Positions 1-64,000 of a stretch of 64,000 bases of DNA are shown piece by piece; the first letter of the stretch is position 1, and each line of letters starts with the position of its first letter. The stretch comes from Sugiyamaella lignohabitans (lineage: Eukaryota; Ascomycota; Dipodascomycetes; Dipodascales; Trichomonascaceae). Location: the NCBI RefSeq assembly GCF_001640025.1, contig NC_031672.1:1736001-1800000 (forward strand), given 5' to 3'. A program made the translations under genes and the position numbers. Under the pieces are notes generated by a model. The model did no database searches, was not told the origin of the DNA, and worked only from the letters and a program-made list of their open reading frames with translations.

Positions 1-8
1 TGCATCAG

Positions 9-118
9 TACTGATCACATACATCGAATCACCTACACCAGTTCATAACCACTGATCACATACATCGAATCACCTACATCGGTGAGTAACCACTGATCAC
101 ATACATCGAATCACCTGA
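9..118. repeat. 41-bp tandem repeat, about 2.6 copies
   Basis: Three near-identical units containing CTGATCACATACATCGAATC begin at 11, 52 and 93, giving a period of 41 bp. Units differ by a few bases. The array may continue to the left of the window. Confidence 0.9.
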
Positions 119-1012
119 ATCAGTGCATTAATTTGGCTCATGAATGAAAATTAGTCACTTTAAGCAATGAAAAAAGTCCAGTTTAATGCAACAGCACATG
201 GCCGCGAGCTACCGCCATAAAACTGAAATGCCTCTATGGCCACTGGCAACTAGTTTCCGTGAAAACTGAAGTTCACTAGAGACATAACTGCTCTCTGTGT
301 GCCACTTCCGTCTTGATTCACTCGATTTTGGAGTATCCAGCAGTTCTCCTCGGCTGTCACTAACAAATAAAAGGTCTATTTTTACTATTGAATTTATTAT
401 TATTCAAGAAATAATATCCAGAGTTAAATAATGAAAGTCAAATTACTAATTTGGCTAGAATAAGCAAGAGCCACGGGTAATTTATACAAGCTTATCGGCA
501 GCACTTGCTTCACCCTTGATAACTAGCTGTACCGACGCAGGTCATGCTTTACTGACCAATCCCTCATCGAATTGCCACTACAAGCATTCGGTAAGATAAA
601 CTGATGGCGGCTATTTCAAAAAATATCTGTACGATGTAGAAACACAAGAGTAAAATTCTACTCACCGTCAGAGACATACGTGAGGTCTCAGTGCTCTGCT
701 GCCAGATTTACGGAAGGCATCAGCGCGATGCACCACTTTCTCCCAGCAAGACCTATCACCCACAACGGCCCTTTCTCTTCATCTACCAACTCAACAATAA
801 CCCCAGTACCGCCTCACTCTCGCCACACTACCTCTCCCCTACCACCAGCCAAGCATGTCAAACTCGTCTAACCCCCACAATGGGAAACTCAGGGGCAGTC
901 AAACTTAAATTCGGGGTTAGGGCTTCTACAAAACGGAAAAGATCGAGAAGGTTATCACTGATATACAATAATCTGGGTAAGGAGCAGGCAGGATTTTCCA
1001 GTGAGAGGGGTG

Positions 1013-1073
1013 TGCCTCCGGCGGCTGGGGCTCTGCCCCAGACCCCGTGGCTCCTCTCGCTTCGCTCGAGTCG
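1013..1073 (+). repeat. Double-hairpin element, tail type A
   Basis: Head TGCCTCCGGCGG, first hairpin with TCT loop, linker ACCCCGTGG and tail CTCTCGCTTCGCTCGAG then TCG. A full 61-nt copy. Confidence 0.95.
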
Positions 1074-1469
1074 TTGCGTGGGGTGGTCCAGAGCGCTGGG
1101 GAGTGATTTGGAGCCGGGATCGAAGGAGACGGTGGGAATGCAGAAATAGGAAGGTGTTAGAAGCAGCTGCCGTAGCTGCGACTGCAAATTACACTTCTTC
1201 AGTCTAATTTTGTCGACCCTAATTTTAAATTTTAATGACTCTTGCATGTGCAGAAGCAGTGTCAGAAGCAAAACAGACAGCCATTTTCCATGCTCGCTCG
1301 CCCGTTAATCACACATAAGCACGTTGAAAACCACACGCCAAATCACATGAACGCCACTAAAAGGACCCAGACCCCCAAATAAACTCAGTTCAACCCAAAT
1401 CAGGATCCCGCTAACAAACAAACAGACAGGGTCCGCAGCCAAGCGGCCCCCAAGCGGCCTCCCGACGCC

Positions 1470-1530
1470 CGACTCGAGCGAAGCGAGAGGAGCCACGGGG
1501 TCTGGGGCGGAGCCCCAGCCGCCGGAGGCA
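1470..1530 (-). repeat. Double-hairpin element, tail type A
   Basis: Full 61-nt copy in the opposite orientation to the one at 1013, about 400 bp away; first-hairpin loop TCC. Confidence 0.95.
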
Positions 1531-1710
1531 CACCGGCCTCCACCCCAGACTCTAACCAATGAGCCCTCACGCGACAAGCAGCGTGCCCCGATGGCAAAAG
1601 GACAGGAGCACGCGACTGAATGGGCCGTCAGAGTGATAAAGGGGTGCATGATGCGGATTCGGGATGCAGACACGCGGCTAGGTGGGGATGAGCAGGGCTA
1701 GGGCTGATTT

Positions 1711-1716
1711 CACGTG
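1711..1716. promoter_or_regulatory. CACGTG motif, possible bHLH site
   Basis: CACGTG here, and a second at 2164-2169 within the palindrome TTCACGTGAA. Such sites bind Pho4- and Cbf1-type bHLH factors in other yeasts, and polyphosphate genes are often Pho4 targets. The distance to PPN2 (0.8-1.2 kb) makes the link to this gene speculative. Confidence 0.3.
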
Positions 1717-2942
1717 GTGGGTTCAGGGGGACTGTGTGGGAGACGAGGATGCATGTAATTAATTTAAGGGAGCATGACAGCCTGAATGGAGGGTGTAAGG
1801 CCGGAAGGGTAGAGCGAAGAGTGTGAGGGGTTGATGGGGATATAAATAAGGGGAGGTGCTGATTTGGATTAAGATTTTTTTGTTTGTTCGTTTAATAATT
1901 AATTGAAATTATCATCAGTAACAGGCTTTATTTGTTCTGATTTGTTAGACATATTCGGTGTCGTCAGTGAAATCAGGTGTCCAGGCATTTCACCAAATTT
2001 ACGGGTAGAATAGTCAGTTACGGCTAAAAAGATACAGAAGACTACATCAGACTACAGTCAGATAAGTCAGCCACAGCTAATTTACAGATACAGCTCAGCA
2101 ACGAAAATCAGGTACGAGGTACAAAAAGCAGGTGAGCAACATCAGCCAAGAAAGACAAGTGTTCACGTGAACCACGACAGGTGAACAGGAATTTAAAAAG
2201 TTGCTTGATACAACAGACTCATTCCATAGAGTGTGTCGTCATCGAGATAGAGTCTAGATCGGTTCTCCATCAGCTGACCCTAGTGCCCTATCGCTGCGGT
2301 CCATACCAGTTCTCACAGGACCAGCCGGTTGGAAGCTCAGCCTTGCATATCCCGGTTTTTCCCACCTGAGCCACCGGCTAAGCCCGTCGGCATCATAATC
2401 TCGCTAGTGCCCAAAACGGACAATCAGATCCGAAATTAATCACACTAGTAGTTAATATCGCTAGCCCGGAAAAACGTCGATTGACTACATAAACCGGTTG
2501 AAATCGTCATCAGGGTTCGTATTGTTCTTTTTTTTTTTCATATCATCAAATCATCAAGCTTTCTATTATTATTTTTTGTCAATCATCATCAATTTTTAAA
2601 CGTAGATCACCCTATCATCGATCTATTCCACAAATAGCACTTTCACTTTAGGCCTATTTGTATTCTACCGAGTCGTTATTGTTCATTTATTTAGACTAAC
2701 AACTCGAATTCACAACCAATATCCAATCCAATAGTCGGACATCGCCAGCTCAACAACTTTTTTTTTTTGTTTCATATCCACAGTTCTCAATCAGTGGTTA
2801 GATACTTTATTACGTGCAGCTGACAGAAGTCTATTACCATCAAATAACACCCCTGCCTGATCTGGTTACATACATAACAACCGATCCTTGCAGATAACTT
2901 TTATATTCGGGCATCGACTATCACTTTTATCCTTTTAAACTT

Positions 2943-4169
2943 ATGTGGTCAGAGAAGTGTTCTAATCCAGCCAAGTCGGATTCGAATACAAATTCCCAGC
3001 CCACGTCTAATTTGACGGCACAATCTGATTCGTCTATATCTGCCCCTTATTATTATTCCGACAACGGTTTCAACTACAACACATATTCCAAGGACCTCGA
3101 AGCCGGTTACACTATGTCCGGTAACAATAACAACGGAGATACCCAACCTTTACTAGGAACAGCTGGGTCTGCTGGCTTTGGCAAGCCTCCAAAGAGATCC
3201 CGGTTATGGTCTGTGTTTATTTTTTCCGGGTTAGCAGTTTTATTCACTGCCGTTGTTTATATTTTCGCCTTCACCATTCCTAATATTCAACGATTCAAGC
3301 CAGTGCCCAACCTGGTCAGAGTCAACAGTTTGGACGAAGAGCATCTACCAAGTTACGAGGATGGCTCGAAACTTTTGTTAGTAGGTGATGTGCATGGATC
3401 ATACAGCGAGCTTAAACAGTTACTGAGAAAAGCCAAGTTCAGAAAGAATAGAGACCATTTAGTTATGCTCGGAGATTTCATCACTAAAGGAGACCGTTCT
3501 ATCGATGTCATTGAGCTGGCCATGGATCTGGGTGCTTCTTGTGTACGAGGTAATCATGAGAACGAAATTCTCGAAATGTACGCTGAATACCACCATCTTC
3601 CAAGACCCAGAGTAGCCAGTTCGACCAGTGGCAACGGCACCAGTTCGGACCAAACTTTGCCATATGAAGTGGCTGAAATGCCCCAAATGCGTACTAATAG
3701 ACTCGATGAGTCGGATGACGACGACCTTGTTCGTCTGTTGAAGCCTAAACACATTGAGTATCTTGGCAGTTGTCCATTGATTCTTCAATTAGGCGACGGG
3801 TTTGACCGAGGGTTCGGTGCTATCGCTGTTCACGCCGGTGTCATGTGGAACCTCGACAACTTAGAAGAACAAGACCCCACTACCGTCATGACTGTTCGTT
3901 CGGTGCTTCCACCAGACTATGTCACTGCCTCTGAAGAGAGTGACGGCGAGCCTTGGTACAATCTGTGGAACGAGAAGCAACGAGGAATCCCCCGCAAAGA
4001 CCGCATTGTCGTGTACTACGGCCACAACGCCCGAGACGGTCTCAACCTCCAGGAGTACACCAAGGGTCTCGACTCCGGCTGCATCAAGGGCCGCGAGCTC
4101 TCGGGTCTTCTCATCTCCGAGTCTAAACGCGGCAAATATAAAGAGAAACTCATCCAAGTAGACTGTTAA
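2943..4169 (+). CDS. PPN2: Vacuolar endopolyphosphatase, PPN2-like
   Basis: A 408-residue type II membrane protein of the metallophosphatase (PPP) superfamily. Residues 1-85 are a polar Asn/Ser-rich cytosolic tail, a single membrane segment lies at about 88-110, and the rest is lumenal catalytic domain. Metal-ligand motifs are visible: GDVHGS (148-153), a GDFITKGDRS version of GDxxDRG (177-186), GNHE (203-206), a His in VHAGV (about 296) and YYGHNA (about 356). This matches the yeast Ppn2 family, which cleaves long-chain polyphosphate in the vacuole. No intron is needed. It converges on ELP3, and a double-hairpin element starts 55 nt after the stop. Specificity for polyphosphate is inferred from the family. 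Confidence 0.85.
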   Translation: MWSEKCSNPAKSDSNTNSQPTSNLTAQSDSSISAPYYYSDNGFNYNTYSKDLEAGYTMSGNNNNGDTQPLLGTAGSAGFGKPPKRSRLWSVFIFSGLAVLFTAVVYIFAFTIPNIQRFKPVPNLVRVNSLDEEHLPSYEDGSKLLLVGDVHGSYSELKQLLRKAKFRKNRDHLVMLGDFITKGDRSIDVIELAMDLGASCVRGNHENEILEMYAEYHHLPRPRVASSTSGNGTSSDQTLPYEVAEMPQMRTNRLDESDDDDLVRLLKPKHIEYLGSCPLILQLGDGFDRGFGAIAVHAGVMWNLDNLEEQDPTTVMTVRSVLPPDYVTASEESDGEPWYNLWNEKQRGIPRKDRIVVYYGHNARDGLNLQEYTKGLDSGCIKGRELSGLLISESKRGKYKEKLIQVDC

Positions 4170-4223
4170 TTTATTTATTTTGCATCTGGTTCATCCTTTT
4201 CTTCATCCTGTTACGGGCCTTGC

Positions 4224-4284
4224 TGCCTCCGGCGGCTGGGGCTGCGCCCCAGACCCCACTGCTCCTCTCGCTTCGCTCGAGTCG
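4224..4284 (+). repeat. Double-hairpin element, tail type A
   Basis: Full copy, first-hairpin loop TGC, head facing the PPN2 stop 55 nt upstream. Confidence 0.95.
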
Positions 4285-4975
4285 GACGTCGGGGTTCTCG
4301 TGAGATCTTTTGAGTCGTGAACAACGGTTGAACGTGAACTTCATTCTAGTATAGGAAGGAAGGGCACTCGGTGAAGTTGATTCTCCTTCCGGATTGGACA
4401 GTTGAATGATCCCCGGCAATCTTCATGAACTATCTCTAGATTATGTTCTCAACAACTGTGTTAGACGGTTCAGAGCCAGGTCCTCTTTGAAAAGGAAGTC
4501 TATAAACCTTAGACTATAGCATTCAGAATCTCAACTTTCAACTCTCAGTGAACGGCCACTGAATGCTCTCAAACATCCTCAATCGATCAATAGGACTGAA
4601 TCCAGGATATAGTGAAGTTGAATGTATCACCCAACAGGGTTCACTCGGGTCGAGCCTCAAAGGTCCTGTGAGGTTTTCTGGAAAGTGAACCTATCGTTAC
4701 TCTATCGCATACCACTTATTGACGTCTTGCTATCTAGATTTTAGATGATTTTGAGTACAATCGTCAATGTACCCTCGAAAATATCAATTCAGGTATTTTT
4801 TTTTATTGAGAGTCAATGAAGTCCACTATCGTGAGCCTTCGAATGATGGCTCTGAGAGTATCAGTTTACAGGTCCTTGAATCCATGAACCCCTCAACAGG
4901 TCTGAATTTCATTTTTTAAGAACGGGAACGAATTATATCTTTTGAGTCCCCGAACGGAGTGGGACCGCCATCGCC

Positions 4976-5036
4976 CGACTCGAGCGAAGCGAGAGGAGCA
5001 GTGGGGTCTGGGGCGAAGCCCCAGCCGCCGGAGGCA
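4976..5036 (-). repeat. Double-hairpin element, tail type A
   Basis: Full copy with the loop TTC, arranged head-to-tail behind the short copy next to ELP3. Confidence 0.95.
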
Positions 5037-5046
5037 GACAGGGCAA

Positions 5047-5081
5047 CGGGGTCTGGGGCGGAGCCCCAGCTGCCGGAGGCA
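5047..5081 (-). repeat. Double-hairpin element, head only
   Basis: Only the head and first hairpin (loop TCC) are present; the second hairpin is missing. It ends 27 nt from the ELP3 stop. Confidence 0.85.
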
Positions 5082-5107
5082 GTGAAGAGGAAATAAAAAA
5101 GAGTCGA

Positions 5108-6769
5108 TTATAACATTTTGGACATGTAAGGCCCATCGAGCTCGTAGCCGAGTTTGGCGTAGTAGTTACGGACACCAACACCGGAGATAACGCTGAGTTT
5201 TTCGGAGCCGTGTTCTTCACGGGCGATGCGCTCGGCTTCTTCCATTAGAAGGGTGCCAAAACCCTGGTGCTGGAACTTTCGGGGGTCTCGCGAGTGGAGA
5301 GGCACCACTGATCCGTAGACGTGGAGTTCACGAACTAGCGAGGTGCGTTGAGAAGTCAGTTCGGGACGGAAAGTGGTCTTTTCTGAACACAGACGCAGTC
5401 TTAAAAGACCAATGAGAATGTCTTGTTTGGGGTCTTCATAACTGAGGAAAGTCTCCCAACCGCCGTTGGCAGTATAATCACGTCGAATGAGCTCGACCTG
5501 GTCTGGGTGTACTTTATGATGCACTTCTTGGATTCCGACTTCTCGAGCTCGCACGTCTCGACACTTGGTACCGAAATCCTTCATACGGGCAAGAGCCAGT
5601 TCTCGTAGATTACCATTCTCAACACCAGCAGTCACCAATGGCATTGGAATATCACGCTGAACTCTATAAATACGGGTCCATGGTGGGACCAATGCCAGAA
5701 TACGAGCTACCAAGTCAATAAGAGCATTGGCATTATACGATTTGTAAAGACCGTTTTTCCACAGCTCGTACAGACCAGTACCTCTAATGACCAGGGTAGG
5801 ATACAGTTTGAGACCGTCAGTTCGGAAAGCAGGATTCTCAAAGTACTCTCTAAACTGGTCGAGATCTCGCTCCATGCCGACATTAGGCAGATCGGGCATC
5901 ATATGACTGACAACTTTATATCCCGCATCCTTAGCAAGAGCAAATGTATTACACACTGCTTTGACGGTGTGACCACGGTTTGTATCACGAGCGACATCTT
6001 CATATACAGACTGTACACCGATTTCAAGACGGGTACAGCCATACCGTAGCATATCACTGAGATGTGTTTCTGTGCAGTAATCAGGTCTTGTCTCAATAGT
6101 GATACCAACACATTTAGTCTGAGACTGCTGGGAGAAAAGAACTGCTTCATCGACATCTTCGGTGTTGGTGTGTCCAGATAATGCATTATGAAGATTGGCG
6201 ATGAAAGATTCTCGATATTGTTGAGATAGCGACATGAACGTGCCTCCCATGATGATATATTCGACCTTGTCGATGCTGTGACCCAGCTGACGCAGCTGTT
6301 CGATTCGTCCTCGAGCCTGCTCGTAGGGATCATATCTGGCACGAATAGCACGCATCGACGTGGGTTCATAACCGGTATAAGACTGAGTTGAGTATTCAAA
6401 GTCGGAATCCGGTCCTCCTGGACAATAGACACAGATATTACCAGTGTACGCAATATGCGGACATCGGTGTGGTTTACACATGACTGCCACTACAGCAATA
6501 CCCGACGCTGTTCTTACTGGTTTGGCCTTGAGTTTCGGTAATAAGTACTTCTTGTACTGGTCGGGAATCGACGAAATAATATCTGTGAGCCTTGGCTGGG
6601 CCTTAAGTTTATACTTCTTCGACAGCCGGCCCACCAATCCATTAAGATTGACATCTTTGTTCGTCTGAAGACTCTGAATAAGTTCTAGCGAAATATCAGC
6701 ACAACATGCCAGGAACCGCTCGTGCTCCGGCGCAAGATTTTGTTTTCCTTTAGGCCCTTTCTTCGACAT
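5108..6769 (-). CDS. ELP3: Elongator catalytic subunit Elp3 (tRNA uridine carboxymethyl transferase)
   Basis: A 553-residue protein that reads colinearly with fungal Elp3. The radical-SAM domain carries the cluster cysteines C103, C113 and C116 in [14 protein letters not shown], and the C-terminal GNAT-type domain carries the acetyl-CoA loop at [16 protein letters not shown] (from residue 501). Elp3 uses acetyl-CoA and SAM chemistry to start cm5U34 modification of tRNA wobble uridines within Elongator. The start is the ATG at 6769, giving an N-terminus of normal length with a basic stretch. No intron. Two double-hairpin elements lie behind the stop. Confidence 0.97.
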
Positions 6770-6882
6770 CTTTATTCTCTGTTCACCGGTCTTTCAGTCC
6801 AACTTCTTCATTTTCCTGATCTGATAAGAAAAAAATATCACCACCCTAACCCCAATCTGGAAATTCAGGGGGAATGAGGGTC

Positions 6883-6943
6883 TGCCTCCGGCGGCTGGGG
6901 CTCCGCCCCAGACCCCGTGGCTCCTCTCGCTGCGCTCGAGTCG
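6883..6943 (+). repeat. Double-hairpin element, tail type A
   Basis: Full copy; first loop TCC, tail loop TGC. Confidence 0.95.
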
Positions 6944-7136
6944 TTGCGTGGGGATATGGGGCTGCATGGGCTGGCTGTTGGGATAATTTGGAGGATGTAA
7001 AGGGGTTTTAATGGCCGGAAAAAGGGTAATGACCCGGTTCGGGCGGTTGAATCGAGCTACTGGGCTCTGTACGCTCCTTAAACCCCTCGAAACGCACACT
7101 TACAGGCTTCTGGCACACCTGGCCCTCCCCAAACAA

Positions 7137-7197
7137 CGACTCGAGCGTAGCGAGAGGAGCCACGGGGTCTGGGGCAGAGCCCCAGCCGCCGGAGGCA
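7137..7197 (-). repeat. Double-hairpin element, tail type A
   Basis: Full copy; first loop TCT, tail loop TAC. Confidence 0.95.
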
Positions 7198-7361
7198 CGT
7201 CGGCCCGTCCCAAGTTTGCGGGGTATGCCGCACGCGCCGCAGCACCTGGGTGAGATGCACGGTTCCTGCCAGCGAACCAGTTGGTCCAAATCACGCTCGG
7301 CAAGCGCGAGTTATTGAAGTACAAACGAGGTTTGATTACGCCATCAGGGCTTTTTAAGTAG

Positions 7362-7369
7362 TATATAAG
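7362..7369 (+). promoter_or_regulatory. Possible TATA element of SEC16
   Basis: TATATAAG about 215 nt upstream of the proposed 5'UTR intron. Position and sequence suit a core promoter; no other evidence. Confidence 0.3.
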
Positions 7370-7577
7370 CAATTGGTAGACTGTGACAACGTGCCATAGT
7401 GACAATTGTGTTGAATCAGGAGACTTTTTGGTGAACGTGGTTGAAAAAGCCTAGTTGGACCTGTATTCACCCCGACATATCAGGCTGGCGGTCGGTGTTA
7501 GATTAGATTTGGGTTTGACGCCACGCCGTAGAAGTTTCTGGTCTCTGTATACCTCACGCAGTGTGCGATTGAGCAAG

Positions 7578-7642
7578 GTAAGAAGAAAATACTGGATTTA
7601 TGGGTAAAATTGGTGAATTGTGATTTAAGCAGGTGCTAACAG
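7578..7642 (+). other. SEC16: Possible 5'UTR intron of SEC16
   Basis: Donor GTAAGA at 7578, branch/acceptor GCTAACAG ending at 7642, eight bases before the SEC16 ATG at 7651. Length 65 nt. It carries no double-hairpin element. Confidence 0.6.
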
Positions 7643-7650
7643 GTGGTAGA

Positions 7651-10600
7651 ATGGCCGGTGCTACAGCTCCCAAGCAGGACTTGGACTCTCCTGCCAATGG
7701 CTCGTCAGATGCAGCTGCTGTAAATAATCCAGTTACAAGCACGAGTTCAAGTGCGAAAAAGAAGAAGAATAAAAAGAAAAAGAAGAAGTCTGCTTCGGCT
7801 GCTGTGGTTACTGACAATGCCAGTGTAGCTCCAGATGTGGAAAAGATTGAAGAAGATGGTGAAATTGCTGATTCGACAGCTGTGAGTAGTCCAGTGGATG
7901 TGCTAGCCTCTGGATCAGAGACGAAGGAATTAGCTGATACAGTGGCTATAGCAGTTGGACCGGAATATGCTGGGGAGCCAGAACTAGTATCACAAGAAGA
8001 GCTAGCAGCTGAAGCCGAGCCACCTGCGGAGACGATAGCTGAGCCAATTAAAGAGGTAGTTAAAGAACCAGTTGCTGAGCCTGTCGCTGAACCTGCTGTT
8101 AAGCCAGTTGAGGAGACAATTGCTGAGCCAGTTGCTGAGCCAGTTGCTGAGCCAGTTGCTGAACCAGTTGTAGCTGAACCAGTCGCTGAACCAGTTGCTG
8201 AACCAGCTGTTGAACCAGTTGTAGCTGAACCAGTTGCTGAACCACTTGTTGAACCAGTCGCTGAACCAGTTGTAGCTGAACCAGTTGCTGAACCACTTGT
8301 TGAACCACTTGTTGAACCAGTTGCTGAACCAGTTGATGAACCAGTTGCTGAGCCTGTCACTGAACCTGCTGTTAAGTTAGTTAAGGAGACAATTGCTGAA
8401 CCAGTTGTTGAATCAATTGAGGAACCAGTTGCTGAACACGTTGAAGAGCCAGTCTCTGAGCCAGCTACTGAACTGATTGAAGAACCAGTTGCTGAATTAG
8501 CTGAGAAGCCAACTACTGAGCCTGTTGCTGAACCGGTTGAAGAGCCAGTTACAGAGTCAGGTTCAAAGTCAGTTGCTGAACCATTTACTGAACCAGTTAC
8601 TGAACCAGTTACTGAATCTGTAACTGAACCTGTGGTCGCGAATACAGAAGATAAGTTATCGACTGCAGAAGCTGGTAGTGAAAATGATCGGGATTTGACA
8701 ATCTCTATTCATATTCAAGAGAGTGTGGAGGCCCCGACTGCTGCATATGAGATAGAGTCATCTAATGACGTAAATTTCGTCCAAACAAATTCTGATCAAC
8801 AAATTTTTGACGACTTGACTAAACCACAGCCTTCAGAAACAGATAACTTTTTTGATGATAAAAAGGATGATGTCCAAGAAACTAATTTCTTTGCAGAGTC
8901 GGATAAAAAAGACAATGAGCCAAACAACTTTTTTGATGAGATAGAGAAAAACGGACAACAAGAGGCCAACGCCAACAATATTTTCTCTCAAACTGCCACA
9001 GAAGGAAGCGCATCTGGTGCTGATTTTTTCTCTCAACCTGCTGTCAATTCAAAAGAGCAGCCCGAAGAGCACGACTTTTTCTCTCAGTCTGCAGTCAGTT
9101 CTAATGAACAGCCCCAAGGAGACGGCTTTTTCTCGCAACCTGCCGTCAGTTCCAATGAGCAACCCCAAGATAAGGATCTTTTCTCTCAATCAGCTGCCAA
9201 TTCTAAGGAACGACCCCAAGAAACTGACTTTTTCTCTCAAATAAGTGCGGCAAAGGGCCCATCAACCGACTCAATTGAGAATGATACCGTATCTTTGCTC
9301 CCTAGCAAGAAAAAATCCAAGCTTCATGAACACAAAAGAGACATATCTGTATTTGCTGTTGCTGACAATGACCCGTTTTTCAGTACTTTGGGCTCAACAA
9401 AGGAAGAAGGTCCTTCTGAATTCCCAGAGGAAGCTCTGCAACCACCTCAAAAAAACCTGGATAGATCGCAACCTTCTCCGTCGAGTCAGGTTGTGGAAAG
9501 CCCTGATCTAGATCGTAATCCTTTTGAGGATAATGAAACTAACCCGTTTTCCAATGACACTGCAGAAACAAATCCTTTTGGACACGAATCCGCCGATGAG
9601 AACCCATTTGGTAGTGGTGAAGCTGATGATAGTTTATTTGTTCGCCTTGCTGAACATGCAGACCCTAGTGATACGATAGCTCCTGCATCGACCCAATTAA
9701 AGTCTGATAATAGCTCTATACCTGCTACCACAGCCACTGCCCCTACTGTTGGTACTACAGCTGTTACCAGCACATTATCATCTCTTGCATTCCTTGAAGA
9801 AGACGACGATTTACTTTCTGATGAGGACGATGCTCCCCTCGCTATAGACGCTTCTCAGTCCCAAAAAATCAAAAGTCAGCCTTCTGCTACACCCGTGACT
9901 ACATCTGCTCCATTTACAACTCCCTACACGGCACCTGCTACTACAAGTACGAGTCCCTATAACTCATACTCTATTTACCAGCAGCCACCACAAGAGGAGA
10001 GACCGAAGTACACGTCTCGTTCGTCAACAGCAAATGCATTTGATTTACCAACAGGCATTATGCCCAAGCATCATGTACGACCATCTCCTTCGTATCAGAA
10101 TATGGTATCTGCCCCTGGGGTTGGAGGTTATACCCCCCGACAACCGTCTGTTTACGGAACTCCCGAACAACCTCCGACTCAAAAAACTGTTGCACCCAAA
10201 AAATCATTCTTCGAAGAACTGCCAGTTGTTCATCGTAAGCCAATGTCTCGAAAGACAAGTCAAACCTATGAACACGCATCAATTGGCGTTCCTCCACATA
10301 TTCAGCATCAACAGATTGGCAGTCAATTTGGACCTCCATTGTCAAATCAAAATTCTACTTTGCCATATTCCCCTACGATATCTGCTGCTGGACCACCTCC
10401 CATTCGTTCTCCCAGTCAAGCCCCAGCTTCTTTAGCACATAATCCTTATGCTCCATCTCCCAACTCTGGGCCACAATTGGTTGGTCAAGCTCAGAGCCAA
10501 TATCATCGGTCGTCTTCTCCCTATACACCAATTCAACATGCCATTCCTCCTTCTCATCAGCGTGGTGCAATTCCGGCAGCTAACCAATACCCCCAAGTGG

Positions 10601-13600
10601 GTCCTGTTGTTCCTGGTGTGCCACCACCTGGTGTTCCACAGGCTTCTAACGTTGCTGTTCCTGGTGTCTTGGCTCCTCATAACCAATATACCGCCCCAAC
10701 AATGGCAGGTGGAAACGCATTCTCACCACCACCACCAGTACCACCAGCTTCGATTTCCAGACCTTCATCAATTCCCAATCCGTATGCTCCAGGTGTGGTT
10801 CCTCAAAGCAAGTCAGTGTACTCCCATTCTCGTACCAATTCTGCTGGTTCTAATCACAGTGCCACTGCTGGTCTCGCAATTCCATCTGGCGGGTATGATG
10901 ATTCTGCTTACAAATCCGCTTATAGTCCTAAAACTGGTCCGACAAACACTCCGCCAAATCCATATGCCAATGTCCCAGTTGCCGCTCCCCCATCTGGTTA
11001 TACGTCTATGGCCAATCAGTATGACCCTCATAATACTGCTGCTGCCAATGCTGTTGCTGCTGCTGTGGCCCATAAAAGTACTGCTCCACCTCCAACTTCT
11101 ACATATGGAGACCTACCTCCTATGTTAGAGACCAGCAGATCGAGACAGGCATCTCATCCTCAGATGGCTCCTCCGTCTGTTAGTTACAGGTCTTCACCTG
11201 CCAACCAACCAGCATCGCTTAACCTTAAGTCAGCTGCTGCTGCGGCCGCTGCCGCTGCTGTCACTACTGGATCAATACATGATTTCCATCAGTCACGACC
11301 TGCTAGTGTCCCTATTGATAATGAGGCCCTTCAGAAGAGACAGTTTCCTATATTCCATTTCGGTAATGGAAGGCAAATCGTGTCTGGACTACCTCCTGCC
11401 ATTGCATTCGGTAATACTCACATGGAGATCAAAATCCTCAGTACTAAGAGCGTTATCAAGACCGACTACGAGTTGAATGCTAAGTTCCCCAGCCCATTGG
11501 TAAATAGCAAAAGTGCTATCAAAGGCAAGAAAAAAGAGCTCGAGAAATGGTGTGATGAAAAGATTGCTAAGCTTGAAAACGAATTCAAAAACAGCAACGT
11601 TAATGCTAACCCCAAGTCAATTGAACGTGCTAGTCATCGCATTCTACTGTGGAAGTTTTTGGCCATACTGCTTAAGGCTGATACACATCTTTCACGTGCA
11701 CCTCCAGAGGTTCTTCAATCTATTAAAGAGCTGCTTAATCCACGACTTGCTCTTGTAAAGAATGAGAATGTCACAACATTTTCATCTGCCTCTGATTTGT
11801 ATAAAAAAGGTTTACACCGACGAAACTCCAGTACTGACTACCAGATGGGAATGGTTCCATTCAGTTCAGAGGATCTACGCAATATCTTCACTGCTCTTGA
11901 AATTGGCAACCGTGCTGGGGCACTCCGAATTGCTCTCGACAAGCATCTCTGGGGACATGCTCTCTTGATTGCTAGCTCGCTTGGTCCTCAGCAGTGGAAC
12001 GACGCTGTGGCTGAATTTGTTCGCGAAGAAGTGCGTTCTCATCCATCGTCCAACTCGCAGAGCCTCGCTCTCATCTATCGAGTTCTTGCTGGTTCTGGTG
12101 CCGAGGCCATCTCCGAGCTACAACCGCGTTTACCACTTGCTAACATGCCTGCAAACCAGCGTCCAGAATCGCCTTCTGTCAACAACTGGCGCATGTACCT
12201 CTCTCTCATTGTGTCAAACAAGTCTCCTAACGACTCGGATGCCATCCTTGAGCTTGGAAAGCTCCTACGGAAAAATGGCTTGATCGAAGCTTCGCATATT
12301 TGGTAAGTCTGTTTTTTTTTTTGCCTCCGGAGGCTGGGGCTCCGCCCCAGGCCCCGTGGCTCCTCTCGCTCCGCTCGAGTCGTACTAACTTCAATAGCTT
12401 GATTTTATCTGGATATCCTGTTTTTGGTTCGCCCGACGAAGATGCTATTATTCTAATGGGCGATGATATCAGTGCTGACCGTGGTTTTGGTCGTGACCTG
12501 GATTCTATTCTTATGAGTGAGATGTATGAGTTTATTTTGATTTCTCATCCTCCTGAGGTCAAGAGTCTGAATCCGTTCTCGCATTTGTTACCGTACAAGT
12601 TACAGCATGCCTTTTCTCTGGCTGATTTCGGTTATACTACCGAGGTACAAAAATTACTGGAACCTATTAGCAAGGCCACTTGTAAGGAGATGCCTAAGTT
12701 TGGTGAAGTGCTGGACAGTTTGATGCACAGGGTATCTGCTCTGGATGGTGCCAGTAGTGGCAGTTCGGGTTGGTTCGGTGGAAAGCTTGCAAGACCCAAG
12801 TTTGACAAGATCATGATGCAGTCGTTCAACAAGTTTGTTGCTGGAGATGATGACACTCCCGTGAGCACAAACGAGACTGCTCAAGAAGGTGGTATTTTCA
12901 AGCGTTTGGCTAGTACTCCTGCAAATGTTACCAGTAGTGCACCTGGATCTAGTCTCGAGACAAGCCCTAATTACTTTAACCAGCAGCCATATGCTGCCAG
13001 TCAGCGCCAAGCTTCACAGCCTGCTATTCATCAACCAAATGAGTATGCTCCTATTCCAAGAACACATTCTCTGCAGTCAGTTGGTCCTAGTGGTAATGGC
13101 ACTATCTCAAATGAGTACTTGAACCGTGTTCAATCACACGCGAATGTTCCTTTGATGTCTTCGGCTTACGCTCCTCATGCTCCACATGCTCCTCTTGGAT
13201 CACAGGCTCCTCTTCAACCTTTGTTACCAGCCAATGGAGTCCACGACATTACATCCCGCTCAGCTGCCACATCGCCTAATTTCGGACTTCGTAAAGCATC
13301 TGCTGCTCTTAGTTCAGATACCTATGCTATAGATAGTCGACCTACCTCACCAGCAGCTGCTTCTGTTGGCACTGGCCCATATTCTCGTCGCTCGTCGAAT
13401 GCTGTATCTGATGAGCCAGTTAACAGCGTCTATGCTCCACCCTCAAGGACCGGTAGCAGCCAAAGTGCTCGTCCAGTTTCTCGTCCATTTACCCCTGAGG
13501 CTCCTGTATTACCACCACCAACTAAACCTGTTGATGCCTCACCCGTTTATAATAAGCGGGAAACTCCTCAAGTATCGCCCAAGTCTAATAAGACTCTGAA

Positions 13601-14846
13601 CTCGTCTCCATCCAAATCTGTTCATAACCCGTATGCTGTTCAACCAAGTTCAGGATCAAGTGGCTCTGTTTCAAATCCTTACAACCCATATGCTCCTCAG
13701 ACTAGCCAACCAAAACTAGCTATATCGAGAAAGCATGTTTCGTCGCCTTACGAAGCTCCTGCTAAGGCTATCGACTCCTTAGAAGAAAGCAAATCGGAAG
13801 AACAAGAAGAGCCTGTAGCTACTGCTTCATATGGTTACAACCCTTATGGAGCCATTTATGGTGGCGAAGATGTACCAGCCACCGCTGGGGTGGCACCTTC
13901 TGAACAAGAGGGTGATGCCAAAGATCAGACAGCTGATGAAGCAAGAGACGAGAGAGATGAAACCAGGAGAGAGGATGAGATTCTAGAAGAGGAAAATGGC
14001 CGGGAAGAAGATCTTTATTCCAGCTACGAGCCTCCAAGTTATGGGTTCCAAGCTGAGCCTATTGCCGAGGATAATTTTGTCGACCCAGAAGCTTCTGATA
14101 GCTATTATACACCAGCAGTAGCCGCTCCTGCATTCTCAGCTCCAACATTCAGTGCTCCTGGCACTTCGTATCGAGCACCACCAACAGCCATTCCCGAAGA
14201 AGATGAAGAAGACGAAGACCTCGGTTTTGCGAATGCAAAGAAAAAGTCAGAGTCGGAAGATTCTAAGGAGAAAGAAGATGAGAGAGATGAAGAGGACGAG
14301 AAATCAGATTCCAAGACAAAAGGAAAAGAAACTTCATCCGATGGTAAAAAGGGCTGGTTTAGTGGATGGTTCAAGAAAGGTGAGGATGATGGCCAACCAA
14401 AGGCAGTTCGAGCCAAGCTTGGCGAAGAGTCGTCGTTTTATTATGACCAAGAACTCAAGAGATGGGTTAATAAGAAAGCGCCTTTGGATAACGCAAAACC
14501 TGCTGCGCCAGCACCTCCACCAAAGTCATCCAAACCATCTGCTGCTTCAACACCGGGTATTCCTTCTCCTTCTACTGTAGCCACTCCAAGCCCTGTTGCT
14601 ACTCCTCCAATAGGTGGTGAAAGGGCGGCATCGGCACCAGTCAGAGCACCACCAGGAATGCCAGGTCCTAGCTCTTTATCAGGTGGTCCCTCGCTTTCAG
14701 CGTCGACTTCAAGCTCTGATCTCCGAAAGCCTTCTCCTTCCTCCGGAGGTGGTTTAGACGACCTCCTTGCCAGCGTTCCTACTACTCGTAAACCAGCAAA
14801 GAGAAGTGCTCGAAATCGTTATGTTGACATTATGGCTCAAAAGTAA
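7651..14846 (+). CDS. SEC16: COPII coat scaffold Sec16
   Basis: Join(7651..12302, 12398..14846), 2366 residues. Sec16 organises ER exit sites by binding Sec23/24, Sec13/31 and Sar1. The order matches the family: a Lys-rich N-terminus, Glu-Pro-Val-Ala repeats (about residues 130-330), four FFSQ-type repeats (about 458-530), NPF motifs (about 624-657), a long Pro/Ser/Tyr-rich region, the central conserved domain from FHFGNGRQIV (about 1232) across the exon junction at Cys1551 (HICLILSGYP), then a disordered acidic region and the conserved C-terminus ending RYVDIM. Removing the 95-nt intron restores frame exactly and rebuilds the conserved AHIC-like stretch, so this is one spliced gene and not a broken one. 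The start at 7651 is the first ATG after the putative UTR intron. Confidence 0.93.
8038..8640 (+). repeat. Coding (Ala)-Glu-Pro-Val repeats in SEC16
   Basis: About 200 residues built mainly of EPVAEPV-like units, encoded by variants of GAACCAGTTGCT. The repeat DNA also opens a Gly/Ser/Thr-rich frame on the other strand, which is a shadow. Confidence 0.9.
9024..9240 (+). repeat. Coding 17-residue repeats in SEC16
   Basis: Four units of DFFSQ-x-A-x-x-S-x-E-x-P-x type, period 17 residues (51 bp), followed by a partial fifth. Confidence 0.85.
12303..12397 (+). other. SEC16: SEC16 intron made almost wholly of a double-hairpin element
   Basis: 95 nt. Donor GTAAGT at 12303 plus a T-tract (19 nt), then the 61-nt element (12322-12382), then TACTAAC (12383-12389) and acceptor TTCAATAG. 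The element's last base touches the branch site. Translation across the junction gives conserved Sec16 sequence, so splicing is well supported. Confidence 0.93.
12322..12382 (+). repeat. Double-hairpin element inside SEC16 intron, tail type A
   Basis: Single sense copy, first loop TCC, tail loop TCC, with two head/linker differences from consensus (GGAGG in the head, CAGGCCCC in the linker). Confidence 0.95.
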
Positions 14847-17374
14847 CATTTACAATCAACGTTATCTATTGCATTTAATATATCTTTATTATAGTACCTG
14901 CGAGGTTTCCACTTGTGAGTTACAGGAATTGATCGAGGCTCAGTCTTGAATATCCATAAGAGGTTTTTCGAGATTTTTAACGAGATTGGTACTCAAGATG
15001 TTGTACACTCTAGACTCGAGGAGTTATTGGGATATTTTAGGCGTTGTTTTTTCAAGTTCCAGTTCTAGTGAGACTCGACGACGAAATAGTTACATGGGTA
15101 TGTGATGACGTGCTGGAGAATTTTGACCGAGAATCTTGGCTATGGTCTAGACCCTGGGTTGTTAGTAAACTTGTCGTTTAAGTATGTCCACCGCATGCCT
15201 TTAATCTTCTGGGGGCCAAAACCTTGAACACAATCATGACGATGGTCTACCGCCTACGTGGTATGAAGGCGTACCGGCAGGACCGAGCTATGATGCAATA
15301 TAGCCGATATTCAGCCATTACTTGTGAAGAAAAGTGTTCATTCGCGCTAGTTGATAGGTTTCGATCTACAATCGCTCCGGCTAGTAGCATGATGTTTAAC
15401 TCGGAGGAAACTGACTTACAACACAAACTACAAACAACAACTTAAAACATACTTTCGCTAAGAGCAATGACCTGAATGGAGTACAACTGGCGTATAGAAA
15501 GCAAAGTATCAGTTTTACTTGCTGTAGTAGTACATGAGGTCTGCTATCCAATACATTATCTTCTATTTCCGTATCAGAAACTAGAAAACCACAAAAATTA
15601 TTATCTTAATCTTTGTAGATATGGGAGAATATTATTAGGTGGAGGGTCACGCTCCTAAATTAGGAACCACGAGTCAAATAGGCATTGAATCTAAATATTT
15701 TGCCTCAGCAGAATCGGCTAATGAGCAATGGCAAAATATAATCTTACAAGAGTGAATGATGCTGTTTGTCTTCTGTATTAGACATGTGTGAAAGAACTTT
15801 AAAATATGATAATAATTGTTTGAGCAGCAAGGGCCGCCGGAAATGTTTAGCCCGCTGTAACGCCTTCTTCAATAAGAGATTACTGAAAAAGCCAAAAAAA
15901 ATAATCCTAATAATAATGATAGTAAATACAGTACAAACTAAGGTGATTAAAGGAAGTAAGAAGCATGTCAAGCAGATAATTGCTTTAAGATATCCGTAAG
16001 CACAGACAAGAGAACATAGTCTAGGAAAGGAACGAGAGAAAAAGTAAAAACATATTTTTCAGGTTACATACAGGAAGAAAGAAGGGAGTAGAGTTATTCC
16101 AACCAAGACATACAGAACAAGAGAATGAAACAAGAACTCGCGCGAGTTATAATACAAGACATACAGTCCCTTACTGCTTTTGGAATAGCACCCGAACAAC
16201 AACAACAACAAAACAACAAGAACAACCGATATAACTCTCAAAAGAAACTTCACAACCACTGGGCGGCTTTTCTAGGACCGAGATAATCCTTTCGCTTGTG
16301 CTCTTCGCAGTCAAAATTAATTATTAACGGTGCATTTACTATAGTGGATTGAATCAACTTCCCAGGTATGTTATCCGGACCGGCAAGGATCATCAATATC
16401 ATTTATAAGGCCAAGTGCCAAATGCTTCATAAGACATGCCCACACAAAAGAAATGGGTTTCTACTGTGTTTTGCTCGGCTACAAGTAACTCACGAAAGTC
16501 AAGAAAAACTTTCTCTTGAAGAAACTTTGAACAAGCACTGCCTTCGGAATAGACCATGCATTGATACTGACGAGTGTATAGTCACCGAATCACCGAATAT
16601 CATCTGGTGGTCTCTGGGGCTATCGACTAGAGATCGCGGTTTCCTCACGAATGCAGTAACAGGCGGTGGTGGGCAGCGGTGGGCGGTAGTTGGATCACAG
16701 CAGTAATAGCGGCGGCTCCATTCTACGACCTGGCAGAAGACTTACCGGTTTGGAAGGGGGATGCGGTAGATAAGCAAGCGACCAACAGATTCACGGCAGA
16801 ATTAGGGCCTGTGACTTTTTTCTAGACGCAGCACTGACAGGAGTGATGGGTTGCCCAAAATGGAGGGAGGAAATAATAATTAGAAAACAATAGCCACATA
16901 AACAGAACAATGGTCGCCGTGCTGATGTCAGCTTACAGCTTAATCAGTGAAGAATTCAAATAGCGAATGGATTACTAGTTGCGGAAGTTTTCTGTCTTGC
17001 ACACAATATTGGCGAAAGCTGGCAGCGGCGGCAACACACCAGGTCAAACCCATTTTTCACCTCTCCCTTACAAACTCTATGTTAAACTCAGGTATAGCTA
17101 CATGGGTGGGTCCATGCTAGCAACCCCGGCATCGACGTCTGGTGAGACAGTGTTGTATGGCCAGATTCGGAAGGAGGGGCCCGGTGCAGGATCTAACGGC
17201 GTCAACACCAAAAAAGGCTAAGTAGATACCTAATTCGAACTTATGTATGTTAAAGTAAAATGAGGCAACTAAACTAGGGAACTGCAGGGCAGGCGGCTCA
17301 AGCGGGGTGAGGGGCGTCTGTAGCTCCGGTTCCAGGGGGTGACAGGGTCCTGCAGCCAGGGGGGAAGGAGTGAA

Positions 17375-17429
17375 TGCCTCCGGCGGCTGGGGCTCTGCCC
17401 CAGACCCCGTTGCTCCTGCTTCGCAGGAG
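17375..17429 (+). repeat. Double-hairpin element, tail type B
   Basis: First loop TCT; second hairpin is the perfect CTCCTGC-TTC-GCAGGAG. Isolated copy. Confidence 0.95.
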
Positions 17430-17484
17430 TTTACGGGGGGAATTGCACTGTATTTAATATTATTAGTATTATTAATAATCCATG

Positions 17485-17605
17485 GTATGTGACTTGAGGT
17501 AGGTGAACTAAGGTACGTGAATTGAGGTAGGTTGAACTGAGGTATGTGAATTGAGGTTGGTGAACTGAACTGAACTATGTGAATTGAGGTATGTGAACTG
17601 AGGTA
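17485..17605. repeat. Degenerate GAATTGAGGTAGGTGAAC-like repeat
   Basis: Seven or so irregular units of about 15-20 bp alternating GAAT/CTGAGGT and GGTGAAC/ATGTGAA. Confidence 0.6.
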
Positions 17606-18699
17606 CGGCAACGCTACATCGAGCTTGGCTGGCCTCGGTCCTTCAGTCTCAAATCCATTATTGGGAGTTGCTATTTCGTATTGTTTATCTTGAGTTTCTT
17701 ACCAATTGCCTCTTATGTATCGGGATTATGTACCCCCACTCCGGCTGAATCGGACCGTATTCTCCGATCAGTCGGCTGCTATCTCTATATCTCTATCTGC
17801 TCTTCCCTTATTTATGGGTCCGGGCCCTATAGATCGGAGTGTATGTAGTAAACTAGTAACTAGCTATCGTGGCGCTTACTATCGTGAATATTTGTGGTCT
17901 ATGAGGCGTGTAAGGCGTAGAGGGTATATATTTATGTAAAGGACAGATATCATATGAAAAGTACTAATACTCACTGAATCACAAGCCAGTCCGACTGACG
18001 CTGTGTATGCCAGTAGGTTCAGTTGCAATCAGATCGGGAAGCAATCGGACTGCGATCAATCGAAGTACGAGACCTACCTAATCGTCCTTACCTACTGTTA
18101 GTCACTGCTACTCTATGGCTATGGCCACTATTCAGTACGCTGAATTTAGTGGGGATACAGACATCGTGTGCTTGGCACTTTTTATAGAATGGCTAGAATA
18201 TCGTCAAATCTGGATTGACCATGAATTGAGCTAAACAGTGGAAAATGCTGCACGGTTCCGCTATAAAGCTATAAAGCCAAGCTATAAAGCTATAGATAGG
18301 CGTTTACGTATCGGTCATAAGCGACAGTAGTAGGAAACACCACAGATCGGTCGGTCGCATTATACGTAAATATGGGTATAGGATAGACAATCTCTAGGAA
18401 TGTTAGTGGGCACGCCAGCAGGACCAAGCAGACGGGTGTTACAAAAACTGTGGTGCAAGGTGCAAAGTGTGCAGCCAAACGGCTCTGTCGTATCAGTAGT
18501 AGCGGCAACGGTTTATCCAGCGATTAGATCTAACGACGAGATCTGCCGCAGCAGCTTGGTCACCTGGTGCTTATCCTGGTGGTTAGTCTAATGGTAATCG
18601 TCCGGTACAAAAGCAATCTAAATACAATCTAGGTAGATTAGCGTTAGCAGCGATTCCAGCCGTGGTGTCATGCTGTGATAATGATCAGTTTTATAAGTG

Positions 18700-19025
18700 G
18701 ATTGAAGCGATAGTTAGGGCGATAATTGAAGCTAATGGAGCTATAATTGGAACGATAGTTGGGGCTGTAGTTGGAGCGATTGGAACGATAGGTGGAGCAA
18801 TGGTTGGAGGGAGCGATTGGATGATAAAATTAGAGCAATATTTGGAACGATGGAACTATAATTGAGGCGTTTATTGGAGCTATAGTTGTATGATAGTTGG
18901 CGCGATGGTTGAGGAGAGGCGTTTATTGGAACGATAGTTGGAGCAATAGGCGAGTGATAGCTGGAAGTGTTTACCGGAGCGATAATTAGAGCAATAGTTG
19001 GAATGATAATTAGAACAATGACTCT
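18700..19025. repeat. Degenerate 12-bp minisatellite
   Basis: Repeated variants of GGAGCGATAGTT (also GGAACGATAATT, GGAGCAATAGTT) with a dominant 12-bp spacing. A local open frame reads Ile/Ala/Gly-rich only because the period is a multiple of three. Confidence 0.75.
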
Positions 19026-21237
19026 ATCACAGCCGGTCGTCGCACAAAGAAGACACTGGAACAAGAAATTGGTATACCCGGAATCGTTCCGAGACATGCC
19101 AAATATGCTATCTGGCTATATTTGCCTGCCTTTCTATGGCATCTTGTGTCAGTCAATAAGCCCTATGTGTCTATGTGTATGCACCAGGTATACTATTCTA
19201 TAAACTGTTCTGCTAGTTGACGGAAAAGTATGATTACTTTTTAATTTTAATTTTTAACTTTTTTTTTTTTTTTGCTTTTCCCTTACAACATTGAACACAT
19301 TTACTCCACTTGAGAACAACTTTCTACTTGCTTTTTCACTTAGAACTCAGTGATGACATTGGTCTGGAATAGCTAGCTAACTAAACTCGTTCAACCTTAT
19401 AATTGTCAAAGTAAAGTTTATCTCATTCTGTTCTCTGTCATGCTATTTCCCCTTACCGATGCCGTAATTTGTTTACATCCTGTCAGATCCACCCTGCTGC
19501 ATAAAGTGGATCTAGGGCAGGGATTCTACACCTAAACCGGATCCAGTTTCATTTTCCGCTGCGATGGAGGTCCGTGGTGCATATCTTGCACATATTGCGT
19601 TGCTTTTAGTAGGGGGGTGATAGTAAGAGGGGCAAGGAGGGACACTAGCAGTATTTATTTATTTACCTTTCAATATGCATGATCATCTAAAACTAACATG
19701 AAGTTATAGTTTTTTCTCCTTTATAGTTGTTGTTTTTTTTTGCTAAAACTTTCAGCTTTTTTTGGTTTTCCTTTTCGTTTTGGTGTATTCATTTTCCCCT
19801 GTGTTTAGATATATTTTTTCTTTTTTGTTCTGTTCCAGTTGCATTTTGTTTTGTTTTTTTTTCCATCTGGTTTTTCTTTTGATCTTTTATCTTTCTACCC
19901 TGTCAACTTTTACGTTTATAGCACTCTGAACCCAACCATTATCAATTTTGGACCTTTTGTACCATTGATCCTACTGTTATTAGTGCCAATTCCAAAAATT
20001 CATTGCCAAATCGCCGTATATCATTGATCACCTGCTGCCGACTTGTGGTGCCGACTGCGTGACTTCTAACCATCCATCTGTTTCATCTGCTCCGGTTTTA
20101 CGAATAACCTCTGGTGCTTACATTGTATGTATCTGTGGTATACCTCAGACACAGAGAAGCTCTAGACAATAGTCACTATTTTAAACAGTGCTTAATTGGT
20201 CCGTTCTGGGCCACTCAACTTGCACAAATTTTAGCCTTGGGGGTATAATTGTTTTTGTTTTGTTTTGGTTTCCAATTAGTTTTTTTTTTTTTTTTGGCAT
20301 ATCTTTTTACTATCACCAATAACTGAACAACCCGGTTGGGAACTGTCAGGGTTCTGTTTAGTTTTAGTATCAAGGGCAACAAGCATAGATTTAGAAATAG
20401 GGTCCGAAACAGCAGCCACTTACCAACAGCGGCTGCCTCTCTCTCTCACTCTCTCTCCCTACCTTTGGTTCTCGATTGATAACTAGTACTCCATAAACGG
20501 AATTCGACTTATCAGCCATATTGTTATAACTCTAGTGTTGGGGGAAGTCAATCCACAATTACTTTGAGTTAAACACTCACTGAGAAAGGGAATTAATCTT
20601 TGCAAGATATACTTCTATCCAATTGCAAAATTTTCTTATTTCCTGATACTCAATTGACGACATTATCTATTGACGTTTTGTACCAAGAGGTTCTGACGAT
20701 TGTCTAAACTGGGTACGAATCCTAAATATCGGTCATCCTATTTTTTTCTGTCGTCTTTGGATATTATCGAAATATATTGGTCTTATTTAGAAGGCTCGAT
20801 TAATTAACGAAACTGAATAGCGCGACTTTGTACTTCTCGACTTGATTCTGTGACGGCAGTTACAATTCCATTCAACGAGAATATATACTGGAGTTGAGTT
20901 AAAACTACTTTTTCTCACTTGTCAGGTTTATCATAATCATAGACGGCTGCTGTCACTTGTTTATTATAGGTCTTCGACAGGTATAAATTGGTCCGATCTT
21001 CTACATCTTCACCACATTTATCACCTATAGGGAAAAGTATATCTATACCTCGACCTACTTCTATACCGCCACTTAGCTATACCTATACATTTGGCTGCAG
21101 CAATACTTCATTCCTTTAGTACACAGCACCAACAGGTTTTATTTATTGGTTTTCTTTTTTATCTCTCGTTTCTTTTCTTCTTTTCATTCCCTTGTTGTTT
21201 TTTCTGTAGAGTGCTGTGGTCTAGACTAGTTCAATTG

Positions 21238-21709
21238 GTAAGTTTTCAACGTTTACGTCGGAAGACGTTAGATGAGTTGTCATTGTGTTCAGAGATAGAC
21301 CCTAGAGATCTGAATCGACGTGAGTGTGTCTCTGATCAGGTCTACAGTTTGTTTGTTGTATGAATATCGCGTTTGTTTAAATGTCTGTTTGATTTTCTCT
21401 TTCGTACGTTCTGGTGGTTATTGATATTTATTACTAGGGGCAAACACGTCACACTGTTCTACTCAGATTGTAGGGCATCTATCGCCCTAACTGCAAACCG
21501 ATAGACAACACGATAACTCGTAGTAATCTGCCGATAGCCCATCTGATCTCTGTTTATACGCCTTCATCTCGCCTCCACCTCGAATACCAAAAGTAATCGG
21601 CACCATCGAACAAACTTTATATAACAAACTGTTACGCAGAGTGTATTTTTGGATGGTGATCGCTGCCTGGGTTGTCTATTTATCAACTTATCAATTCTAA
21701 CATTTCTAG
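21238..21709 (+). other. Possible leader intron upstream of the Myb/SANT gene
   Basis: Donor GTAAGT at 21238 and a good branch/acceptor TTCTAAC-ATTTCTAG ending at 21709. A second candidate follows: GTAAGT at 21785 to CACTAAC and GCTTGCAG ending at 21848. Neither affects the proposed protein; transcript data are needed to confirm. Confidence 0.35.
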
Positions 21710-21996
21710 GCCAAGCGTGTTTCATTTTTGTTCATAGTAAATTTATGGACGTTTATTTATTCCTTACAGCCAGACATTTGTATGGTAAGTTGCAAGCCTG
21801 CTAAAATCATACTAAATCACGCTCTGACACTAACAACAAAGCTTGCAGATGAATTTATAATCAATTCTCTTCAATTTTGCATTTACTTTGAGAAACTGTT
21901 GATATTTGGTCATGACAATACACCTTTATGTTGATATAAGCACGAAACACAACCTCTGACAGAAGAATATTACAGTATCGTATCCGCCAACTAGGA

Positions 21997-24285
21997 ATGA
22001 CGGAGCCTCCACCCGACGAAAATGACGCCCTACTTGCCTTTCGTTACGGGGACAGTACTACATCAGTGGCCAGTCAAGCAAATAATCCGTCGGACGAAAG
22101 CGTTACATCAGGGTCTGCGACAGAACGAGCACAATCCTCTGACCAGAATGCACCAGGATCCATATCAGGGGGTCTTACAACGAGGGGTACACCTGTACCG
22201 GTTCATAGATCACAACCTCAAACTCCTCGCATGAGTCAGAGCAGTCGACCATCACCACACCAGCATCATCCTTCGCAGGTGCAGCAACAATCACAACCAC
22301 AATCCCAGTCACAATTGCATCAACAACTGCCGCAACAGCTCAGTTCACAGCCCCTGCCAATTCAGCAAGAACATAAACATCATATCCAGCAAATTCCAAC
22401 TCAAGCCCAACAGCTGCCACAACAACATCTTCAGCGACAAACTCAGCATCATCAACTACCGCCCCCACCACTGCCTCGAGATCAGTCTCAACTGCAGCCG
22501 ATAAGGGTGCCACAACCGTCCAATCTGTACAATAGACAATATCCATCGTCATCATCCTCATCACAACAATCTCAATCCCAGTCGCATTCTCAATTACAGC
22601 AGCAGTCACAACCTCAGTCTCAGGGTCAGTCATCCGGTCATACTGAAGATACCTCCTCCTATAGCTTCCCATCGTATTCCATTCCTCTCAGTCCTCCACC
22701 TCAACATAGACAGCAGCAGCCTGTACAGTCGAGTTCTTACTATGGAAGAGCAGCTCCCTCGGTATTATCACCACCGTTACAGACCCAGTCACGAACCTTT
22801 GAAACGCAATACCAGTCACAACAGCAACTTCAAGCGCAGACCCAGCCTCAATCATCACAGTCCCAACAGCATTATCCGCTACCGTCTCCACCGTTAGCAA
22901 TGAGTCGGCTGCCTCAAACGCAACTATTGCCGCCTGGTACACAAATGCACTCTGCTTCATCCGGTGGTAGTTCAGGGATGCCTTCGGGTCTACCAAGTTC
23001 GTTGCTTTCAGGACTGCCATCAGGGTTTGCTCCGAATCTCTCGACTGCTTTGCCATCTGCATTACAACCTCCAGGGGGTCCATTCTCTTATACTCCGACT
23101 TTTGCATCCACTACACCAGTAAGGAACCCACGGTCCGATCCAAGAAGTTCGGGTGGCCCTAGTCGGCGAAGGAGAACGAGTTCAAAACGATCGCTTGAAG
23201 AAGCTATTCTAGAGTCTGCTGCTCCTACCAATATCAATATCAATATCCCAACCGATATGGGATACGGTGGCGGTTCCAGCAGGTATTCTGGTGGGTATGG
23301 GAGTAGTGGATCTAGAGCATTTCGGCAAATTGGTTTATTACGTCCTGTTGAGGCACCTGATGAAAGTGAATTTGGAAACCCATTTGGGGTGGCTTCTCTA
23401 AGAAGTGGCGATACATTCACGTTACCGCTGAACGTCGCCGAACCACCGTTATCATCAGCTATACCGCCAAATCCCAATGCACTTCAGCCAGATCAACGAC
23501 CAAGGCCGAAAAAGAAATCCAAATACACTCAAGAGCAGGATAATATCATTCTTGAGATGAAAAGAGCCGGCAAGTCGTGGCCTGAGATTGCTGAAGCTGC
23601 TGAATGTACTGATCACTTGGCAGCCCGTAATCGATATCAAGTGTTGATTGGACAACAAGGAGGCGGTGCTGTGGTATGGGATGCTCAGGATATAGCTAGC
23701 ATGAAAGGATTGTTGGAAGAAGGAGAAAAAGTCAAGTGGGAACATGTGGCCTCAGAATTAACTCGCATGAGATCAAAGTCGATAACTGCCGAGCAAGTAC
23801 GAGCTAAAATCAGGCAATTGTTTGACCAAAGCCCAGATTTTTTCGGTATAGTTATCGATCAGAATATCATGCCATTTGCATCTGCGGGAGGTGCACTACC
23901 AGGACTTCCTCTTCCAACATTTCATCACTCTCAGCAAGTAAGTGCTGCTCCTCCTCCTCCACCGCCACCACTTGGATATACGCTGCAAACGCAGCAACAA
24001 CCATCCCACCAATATCAGGGCCAGTCTCAATCGCAACAGTATCAACAACAATTGCCGAGCCAGTCTGGATCCTCATCACTGTCTATGCCATACTCCACAC
24101 AACAGCATCTTGGAATACAACATGAGTCTGTGCCTTTCCCATCAGACCCGTCATCAAGATATGGCGGTGGCTATGGCGGCAGTTCGAGCAGTTCTCAAGA
24201 CCCTGGTTCACATGATCTGTATCCTCCCTCGACTGGACAAAGTGGCTATGGAGGACCGTCCGAATATATGCCAACTCGACGGTAG
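21997..24285 (+). CDS. Gln/Ser/Pro-rich Myb/SANT-like regulator
   Basis: 762 residues. About 400 residues at the N-terminus are low complexity, dominated by Gln, Ser and Pro, as in transcriptional activation regions. A basic patch (RRRRTSSKR, about residue 390) precedes two adjacent Myb/SANT-like helical segments at about 504-625, with Trp residues spaced as expected (KSKYTQEQDNIILEMKRAGK, KSWPEIAE, VKWEHVASEL). The C-terminus is again Gln/Ser/Gly-rich. A nuclear DNA- or chromatin-binding role is inferred; I cannot name an orthologue. The very long upstream region and many upstream ATGs fit a regulated transcription factor gene. Confidence 0.75.
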   Translation: MTEPPPDENDALLAFRYGDSTTSVASQANNPSDESVTSGSATERAQSSDQNAPGSISGGLTTRGTPVPVHRSQPQTPRMSQSSRPSPHQHHPSQVQQQSQPQSQSQLHQQLPQQLSSQPLPIQQEHKHHIQQIPTQAQQLPQQHLQRQTQHHQLPPPPLPRDQSQLQPIRVPQPSNLYNRQYPSSSSSSQQSQSQSHSQLQQQSQPQSQGQSSGHTEDTSSYSFPSYSIPLSPPPQHRQQQPVQSSSYYGRAAPSVLSPPLQTQSRTFETQYQSQQQLQAQTQPQSSQSQQHYPLPSPPLAMSRLPQTQLLPPGTQMHSASSGGSSGMPSGLPSSLLSGLPSGFAPNLSTALPSALQPPGGPFSYTPTFASTTPVRNPRSDPRSSGGPSRRRRTSSKRSLEEAILESAAPTNININIPTDMGYGGGSSRYSGGYGSSGSRAFRQIGLLRPVEAPDESEFGNPFGVASLRSGDTFTLPLNVAEPPLSSAIPPNPNALQPDQRPRPKKKSKYTQEQDNIILEMKRAGKSWPEIAEAAECTDHLAARNRYQVLIGQQGGGAVVWDAQDIASMKGLLEEGEKVKWEHVASELTRMRSKSITAEQVRAKIRQLFDQSPDFFGIVIDQNIMPFASAGGALPGLPLPTFHHSQQVSAAPPPPPPPLGYTLQTQQQPSHQYQGQSQSQQYQQQLPSQSGSSSLSMPYSTQQHLGIQHESVPFPSDPSSRYGGGYGGSSSSSQDPGSHDLYPPSTGQSGYGGPSEYMPTRR

Positions 24286-24559
24286 TTTGCTTCAAAAGTT
24301 TTTGCTTTATTTTCCATCTTACATCTGTATCATCTCTCCCCCGATACTCACTCTCACTCGCTGTAGCACTTTTCCCCCCTGTTTGCGTGTTTCTGTTTAA
24401 TGACCCCCCTCGACTTCTGTCGCTTTTTATTATTTTATTGGTTGTTATAACAACCGGCATTTGCTCTTTCCCCAGTAGATTCTGTTCCTTTTTATTGTAT
24501 TATTTGTATTGTTTCTCTAATTGACGGTTTAGCTACCATAGATTTTTTACGTATCAGAG

Positions 24560-24614
24560 TGCCTCCGGCGGCTGGGGCTCTGCCCCAGACTCGGTAGTGC
24601 TCGCTTCGCGAGCA
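24560..24614 (+). repeat. Double-hairpin element, tail type C
   Basis: First loop TCT; the second hairpin is TGCTCGC-TTC-GCGAGCA, a different 7-bp stem from type B with the same TTC loop. It lies 70 nt from the RPC40 stop, antisense to that gene and sense to the regulator that ends at 24285. Confidence 0.95.
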
Positions 24615-24683
24615 ATTGGGGAGATAGCTTGAGCCTTGGGTGAAATAAAAAGATATAAATTAATTTACATAGCATGGACATGT

Positions 24684-25908
24684 CTAGGTGGAGGTGGCCA
24701 GGTCGTAGCTAAGTAGCTCTTCGGCCTTGTTCTGGAGGTGCTTAACACTCTTGACAAAGATCTCGTCGGGTTGCATGGCTCCAGTGCTTTCGATGTTGAA
24801 GATGAAGTGGTCACGTCTGCGACCAAGCTTCACACGGCCGTTAAATTCTTCGTGACGGAGAACCTCTCGTGAAACTGTGTCTTTTCTAGCATCAGCAATG
24901 TAAGCTTCACCCTTGGAGTTGATTCCCACAACTCCTGATGGGAAGCATTTTTGGAACTTCTTGGCTAAGTCGCCTTTGATGGGTTCGCCAATGATGTCAA
25001 TAACTGGCAGCATTCGGTATGAAGCGGTAGCAACAGGACTGAACTTGGCATGGTCAGCACCAATACCTAGGATGGCATATGCAGAAAGTGTGATTTCTTG
25101 ACCCGGTCTGAGCTTGGCTACGATGATATCGGGATTCGAAACAGTTGGTGCTGGGTTCATAAAGCTTGGCTGGTCTCCGTGAGGAACATATTTCAGGTCA
25201 CTGGCATACACAGTAGCGTGTTGATAAAGGATATTGGGGTCTTTGCAGTCCTTGGGGGCATCTGGGTTTCTCTCACACTTGACTTGCAATGAGAATTCCA
25301 CTGTATTACTGCTATTAAATTTCGACTCTGGGTTTCCTTCGCTATCATAGGTTACTGGACCGGCCTCATTGTACCAAGCAAGCCAGTCAGGGCATATTTG
25401 TATAGGAATCAAACCTAATCTCGAAGCCAATACCTCGTCGTGAATTAGTGAAGTGTTGTTCCAGATATTAACTTTATCAATGGCAACTGATGGAATCTCT
25501 GCGATCATGATTCTTCGGAAAGCATTAGCCACTGAAGTATCAATGCCAACAAGATCAAAGTTGGCAGTTGTATCTGTCAGATGCGAAATTTTGATATCGA
25601 AGCTCTTCTTGAACTTTTCTAAGTCCCATGAATGGTCTTCTCCTGGGTAGTGCCCGGGGAAATCAGTACTAGAAACCTGAATCTGTTAGATTTGCTGCAA
25701 ATTGCTAATCCTTAACTGGATTGTTTTGAGACCAAAGAGAAACAATCAAGTCAACCGTTACAAAGACAGGATCCTAGTAGAGCATGGGCTTTGGTTTATC
25801 GTAGCTAATAAAAGCCAGCTCTCCTGTCTCAAAGATCTCAAGTCAGATACTTACATTGGTCACACGATCATGCTCAATTCCCACGATGTTTCTCCTGTCG
25901 TCTGACAT
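24684..25908 (-). CDS. RPC40: RNA polymerase I/III shared subunit AC40
   Basis: Complement(join(24684..25676, 25855..25908)), 348 residues. Alpha-like subunit that pairs with AC19 to nucleate assembly of Pol I and Pol III. Exon 1 encodes 18 residues (starts MSDDRRNIVGIEH); exon 2 resumes with SSTDFPGHYPGEDHSW, colinear with yeast Rpc40. The alpha-motif region reads DTSVANAFRRIMIAEIPSVAI, and the inserted domain and C-terminal helix are intact. The intron joins in phase 0. A double-hairpin element lies 70 nt behind the stop. Confidence 0.95.
25677..25854 (-). other. RPC40: RPC40 intron
   Basis: 178 nt; donor GTAAGT, branch TCTAAC, acceptor ATTCAG. It carries no double-hairpin element. Confidence 0.9.
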
Positions 25909-26598
25909 TTTTGTGATGCTTTATATCTAGTTAATGCTGGTCGTTCTGAAATTTCAAAACTTCTTCACTTGCATATCTGAAAAAAATATATTTAACTTGC
26001 ATGCAAGGGTTTCATTACCCTATTCTCGGAGTACTATTATCAAGCAAAATGTTCATGTTATAGAGTAGTATCGCTATTTAATTCTGACTGGTCAAATAGG
26101 TCATTTGTAATAGATTATTTGGAGAGTTTTATACATTTCTGCTATTTACTGAGATGTAAGAGAGTAGTTTGTCTATACGGTCCTGATATATATCCAAATT
26201 GTATTTTTTTCTAATTTTATTTATTTTCTTACATGGGTCTTACACCGGTAACATATTTGCATGTTCAGATTTATACCATAGTCAATTGAGGGTCGATAGT
26301 AAAGACGTGAGTGCCAAGATATCAGTATATGTAGACAATTTAATATCTTTCATTTGTTATAAAACAAAATAGGACCCATAGGAATACATATTTAGTGGAT
26401 ATTGAACTGTTAATTCTGAAAATATTGCAAAACGGGATGGAAGGGGAGCTGACAACTTTCAGTCACGTGGTGTCCCCTGATCGACGTCTTACAAATCGCG
26501 CGGGAGCCGTGGACCACTTACGAATAGTTAAAATTGGCCCACCTTTTCCATTCAAACGGAAATATTGAACTAGAAAACACACCAGGTCACAAATTAAT
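25909..26598. other. RPC40-TXL1 divergent promoter region
   Basis: About 690 bp of AT-rich DNA with no gene. A Cbf1-type GTCACGTG sits at 26462-26469. Confidence 0.6.
26462..26469. promoter_or_regulatory. GTCACGTG, Cbf1/E-box-type site
   Basis: Perfect RTCACGTG motif 130 bp upstream of the TXL1 ATG. In yeasts this is the Cbf1 recognition sequence and is common in promoters of ribosomal and growth genes. Binding here is inferred. Confidence 0.45.
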
Positions 26599-27807
26599 AT
26601 GGTAAAGCTTCAAGAATTTAAATCGCAAAAAGAATTTGATTCGGTGTTGAACAGCAACGAGCTGTTGGTTGTCAAGTTCACAGCATCATGGTGCGGTAAG
26701 TATTCATGTTGAACTGCATTTATTGCCATCAATTGGCATTTTGATATTGATATTGACTATGACAGTCAATGTTACCGTGTGGAATACCATTGTTTTGTCA
26801 GGGTTATAGTTTTGACAATGCTCTAGTTTGGCAATTTTGTTGTTTTGGATAGATAGAAAGCGGAATGGTGGTAGTAGAGTTACTCGCGAAATCATATTGG
26901 CCCAAAATATGTCGGTTGACATTTACTAACGAAAAATACAGGACCCTGTAAAGCCATTGCTCCAATTGTGGAGAAATTTCAGGACGAATTCACTAATGTG
27001 AGATTTGGTGAGGTGGATGTAGATGAGACTCGAGATGTGGCGCAGAAATACAAGATCACCGCCATGCCTACATTTGTTTACTTTCATAAAACGAAAGAAA
27101 CTGATAGAGTACGTGGTGCCACTCCTGAAGGTATTTATAAGAGTTTGCAAGCATTATCGAAGCTGGCACCCAATGCAGTGAGATCCAATGCTGGCGAAAG
27201 TGGTGCCGGTTCCTCAAGCAGCGGTACAAGTAGTGGTGTGCCAGAGGATATTAAACAGATTCTGACCAAAACCAAACTTGAATCTTTAAATGATGTTTTA
27301 CATTTTGGAGAGGCTGAGGTATTGAATATCAAGTCTTCAGACCCTTCGAAAGATCTTCGTGAACTTTTGGACATTTCACCTAAAGCGTCCCCAGTATCAG
27401 TGCAGTCAGATGCCGACTCGCAGATTCTCATCTACTTGCCTCTTCAGAACAAAGCTAAAGTCCATTCTATCTACATCAAATCGACTCTTCCTAGCGATAG
27501 TGATGACTCTGAAGAAGTCCAAACCCCATCCACTATCAAAGTATGGGCCAATTTGCCATCTACCATCTCGTTTGACGATGCCACTGACGGTGGTATCAAA
27601 CCATTGTTCCACTCTGCAGTTCCAGAACCAGATGCTAATGGCTGGCGCGAAATTCCTCTTCGATATGTACACTTTCAAAATGTGACATCTCTCCAGATAT
27701 TCTTGGATGGTGATGACGAAGATGCCGCAACCATTGTTAACAAGATCCTGATTGTCGGTTCCAAGGGAGAGAATCGCGAACAGGGCAAGATAGAGAAGAT
27801 CGAGTAA
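26599..27807 (+). CDS. TXL1: Thioredoxin-like protein with PITH domain (Txl1/TXNL1 family)
   Basis: Join(26599..26695, 26942..27807), 320 residues. The N-terminal thioredoxin fold has the redox motif WCGPCK and the cis-Pro motif AMPTFVYF; the C-terminal half is a PITH domain (ILIYLPLQNKAKVHSIYIKS ... FLDGDDEDAATIVNKILIVG). The family binds the 26S proteasome in fission yeast and animals and has disulfide reductase activity. The intron splits the Gly codon of WCGPCK. It is divergent from RPC40. Confidence 0.92.
26696..26941 (+). other. TXL1: TXL1 intron
   Basis: 246 nt; donor GTAAGT, branch ACTAAC, acceptor AATACAG. It interrupts the active-site Gly codon (G|GA). No double-hairpin element. 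Confidence 0.93.
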
Positions 27808-28308
27808 TGTCGCCTTTATATATCGTTCAATTTAGTATTTTGTTTCATTTTCTTCTATTTTTTTCTTGTTCCATGGAACAATCTCGAGCAGTCTCCGGCT
27901 GCTAGCTATCGTGTTACCACTTACTAATAGAAATTAACAAGATTTTGAGGCACGGAGAACCCCTGCAGGACCCTGACTCTCAGGGGTGCATTTGGAACGG
28001 CTGGGAGACGCGGGAACGCACGCGGTTGGTGGTTCAGGGTTAGGCACGGCGTGAAAAATTGCTGCTTCAAAATTTTTTTCATGGTGGCCATTTGCTTCCT
28101 GGCTTTTTTCTTTCTTACAAGCAGTATAAAAAAAAAAGAAAAACAAAAAAAAAAAATCAAGTTTACGTATCAGTTTTCTTGAATTTTCGATTTTATTTCT
28201 TTTTTGCAATTCAAACCACTAAACTAAGGCACATATAATTCTAATTATATCGCCTTTTTCTTTGTTAATCACTTAAAAACAGATTTTTTCTAATCTATCA
28301 CCGCCAAC
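27808..28308. other. TXL1-TIF1 intergenic region
   Basis: 500 bp with an A-rich tract near 28128-28158 (T-rich on the other strand) and pyrimidine-rich DNA just before TIF1, as expected for a strong yeast promoter. No gene seen. Confidence 0.6.
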
Positions 28309-29496
28309 ATGTCTGAGGGACTCGCTGATATCGAAGCTGAACAAATTGTCACCAACTACGACGAGGTTGTCGACTCTTTCGATGCTCTTAACCTTAAGGA
28401 GCCTCTTTTGAGAGGTATTTTTGCCCACGGTTTCGAAACCCCTTCTTCTATTCAACAACGTGCCATTTTGCCCGTTATCAAGAAGCACGATGTTCTTGCT
28501 CAATCTCAATCTGGTACTGGTAAGACCGCCACTTTCTCCATTGCCACTTTACAAAACATTGATACCAACATCAAGGCCACCCAAGCTCTTATCTTGGCTC
28601 CTACCCGTGAGTTGGCTTTGCAAATCCAAAAGGTCGTTTTGGCCCTTGGTGACTTCCTTAAGGTCAACTGTCACGCCTGTATTGGTGGTACCAACATCCA
28701 AGAGGACATTCAAATGCTCCGTGAGGGTGCCCAAGTTATCGTTGGTACTCCCGGTCGTGTTCTTGATATGATTACTCGTAGACACCTCCGTACCGACAAG
28801 ATCAAGATGTTCGTTCTTGATGAGGCCGATGAGATGTTGTCCCGTGGTTTCAAGTCTCAAATCTACGACATTTTCCAAAACTTGCCCACTGACATCCAGG
28901 TCGTCCTTTTGTCTGCCACCATGCCCAGCTCTGTTTTGGAGGTCACCACCAAGTTCATGCGTGACCCCATCCGTATCCTTGTCAAGAAGGATGAGTTGAC
29001 TTTGGAAGGTATCAAGCAATTCTACATTGACGTTGGTGAGGAGCAATTCAAGATCGATGTTTTGATTGATCTTTACGAGACTATCACTGTCACCCAAGCC
29101 GTTATCTTCTGTAACACCAGAAGAAAGGTCGAGTACGTCCAACAAGCTCTTACCGAGAAGGATTTCACTGTCTCTGCCATGCACGGTGATATGGACCAAG
29201 CTCAACGTGACACCATCATGCAAGAGTTCCGTACCGGATCCACCCGTATCCTTATCTCGACCGATTTGCTTGCCCGTGGTATCGACGTTCAACAAGTTTC
29301 GCTCGTTATCAACTTCGATCTCCCCACCAACCAAGAGAACTACATTCACCGTATCGGTCGTGGTGGTCGTTTCGGTCGTAAGGGTGTTGCTATCAACTTT
29401 GTCACCTCTGAGGATATTGATGCCATGAGAGAGATCGAGATGTTCTACTCCACTCAAATCGAGGAGATGCCCATGAACATTGCTGACCTCATCTAA
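28309..29496 (+). CDS. TIF1: Translation initiation factor eIF4A (DEAD-box helicase)
   Basis: 395 residues, standard length. All helicase motifs are present in order: Q motif region ([12 protein letters not shown]), I ([10 protein letters not shown]), Ia (PTRELALQ), Ib (TPGR), II (DEAD), III (SAT), V (ARGID) and VI (HRIGRGGR). It unwinds mRNA leaders within eIF4F. Codon choice is strongly biased to C-ending codons compared with its neighbours, as expected for a very highly expressed gene; this bias also creates a long spurious open frame on the opposite strand. Confidence 0.98.
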
Positions 29497-29721
29497 GGTG
29501 TCTGAGCCTCATAACATGCCCTGGCCACCTCTCTCTGCTGTCGCTCCCTAAAAAAATTGTCTAACAAAATGGCTGACGCTCCATACATAACCTGGCTTCA
29601 TCTGTGACATCTACACCCCATCTACCGCGGCTCATGAGTAAAACCAAAAACTGTGAAAATAGGAATTAGCTTTGAACAAGTATTATTAGAGATTTATTTC
29701 GTTGTTTATAAGGGTGAGGTC

Positions 29722-29758
29722 TGCCTCCGGCGACTGGGGCTCCGCCCCAGACCCCGTG
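29722..29758 (+). repeat. Double-hairpin element, head only
   Basis: Head and first hairpin (loop TCC); the second hairpin is missing. Followed 21 nt later by a full copy in the same orientation. Confidence 0.85.
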
Positions 29759-29779
29759 GTTTTGATGGGGGAGGTTTTT

Positions 29780-29840
29780 TGCCTCCGGCGGCTGGGGCGT
29801 TGCCCCAGACCCCATTGCTCCTCTCGCTTCGCTCGAGTCG
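29780..29840 (+). repeat. Double-hairpin element, tail type A
   Basis: Full copy with the rare first loop GTT. Confidence 0.95.
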
Positions 29841-29932
29841 TTGCTTGGGTCACCAGTTCTCATGGAGAAACACATTTATCGACTTTTGAAGCTGAACTTG
29901 TAACCTTTGACACTGCTGTCGGTCTTCGGGGA

Positions 29933-29984
29933 TCGCGAAGCGAGCACTACGGGGTCTGGGGCAGCGCCCCAGCCGCCGGAGGCA
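29933..29984 (-). repeat. Double-hairpin element, tail type C-like
   Basis: First loop GCT; second hairpin GCTCGC-TTC-GCGA, shortened on one side. Confidence 0.9.
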
Positions 29985-30170
29985 GAACCGTACTCCGAGT
30001 AGCGAGAAAAAAAGAATGTAGCGTGTATTGGGAGGGAGTGGATAAAGAGGAGTTTTCAGGGGTAAATGCAGGGGAGATGGATCGGCCAATGTTGAAGGGT
30101 CGGAGTCCGCTCATCGCCGCAGATCGACATGAAGGGGCCCTAATTTAAATCTTTTGTTTCTGACGAAATC

Positions 30171-31682
30171 ATGAAAAATCTTGCTGTGTCAGGTCTTCAT
30201 TCACAACAGTTTTGCAAGATGTCGAAACAATACGCTAACGAGTTTCTCAATTATGTCAATGCTTCACCGTCTCCCTACCATGCGGTGCAAACAAGCAAAA
30301 AATTGCTGGTAGCAGGTGGGTTCACTGAGATTTCCGAGCGTCAACCTTGGTCGTCCCAGATCCAAGCTGGTAAGAAATACTTCTTAACTCGTAACGGCTC
30401 GTCTTTGATTGCGTTTGGTGTTGGTAAAAAATGGCAACCTGGTAATGGTATCTCGATTGTTGGTGCTCACACTGATAGTCCTACATTCAGAGTCAAGCCC
30501 AACTCTAAGAAATCGGCGTCTGGATACCACCAAGTCGGTGTGGAGGTGTATGGAGGTGGTTTGTGGCACACTTGGTTTGATCGTGATTTGTCTGTCGCTG
30601 GAAGAGTTTATGTTCATGATAAGGCTTCAGGTCGTTACTTGCCAAAATTGGTCAAGATCGAGAAACCAATTCTTCGTATACCTACTTTGGCCATTCATTT
30701 GGATCGTACTGTCAACACTAAGCTCGAGATTAATAAGGAGACTCAATTGTATCCTATTTTAGGCTTGATTGAAGACGAATTGAATGGTAAAAAGGAATCT
30801 TCTGACGAGGGAGCTGACAACAGCAAGACTGACGCTAATACTAATTCTATTGGTAAGATTACTGACCGTCACGAGCCAGCTCTTCTCAGTTTGATTGCTG
30901 CTGAGGCAAAGGTCAATGTTGAAGACATTCAGGACTTTGAACTTTTATTATATGATACTCAGCCTTCTGTTATTGGTGGCCTTAAGGATGAATTCATCTT
31001 TTCTCCTCGTCTCGATAATTTGTGCTCTTCATATACTGCCACCCAGGGTCTATTAGAGTCTCTTTCTAAGCCTGACGCTCTTGATAATGAAGAAGGTATT
31101 CGTATGATCTCACTATTTGATCATGAAGAAGTTGGTTCTGCGTCTGCTCAAGGTGCTGACTCCAATCTGTTGGTCGCTGTTATTACTCGTCTTGCCTCAT
31201 TGAAATTAGACAGTAATGTCGAGCCTACTGCCTCGTCTCCTTTCGAGACGTTTTCCAAGTCATTCTTGATCTCTGCTGATATGGCTCATGGCGTCCATCC
31301 TAATTACGGCTCGAAGCATGAAGACAATCACCGTCCTAAACTCAACAAGGGTCCTACTATCAAGATCAATGCCAACCAACGTTATGCCACCAACAGCCCT
31401 GGTGTTCTTCTTGTTCAAAATGCTGCCAACCTTGCCAAGATCCCTCTTCAATTGTTTGTCGTTAGAAACGATTCCCCCTGTGGATCCACTATCGGCCCTA
31501 TCTTGGCTTCTAAACTCGGTATGAGAACTCTTGATATCGGTAATCCTCAATTGTCTATGCATTCAGTGCGTGAGACCTGTGGAAGCAAAGATGTCGGCTA
31601 TGCTGTCGAGTTGTTTAGAGAATTTTTCAACAACTATGTCTCGTTAGAAAAGCAAATTGTCATTGAGGATACTGAGCTTTAA
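30171..31682 (+). CDS. APE4: Aspartyl aminopeptidase, M18 family (Ape4/DNPEP)
   Basis: 503 residues from the first ATG, 487 from the second (30219). The M18 metallopeptidase signature is intact: HTDSP, the DRDLS/DNLCS region, FDHEEVGS and the C-terminal SMHSVRETCGSKD. It removes N-terminal Asp/Glu from peptides in the cytosol and, in yeast, is carried to the vacuole by the Cvt route. The second Met matches the usual family start (MSKQYANEFLNYVNASPSP); the 16-residue extension may be an alternative N-terminus or leader. No intron. Confidence 0.93.
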   Translation: MKNLAVSGLHSQQFCKMSKQYANEFLNYVNASPSPYHAVQTSKKLLVAGGFTEISERQPWSSQIQAGKKYFLTRNGSSLIAFGVGKKWQPGNGISIVGAHTDSPTFRVKPNSKKSASGYHQVGVEVYGGGLWHTWFDRDLSVAGRVYVHDKASGRYLPKLVKIEKPILRIPTLAIHLDRTVNTKLEINKETQLYPILGLIEDELNGKKESSDEGADNSKTDANTNSIGKITDRHEPALLSLIAAEAKVNVEDIQDFELLLYDTQPSVIGGLKDEFIFSPRLDNLCSSYTATQGLLESLSKPDALDNEEGIRMISLFDHEEVGSASAQGADSNLLVAVITRLASLKLDSNVEPTASSPFETFSKSFLISADMAHGVHPNYGSKHEDNHRPKLNKGPTIKINANQRYATNSPGVLLVQNAANLAKIPLQLFVVRNDSPCGSTIGPILASKLGMRTLDIGNPQLSMHSVRETCGSKDVGYAVELFREFFNNYVSLEKQIVIEDTEL

Positions 31683-31910
31683 CTTATATAATAATAATAA
31701 CTTCCTCAAACTGAGATCTAACGTATGGTCTAGCCGATTGTCATAAAAGAGGCTGCTAAATCATTGATAAAACTTAACCTATGCTATCTATTTATGATTT
31801 CTTACACTCGTCTTTGAACCATGACTAGACAATCACACTATTTATACTGATAGTAATCTTGTATTCAGTCTGTGTTCCTAGAATATTCTGCTTCTACCTC
31901 CATTCTTAGC

Positions 31911-32699
31911 TCACTGAGAAGCGAGGTTTGGAGCTTCTTCTTTCTGACGAACAAGAATCTTGTCAAACACTTTTAAAATATATTCTGGAATCGGAGCCTT
32001 AGTTCCACCCTTGCTATAGTCTACTGTCACAATGGTCTCAGAGATTCTGGCAGCCACTTTCTTGGCCTTGTGACTCACTACTACTCCCTTGAGAATGAAT
32101 CTATCCTTCTCAGTTACTGGCTCCAGCTTATGTACTACTGTGATAGTATCAGGGAATCGAACTGGATATCTCCATGCGAGCTCCACAGATCTTATAATTG
32201 GACCGACTCCTTGGTCTGACATGAATTGTGAAAAATTCGACCCTGGGAACTCATCGTCATTGAGAATGAACGAATTGACTCGAGCCTCTTCAAACCACTT
32301 CAAATAACGGACATTGTTTACATGGCCAAATTCATCGTGATCTCCCCATGCTACTTTTCTATTGAGCAGACCAGCTCTCGAGACGATATAACCACCACCT
32401 TCTGTCTTATTAAGAAGATCCTGAATCCAAACGCTGTCCTTTATGCCTTGTTCAGAATGTTCAGCAAATTTCTTTTCAATATCTGGCTACAATCTGTTAG
32501 AGCCCAGAGTCCAATCTTTATCCTACAAACGTGTTCTCATGAATTGAACAGCCTGAACAGAGGCTCTTTTGGATGAGCACCGACTCACTGATGCTCCATA
32601 TTGCGCACTTACCAAATTGTTGAAGAACCGTCTCGGTTGCAGAATTGCCGAACGTGAAATTGCAGCTCCTCTTAATAATGGGTATGCTCGAATTGACAT
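31911..32699 (-). CDS. Hotdog-fold acyl-CoA thioesterase-like protein, probably mitochondrial
   Basis: Complement(join(31911..32486, 32613..32699)), 220 residues. Exon 1 encodes 29 residues rich in Arg/Ser/Ala without acids (MSIRAYPLLRGAAISRSAIL), a typical mitochondrial presequence. Exon 2 carries the 4HBT-like hotdog fold with WGDHDEFGHVNNVRYLKWFE, including the conserved D-x-x-GHVNN active-site segment. Substrate is unknown; related fungal proteins are annotated as thioesterase/thiol ester dehydrase-isomerases. The splice joins in phase 0 and gives a continuous domain. Confidence 0.8.
32487..32612 (-). other. Intron of the thioesterase-like gene
   Basis: 126 nt; donor GTAAGT, branch CTCTAAC, acceptor GATTGTAG. 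No double-hairpin element. Confidence 0.88.
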
Positions 32700-33119
32700 C
32701 TCAATTGACCTAATTTAGCGAGTTTTGGTCTAGTCTGATTATATCAGTCGAGTGTTGGTCTACTCTGATTATATCAATCAAGTGTTTATATGTGATTTAG
32801 ACATTTCACCCCGCCCGGTCGAATCTCGGTCCACTATAAAGAGACTAGCCGGATAAGTGGGGCAATCTGCCGAGACGCAGGGTCGGCTATCATGCATAAT
32901 CGCTGCTATCGGACGCGATAACTGGTGGAGATAGAGGTGAGTTCAACTATCAGTTTATTCTTGTTACTACTCAATAACAAATGTGTAAACTCAGCAAGTC
33001 ATTAATCGTTTGAGGCTAGAGCCTATGGTGCAGCCTGTCTCATTTCGATAGTGTCAACTCAACTTTACATACAGACTCTTTTGTCTAAATGACCCCAAAA
33101 TTATTATGTTATCATATGA
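32700..33119. other. Short intergenic region with a 30-bp duplication
   Basis: Between two minus-strand genes. Two imperfect 30-bp units containing GGTCTAGTCTGATTATATCA start at 32720 and 32750. Nothing else recognisable. Confidence 0.6.
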
Positions 33120-34562
33120 TTATCTCTGCAGAAACAATTCGTAGGTTCCGAGAGACTCGATTCCTCGTGATCTTATTTTATCAGCTATGAGTCTCTTTTT
33201 AGTCGCTGGTAGTTCATGTTGAAGGTCATACAGAATGAACAAATTGAACAAGACAGCAGGGTCGACATTAGCAGTGGTCACTGTTTGTTCTAAAAGTTCA
33301 ATTGCTTTGACTAAATTGCCTTGATGAAGCTCGGAGATAGCCAAGTTATTGAGAGCTTGAGTCTTGGCATCATCTCCAGCTGATGGCTTACTCTGTTGTT
33401 CACTCTCGTTGTTTTCTGTGGATAAATATTTTTCTAGTAAACTAGCAGATTCTGACATATCGCCATCAGCTAATGAGCATACTGCCAGTGACAACTCTTT
33501 AGACTGTTCTACAGGAGCTAATTGAAACCACTCTCGTGCAGATATCGTGTCACCAATCATAAGGTACACAAACGCCAGAGCAATAGCTACTCGATGGCTG
33601 AAAGAAATATTAGCTTCACCCCCTGAACTCTTCAATGTGCTGTAAAAAGCCTTTAAATGATCAATCGCTGTTGCATTATCCTTCATTCCCACCAGTGTAG
33701 CTGCTACATATAACCCCAACTCTCTCAGTCGAGCCTCCCAAACCTCAACCGATTGGAACACAGTTCCCTCTGTCGTCTCTGGTTCACGATTCCTGGCTCT
33801 ATGTGCTTCAATTCTCGCTTCTCTGGCCAATCCATAATACCTTGTCAGTCCATTCTGAGTATCTCCTCCAGCCCAAATTGGTACTAGAAACAACCTAAAG
33901 TCCCATGGAACCACACTTGTGCCGTCCTCCAGTCTGTATTTATCTCCCGAAACATCGCCCAACGTCTTCGCTTCCACTCTAGCAATTCTACCCTGTCTTG
34001 CTGCAATCAAGCTCCTCATTCTTATAGCCCATAGTCTAAATATACTCTCATAATCACTCTTATCCTGAGTTGCGACCAGAATCTCCGCAGCCTTCCTAGC
34101 AGCCTGAACATAGTGCTTCTTCTCCAACAATTCACCGGGATCATACTTCGCGAGACTCGCGGAATCAACCGAAAACTCCACAGGAGTCTCCTACCAACTG
34201 TTAGTTACCAACTTCAACCCGGGTTGGGAACCTGCCTCCGGCGGCTGGGGCTCTGCCCCAGACCCCGTAGCTCCTCTCGCTTCGCTCGAGTCGTTCCTCC
34301 ACGGTCCCAGCCAACTCCTGAGAAGTAGGAGCAACGAGGTCTCGGGTGTAGACCCAGTCGTCGGAGGCAAAGACCACATAAAACCTACCTGATCCGGCAC
34401 CGGCTGGAAACACGCCGGGTCCGTCAATGAACTGAGGTCCAGTCCGCCGTCTTCTCTGTCAATTGTTAGAACCTCCAGTCGAATCAAGCCGTCAAGGGTC
34501 GACAAACTGGAAAACACACTTACAAACTCATTGTAATGGGGGGATATTGCTGAATCAAAAGT
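33120..34562 (-). CDS. TRAPPC12: TRAPPC12-like TPR protein, 5' end unresolved
   Basis: Complement(join(33120..34190, 34389..34562)) plus at least one unidentified upstream exon. The last exon encodes 356 residues with a domain resembling TRAPPC12 (GTSVVPWDFRLFLVPIWAGG, VWEARLRELGLYVAATLVGM) and TPR-like helices to the C-terminus. TRAPPC12 is a TRAPPIII subunit in animals and filamentous fungi acting in membrane traffic and is absent from S. cerevisiae. The exon 34389-34562 reads FSSLSTLDGLIRLEVLTIDR and on to FQPVPDQ, then joins in phase 0. It has no ATG but starts just after an acceptor-like TTTTAG. The identity rests on sequence resemblance from memory and is moderately sure. Confidence 0.6.
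34191..34388 (-). other. TRAPPC12: TRAPPC12-like intron with an inverted element pair
   Basis: 198 nt; donor GTAGGT, branch AACTAAC, acceptor TTGGTAG. The element head begins 19 nt after the donor. One half (34314-34369) is heavily mutated, the other (34233-34293) intact. Confidence 0.85.
34233..34369. repeat. Tail-to-tail pair of double-hairpin elements, one half degenerate
   Basis: Plus half 34233-34293 is type A with loop TCT. Minus half 34314-34369 is a decayed type-B copy: the first stem reads CTGGGTC/GACCCGA-like and the tail stem has mismatches. It gives a view of element decay. Confidence 0.85.
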
Positions 34563-35011
34563 CTAAAAGTTGCAATGCATCTACGTTTGTTGATAGTAAT
34601 TAGTTTATGTGTAGATTACGCTGCAATGGAGTGCATATGTCCTTTTAACGTGTGGAGTTCGCAGGTGTGGACTTTAGTGCAAGTAACAGGAAACATTAAA
34701 GTAATTTGAGTACAAATTCGTAATAGGTAGCTTAATGAGTTAGAGAAAGTTACCAGAATAAACGGATAGCGAGGAAAAGAAAAGAGAACGAGTTAGGTTG
34801 TAATTGGGATAACAGCCGCTTCTACAGCTTCATCCTGAGACGGTTTAATTGCTCTTCGGTAGGATCCTGAGAGCTCTCTCTTACAGTTGGAAAATAATGC
34901 GCCCTGAAGTGAAGTTAAGGGGCATCGCGTGTGACGTGTGACGTGCAAATATTAATTATTAAGTAATTTATTATAAAATAAATCATTATTCATTAGTCAT
35001 AAATGTTTTTA
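34563..35011. other. Intergenic region between BNI1 and the TRAPPC12-like gene
   Basis: Contains an unexplained minus-strand open segment 34793-34903 behind an acceptor-like TTCACTTCAG. It should also contain the missing first exon of the TRAPPC12-like gene, which I could not identify. Confidence 0.45.
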
Positions 35012-38000
35012 TCATTCCGAGTCGATGTCGATGACTGGTGTGGACTCGTCTGGGGGTATTTTGCGTTCCTCGATGACCTCGATATCCAACGAGCCGCTGG
35101 TGTGGTCTTCTGGGAGGTTGAGTGTAGTGTCTGCAGACTCAGTAGCAGCTGCTGCTTCCGATTCGCGTTCCTCAGGATCGATTTTATCGTGGACAGCATC
35201 GTTGTCACCGGTATTTCCAGCAGTGCCATCATGAACATCAGTACTGCTGTCATTATTATTCTCACCATTGATATCAGACTCAGGTTTCTCGCCGGGTGAT
35301 GTAACTTTGTCTTCAGAATGTGAGTTTTCGCCAGATGCTGCTTCAACGGGTGATGGCTGCGGACTCGAACTGCCAGTGCTTGTGATTGACGAAATAGATC
35401 GGAAGGTGTGATCTGTACGATTGTGTAAATGTTGGGCTTTTCTTGCTCTTCGTTCTGCCAGTCTGCTAGAAGCAGAACTGGAACCAAGGCTTCCAGAGCT
35501 TCTTGCACCATATTCAGTGTTGCCACTTCGAAGTTCAAGTAGTAGTTTTCGAGCTCTACCACCAACATCGTCGACATCATCAGTGCCACTGTTACTTTCA
35601 CGGTCTGTGCTTGTTGAAGAAGGAATAGCAGACTCCGATTGTGTCGTATCAGACCGTTCTAGTTCCACTTCATCATCCACAATTGTTGGAAGTGGTCGTG
35701 CAGATGATCTAGTAGGTGTAGTTGGAACTTGTTCATCAATATCTTCCAAACCTCGTGAAGGGGATGATGATGTTTCACTGGATACAGATGTTTGTGGTTT
35801 GTTTTCAGGAGAACCATGTTCATTGCCAGCTAAGGATGATGATTCATGTCCGTTATGAGACGAATCTTCTGGTCCATTGGATGAACCGTCATCATCTTCT
35901 CTTTGAGCTACTAATAAGCCACGAGCACTCTGGTTTTTACGTGCATATGCTCTTCTCCGAGCAGTACGACCATTGCCAGTGGGTCCGGCAGCTTTCAACT
36001 TTTCCAACAATGAATCCATAACAGAGTTGGCTGATGTAGGAGACGAGCCATGGCCCAAACTGCCTGCTTCCAGTTGAGCAGCTTTCTTGGGCGCTTCTTG
36101 AAGTTTCTTTCTGGCTTCATAAGCTCTGTCTTCTTGCTCACGAACAATGTTCTCCTGTTTAGCCTTTTGGTATTCATTGACAAACGATGCGAATTTGCCA
36201 AAAAATGATCCCACTGCACCGGTATCATTAGGATCTTCACCGAAATATCTCATGAGCTTGTCAAATTCAGACATTGTTGTCTTCAACTGGTCTCCTAAAA
36301 ACTCTCGTTTCTTTCTTGCTTCTGGCAAAACAGCAAGGACCGTGCTCAAAATCTTATCTTGAGGATGGAACTTGGTAGGATCGCTTAGATTACCAATATC
36401 AATCGATGTCTGGACGTTTTTAATCATTTGCATAAACTCTCGACAATCGGATTTCACTTGTTCAATCGACAGCTTGGCTAAAGCAGTGGCATCTTTAAGT
36501 TCATCAACAAAACCTTCCAAGTCTGGAAACGAGGTACGAACAATCTTTTCCACATAATGCAAAAATGTCATGGAATTCTTGTCGTCTTTGGTAAATGCTA
36601 ATCTCTGTAAAGTCCCCAGTTTGAAACCACTGGCTTGTTTGCTATGGTCATTCATGTAATTACCAACTGCCAAAATGATTTCCAGTAAATCTTTTAGTCG
36701 GTTAGACTTACGAACAGCATCACTTGCTGAATCAATCAGTCTCAGCTTAACAACCAGATCATTGTACTCTTTTTCGTAGGTAGAGACAACAAGAAGTGCT
36801 CGGATTCTAGATTTCCAATAATGCTGAAGGTTATAACATAGGGCCAAGTAAATCTGATCATTGCGCTCTAAATCATTAGGATCCTTTTCTGGTTCTTTAT
36901 GACCGCCTTCATCGTCTGATCTTGTCCAATCGGTACTGTACGGTTGGAAGTTCTTGGCAAGGGTTATTGTCACTTCAACAAGTTCAGGTTTGGATAAGAA
37001 CTCTAGAACATTCGTATTTTGTACCACTTCCGGATCACATACCAGAATTTTATGGACCAATTCTTCCACGGACAGAGTTGAAAACATATGCAGATTGATA
37101 CCAAACTGTTGAGACAAGTCTCTTGCCAAGTATGAAATCTTTTCTTCCTTTTCTTTCTTTCTACCCATGACTTTCTTGATCTCCTTGGCAGCAAATATCT
37201 TTTCTACCTCGTCGAAAATACCGTTTTTATACAGAGCATCAGAAATGGTGCTTTCATTGGTGCTGGCCCAAACGGTGTGATCCACTTTATCAATCTTTTC
37301 CCAATGCATTTGTTTAAGACGTCTTTTAGGACGAATGGGTACGTTGAATTGTGGAGTTTGAGGCAGAACTGGGGTTGATGAGTCTGGTGTGGGTGTAGCG
37401 CTACCAGATGGCAGAGGAGGTGGTGTAGGAGATGCTGTATTAGAGAATCCAAATGGAGTGCCAGGTCCTGGTGGAGGCGGAGGTGGTGGTGTTCCAATAA
37501 AACCAGGTGGAGGAGGTGGAGGTGGAGGTACTGGAGATCCACTGAAGCCAGGAGGTGGGGGAGGAGGTGGGGGAGGTGCTGCTCCATTGAATCCAGGAGG
37601 TGGAGGGGGTGGAGGAGGTGGTGGTCCGCCATTGAAACCAGGTGGAGGTGGAGGTGGAGGGGGAGGTGGTCCTCCAGTAAACCCGCCAGATCCGTTTGGA
37701 GGAGGTGGCGGAGGAGGTGGGGGCGGTGGTGGTGGACCTCCTGTGAAACCAGCAGGTTGAGAAGTAGATTCCACTCCTGCTGGTGGAGGGGGTGGTGGAG
37801 GTGGAGGAGGTGGACCACCTACAAATCCCAAATCAGACGTATTCTTGCCAATACTGCTATCATCATTCATCGCCGACTCAGTAAGAGCAGCTGTAGAACC
37901 AATTACAGAACCCTCAGAAACCAAAGTAGCAGCTGAAGCGTGTTCAGAGCCATCAGACTTGATACTATCAATGCGATCAGGTTTGACTTCAGCTGTATCA

Positions 38001-41000
38001 GTGCTGATACTCTTGATTCTGGCATCGTTATCATCGTCTTCGTCATGTGCCTTTCGTACAGACACCTTTGAAGACAAGTCAGATAAGAAACCAGTAGGCG
38101 CCACAGGTCGAATCTCTTCTCCGTTGGGTTTTCCAACAACCACAAGTCGAGCTTTTTCAGTAACAGGTGTAAAATCAAAGCTATGTGGAGACGGATCAAT
38201 ATCACTGCTCTCGTGTTTGCTACTGGGTGAATCGCCAACATACTTCAGAACATCGTTGGATCGCAATTGTAAATCTTCCAATTGTTTCATACGAAGTCTT
38301 CGTTGTTCATGTAAATCTGCTAGGGTCGAGCCACCAATATTTTGTGTAAATTGGGCAAAATTCTTATCATTCACGCTAGGGTCTTCTTGGAAATCAAACT
38401 CCAACTCTCTGGCAGTCACCTGCAACGCTTCCATACGATCACGTAGTTCACGAAGTCTTGGACTGGGTTCAATTTCCCAAGCCTTTCCTTCTAATTTATA
38501 TTCAGTCTTTTTACGAGCAAGTTGTGCTTCCAACTTTCGTGCCAACTGGTCGCGATCAAGAATACCATGACCATGTTGTCCTTGTCCATTAGTCTGACCG
38601 CCATTAGCTGCTACACCAGGACTGTCAGTTACATTCTGATCAGTCTGGTTTCTACTCTGTTCCTTTAACATCAGGTACAACTCGCGAATTTCCAGCTCTT
38701 GGTTCTGTAAATCTACAACATGACTCTTTTTCAAATCATCCAGATCCTGTTGTAACCCTTCATTAATCCGTCGTTGCAACTTCAACATTTCAGCTTGTTC
38801 ATCCAGCTGCTGTTGCAACCTTCCTACAAGTCCATCAGCACCTAAATTAGCCAGTTGTTGTATTCTGTCTCTCTCAGCTTTAGCCTCTTCAGCTTCTTTC
38901 ATAGCCTCTTTTGCTTCAAGATATGCTCTTCTGGCTTGATCATCTGTCTGCATTCGACCGAGGATATGCTGGACCGAAAAATTCAGCATGTTTCTCAAAT
39001 CCACATCAGGAGAGATCCTATCCATAACCACATGTGACAGCAATCCATCCACCAATTGAAACATTCTGGCTCCTTCGTCAGTAGGGCTTTCTCGCACAAG
39101 CATGAAATGCTGCATTGCGCTGAGAAAGTACGCCTCGGCGTTTGTTCCCTTGACTCGAGACCAGATTTCTTTCGATATCTCTACTGGATCCTCCATATCC
39201 TTAACATCCTCTTCCCTCTCAATGCTCAATAAATCCTCATAATCCAGAGCAGACTGCTCGTCGTACTTGCGAATGAACTCGTCAATATTCTCATCGTGCA
39301 GTTCCTGTAGTTTTCTGGCGATTCTCGGTAACCCAGAAGCCTTTAATTGTGACCGGATATGAATTCGTACTCTTAAATCACTGGCTCCAGTGGCCAGTCC
39401 GTATACAAGCATTATAGTCGAGAGTCCATAATCCATGATCTGGCTCTCAATACCCATTCCTCCGCTGCGAAACTCCTCGCTTGCTCCTACCAACGAGCCC
39501 ATTTTGCCTCTTCCGTCTATAGTTTTCTCTACCACCTTCAACCACGTCTCGAACCGTCCAACATCGCCACGATGACCCTTCATCTGATCCAGCGCCGAAA
39601 TAACCGTATCATGGCCCGTAGAACCTTCATAGCTGTTAAAAAATATCAGCACATCCGTGACGAGTTTTCTAGTACTGAGTCGTGGCGAAATCAAACTATG
39701 AGCCAAAGTATTACAGAACCGGGTCGATCTGAGCGCTTCATTCGCACCATCCGCGAAGTTCACAAGCGCTTTCAAACATTTGATCAAATCAAACTCTCTA
39801 TCCAGTACATCCTCACTAAACGAGCCCGTATTCTGGTTGATACTGTACAACACCTGAGCCAGAGCCGCCTGGCCCTTTGCCGCGAGAAACTCCTGAACCC
39901 ATCCGATCTGCTCAGTTCGCAGTGACACCGTCAACGTCTCCAGCTCCTTGGCAGTGATCTCGTTCGAAATAATCCTCCTCACATACCACTCGGGCGTCCT
40001 AATCTCGGTCTTATTATGTATCAATTTCCTACCGCCCTTCCTCTTACTCATCTTCGCATTCGCCAGGCGGTCCTGCTCCAGCAACGTGCGCTGCTTCTCA
40101 ATGCCAAAAGTCATCATCTCCCTCCTCGCTGCCTCCGGCAGGCTCTTAAAATCACGTTTCTCCTGCTCCTGTTAGCTCACTTCTCCTGCGGGGGTCTGCC
40201 TCCGGCGGCTGGGGCTCCGCCCCAGACCCTGGTTGCTCCTCTCGCTGCGCTCGAGTCGTTCCGCGACGGTGCCACGGCCAATATCTCCTGCGAAGCAGGA
40301 GCAACCAGGGTCTGGGGCGGAGCCCCAGCCGCCGGAGGCACACGGGCCACTCCGAAAACGTACCATGAGTTCCATGAAGAGCCGGTGCACTTCGTCGTCG
40401 TCGAGGTGCTCGATATCGGTGGGGGTGCTGCTGCTGCCGATGGAGAACATGCTGGATTTGGTGGTGCGTGTCGAGCGGATGGACATGGTGTCGTCGTCGA
40501 TGGAGTAGACCGAACTGCGGGACACGTGTTTGGGCAGGTCGCGAAGTCCGCTGGGTGCTCGAGATCGTGCTGATGCCGCTGATGATGATGTTGGTGGAGG
40601 GTGAACATGCGATGGGGTCGTTGCGAGCGAGAATGACGAGTTGCTCGATAGAACGGGTGATAATTGGTAGATCGAGCTGCTGCTTGATTGTAGGTTGACT
40701 GTCGACGAATCGGATACATTGCCGTTGATATATGGGCTCGAACGAGGTGGAGCCATGCTGTGATGTTGTTGTGAGGGTCCAGTTGACGACGAACTGGTGA
40801 TGCTGGGAGCTATAGTCGAAGTTGTGCTGGCATGGCTGTGAATTCTATGTAACGGCAGAGGTGGAATGGGGCCACTGATGATTGTTGTAGGCACAAACGA
40901 AGCATTACTCGAGTCGCTGGCGCCGCTGGCGGACCGTCGCGAGTCGTTGTTCGACGGCAGGTACGTCACTGGGATAGGCGATTTCGATTTCGTGGTCAGC

Positions 41001-41287
41001 GAATCGTATGGAATCGACGAGATCACTGAACTGTTGGTAGTTGTAGGTTGTAAATGATGCATTCCACCTGGAGTCGCGGTACTCGAAGTGCCGGTGCTCG
41101 AAGTACTGCTATTACTCGAGCTACTGAGCTGTGACGGCCGATGTTCCTTATGATTACTACCCGACGACGAGCTCTTGGTCAAATATTTCAGCGACGCGGC
41201 CGCCATTTTACTGGCGGCCCCAACAGCCCCACCAGAGCCGCCATCTTCCGAGCCCAGCGACTGCTGTGAAGGCCGACGTCCGACCAT
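35012..41287 (-). CDS. BNI1: Formin (Bni1/SepA type)
   Basis: Complement(join(35012..40168, 40364..41287)), 2026 residues. Formins nucleate and elongate unbranched actin cables at sites of polarity and cytokinesis. Residues 1-300 are Ser-rich; the GTPase-binding/FH3 region begins near the exon junction (HRLFMELM joined to EQEKRDFKSLPEAARREM); coiled-coil stretches follow (about 690-860); FH1 has six or more polyproline tracts (about 1085-1230); FH2 follows (KQMHWEKIDKV, GNYMNDHSKQASGFKLGTLQ), then a DAD-like MDSLLEKLKAAG and an acidic Ser-rich tail. Both exons are whole codons long and splice in phase 0. The ATG at 41287 lies four bases inside the exon after a putative leader intron. It is probably activated by Rho GTPases, as in relatives. 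Confidence 0.93.
40169..40363 (-). other. BNI1: BNI1 coding intron with an inverted element pair
   Basis: 195 nt; donor GTACGT, branch/acceptor GCTAACAG. Splicing joins the conserved formin segment ELM|EQEKRDFKSLPEAARR. Two double-hairpin elements fill most of it; the first head starts 23 nt after the donor. Confidence 0.9.
40197..40340. repeat. Tail-to-tail pair of double-hairpin elements in BNI1 intron
   Basis: Plus half 40197-40258 (type A, loop TCC, 62 nt with linker ACCCTGGTTG); minus half 40285-40340 (type B, loop TCC). The spacer is 26 nt. Confidence 0.95.
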
Positions 41288-41290
41288 ATC

Positions 41291-41500
41291 CTGCTCCCGA
41301 TGTTAGTTGTGTGGTCCTGGGGGGTCGGCGTGTGCCTCCGGCGGCTGGGGCGCTGCCCCAGACCCCGTGGCTCCTGCTTCGCAGGAGATTTCTAGGGGGG
41401 GAGCCTCGACGCTCGACTCGAGCGAAGCGAGAGGAGCTACCAGGGTCTGGGGCGGAGCCCCAGCCGCCGGAGGCAGGCCCCCTCCCCCTGAGAAACTTAC
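41291..41500 (-). other. BNI1: Probable BNI1 5'UTR intron with an inverted element pair
   Basis: 210 nt; donor GTAAGT at 41500, branch AACTAAC, acceptor GGGAGCAG. The element head begins 25 nt after the donor. The upstream 51-nt exon has an in-frame TGA, so the intron is placed in the leader. Confidence 0.75.
41333..41475. repeat. Tail-to-tail pair of double-hairpin elements in BNI1 leader
   Basis: Plus half 41333-41387 (type B, loop GCT); minus half 41414-41475 (type A, loop TCC). Spacer GATTTCTAGGGGG and following bases closely match the pair at 43043-43183. Confidence 0.95.
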
Positions 41501-41551
41501 CACAAGTGCTGGTTCGGCAAGCGGGTCGTGTGTGTGTGTAGTGGTTCAGAA

Positions 41552-41621
41552 CTGAGAGTTGTTAGCACTGGAGAAATCAAAACCCGACACCAGAGAGAAA
41601 TGGTGGTGAAGAAATACGTAC
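41552..41621 (-). other. BNI1: Possible second BNI1 5'UTR intron
   Basis: 70 nt; donor GTACGT at 41621, branch TGCTAAC, acceptor ACTCTCAG. It lies 51 nt upstream of the element-bearing leader intron. No element inside. Confidence 0.55.
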
Positions 41622-42719
41622 TTTGAGTGTGGAGATGTCAGCGACGGGTGGTGGCCGTGGAGACTGGAAGTGGATTTGGTCTGATCCACAGACTGGTTTG
41701 GATGCGAGAAAAGAGGCCGTCGGGTGGAGTCCGAGGGTCAATTTCGCGAAATGGTTCGACCAGGAGGAACCGACTTTGGTTCGTGAGAACTGTTCTGCCA
41801 GACTGAGATGAATGGTCAGTAGTCCAGAGAGAGAGGCTGGCTGGCTGCTGGCTGGATGCTGGCTGGGAGAGTCGTCAGTTGTCACAGAGAAAACCAACCA
41901 GGTCCGTGTGGGATTCTCAATAAACACAAATAAAATTTAATCCTGCCGACAGCTCGGAATTGCCTGGAGAGTCTAAAAAAATATTAGGTTCAGGCTGTGT
42001 TACTGGCAGGCTGGCTGGTTAAACTCAGTCGATCGGTCGGCGGTCAGGGTGTGATTTGATTGATATGTGAGATGTGAATCGGTCGCTGGTTATTTACTGA
42101 ATGGAACGGTTGCAGCTGGTGCTTCTGCCGCTTGACTTGGACCTGGGGCTGGAGCTGAGGCTGACACGGGCTGGGATATGCTCCTGCCGCTGCTGGCTGC
42201 TACTGCCAATGGGTCTCCGTTGGGCTGGAGTTGGGACTTATTTTGGGACTCACTGAGTCCGTGCCGGGACTAAATCTGCTGTCTGGCGCGTCGGCGGCCC
42301 GTAGTCGGTCGCCAGCTGGCTTTCTCTGCTTGGGACTTTTTTCTGCTGCAGGCCCGAGGGACTGAGAGTTCGAATTCTGTCAGGGGGAGCTGTCAATCGG
42401 GCAGCTGTTGGACGCTGTTGGCTGGCGGGCTGGCTGGCTGGCTCGCCGATTGACTGGCTGGCTTGGCTGTCAGGACCCAAACGGCCGATTTGTGACGTGC
42501 GACGTGGATAAAAAACGTTGATGCTACACGCGATTGGCGATGACTTGAAGGCGGTCGAAGTCGGAAGATTGACAACTGATTTACCGACCTACTTCGATTT
42601 ACGCAGCTGGCTGTTCACGGTCAGTAGGACGTCGCAATTGACACCAATTTCTTGCCGTCAATTTGTGTCGATAGCCTGTTTCCACCGCTATCTGGTTAGG
42701 AATTTTGTAGCAAGATTTC

Positions 42720-42775
42720 AGTAACCAATTACCAGTATCCAGTAACCAGTTACCAATTACCAGTTACCAGATCAC
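42720..42775. repeat. Degenerate CAGTTACCA tandem repeat
   Basis: Six or so alternating units of CAGTAACCA, CAGTTACCA and AATTACCA. Confidence 0.7.
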
Positions 42776-43042
42776 TAGTTAGCAGATGAGCAGTTAGAAA
42801 ATTAGTTACGTAGTCTCAGAGTAGTAAATAATGGTCGTCGATGGGTCGTCAATGGGTCGTAGGGATAGCAGTCAACGAGAGAAATCAAGGGAGCAGCCAG
42901 TTGACCCCGAGGACGTCACTGAACCGCTTTTGATGGGGAATTGACTGACTTCACCTGGCAAGGGCATTGACTATCATGTGAACAGTTCGGGCCTCACATG
43001 TCATGCTGCTACGACCCACTGGTCCCACTGGGCGGGTGGGTG

Positions 43043-43183
43043 TGCCTCCGGCGGCTGGGGCGCTGCCCCAGACCCCGTGGCTCCTGCTTCGCAGGAGATT
43101 GCTAGGGGGAACCCCAGCGCTCGACTCGAGCGGAGCGAGAGGAGCAGCCAGGGTCTGGGGCGGAGCCCCAGCCGCCGGAGGCA
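43043..43183. repeat. Tail-to-tail pair of double-hairpin elements
   Basis: Plus half 43043-43097 (type B, loop GCT); minus half 43122-43183 (type A, loop TCC). Complementarity extends a few bases beyond both heads. The spacer is nearly the same as in the BNI1 leader intron. Confidence 0.95.
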
Positions 43184-44192
43184 CACCCCGCCAGGGGTCG
43201 ATCCCGGTTACAGCAATGCAGATCTTTTCATTTACCCCAGTGAAAACGGCCTTCCCGGAATCCTGTGCTCTTGAAAAGGAGCTCATTAAAAACTTAGAAC
43301 TGCTCTGATTATTTAAATGGCTTAGTATTGACAGTTGGGGTATGTCAGTGGCCGTTAGAGGGACTTGAAAACGATCGAACCCCGTTAGAAGAATGTGATG
43401 GGAACCGGCCATCGCGATCGAGTCGACCATTTAGAGTTCAGCCATCCGGCAGGGTGTATCAGGATGCCACCCACACCGAGATTACAAGTGATATTTTTAA
43501 GTTAGGTTCGACACAGTGGACACGAAGGTGTCTCAGTCGTGGCCGCGTTGTTTCGTTTCTAGACCGCAGCATCGCCCGGTCCTATGGGTGGTCCAGACGT
43601 GTCAGAGGTCTGGTCTGGAACCTGGTCACTGCTCTCAAGACTCAGGCGCGTCCTGTCAAGGCAGTTCTGTGAATATAGCATCCGGTATGCTGCTGAAACC
43701 GATTGTTATTTGCTGCTTGCAGCATTCGTTACCACTTGTTCCAGTTTCACAGTATTTCACAATAACTAATACCACCACCCATAACATCAACCAGTGTCTT
43801 CTCGTACTTTCTCTTTGGCTCTTTCTCCGTCTCTCACTTCTGTTTCCAAACCTGACACTCTCCAAACTCCCCTTCATACCCCATGAGCAAAATAAACACC
43901 ACCTGTCTTCATGGTGGACACACCACCACTGACAGCTCAAACATTACACGAATGCAGACAGCAGTTTCATGCAAATTGCAAATATGCTGTACCCATCCCG
44001 GTCCAATCCCACCCTCCTCCAAACAACACCGCAACCACCTCACAAGCCCCTATCGCACACAAAAAAACTGGTTTTTTTTCTTGATTCTTATTTTTTTTCA
44101 CAATCCCCCTGAGCACCATGGACCCTGCATATTACCCCTGAGTTCCAGTTTACTTCTTACCCAATTAGGAAAATGATCTTCACACCCCTGCG

Positions 44193-44253
44193 TGCCTCCG
44201 GCGGCTGGGGCTCCGCCCCAGACCCCGCTGCTCCTCTCGCTACGCTCGAGTCG
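44193..44253 (+). repeat. Double-hairpin element, tail type A
   Basis: Full copy; first loop TCC, tail loop TAC. Confidence 0.95.
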
Positions 44254-44769
44254 GGCTAAGGGATCACTCAGCTGCTACTGGAGTGATAGAGGATGAGCCG
44301 AGTGAGAAACTGGCTCTTGATTCTCCATTTATCCCCGCTATCTAGAACCTGACCGGTCATTTCTCCAGCTGGGGTTATATTCTATCCCAAGTTGCAATTC
44401 TTGGAATGCTAATTTTCTTGCATCTCTGAACTACTTTCTCTATCTGGTTTCCTCTTCCAAAGAAATAAAAACTCTAAGCTGACAGGGATGTGTGAACTCA
44501 CAAAAACCTAAGAAAGATAAGATAAACCATATACAGATTAACTCACATTAACTGGTAAACTATTTAAGTCAATGTTGGTCAGTTCCATCTCCGCGATACA
44601 TTATATTTATGTTCTATTATAAAAAATGAGGTAGTTCACCAACCGTATTCTGATCGTGAGAGGCGATTACTCCCAGCCAAGAGACTACATTTCTGCTGAT
44701 TACTGGTCATGGCAATTGTCTACGAAAACCCGATTCCAATAGAAACACGAGCTGGGACCCCCACGAGAA

Positions 44770-44830
44770 CGACTCGAGCTCAGCGAGAGGAGCAGCGGGG
44801 TCTGGGGCGGAGCCCCAGCCGCCGGAGGCA
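44770..44830 (-). repeat. Double-hairpin element, tail type A
   Basis: Full copy, first loop TCC, tail loop TGA; head 50 nt behind the NAD kinase stop, same strand as that gene. Confidence 0.95.
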
Positions 44831-44879
44831 GATCGGCACCCAGAAGCGGTGTCAGTGTCATAAATATATCTATCAAAAG

Positions 44880-46648
44880 CTATTTGGTCATGGGTTCAAA
44901 CGGTTTCTGGCGCTTGCGTTCGTTCCAGTGGAGCGTGTTGCTGAGTCGTTCGAACCACGAGGTGTTAGACCGGCCGTTGGTGACTTTGGGGAACGGGTAG
45001 CGAGATGCCGTTATGGTCAGGAAATCGCCCTTCTGGAGCTCGACTCGACTTTTACCATCAAAACTACACCAGGCCGACGACCGCGCGTCATACGGCACTC
45101 CTACTCGAATAATAAGCGAGTCTGGAAGCACAATTGGTCGGAATGATAGAGTATGTGGACAAATAGGCGAGATCAGAATGGCGGGAATATCGGGGTGAAC
45201 AAGTGATCCACCGGCAGACAACGAGTATGCAGTCGAACCGCTGGGGGTTGAAATAACCACACCATCAGCTTCCATGGAAGTGAGAAACTTGAAATCTCCA
45301 TACAGTTCAGTAGTAGTGATAGTGGGGTTTGGACCTCTGTCAACAACCACATCGTTCAAAATGCAAAACGACTCTGCTATTTTATGAGTTCGGAAAATAC
45401 CGCCACTCAGTGCGCCAGCCTCGATCTCCTTCTGTAAATCGTTGTATCCTTTCTTGACTTTACCATCGTCATACGACCGGAACACTGTACACGAGAATCT
45501 CATCCGCAAAGCACACGAAATACCGTTATCCAGGACATCTTTAATGACGTCTTTGCGATCTTCATAGCTGTATTCCGTCATGAATCCCAGGCTTCCAAGA
45601 CCGATACTGAGCACCGGCGGCACGATATTCTGGAACAGCCAACTTGTAAAAAGAACGGTACCGTCACCACCCAAAGTGATAACGAAATCAAACAGATTGG
45701 GGTTCTTAAAACACATATCCTGAGTCCAGAACGACAATCGTTTCAACCCCGGATGGCCCGATAATACCAGCTCTTTGTAGTCGAATTCCGGGTGATCGCG
45801 CAACACGTCCTGAACGGAAATGTTCAACGGCCCGTGCACCGTCTCCAGCGTCAGTAGCCACAGCGCCAGCTCCCGAGTAATCGGGACCAGCGACGAGTCC
45901 ATGATCTTGCTCACAATCAGAATATTCCTCATATTCAGTTTCATCGAGATATTACCTATCACGTTAGCACTTCTGGGGGGAAACAGATGCCTCCGGCGGC
46001 TGGGGCTCCGCCCCAGACCCTGGTTGCTCCTCTCGCTCCGCTCGAGTCGTTATGGGGGGATGGTGCCTCCGGCGGCTGGGGCGCTGCCCCAGACCCTGTA
46101 GCTCCTGCTTCGCAGGAGTTCTGTCACCATCGAAGCAACGACTCGAGCGCAGCGAGAGGAGCAACCAGGGTCTGGGGCGGAGCCCCAGCCGCCGGAGGCA
46201 TGTCCGTCAGCCACTTACTCAGGTTGTTAGAAAGGTCCCGCACCGACACAACCATTTCCGAGATAGCGTCTTTGCTGAGGATCTGGACCATGGGCTCACG
46301 GGGAGTTACTGGGGAATAGAGGGATCCGGAGGGAGCGCTTTCGGGGAGGTGGTCGTCTTCGTCGTCTTCGGTGTTTAGATTCAGGTTGTCCAGATTGAGC
46401 GAGTTGTGGACCATGCAAATCGAGCTTCGTTTGGGCATCACCGATGGCCCGTGGAACATGCTGTCTTTGGCAAGCGAGTCCGGCAGACCCTTGCGGATGA
46501 TATCGCTCAATTTGGCCGCCGATGACACTCGATGTGGGTTCGCTGTGGGCGATTTAATGGGAATAGGAACCACTCGCGCTTGTGAGGGAAGTGGTCCATG
46601 TGCATCTTGGCCTCCTCGTAGCCCATTTTTATCTGGTGGATATGACAT
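44880..46648 (-). CDS. UTR1: NAD kinase (Utr1/Yef1 family)
   Basis: Complement(join(44880..45955, 46219..46648)), 501 residues. It phosphorylates NAD(H) to NADP(H) with ATP. The N-terminal 140 residues are variable with an acidic patch; the conserved SVRDLSNNLS|NISMKLNMRN segment is rebuilt by splicing (Ser codon A|GT). The catalytic domain has GGDGT (about residue 240), NDVVVDRGPNP and TPSGSTAYSLSAGGS (about 383), all family hallmarks. The start is the ATG at 46648; an upstream frame extension lacks another ATG. The absence of a mitochondrial-looking leader favours the cytosolic Utr1 type over Pos5. Confidence 0.93.
45956..46218 (-). other. UTR1: NAD kinase intron with three elements
   Basis: 263 nt; donor GTAAGT, branch GCTAAC, acceptor GTGATAG. 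The first element head begins 18 nt after the donor. Three double-hairpin elements make up about two thirds of the intron. Confidence 0.93.
45988..46200. repeat. Cluster of three double-hairpin elements in NAD kinase intron
   Basis: Plus copies 45988-46049 (type A, loop TCC) and 46064-46118 (type B, loop GCT); minus copy 46139-46200 (type A, loop TCC). The last two form the usual tail-to-tail pair, and the first is an extra copy. Confidence 0.95.
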
Positions 46649-49331
46649 TCTCGTAGATTCGACTTCCTTTTTTCGGTTGGTCAATTGTCTATTCAAGCGG
46701 ATCAAGCTATTCAATCAGCAGCTCAATCAGTCCTTGATCTGTTTTGTCAGTGATAACCAGTTCAATTCAATGACTCGTTAGTTATAGATCAAAATGTCAA
46801 AACAAAAACCAATTGATTAGTAAGTGAACTTGGGTCAGTTATTTCAGGATGGTCAACCAGGCTTGTTAATGGTTCCTAGATTGTCAAGGGGTCACTGTTT
46901 TTCAATGAAGGCACTGCTTTCTTTCGCTATATTTGCTGTTCTGATTCTACAGTATATAGCACTTTAACCTAGTTATTGCTGTCAAAGTTTGTTTTCCAAC
47001 TGAAAGATTGTCAACCGGATTGTCAGCTGAGTAACAGGTTAGTAAGACCACTGTTGGACTGGCAACTGGCTGTACGACTCCAGCCAAGCTAATTTACACC
47101 TGAGGGCGAAACTGAAAGTGAATGGAAGGTTGGAATATCCACAGTCTGATCTTGTGGTCCGCCTTTAGACTTAAAAGCAACGTTCTTGTACAGAGAAACC
47201 AGTGTTTGCTATGTAATTGTCAGAGGAAACAAATCGCTATTGTTTCAAGAAACGTGCATATCGTGGCCACCGAAAACCGGGGGATCTTGCGATAGCAGCC
47301 GTATATGGTTGGTTCCTGCGGACCATTCCACTCCATACTCGGACCAATTTATCCGATGTGGAGGAGGAGTATGAACTAGCAGCAGCACCCGAATGGTCGT
47401 TTCTTCGTTCACTATTTAACAACCCTGCTTCCTGGTAACTAATTTCCATTTAATAAATTTATTTAATACTATTTTTTCTTTCTTTACATGGTTTTTGCAG
47501 TTCATTATTTCCGGTTTCCGGTGAGCCTTACAACACAGTGGTATGACTTTCTCGGCTCGGCGACTGTCCTCTGCAGTTCCAGTCAGCTTAGAATGAGTAT
47601 TTATTCCCAACCTGGGTCCCGTAATCCTGAGCCACCTTTTGATTTTCTAACTTACTTCGAATCGTCAGATGGTCGTCAGATTCATTCATAGATTACATCT
47701 TCTAACGATTCGAAAATAGGATTGAATGAAAAACTGCTTCCAAATGCTTTCCGTGTTCTCTCAGAATCCTGTGACCTACTGAACTTGTTCTCGAATAATT
47801 TTCTGCATAAACTAACTAACCTAACTAAACCAGTTAATGTATTAGTCCAGTATATCTTTGCATGATCCAATATTTATTTGCATATACTAACTGTTCCTAA
47901 CTGTTCATTGCATATTTCAACTTATCAGTGCATATAAGACCTACATTGCATGATCCTCTAACACTTTATTGAAACCTGAACTAATGTTTAAAGGGTCAGT
48001 TAACAGTGATTTCAACTAAATTGGATCAATCTAACAAGGCCGTTTAATTCAAGTAATTTAATGGTAAGGGCAGGGATCTATCAACGCTCAGCCTCAGCCT
48101 CCGGCGGCTGGGTTTTCGCCCCAGACCCCATGCTCCTCTCGCTCCGCTCGAGTCGTTGCGTGTGCGGTCCCTGTAACTCCTACGAAGCAGGACCAATGAT
48201 TTTCTGTGTGTAGTTCGCGGTAAACTACCGGAACAGATGGAGTCTCATCCAAGCAATTAGTGGGCATATAGGCTAGATAGTCTGGAGACGCTTCTTCTCT
48301 GTCAGAAAAAGAGATGTAGACACTCAGTGAACGGAAGTATGCTTCACTGAACTAACAACTTAGACATATTTCAAATTTCGAATTAATTACAATGAAAGTA
48401 AGGATCGAGTGAGGAATATTTGACCTCTCAATACGATGATTTCATTGCGTCTTCCGATATACTGTCCTTATTACAAATACACCTCGCTTTGCAACTATTA
48501 TCAGGAAGGCAATATAAATTGGCTACTTTTTGACATAGTTATGAGCCAATCGTATATCACCGAACTGCACTGGTACTCTTCTACAATACATAAAACTGTT
48601 CCGCTTATTTGTTAGAGTACAGGTAACCAAGCCTATGTCTTTGAATACAGACAGATCCATTGCCAGAACTTTCTGTCTAGCAATCAGGATTCTTTGATTA
48701 TACTGGACGATCCAGCGGAGCATAGGTGAATAGTAAACAAATAGATTAATATTAGAACAAGAGTAGAAAGTACATAGAGACAACAAGTTAACGAAAGGCT
48801 CGGACAGTTGCTGCGATTAATGGTGCGAATTCTTACCAGAGGATCAAACAGCTATGAGAGATAATGCAGAATAGTGGATGATACAAACTTGCTCTCGGTG
48901 ATGGACAATCCTCTGGTAGCGAATAGCGGAGGACACGATGCAATTTGTGTTCGCTCCAGCAGCCGAGCCTTGAAATAATGATGCAAATTTGAAGGGCACG
49001 ATGCAAGTTGTGCTCGCTCCGGCAGCTCCCTTCGCCGCTAACCTTGACCAGAGGCTAATAATAAATAGATAAAAAAAGAAGAAAGAAATGAAGCCTGAAT
49101 GATATGGAGTAGGAATGGAATCCAGGTGGAATACGTCTGTGAATGGCGTTGGACAAAGGATGACAAGACTAGATATCCCAGTATGACTCGGGATGCCAAT
49201 ACTAGAGCATCTCATGTTAAGGACATCAAGCGCAAAGTGCAGCTACCGATTATCCTAGGTCTGAGATGCAAGAGATACTAGTCGATGGCATGATTTCCGT
49301 GTGTGGAAGAGAGTCCAACTGAATTACTGAT
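46649..49331. other. 2.7-kb stretch without a supported gene
   Basis: Contains one altered double-hairpin element (48097-48155), a decayed remnant near 48177-48195, and an imperfect 64-bp direct duplication around GATGCAATTTGTGTTCGCTCC (starts near 48934 and 48998). A frame ending at 47438 (EYELAAAPEWSFLRSLF) looks protein-like but has no ATG. Confidence 0.5.
48097..48155 (+). repeat. Double-hairpin element, first hairpin altered
   Basis: Head GCCTCCGGCGG, then CTGGG-TTTTC-GCCCCAG, so the stem is shortened, with a normal type-A tail (loop TCC). A decayed opposite half may follow at 48177-48195. Confidence 0.85.
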
Positions 49332-50042
49332 TCACCAGACGATCATGTGGTACCTTGGAGGGGGAAATGGTGGAGTTCCAACTGGTTTACTTGGTACTTT
49401 GAACGGATCCTCTTTAGATGGTGAGGGACTACTCTGAATTGGTTTGATATATCCTGGAAGAGTATCAGTAGGAGGCTGGGGTGTCGTCTTCTTTCCGCAA
49501 AGTTTCTTGAACATCTTCTTGACTGTGGTTCGTTTCTTCTCTTTCTTCATTGGGTCCAGAGTGTATGGTGAGTCAGTAGTGGGAGAATAGGTAGTTGTCT
49601 TTGGTACTCCAGGAAGTTTGAATGATTCTGTTGATCCCTTTTGTTTGGTGGATCCTGGTGAGGTAGATGGCGTTTCGGTCTTCTTTTTCTCTCCAACATA
49701 TCTCTTGGAGGCAGCAAATTGGGCTGCTTTCTTTCTCCCTCCCTCTTTCTTCTCCCTGGGTTCCTTTTCCCGGATGGGGCATAGTATGACGCCAACCAGT
49801 ACGACCACGAGAGCAGCAAGTTCAATCTTCTCTTTCATTTTGCCCAATCTCCCCTTCATCTTTGGAGGAGGTGGAGGAAGGGGTGCCCACATCTCAGTGG
49901 CTTGAACAGACCATCTTTCATTCATAATAGGTTCCTTCTCTGGAACCGGCTCATCACGTTTACCAAAGAGAAACGAGACGTAAGTAGTAGGTAGGAGCAA
50001 ATTGCCCAAAGACTTGATCTTGTTCCAGTGACAATGAAACAT
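49332..50042 (-). CDS. Hypothetical single-pass membrane protein
   Basis: 236 residues from the ATG at 50042. One hydrophobic segment (IELAALVVVLVGVILCPI, about residues 77-94) follows a short Pro-rich stretch (PLPPPPPK) and is flanked by Lys-rich segments; the C-terminal half is Lys/Pro/Thr/Ser-rich with repeated KK motifs, which would face the cytosol. I do not recognise a family. Codon use is not obviously aberrant. An isolated gene of this composition may be lineage-specific; expression is unproven. Confidence 0.5.
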   Translation of the reverse strand: MFHCHWNKIKSLGNLLLPTTYVSFLFGKRDEPVPEKEPIMNERWSVQATEMWAPLPPPPPKMKGRLGKMKEKIELAALVVVLVGVILCPIREKEPREKKEGGRKKAAQFAASKRYVGEKKKTETPSTSPGSTKQKGSTESFKLPGVPKTTTYSPTTDSPYTLDPMKKEKKRTTVKKMFKKLCGKKTTPQPPTDTLPGYIKPIQSSPSPSKEDPFKVPSKPVGTPPFPPPRYHMIVW

Positions 50043-50097
50043 AGTGAAATAATTTAGAACAATAAGAATTAACAATTCGGATTCAACCGTAATAACT

Positions 50098-50217
50098 GAT
50101 TCTACTTGAAATAATTGTAAAATCAATCAGAAAACTAGCCTTTAGTCGGTCTTTAACGATTCTACTTCAAATAATTGTAAAATCAATCAGAAAATTAGCG
50201 CTTAGTCTGTCCTTAAC
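50098..50217. repeat. 60-bp tandem duplication
   Basis: Two units starting GATTCTACTT at 50098 and 50158, differing at about eight positions, just upstream of the hypothetical membrane protein. Confidence 0.9.
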
Positions 50218-50759
50218 AATTGTGGCCAGCTGTGAGAACGTTGATTAAGTGATAAGCAAGAAGAGAAGAGAATGCGGGCGAGGTGATCAATATATATATT
50301 GTTGTTCCATATATTATGCGGAAGTAAGCAAGATTATGCTTGAATAAGAGTGGGTACATGCGCAGGGACGGGAGGCAGATGCGTGCATTATCGCCCACGG
50401 TACGTGATAAACCGACCAAGAAATGTTATGGAGGTTATCAAACCCGAGGAGATATGAGATATATCCACTATCACTCAGATCAGGGGATGTGTCTTGATAA
50501 ATTAATGCTAGAGATCAAGTTTGATCGGTTGGCAGGGATTAGAGTTAAAGATCAGCGATGACGGCTGATCTGATAGCTGTTAGTGTATGCATGTCACGGT
50601 TAAGGCATGCGGGGATTATCGCATTCTGAATCACGGACGGGGTCCTCAGATCACAGCAGACGTTTTCGTTGTTCCAACCAAAACCAGCCAGTCCAGACTG
50701 GATTTCTCATTTAATATATTAAGAATATTCTGTGATGTTTTGAGGAATACAGGGTATAC

Positions 50760-50945
50760 GGTTGATCTAATGGGAACTAACCATGGGTTGTAAACCATAT
50801 TTGTGAAACAAACTGGTGCTAGTCATCTCCAGATACGAATGAAATTCTCATTCTGTTCACATATTCATATATTAAAAAAATGGATTGTTGAGCTAATGAG
50901 AACTAAACCATGGGTTACAAAGTATATTGTGAAACAAACTGATAC
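50760..50945. repeat. Imperfect direct repeat of about 65 bp
   Basis: Segments at about 50760-50825 and 50880-50950 share GTTGATCTAATGGGAACTAA-like and CCATGGGTT...TGTGAAACAAACTG blocks with point changes, separated by about 60 bp. Confidence 0.65.
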
Positions 50946-52789
50946 TACTCATCTTCAAATTCAATCTACATACAGATATTCAAAAGTCTACCGGGTAAAA
51001 GCTGGCTATAATTTAGTTCATCCTCATATATATTTTTCTTGTTCAATTTTAGGCTCCTATTAGTACATCCTAAGTTTCGATTTAATTCTTTGGAATTAAA
51101 ATCTTAAGAAACCGTTAATTCCTTTAGAAGATAAATGGATATATTTTTTAATGTGATACCTGCGAGCCATCACTTGTTACCCGGCTCTTTGAAAGCCACT
51201 ATTACAGCGATACTAGCAGTTTGCTGATTCCATTAGATTTCATGACCCAGTAGGTGACACTCGATGTCGTGGGCTAAAGATATGAAATAAATAATTATAT
51301 GAATTCATGAGTTTAGTTACGATCCACCCATGGTTGTGAAGGCACTAGCTGAAATTTGACCAATATCCTCTTTCCGATCCAGCAAAGCGTTACTCCGGGT
51401 AACCCTATATTAAAAGGGTTACTGTAACCTATACCAGAGTAGCAGCGGCTCAGAAAATAGTCATGTGTAAGTTATTGAGTCAATATCCTCGTTAATTAAC
51501 TGAAAAATGTTTGTTTATGTTTCTGGTCAACGATATATCCAGGATATCAATGCCTTAATTTGATCCATCAGTGCGATTTCTACGACTCAGAACGCACAGC
51601 ACGCAATTTCTAAGGTGCAATTCCGGGTAACACTAAACCGAAAGAAAGCTGGAAAAGTTGCTGGAATACGGAAAACAAAATCCGCCTTGATAGCACTTAA
51701 TACCAAAAAAAGCTTGAATAAGCTCTTCAAAAGGTACATAAAAAATAAAGAACAACCCAGGTGTGAAAATTGGCAGAATGGTGTTTTCCAATCATCGGGT
51801 CATACGTGACGGTCACAGTTCACGTATTAACATTAGCATTTACCATTACAGTTTGGATTGGCACACAGAATATAAATATCCATACTAATACCCCCAGCTG
51901 GTTGCTCTCCTAAACTCACAATTTTTTTAAAAAATAGAGGATCTCCTCTGAAGAAGGAAAATAAAGGTTTTGAGAAAAAGAACCGTTTCTAATAGTAAAA
52001 GTTATGCAATGGCCCATAGATATAATCATAGGTATAACCAGCAAATTCCAGAAACCAGCCTATGCACACGCTTCAATAAGGGGCCAAGACAGTAGTTGAA
52101 CATAGCATTTCACCGGCAAGAACCATTGTTATATGCAAGAAATATTTGTCAGGACTCGCGGTCCTGTACTTGATATGTAGAATTTTAATGGGAATAAGAT
52201 AATCGGTGAAAAATGGACGGTAATCTGGCAGGTGTAATGTGTGGTTATGTTGTTTACAGCTCAGAGTCGATATGTCAACCGCGAAACCTGGAGTAGTGCG
52301 TAGTTCTAGGGCCTAAGTAATCGGTTACGCTAACAATTTCCAGCTTAACAGCATGGCAATCTTGGTCACTACTACCTTGTAGATTAATACCAGGTCTGCA
52401 GTGAAAATACAGTGAGTTATTACTAAACTACTGCTCTAAATTGTGACTTTAATGGAAAATAGTTATACATTTATTTCACATTTTCTGGACCGGGGCCCAG
52501 TGCCCAGTGGAGTATTGAGACCACCGTTTTATCGTACCAAGCTAAGGCATTCAATAATTCACCATTAATTAGCTGTCCCACGTGAGACACCAGATTTAGT
52601 TTAGCCATTAACTATACTAACAATTTGACTGGTCTAACGGTTCAAATACAGGGGTCGCTTCCCCACACCTTGGACCCTGCATGATCTACTGGCAGGTTGC
52701 ACGGCTATAAATTTTTTTACTGCATATAATTGTCGAAGATGTTCAAGTAGGAGTAGAGAGTATTGATATTTCATAAAGAACTCAACGAG

Positions 52790-54214
52790 ATGTCAAGATT
52801 ACCCAAGGTCGTGGCTTGGAAGTCAGAGAGTGACATATCCGAGCTGAAAGATTTGTTTTACGGAGGAAATAATAATAGCAAAAACAATTACGGCGATGCT
52901 AGCCACGATCCTCGGATAAGAGCACTGGCCAAGGTCAAGGCCTATCAAACTCGAGCTGCGAGTCTTCCTCACTCGATTGAATCCACTTCATTAATAACAG
53001 CAGCTATTTTAAATGATACACCAGACAGAGACTCGGATGCCAGTCGTATGGCATATTCAATGGCTATTATCCGGTTTGTAAATGGCTTGCTTGATCCATC
53101 TCAGCAGTCTCAATATGCCATTCCTTTACATCTGCTAGCCAAGACGCTAGATCTACCCTCAGCATTTGTAGAATTACGGCATGTAGCAACACACGAATCT
53201 CTTCCCTCGCTCGAGGCTCTTCGTAGTATGGCATCAAGAGCTCTTGATTGGTTATGGCATCATTATTGGTCTCGTAACTCATACGACGACAGTCAGAAAC
53301 AGCTCGAGTCGTCTGGTGATCTCGATAACAAACGAGAGAATATCAAAGAGCTGTTACGAGAATGGAGACGTATCAGGAGATCAGATCCTGGAAAATTGAT
53401 GCGTGTTGGCGATGGATCGCCTGAAGGAGTTAAATTTTGGAAACTTGTGAAAAAGATACAAACCAGCATAGAACAGGATGAAGAACTGTTTGTAGAAGTT
53501 CTGTTGAACAAAAACGTTTTAGTACCATCTGGATCAGATGGAATCAAGAAACTTTCTTCATCGATAAAATTATTTGGTCCCCTATTCGACTATCTTAAAA
53601 CAGGAGCTACTGAAGGGTTTGCTCAAAGACTAGCATTACATTCCATCAACCTTCTCAATAACCAAAAAACATCGATGGACTGGTCTCCAACTGGATCTAA
53701 AGATGAACTATCAGAAAAACCCCAGCAGCCTGAACCGCATTTCTTCACCGCACTCACGGAATGGTCTAAATATCTCATCGTTCCGTCACGCAAGAAGCAA
53801 ACCATCAACAGCATACTCCTAACCGATGTTGACGAAGTTCTCCGTGAGCTACTTCTACTACCTCGCCAATGGAATGTAGACATTTTAGAAAGTTACCTGG
53901 ATAAAACCCGAAACATAAAAATAACCGAGAGCTCACTCGACCGGACCAAACTCACAGAACTAGTCAAACAAATGGCGCATCAAGTCGAAGCATTCCACAA
54001 CATCAGCATCACTCCCCACGAACCCTCAACCACCAACATCGCCGAACAGCGCAAACGAGTCCGCGACACAGACTCCCAACTCGAACAATATGCCAAACGA
54101 CTCAAATCACAGAAACCGGAAAACCCTGATTCACCTGCTATCTCTACTGCACCTCCTACCGCCGGTTGGCAGACCGTAGACAACTGGACCCCTCGCCCCA
54201 TCGGGGTTCTGTAA
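52790..54214 (+). CDS. LAS1: Pre-rRNA ITS2 endonuclease Las1
   Basis: 474 residues. Las1 with Grc3 cleaves ITS2 at C2 during 60S maturation. The N-terminal HEPN domain holds the nuclease motif RHxxTH as RHVATH (about residues 129-134), preceded by SDISELKDLFYG and RALAKVKAYQTR typical of the family. The C-terminal half is divergent and ends with GWQTVDNWTPRPIGVL, matching the conserved Las1 tail that contacts Grc3. The start at 52790 gives MSRLPKVVAWKS, the usual N-terminus. No intron. It converges on GAL1; an element starts 19 nt after the stop. Confidence 0.9.
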   Translation: MSRLPKVVAWKSESDISELKDLFYGGNNNSKNNYGDASHDPRIRALAKVKAYQTRAASLPHSIESTSLITAAILNDTPDRDSDASRMAYSMAIIRFVNGLLDPSQQSQYAIPLHLLAKTLDLPSAFVELRHVATHESLPSLEALRSMASRALDWLWHHYWSRNSYDDSQKQLESSGDLDNKRENIKELLREWRRIRRSDPGKLMRVGDGSPEGVKFWKLVKKIQTSIEQDEELFVEVLLNKNVLVPSGSDGIKKLSSSIKLFGPLFDYLKTGATEGFAQRLALHSINLLNNQKTSMDWSPTGSKDELSEKPQQPEPHFFTALTEWSKYLIVPSRKKQTINSILLTDVDEVLRELLLLPRQWNVDILESYLDKTRNIKITESSLDRTKLTELVKQMAHQVEAFHNISITPHEPSTTNIAEQRKRVRDTDSQLEQYAKRLKSQKPENPDSPAISTAPPTAGWQTVDNWTPRPIGVL

Positions 54215-54436
54215 TCACTGGGGGATGGGGAATGCCTCCGGCGGCTGGGGCTCTGCCCCAGACCCCGTGGCTCCTCTCGCTGCGCTCGAGTCGAGCAGGG
54301 GGATCTCCGTGAAGCCTGGACCCTCAACGCCCGACTCGAGCGAAGCGAGAGGAGCAGGCGGGTCTGGGGCGCAGCCCCAGCCGCCGGAGGCAGACCCGCA
54401 TGCAGATGCTATAGACAGTAATTTATTAGATATGTT
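54215..54436. other. LAS1-GAL1 convergent spacer filled by a foldback element
   Basis: The 222 bp between stop codons consist largely of one element pair (54233-54392). Confidence 0.8.
54233..54392. repeat. Tail-to-tail pair of double-hairpin elements
   Basis: Plus half 54233-54293 (type A, loop TCT), minus half 54332-54392 (type A, loop TGC). Heads lie 19 nt from the LAS1 stop and 45 nt from the GAL1 stop. Confidence 0.95.
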
Positions 54437-55981
54437 TTAGTCCAGGCAGAGACCCGGTTCGATGAGCGTGGTGCCGTTGCCGGGCTCGGAGATGAGGATG
54501 GCTTCAGCGAGCTCGGCTTCGGTGAGGTTCGGGAATCGTTTGTTGTAGTACTGCTCGGTGAGAGCTTTGATAAGAGTAGGAGCCTTGTCGGCAGCAACGA
54601 GGTGGACTGAGGAGCCGCCGAACCCTGCTCCAGTGACTCGCGAGCCTGAGGAGCCGTTGGCGAGAGCTATGTTGCAAATGTCGTCGAGCTCGGGACACGA
54701 GTTCTGGAAGTTGTGGATGGCCGAGTAGTGACTCTCGTTCATGAGACGACCTAGTTCTGGAAGCTTTTCCTTGATAGTAGACGATTCCAGAACAGATAGG
54801 AAGTCCAATACACGTTTAGACTCCTCATAGACGTGCAGAGAACGCTTGTAAAGTTGTAGTTTCTCGTATCTGACAGGGTATGTAGTCATATAAATTCTCT
54901 TCAGCTCGTCAACAGTCAGACCGAGCTCCTCAGCAACTTCTTCAGTGGTGTGACCATCTTTCTTGTCTCCAAAGTACTGATCAACAATCTCAGAAAGTTT
55001 CGACAGTTTCTTACGAGAATCTTCAACATCGACACCATAAGCAGGTGCTGAGGGATCTTGTTTTTCGAAATACTTCTCAAGAACACCACGAAGAGTTCCT
55101 TGTTGCAAGTTACCGTCCTTGGGAATAGTCAAGCCCAGTCGTTTGGCGAGAATGTTGGCTGCCAAAGTCACCTCGACTACTCGCAGGTTATAATTAACAG
55201 GACCAGTCTCATGTTTATTAGCAGTGATCAAGGAATTGGCAATGACAAAAGCCAATTTGGGATTGGTTTCGGGGAATGCGAATTCCTTGACCTTCAATTC
55301 AGGAACAAACGACACAAACAGAGCGTGGTTCTTGAGTCCAAAAATACTAGCCGACTGATCCATACCTCCAGAATTCACACCCACATGCTGTTCACAGCGA
55401 ATCGACAGTTGAGTCAACAGAGTCTTGGAAATGTCTTTATAATCATTAGCCTGAAGAACAGCCAGAGTAGCACATACAACAAATGCAGCTGAACTACTAA
55501 GACCGCTACCAGTAGGAACATTTCCGTCAATAAGAACTTTCATACCAGTAAGACAAGAATCGACAGCAATATCTTTTGATTTCAAGTACTCTTGAGCGAC
55601 TCGGAAACCGCATCTGAAGTAGTTGACCCAGTCGGATTTGGTAGCATCGATCTGAAGCAGGTCTTTACTGATGGGGACAGTTTCAGAAGGAAAGTTGACA
55701 GAATCCACATTCGACACTTCGATGGATTGCGAGTCTTTGTCCAAAGCAATTGCCATGACCATATCGGCCTCTACAGCCATTGGCAGAACTGAAAAGTACG
55801 AATAATCGATATGGTCACCAATGATGTTGACTCTTCCCGGACTTCTCAACAGCAAATCAGGTGCACGATTTCCCCCATACTGCTCGGCAAACTTGGTCAA
55901 CAAGTTGCGGTACCGCGAGAACTGGGGTGTGGCATCGGCATAGATCTCTGACAAGTGCGATTTATGAGGAATTGGCGCCAT
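54437..55981 (-). CDS. GAL1: Galactokinase
   Basis: 514 residues, GHMP kinase family; makes galactose-1-phosphate in the Leloir pathway. Motif 1 reads GRVNIIGDHIDY (residues 49-60), with Asp where most galactokinases have Glu (GEH). Motif 2 GSGLSSSAAF (about 157-166) keeps the Ser-Ala that separates active Gal1 from Gal3-type sensors, and motif 3 is GAGFGGSS (about 450). The catalytic-base region MDQSASIFG is intact. The start ATG at 55981 matches the family N-terminus. No intron. No GAL7 or GAL10 neighbour is seen. Confidence 0.95.
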   Translation of the reverse strand: MAPIPHKSHLSEIYADATPQFSRYRNLLTKFAEQYGGNRAPDLLLRSPGRVNIIGDHIDYSYFSVLPMAVEADMVMAIALDKDSQSIEVSNVDSVNFPSETVPISKDLLQIDATKSDWVNYFRCGFRVAQEYLKSKDIAVDSCLTGMKVLIDGNVPTGSGLSSSAAFVVCATLAVLQANDYKDISKTLLTQLSIRCEQHVGVNSGGMDQSASIFGLKNHALFVSFVPELKVKEFAFPETNPKLAFVIANSLITANKHETGPVNYNLRVVEVTLAANILAKRLGLTIPKDGNLQQGTLRGVLEKYFEKQDPSAPAYGVDVEDSRKKLSKLSEIVDQYFGDKKDGHTTEEVAEELGLTVDELKRIYMTTYPVRYEKLQLYKRSLHVYEESKRVLDFLSVLESSTIKEKLPELGRLMNESHYSAIHNFQNSCPELDDICNIALANGSSGSRVTGAGFGGSSVHLVAADKAPTLIKALTEQYYNKRFPNLTEAELAEAILISEPGNGTTLIEPGLCLD

Positions 55982-56099
55982 TTTACAAAAATATCCCTAC
56001 TAACTTGTCAACAAACAACCTGTTTCTTCACACCACCACCGGCTAAGAAACATTTCACCCCATCTTTCCTCAGTGGGTTAGGTGCGCTGCACCGATCTC

Positions 56100-56115
56100 C
56101 GGTCCTATTTATCCG
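56100..56115. promoter_or_regulatory. CGG-N10-CCG dyad upstream of GAL1
   Basis: CGG and CCG inverted triplets 10 bp apart, within CCGG flanks. Such dyads bind Zn2Cys6 factors. Gal4 of S. cerevisiae prefers an 11-bp spacer, so a Gal4 site is not claimed. Confidence 0.35.
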
Positions 56116-56173
56116 GAGGGACCACTTCTATTTCGGGAACCGACAGTCGGACCCTGCGTCTGACCCCTGAACC

Positions 56174-56309
56174 TGCCTCCGGCGGCTGGGGCTGCGCCCC
56201 AGACCCCCCGGCTCCTCTCGCTGCGCTCGAGTCGGGTGTGGGGTCGCAAGCGGACTCCTGCGAAGCAGGAGCTAAGGGGTCTGGGGCGCAGCCCCAGCCG
56301 CCGGAGGCA
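56174..56309. repeat. Tail-to-tail pair of double-hairpin elements
   Basis: Plus half 56174-56234 (type A, loop TGC), minus half 56255-56309 (type B, loop TGC). The minus head faces the LDB19 stop, 67 nt away. Both halves share the uncommon loop. Confidence 0.95.
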
Positions 56310-56375
56310 GCAGGGGACCCTAAAAGATAAAGTCATCAGTCATTAGCGTTATAAATATAGATCGTGAGAGGTAGT

Positions 56376-57926
56376 TTATAAGACGATGTCGTCGTCGTTG
56401 GACGAGCTCGAGTGGTTCGAGCGGGTCGTGACGATGCTCATGAGTGAGGGGGAGCAGAGCGGCATGGACGAATTGATGCCCTGACCGACCGCGAGACTGC
56501 TGGGGGTCATTTCTTCGAATCGAGGCAGGTTGGCTACGACGTTGTTGTATTCCGGAGGACTCAGTGGCACGTCGGCGTACACGGGTGGCACTTCGTCGTC
56601 CCATGCAATTCCAAGTCCAGAATGGTCAGTTACGAGAAGGTTGAACTGCATTCTCAGGACTCGGGCTGCTCCGGTGGGCACAGAATGACGGGCCGATTTG
56701 TGCTGAAATGCTTCTTCAGAGATGACTAGTTCCATGACAAGAGTGTGTGTGACAGTCAGACCAAGTGTAGGGTCGTCGACGTTACAACAGACTCCGGCAA
56801 GTGTATGTGTTGAGAAGTCTTGTGCTGACAGCTCGATCTTGCCAGTCCCGGTAAAATCAGTCTTCCAACCGCCTTTGATCTCGCCAAAATTCAACACTCG
56901 AACATCCTCGATAAGTGGGTCTTCTTCGTCGGTTCGATGGTGCGAATCACATAGATGCGATTTCATTTTCACAGTCTCATCAACACGCCAATTGATTTTG
57001 CGCATTCTCCAGCGTGACGATTTATTAGCACTACTGCCAGATACTCCTTCTAATAACAATTCAAAGTTGAATGTCGAGTTGGGATGAATCACGGCTGGTA
57101 GGTTGACAGTGGCACTGAGTTCGGTTGGTGGGAACACTCTTACTGAAGTACGGTCAGGGCCGCCAATGATCGAACGCTTGATCTGAAGAGGTAACTCCAG
57201 CACAAAAGGAGGAATGCGCTTGTCAGTTGGAGTGGCTACGGCCTTTAAATAGTATTCAACAGTGAATACAGAGTTCTTAGATGATGCTGGCAATGATCCA
57301 GGCAGCAAATGCGAGAATGGGTATCCATGTACAGATTTGGGAAGAGAAGCTGGCTGTGTTAAGATATCCCAGCGAGCCAGCTCGGTGGTCTTGGATGTAC
57401 AGTCAGAACAGGTTCTAGAATGATCGGGCAGGGTGGTGACAAATGTAGGACCTACATTGGGATCGGAATTCGCTGATGATGATGATGATTGATGGCCATG
57501 AGGAGGTGAAGATGGCGTAGTTTTAGTGGCTGCGTTGTGAGTAATTCGGACCTTTTGATACACACCCATATATACATTTTCCATAGCAAACGGTGCTGCT
57601 TGTACAACCTCGAGATCGAAAATACCACATAGCAATGCTCCAGTAGACTCGTTATGATTTCCATACAGAACTAAAGGAGGAGATTCGATGCGATAATTCA
57701 GTTTGATAGGAGGTTGAGCTACTGGCAGACGAGGTGAACCCATGGCCAACGAGTTCTTGGCGTTATTGGTAGCACTCGTTGTAGGGGACAGTGAGGGAGA
57801 ACTGCCATTAGAAAGTGAGATGCCTGTGATAACATCGGCATTCTGAGAAGGGCTACCAGCACTCCTGGTAGGTCTCAAAGAAGGAGACCTGGGCTTGGTC
57901 GGATGAAGAAAATGTAGCGTTCTCAT
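56376..57926 (-). CDS. LDB19: Alpha-arrestin Ldb19/Art1, ubiquitin-ligase adaptor
   Basis: 516 residues. Arrestin-related trafficking adaptors recruit Rsp5 to plasma-membrane transporters. The N-terminal arrestin half is recognisable from the Ldb19-family segments YRIESPPLVLYGNHNESTGA and AMENVYMGVYQKVRITH, a Cys pair in SRTCSDCTSKT, and FSHLLPGSLPASS; the C-half has the second sandwich (NWRVDETVKMKSHLC, HTLVMELVISEEAF). A PPxY-like PPVYAD and PPEY near the C-terminus are candidate Rsp5 WW-binding sites. The start at 57926 is the first ATG. No intron. Confidence 0.88.
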   Translation of the reverse strand: MRTLHFLHPTKPRSPSLRPTRSAGSPSQNADVITGISLSNGSSPSLSPTTSATNNAKNSLAMGSPRLPVAQPPIKLNYRIESPPLVLYGNHNESTGALLCGIFDLEVVQAAPFAMENVYMGVYQKVRITHNAATKTTPSSPPHGHQSSSSSANSDPNVGPTFVTTLPDHSRTCSDCTSKTTELARWDILTQPASLPKSVHGYPFSHLLPGSLPASSKNSVFTVEYYLKAVATPTDKRIPPFVLELPLQIKRSIIGGPDRTSVRVFPPTELSATVNLPAVIHPNSTFNFELLLEGVSGSSANKSSRWRMRKINWRVDETVKMKSHLCDSHHRTDEEDPLIEDVRVLNFGEIKGGWKTDFTGTGKIELSAQDFSTHTLAGVCCNVDDPTLGLTVTHTLVMELVISEEAFQHKSARHSVPTGAARVLRMQFNLLVTDHSGLGIAWDDEVPPVYADVPLSPPEYNNVVANLPRFEEMTPSSLAVGQGINSSMPLCSPSLMSIVTTRSNHSSSSNDDDIVL

Positions 57927-58084
57927 CTTTGAGGATGTGAAAATAAATAGTAATAGTAGTTGAGTGCTGACAGCTGCCGGCCAGTCTTGTTGGTAAAATG
58001 AATGTGCTATGTCCTTACTAAAGTGACTAACTATTTTTGTTCTCTGTTTTTCAAAGTTTGACTCGATTCTGTTTCAATCTGTCT

Positions 58085-58240
58085 AGAAGTTCTTAATTCT
58101 GAATCCTGAATCCTGAACTCTGGTCTTTGATTCAAGTCTTCAGATTCTTAATTCTCAATCTCAATTCCTGATTATCAATTCTGATCTTCCAGTCTTGTGA
58201 TTCCAATATCCGATTCTGATCTGATTCTGATCTGATACTA
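58085..58240. repeat. Degenerate GATTCTGA/TTCTGAATCC simple repeat
   Basis: Many irregular repeats of ATTCT, GATTCT and CTGATCTGATTCTGAT upstream of LDB19. Confidence 0.6.
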
Positions 58241-58686
58241 TTTCACTTCACAATCCCCGTCGTTCGCTTATTCAGATTATTGTCTAATTATTTCCAACTT
58301 CTGATTATTAAATCAAGTATTATTCAGTCCAAGCAAAGAAATCAACTGGATCGCATCATGAGTACCCTCGCGAATGCACATCCCTTTTATACGTTAATGA
58401 GTCCGATTACGGTCGACCTCGCCTGGAAAATACCGAGCAGTCTTTTGCGTTTTTTTCGCTCGTTGCTTTTTCTGCTTTCTGCAGCATCCTGTTCCATACA
58501 TGCATGCTGCTCCTGCGACACGAACGATAACGTGCTTAGACTGCCTTTTTTCTCCTCTCCCGTGACAAACTAGCACCCTAGCCCTGGTGATTTTTTTTAC
58601 GGAGAAAGTCACACTTGACTAATAATAAGTACCCCACTTTTTAACCACTCGTGACCAGGGGGGAAAACTCAGGGGTGGTGGGGTCG

Positions 58687-58738
58687 GCCTCCGGCGGCCG
58701 GGCTCCGCCCGGACCTGGTTGTTCCCACTTCGTGGGAA
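58687..58738 (+). repeat. Variant double-hairpin element with changed stems
   Basis: Head GCCTCCGGCGG is kept, but hairpin 1 is CCGGGC-TCC-GCCCGG and hairpin 2 is TTCCCAC-TTC-GTGGGAA. Both arms changed together so pairing is kept. Confidence 0.93.
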
Positions 58739-59145
58739 TTGGCGGGGGGTTTGACTTTTTTTCTGGCGTGTCTGGTGTAATAAATCTGTGGTGAGGAAGT
58801 GGCGCCATGGTTATCGCACGCTCCTGCCTATCTGGCTTGGTTCAGCGGGATGACGGCGGCTGGCGGTCGGCAGGTATTTCGAGTGTCGTTGTCGGCTCGT
58901 CTTACAGCCGCTTTGTGATGATTCAGGTTGCCCAGAAAGCAGCAGCGACGGCAGAAGAACAAGCAGCAGCATCAGCAGCAATGCCACCAGAAACAGACAG
59001 CAAAAAATCGGATATTTTTTGCCATACGTTCTGGTCTCCCAGCTCAGTCGCCAAACTAGCAAGCCCCATTTCCACCTCTAAACATAAAAAAAACCCCTGA
59101 ACCCACCAACCCTGTCCCCTCATTCACACTAGACACCCCACGCAA

Positions 59146-59206
59146 CGACTCGAGCGCAGCGAGAGGAGCCACGGGGTCTGGGGCAGAGCCCCAGCCGCCG
59201 GAGGCA
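59146..59206 (-). repeat. Double-hairpin element, tail type A
   Basis: Full copy; first loop TCT, tail loop TGC. Confidence 0.95.
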
Positions 59207-60794
59207 CCCCCCGTCCCACTGTTTACTTGTTACTGCAAAGACCGTAGTCGGTACCCCTCCCGACTGGTTGCATGGTGTGCTGTACATTGCGGGGGCAGTA
59301 GCGCCATGATCTTCGCAAGAGGTGGGATAAATTATTCCGTAGCGGGGCACCAGCATGGTCAGCCATCTGGCAGGAATCTACCGTGCTAGATTCCGCGGTA
59401 TATTTATGGCGGTGAGCAATATTTATGATTTAAGATGCTATGCTATTTTGTTTATGAGCAGTCTGAGTCATTGTCAGATCAATCGGTGCTAGTAGTCAAA
59501 GAGCACGCTCACTAACCTTGACTGGGATCACATCTGACTCCAAACTCTGTTTTATATCCACTATATCCACTGTCACCAGGAATGTCACCATCAGTCATCG
59601 TCATCAGTCAGCAAAGATAGATACAGTTTGGGCGGAAGCTAAAACAAAACGTGGGCCCAGCTCCACGCAAATTTCAGGTACAGTACCGTACAGGTAGCAA
59701 GACAGGTTACAATACTGAACATAAGCGGGCAGGCAGCATGCTTGTTACCCTACTAGCAGCTTCCTCCTTCCTGATTTAATTAACCTACAGCGGTCGAGGC
59801 GCTTATGCTTGACATTTTCGCGGACCCTGCAGTAACTGTCTTCCATTGTTAGAGAATATGCAAAGTTAGCTTGCTAGGAGCTCGACTCTGGGTGTTGGCG
59901 AACCTGCCAGAAAATAAAAAATAAAATAAAAATAAGTATAACAAAAATAAAAATAAAATCCTGTTTAAGCGCTTGTACACTGCACAGATATTACACATTT
60001 TTTTTGTTTTTGAGTGATTTGTCAGACAGGCAATATTCAGGTGAGTGGAAGTACTGCTGAATTAATTAACCATATTATTGATATTTGTATTTGCACTTTG
60101 TGGATATATTTGGATATTGGATATATTGCGACTGCTAGTAGTGTTACATTGGCTGTAAATGCTACTGTTACTAGGGCACTGAACCCAATTGATCCTGGTA
60201 TCTAACTCTAAGTCTAGGTCGGTCCTTAAAGGTTAAAATGTCGCAATATTAGATTATCAATGATCCTCGTGGAACCCAAAATACATTAAAAATAGCAAAA
60301 GTAATTAATTAACGAAAAAGTAAATTATCCACCGACCTGATCATATACGTTCTAACCGGTTAGACTGACAAGACCCATCACTGTCAGTTCACTCAAAAAA
60401 GTAAACAGAATAAAACAAAACAACACAAAAGAAAAGAAAACAAATGACAAGTCAATTACCCCTAACTCAAAAGTTAAAAAGACATCGCATCATCGCCCTC
60501 CTCATCACGAAAATGTCACTTCAGTATAAGGCAGCTCCTTGCGACGGAAAGGATCTCCGTCAAAAAAATAGCGATCGTCGCGATGCGCGATCAGCAAGCG
60601 TTGACCACCATCTTAGGAAACCGGATGCGATACTTTTTCAACTGACAGCCAAGCTTTTGGAACGGCGTCGAACTCTCGTTTCGGGTCTCTCTCTTCTTAC
60701 ATCTCCATTTGGCTGGATATGAACTGCTGCGATTCTACCCGTCGCACGTGCCTCTACCACCCAAATAGGAAGCCCCATGCGATCCGGGCCCGTC

Positions 60795-60935
60795 TGCCTC
60801 CGGCAGCTGGGGCTCCGCTCCAGACCCTGGCTGCTCCTCTCGCTGCGCTCGAGTCGTTTTTCCCACTACTCCCTCTCAACTCCTGCTTCGCAGGAGCAAC
60901 CAGGGTCTGGGGCGGAGCCCCAGCCGCCGGAGGCG
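60795..60935. repeat. Tail-to-tail pair of double-hairpin elements
   Basis: Plus half 60795-60856 (type A; one stem mismatch, GCTCCAG), minus half 60880-60935 (type B, loop TCC). Outside the heads, GGGCCC-containing flanks are also complementary. Confidence 0.93.
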
Positions 60936-61159
60936 CACCCGGGCCCAGTCGCTACACACCCCCACACGGCCATGCTCACCATCAGGCCATCCGAGCATAA
61001 TTACGGCTCGAGACCATCGCCATGAGCTTCCAAGCTGAAATCTGTCAGCCCATCGTACCTCTTCCTAACAAAAATAGCTCTCCTGAAAAATACTCCGGTT
61101 AGGGTTACTACTTGTTTCGGCCCTCTCACCCCTGAGCACGGGTTCGCTACCCGGGCCCC

Positions 61160-61221
61160 TGCCTCCGGCGGCTGGGGCTCCGCCCCAGACCCTGGTAGCT
61201 CCTCTCGCTTCGCTCGAGTCG
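61160..61221 (+). repeat. Double-hairpin element, tail type A
   Basis: Full 62-nt copy, first loop TCC. The same 3' flank context (GTTTCATCGACGGTCC) recurs in altered form after the next copy. Confidence 0.95.
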
Positions 61222-61346
61222 TTTCATCGACGGTCCTCGCCGTCTCCCATGAGGCTGTTGGGTCGCCACATAGGGGGGCTACTGGGTATTTTCCGTGGGT
61301 GGGGGAACATTACCCCTGAGCACGGATCACTCTACTCGGGTCCACC

Positions 61347-61407
61347 GCCTCCGGCAGCTGGGGCTCCGCCCCAGACCCTGGTTGCTCCTCTCGCTCCGCT
61401 GGAGTCG
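61347..61407 (+). repeat. Double-hairpin element, tail type A
   Basis: Full copy, head GCCTCCGGCAG, first loop TCC, one tail change (CTGGAG). Its flanks resemble those of the copy at 61160 (CCCCTGAGCACGG before, GTTTCGTCGGCGGTCC after), suggesting a local duplication of about 190 bp. Confidence 0.93.
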
Positions 61408-61564
61408 TTTCGTCGGCGGTCCAAGCCGTCTTTGGCGAGATTGGTGACGCACTTCCGGGTCAGCATGCGCCTGTTCCCTGACGCAACTTCGTTTCGTGAG
61501 CCGCCAATCGACAAACAGGACACCCCACTTACCACCCATTCCCATCCTGGCACCCCCGACGAAA

Positions 61565-61626
61565 CGACTCGAGCGAAGCGAGAGGAGCAACCAGGGTCTG
61601 GGGCGGAGCCCCAGCCGCCGGAGGCA
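61565..61626 (-). repeat. Double-hairpin element, tail type A
   Basis: Full 62-nt copy, first loop TCC, 123 nt before the MRPL10 ATG. Confidence 0.95.
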
Positions 61627-61748
61627 CGACCCGGCCCCCCTGGTGTGTACATGCATGTATGCAATTAAGGGACTGCATGTTGAGGGACCAATTTTTCAGA
61701 TGCCGGAGTTGATCCAGGCAGTAGTTGGTGATATAGGACCAGAGGGCG

Positions 61749-62618
61749 ATGTTTTTCAGAAATAGAGTGGTATCGCTGCCGCTGCCGAGTGTCCAGCTGG
61801 CGAGCGGTGTTAGCAGACCTGCTGGTCTGTCGCCAGCACAGATGATATTCCAACAATGCCGTTATGCCTCGGGTTTAGGCTCGCTGGCACCTGCTCCTGG
61901 TGCGACCAGACAACAAAATAGAGTGGGTAGAGGTCCAGGTTCCGGCCGAGGAAAGACGTCAGGACGTGGTCAAAAGGGTCAGAAAGCCAGAGGTAAAGTC
62001 AAGAGCTGGTTCGAGGGTGGTCAGACTCCCATTACCCGACTTTTCCCCAAGGTCGGTTTTAGAAGTCAGGTCCCTAAACCAGAATATATCAACCTCGATG
62101 TTCTTCAACGATTGATTGATTTGGGCAGACTTAACCCTGCCGAACCCATTACCATGAAAGAACTGTACAGAAGCCGATATTTCGGCAATATCAAGCATGG
62201 CATCAAGATTCTCGGTGGAGATGCTCACAGATTCACAGCCAAAATCAACATCTCGTCGACGTCAGCCACTCCCAGTGCTATTGCTCGAATTGAGGCTCTG
62301 GGAGGCACATTCCAAGCCGAATATTACACACCTTTCGGAATGAAAGTGCTGACGCGACCCGAAGCCATCTTGCGGAAGTACGGTCGTATTCCACTCCGAG
62401 CCCGACCCATTGACAGAAAGAGCATTGAATTCTACAGAGACCCCGAACGTCGTGGATACCTCGTGGGCGCACCCGGCGCTCCCACTATCAAAGCCGCATT
62501 TGTGGCCCAAGCAAAGACTTTCAAGAGTCCTCTGCTGCCCAACATCGAGAGACTCAAGCTCAACGACCCCTCGACAGCGGCTGCTCGCGCATTCCAGGAC
62601 TCGCAGCCCAAACAGTAG
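61749..62618 (+). CDS. MRPL10: Mitochondrial ribosomal protein uL15m
   Basis: 289 residues. Large-subunit protein of the mitoribosome. The first 45 residues are Arg/Ser/Leu-rich with few acids, consistent with a presequence (MFFRNRVVSLPLPSVQLASG). The L15 signature follows: GRGPGSGRGKTSGRGQKGQK, then WFEGGQTPITRLFPKVGF, and the C-terminal extension typical of fungal MRPL10 (ERRGYLVGAPGAPTIKAAFV). No intron. Confidence 0.94.
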   Translation: MFFRNRVVSLPLPSVQLASGVSRPAGLSPAQMIFQQCRYASGLGSLAPAPGATRQQNRVGRGPGSGRGKTSGRGQKGQKARGKVKSWFEGGQTPITRLFPKVGFRSQVPKPEYINLDVLQRLIDLGRLNPAEPITMKELYRSRYFGNIKHGIKILGGDAHRFTAKINISSTSATPSAIARIEALGGTFQAEYYTPFGMKVLTRPEAILRKYGRIPLRARPIDRKSIEFYRDPERRGYLVGAPGAPTIKAAFVAQAKTFKSPLLPNIERLKLNDPSTAAARAFQDSQPKQ

Positions 62619-62828
62619 ACCTGGTCGTCGTCAGTTTCTATTTGTACATAATAAATATTCCTCCTGTGTATCTTTTAGGGGGGTTTTGCCTCCGGCGGCT
62701 GGGGCTCCGCCCCAGACCCCGTGGCTCCTGCTTCGCAGGAGATGGCTGGGACTGTCGACGGAACGACTCGAGCGTAGCGAGAGGAGCAGTGGGGTCTGGG
62801 GCTGCGCCCCAGCCGCCGGAGGCACCAT
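62619..62828. other. MRPL10-CYP8 convergent spacer filled by a foldback element
   Basis: 210 bp between stops; the pair at 62687-62824 makes up most of it and ends 5 nt from the CYP8 stop, so it must overlap the 3'UTR of that gene. Confidence 0.8.
62687..62824. repeat. Tail-to-tail pair of double-hairpin elements
   Basis: Plus half 62687-62741 (type B, loop TCC) 69 nt behind MRPL10; minus half 62764-62824 (type A, loop GCA, tail loop TAC) directly behind CYP8. Confidence 0.95.
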
Positions 62829-64000
62829 CTACCACCCGGCGAAGCTGCTGTTGGCGATGTTGGTTTTGACCCGCTTTCTGCGGGACTCGTCATCGTTTGG
62901 AGTGGGTGCGGCACCGGTTGCTGGTGCTCTTTTGAGATATTTGCCGATGACAGGTGAACCGTCAGCGGTTAGAGATTTCTTTTGGAGCCAGGGAGTGTCG
63001 TCGAGGTCGTCGGATGGCTGTTTGGTCTCGGTTGGTTTCTGGTCTTCGTCGTAGAGACCCTTGGCAAAGGGGTCGACGAGAATTTTGACCGAGTCCATGG
63101 TTATTGTGCGTGTTGGAACGTCGTTGGTGGTGACAGGAACTCTTTCGAGGTCGTCGAGAACACTAAGTCCTCCAACTACTTTTCCGAATACAGTGTGCTT
63201 GCCGTCGAGATGAGGAGTTCGACGGTACGTGATGAAGAATTGTGAGGTGTTTGTGTTTTTGCCTTTGTTGGCCATGGACAGTATTCCTCGCTCGTCATGT
63301 TTGAGTGGGGTGTTTGTTTCGTCGGCAAACGGTTTGCCCTCAGGAAAGGCACTACGGCCTCCACTGCCGGTTCCAGTAGGGTCACCGGTTTGAATCATGA
63401 AATGCTTGATGTTTCTGTGGAATTTAATTCCATTATAGTATCCTTGTTTAGCAAGTTCCACAAAGTTGTAGACCGCTTTAGGTGAGTACTTGGGATACAA
63501 CTCTATGTTGAGAGTTCCTAAGGATGTCTCAATGCTGGCATACCCAGGTTCCAGAAACTTTTTTTGTTTGAGAAGCTTTTCAATGGGTATGTCAGTGAAC
63601 GTGGATTTTGTCGAGGGATCCATTGCAGTCGATGTCAACGAACTGGCCATGTGATGTGTAGTCAGCATACTATGTGGTTTACTCGTAGTGATGACTTTGT
63701 TTGTGATACGAGAAGTCGAAGGTTCACTTGTTTTTAGGATTGATCCATTTCCTTTGACATTGGAAGTTGATTTCCTATCAGATGGAGCTGCTGATTTAGC
63801 TGCTGATTGTCCGTTGGGCTGTTGATTGGCCTTGGTTGAGATACCTACTCCTCCTTGAAGCCTGATGATATCGGCCTTTGTGAAGTCTTCATCGCTTACA
63901 AGATCCTTCATATACTTGGCTTGAATGTTGTGTTCCTTTACAGTATCTTCGAAATACACTCTGCCACTTGGTTTTATTAGCACAACCTTACTCAATGTCT
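62829..64000 (-). CDS. CYP8: U-box-type cyclophilin (Cyp8/PPIL2 family), 5' end outside window
   Basis: 390 C-terminal residues are visible; the frame stays open through the edge, so the N-terminal U-box would lie beyond 64000. The visible part begins with a PPIL2-like linker (SKVVLIKPSGRVYFEDTV), then a Ser/Thr-rich spacer, then a cyclophilin domain: FHRNIKHFMIQTGDPTGTG, NTNTSQFFITY and HLDGKHTVFGKVVGG. His takes the place of the Trp that binds cyclosporin in CypA, as is common in this subfamily. Relatives are nuclear and spliceosome-associated with ubiquitin-ligase activity; activity here is inferred. Confidence 0.88.
   Translation of the reverse strand, partial: TLSKVVLIKPSGRVYFEDTVKEHNIQAKYMKDLVSDEDFTKADIIRLQGGVGISTKANQQPNGQSAAKSAAPSDRKSTSNVKGNGSILKTSEPSTSRITNKVITTSKPHSMLTTHHMASSLTSTAMDPSTKSTFTDIPIEKLLKQKKFLEPGYASIETSLGTLNIELYPKYSPKAVYNFVELAKQGYYNGIKFHRNIKHFMIQTGDPTGTGSGGRSAFPEGKPFADETNTPLKHDERGILSMANKGKNTNTSQFFITYRRTPHLDGKHTVFGKVVGGLSVLDDLERVPVTTNDVPTRTITMDSVKILVDPFAKGLYDEDQKPTETKQPSDDLDDTPWLQKKSLTADGSPVIGKYLKRAPATGAAPTPNDDESRRKRVKTNIANSSFAGW

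Follow-up and report, generated by a model that had tools for sequence, protein, structure and literature searches.

The window, which is the whole stretch of 64,000 nt analysed here, carries a SEC16 gene on the forward strand, divided into two exons. Exon 1 (7651–12302, +) extends from the first ATG of its frame to the splice donor and ends with bases 1 and 2 of a Cys codon, while exon 2 (12398–14846, +) is defined by an open frame and by the Pfam match of the spliced peptide. Positions 8002–8638 of exon 1 consist of tandem 12-base units, which encode a repeated four-residue motif. Between the exons lies a phase 2 intron of 95 nt (12303–12397, +) that splits the Cys codon as TG^C, and unspliced reading leads to a stop at the donor. 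Predicted splicing joins open frames of 1,559–1,560 codons upstream and 815 codons downstream in an ORF-joining scan, resulting in a protein of 2,366 amino acids with the junction at residue 1551. When 250 residues of spliced peptide round the junction were compared with Pfam, a single match was obtained, to TPR_Sec16, with 179 bits over residues 2–250 and the junction at approximately residue 101. The original prediction, that exon joining restores conserved Sec16 sequence in frame, is borne out by this match through the junction.

The intron can be read directly as three parts: 19 nt comprising GTAAGTCTG and a T-tract, a repeat of 61 nt, and the 15 nt TACTAACTTCAATAG. The 5′ splice site GTAAGT is followed by CTG and the T-tract (together 12303–12321, +), and this segment is assigned to the outside of the repeat from the sequence and because the outer flanks of other copies are, on average, G-rich. 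The repeat copy (12322–12382, +), TGCCTCCGGAGGC...CTCGAGTCG, is by family alignments one half of a foldback unit in forward orientation; its 5′ limit is uncertain by 1 nt, as the first T is indistinguishable from the T-tract. This is immediately followed by the branch site TACTAAC (12383–12389, +), which begins at the base after the repeat ends, and by the 3′ splice site TTCAATAG (12390–12397, +). Both the layout and the contact between element and branch site had been predicted, and they hold to the base. The repeat accounts for 64% of the intron and leaves 34 nt of other sequence. Donor, branch site and acceptor are all canonical, and direct reading of 12322–12382 reveals no splice signals within the repeat copy itself. 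A strong local fold of the half-unit was rejected, with z-scores relative to shuffled sequence of −1.5 for the intron and −1.1 for the repeat alone.

A repeat that touches the branch site, as in SEC16, is unusual. In a count that covers the exact sequence, CTCGAGTCG lies 0–3 nt from TACTAAC at two places in 15.9 Mb, SEC16 and L067, and no repeat is present at L067.

The family to which the SEC16 copy belongs was characterized in a 144-kb sample, comprising the 64-kb window and a further 80 kb (L058–L065). Here, 78 halves were found: 20 close inverted pairs, which span 136–205 nt with a median of approximately 140 nt and give the terminal inverted repeats of a foldback element, and 38 halves that have no close partner. 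The inverted arms, TGCCTCCGGCGG...CCGCCGGAGGCA, are up to 98% complementary. The conserved sequence ends at TGCC, beyond which approximately 14 nt of flank are loosely G-rich. In the genome (15.93 Mb on 4 contigs), the exact 19-mer TGCCTCCGGCGGCTGGGGC is present 5,342 times, and extrapolation from 78 halves in 144 kb suggests roughly 8,600 halves genome-wide. Among the matches listed, the best other genome copies are 92–97% identical to the SEC16 copy over approximately 60 nt. Inverted arms lie close together or in series at 61347–61625 and 40190–41482, where they are potential cruciforms; separately, 50098–50217 is a 60-base tandem duplication with two copies that are 90% identical.

Target-site duplication was sought immediately at the arm ends in 63 full units, where direct repeats of 2–6 nt were about as frequent as in shuffled pairs. 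The possibility that the branch site is part of the repeat was rejected, as just 9 of 77 halves have GTTAG within their outer 40 nt (2.0 expected); five of these nine sit in introns or intron candidates. No Rfam family reached its gathering score within the 64-kb window, and an exact 34-base pattern of the element with one free base had no match in prokaryote or viral contig collections. Among the open PMC papers listed, judged by titles and the beginnings of abstracts, none ties the repeat to Sugiyamaella or its family, and none combines "Sugiyamaella" and "miniature inverted".

The foldback repeat occupies many other introns of the genome besides that of SEC16. With overlapping readings of one place included, chance gauged by reversed patterns and members taken as putative introns, GTAAGT precedes TGCCTCCGG by 0–30 nt 219 times and by 31–61 nt 38 times, with the reversed pattern at 0 in both searches; CCGGAGGC has CTAAC in the next 25 nt and a YAG close by 345 times, versus 3 times for the reversed pattern; and the inner end of the half, CTCGAGTCG, is followed by CTAAC and YAG 19 times versus 2 reversed. 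The repeat is present in 7 of 13 curated CDS introns in the 144 kb, where 0.76–0.95 events would be expected in native intron sequence. The Poisson probability of seven is 1.5e-5 when 50% of the DNA is assumed to be non-coding (0.76 expected) and 6e-5 when 40% is assumed (0.95 expected), making the density of repeat events in native intron sequence seven- to ninefold that of other non-coding DNA. The 13 introns were curated from ORF-joining scans, and weaker or overlapping candidates were dropped, including at least three that bear the repeat (one starting near 976, 41291–41621, and one at 115347 on the minus strand) and repeat-free ones of 472, 409, 190, 102, 90 and 58 nt. Many copies lie outside CDS introns, with 12 of the 78 halves inside curated ones.

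Three further repeat-bearing CDS introns of the window are on the reverse strand. The first (40163–40363, −) contains a full foldback unit and joins frames of 313 and 1,716 codons in a large gene, presumably a formin; the second (34191–34388, −) also contains a full unit and joins 58 and 356 codons; and the third (45956–46218, −) contains a full unit plus an extra half and joins 165 and 357 codons. Pfam domains run across the junction in 10 of 10 spliced repeat-bearing genes, SEC16 included, these ten having been chosen from 31 spliced peptides.

Repeat-bearing introns are also distinguished by how little other sequence they retain. Within the 144 kb, non-repeat sequence amounts to 34–92 nt in seven repeat introns versus 59–246 nt in six repeat-free introns. 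At the loci, the values are 44–61 nt for 13 full-unit introns and 62–367 nt for seven repeat-free ones, where the repeat set contains no half-unit introns, introns above 300 nt or introns whose donor is further than 40 nt from the repeat, and the repeat-free set no donors other than GTAAG. The difference has a one-sided Mann–Whitney P of 5e-6 when pooled and 0.011 in the 144 kb alone; the locus set is biased towards short values because the search pattern limits the 3′ distance, whereas the 144-kb set was not so chosen. Most full-unit introns from one of the ORF-joining scans have the repeat start 11–26 nt past the donor and the repeat end 7–29 nt before CTAAC. One of them, 40163–40363 (−), was folded and gave a long predicted hairpin (−149 kcal/mol, z-score −12.3), one arm of which has 47 paired bases in a row. 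Many introns of this kind would be a source of double-stranded RNA.

Whether the SEC16 intron is younger or older than its repeat can be judged from relatives. A search with exon 1 returned 30 proteins, of which 27 can be aligned across the junction; seven of these have NCBI records and may reflect spliced annotation, and the other 20 come from lgn, jgi or ena only. The homologues that score best, P0001 and P0002, are among the 20 and are uninterrupted at the site. P0007 behaves differently: its unspliced frame stops exactly at the junction with ...EAAHTWYV, and the last codons, TGG TAY GTN, fit a TG^GTAYGT donor at the same position and phase as the SEC16 intron. Exon 2 as the query returned seven proteins, which include the window itself (P0031), two that start downstream of the site (P0034 and P0035) and two that run through it uninterrupted (P0036 and P0037). 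The remaining two, P0032 (...RELTS|FVLS) and P0033 (...YNALTS|FILS), read at the site in a manner consistent with CTAACNAG^Y in the same phase, where LTS fits CTA ACN AGY, that is, the branch sequence CTAAC, a single base, AG and then the base that completes the Cys codon. The codons of P0007, P0032 and P0033 are read back from the protein letters, and judged by these protein ends the relatives would appear to possess an orthologous SEC16 intron. P0007 and P0032 may be from one species.

That such proteins can be unspliced frames follows from P0033 (jgi), which begins inside an intron, and from P0008 (lgn) and P0011 (ena), whose ends coincide with a donor; the remaining proteins from lgn, jgi and ena are assumed to be such frames. 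P0008 and P0011 end earlier, at ...DSGK, which points to a GTAAG donor elsewhere in SEC16, after ...GAG(A/Y)DS. As this site differs from that of the window's intron, the group seems to show turnover in where SEC16 introns lie. The intron sequence visible before the junction is 65 nt in P0032 and 47 nt in P0033, and no recognisable repeat is present in it, with scores of 25 and 13, respectively, versus 103 for the window's own intron. Against translations of the repeat, 14 of 100 shuffles scored as well for P0032 and 100 of 100 for P0033. This comparison covers the visible 65 and 47 nt, and a repeat may lie further upstream; the window's own repeat spans 16–76 nt upstream of exon 2.

Other genes present both kinds of history. 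The half-unit intron of L045, which we take to be a monocarboxylate-transporter-like gene, is identical in position and phase to a repeat-free intron of approximately 207 nt in its paralogue L070 (39% identical), whereas by our reading the intron of the paralogue L069 is offset by 2 nt, and the paralogues L071 and L072 lack one. The intron that L045 and L070 have in common suggests that the takeover of an old intron is seen here again. L055 (1–3045; C1 near 877.45–877.63 kb) and L068 are presumably JEN-like transporters. The former has a 183-nt intron with a full-unit repeat, at a site that is uninterrupted in all 120 homologues listed, the best 120 of 7,082 (56 from lgn, jgi or ena only); split homologues would rank lower and could therefore be missed among them. 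On a 29-row tree, L055 sits among uninterrupted relatives, and an intron of 69 nt, free of the repeat, lies in the paralogue L068 at a distance of 19 nt from the L055 intron position. L055 is thus the best candidate for an intron gained together with the repeat. The idea that this intron was copied whole from elsewhere was discarded, since a 26-base piece of its 3′ flank is unique in the genome with 3 mismatches allowed. The repeat intron of L049, assumed to be an SDR-like (short-chain dehydrogenase) gene, is missing from four of four other matching genome places (32–49% identical), and that of L053, in our estimation an RTA1-like gene, from the sole other match spanning the site (28% identical). 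With introns that lack a counterpart in their matches, L055, L049 and L053 favour intron gain elsewhere with this family.

Several explanations for the SEC16 intron have to be weighed. The original prediction had offered two: that the element generated the intron, or that it replaced nearly all of an existing one. According to the first, a repeat copy landed in a SEC16 exon that had been continuous until then, and the inserted DNA became the intron, as with an introner. In its favour, the intron is 64% repeat with 34 nt left, the best-scoring homologues P0001 and P0002 are uninterrupted, and in L055 a full-unit intron sits at a site uninterrupted in the 120 homologues listed. It is nevertheless very unlikely at SEC16, where the repeat holds no splice site, the visible introns of P0032 and P0033 contain no recognisable repeat and an intron of the same position and phase is indicated in P0007, P0032 and P0033. 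An orthologous intron in relatives had been named in advance as the finding that would speak against creation by the element, and it is this that was found, as far as protein ends show. The absence of target-site duplication at the arm ends of the 63 full units also weighs against this origin. A variant, where the repeat landed in an exon and nearby signals were recruited, is likewise unlikely for SEC16 and may apply to L055. The second alternative, near-total replacement of an older intron, fits best, with 34 nt remaining.

The same-site introns could also have arisen separately, with the repeat here and without it in the lineages of P0007 and P0032/P0033. Intron-bearing rows are scattered over separate groups on both SEC16 trees, so that one has to assume repeated loss or else parallel gain, and a bare count of steps favours two separate gains over one gain plus several losses. 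Losses are preferred because position is identical and phase is 2 each time, and because intron loss reportedly far outnumbers gain in Saccharomycetaceae (PMC5499181); parallel gain is considered unlikely. Finally, the repeat might sit in SEC16 without being spliced out, mark a lesion of the gene or stem from misassembly. This is extremely improbable given the canonical donor, branch site and acceptor, the restored frame, the uninterrupted Sec16 domain and the Pfam domains that span all ten junctions examined.

The SEC16 intron is therefore most probably an old spliceosomal intron of the lineage, which the 61-nt half-unit entered later and from which most of the original body was lost. As an intron at the same place is indicated in relatives, takeover by the repeat is a better account than the making of a new intron, although the 20 uninterrupted homologues from lgn, jgi or ena only, and the failure of the intron-bearing rows to form one group, count against it. 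Here, a GC-rich half-unit would have come to lie between the donor and the branch site of the existing intron, and most of the body would have been lost with or after its arrival, leaving 19 nt on the 5′ side and 15 nt on the 3′ side. All splice signals would come from the old intron, with the repeat contributing only length between donor and branch point. The 34-nt remainder is below the shortest repeat-free intron candidate, of 58 nt, so simple insertion is insufficient and a loss step must be assumed.

More generally, the repeat most likely inserts into existing introns, downstream of the donor and upstream of the branch site, a place in which it would be tolerated. As it supplies spacing, deletions could afterwards strip the native body down to the signals, to below the minimum length of repeat-free introns, and this would also account for the short remainders seen across the family. 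SEC16 would be the extreme of such shrinkage, with the repeat touching TACTAAC, and in full-unit introns the hairpin would draw donor and branch site together. The order of insertion followed by shrinkage, and any effect on splicing, are what we infer. It is possible, and is put forward tentatively, that the family both takes over old introns (SEC16 and L045) and has given rise to some new ones from full units (L055). This would amount to an introner-like burst in which a self-folding repeat serves as spacer and splice signals come from short flanks or host sequence.

The significance of these observations lies in part in where they were made. Budding yeasts are known for intron loss (PMC5499181). 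In an introner survey, Pezizomycotina is the fungal group named among the first eight groups that bear introners, and the survey's main text does not contain the word Saccharomycotina (PMC9860276). Here, a GC-rich repeat is found in approximately half of the curated CDS introns of 144 kb, at distances from donor and branch site that vary little. For S. lignohabitans itself, PMC5499181 gives 5% of genes as split. This figure may be too low, since 13 curated CDS introns in 144 kb look like more than 5% split genes, and repeat introns may be unannotated. In addition, introns filled with nearly identical copies mean that repeat entry, shrinkage and perhaps intron creation can be studied.

The family can be compared with several known systems. 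Introners, or introner-like elements, are the subject of the survey, which cites van der Burgt 2012. They resemble the present family in that one repeated sequence is common to many introns of one genome (here, 219 versus 38 donor pairs and 7 of 13 introns), in the inverted-repeat ends of some introner families, which are matched by the inverted arms here, and in that one gene, L055, has a repeat intron missing from the homologues listed (PMC9860276). Unlike introners, the family has its splice signals outside the repeat and not in common between copies; the repeat boundaries are not the intron ends, with 44–61 nt outside the unit in the 13 full-unit introns, and many copies lie outside CDS introns. 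Moreover, the introns of SEC16 and L045 are apparently not new at their positions and older than the repeat, given the same-site introns in SEC16 relatives and the intron shared with L070, and target-site duplications were not found at arm ends.

MITEs or foldback elements are a class of non-autonomous elements, and the family is like them in being short, with no evident coding capacity, inverted arms and thousands of near-identical copies. It differs in the lack of target-site duplication at arm ends and in that about half of its halves (38 of 78 in 144 kb) have no close partner. Organelle genomes of yeasts and algae contain GC clusters and palindromic repeats, which by description are likewise GC-rich palindromes that spread through a genome (PMC4478555, PMC7235400). 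The present repeat, in contrast, is found on chromosome-sized contigs with nuclear genes and is concentrated in spliceosomal introns. Finally, ordinary yeast spliceosomal introns follow the consensus GTAAGT, TACTAAC and YAG. The introns described here share all of these splicing signals and differ in the body, which is mostly repeat, and in a remainder that is shorter than repeat-free introns.
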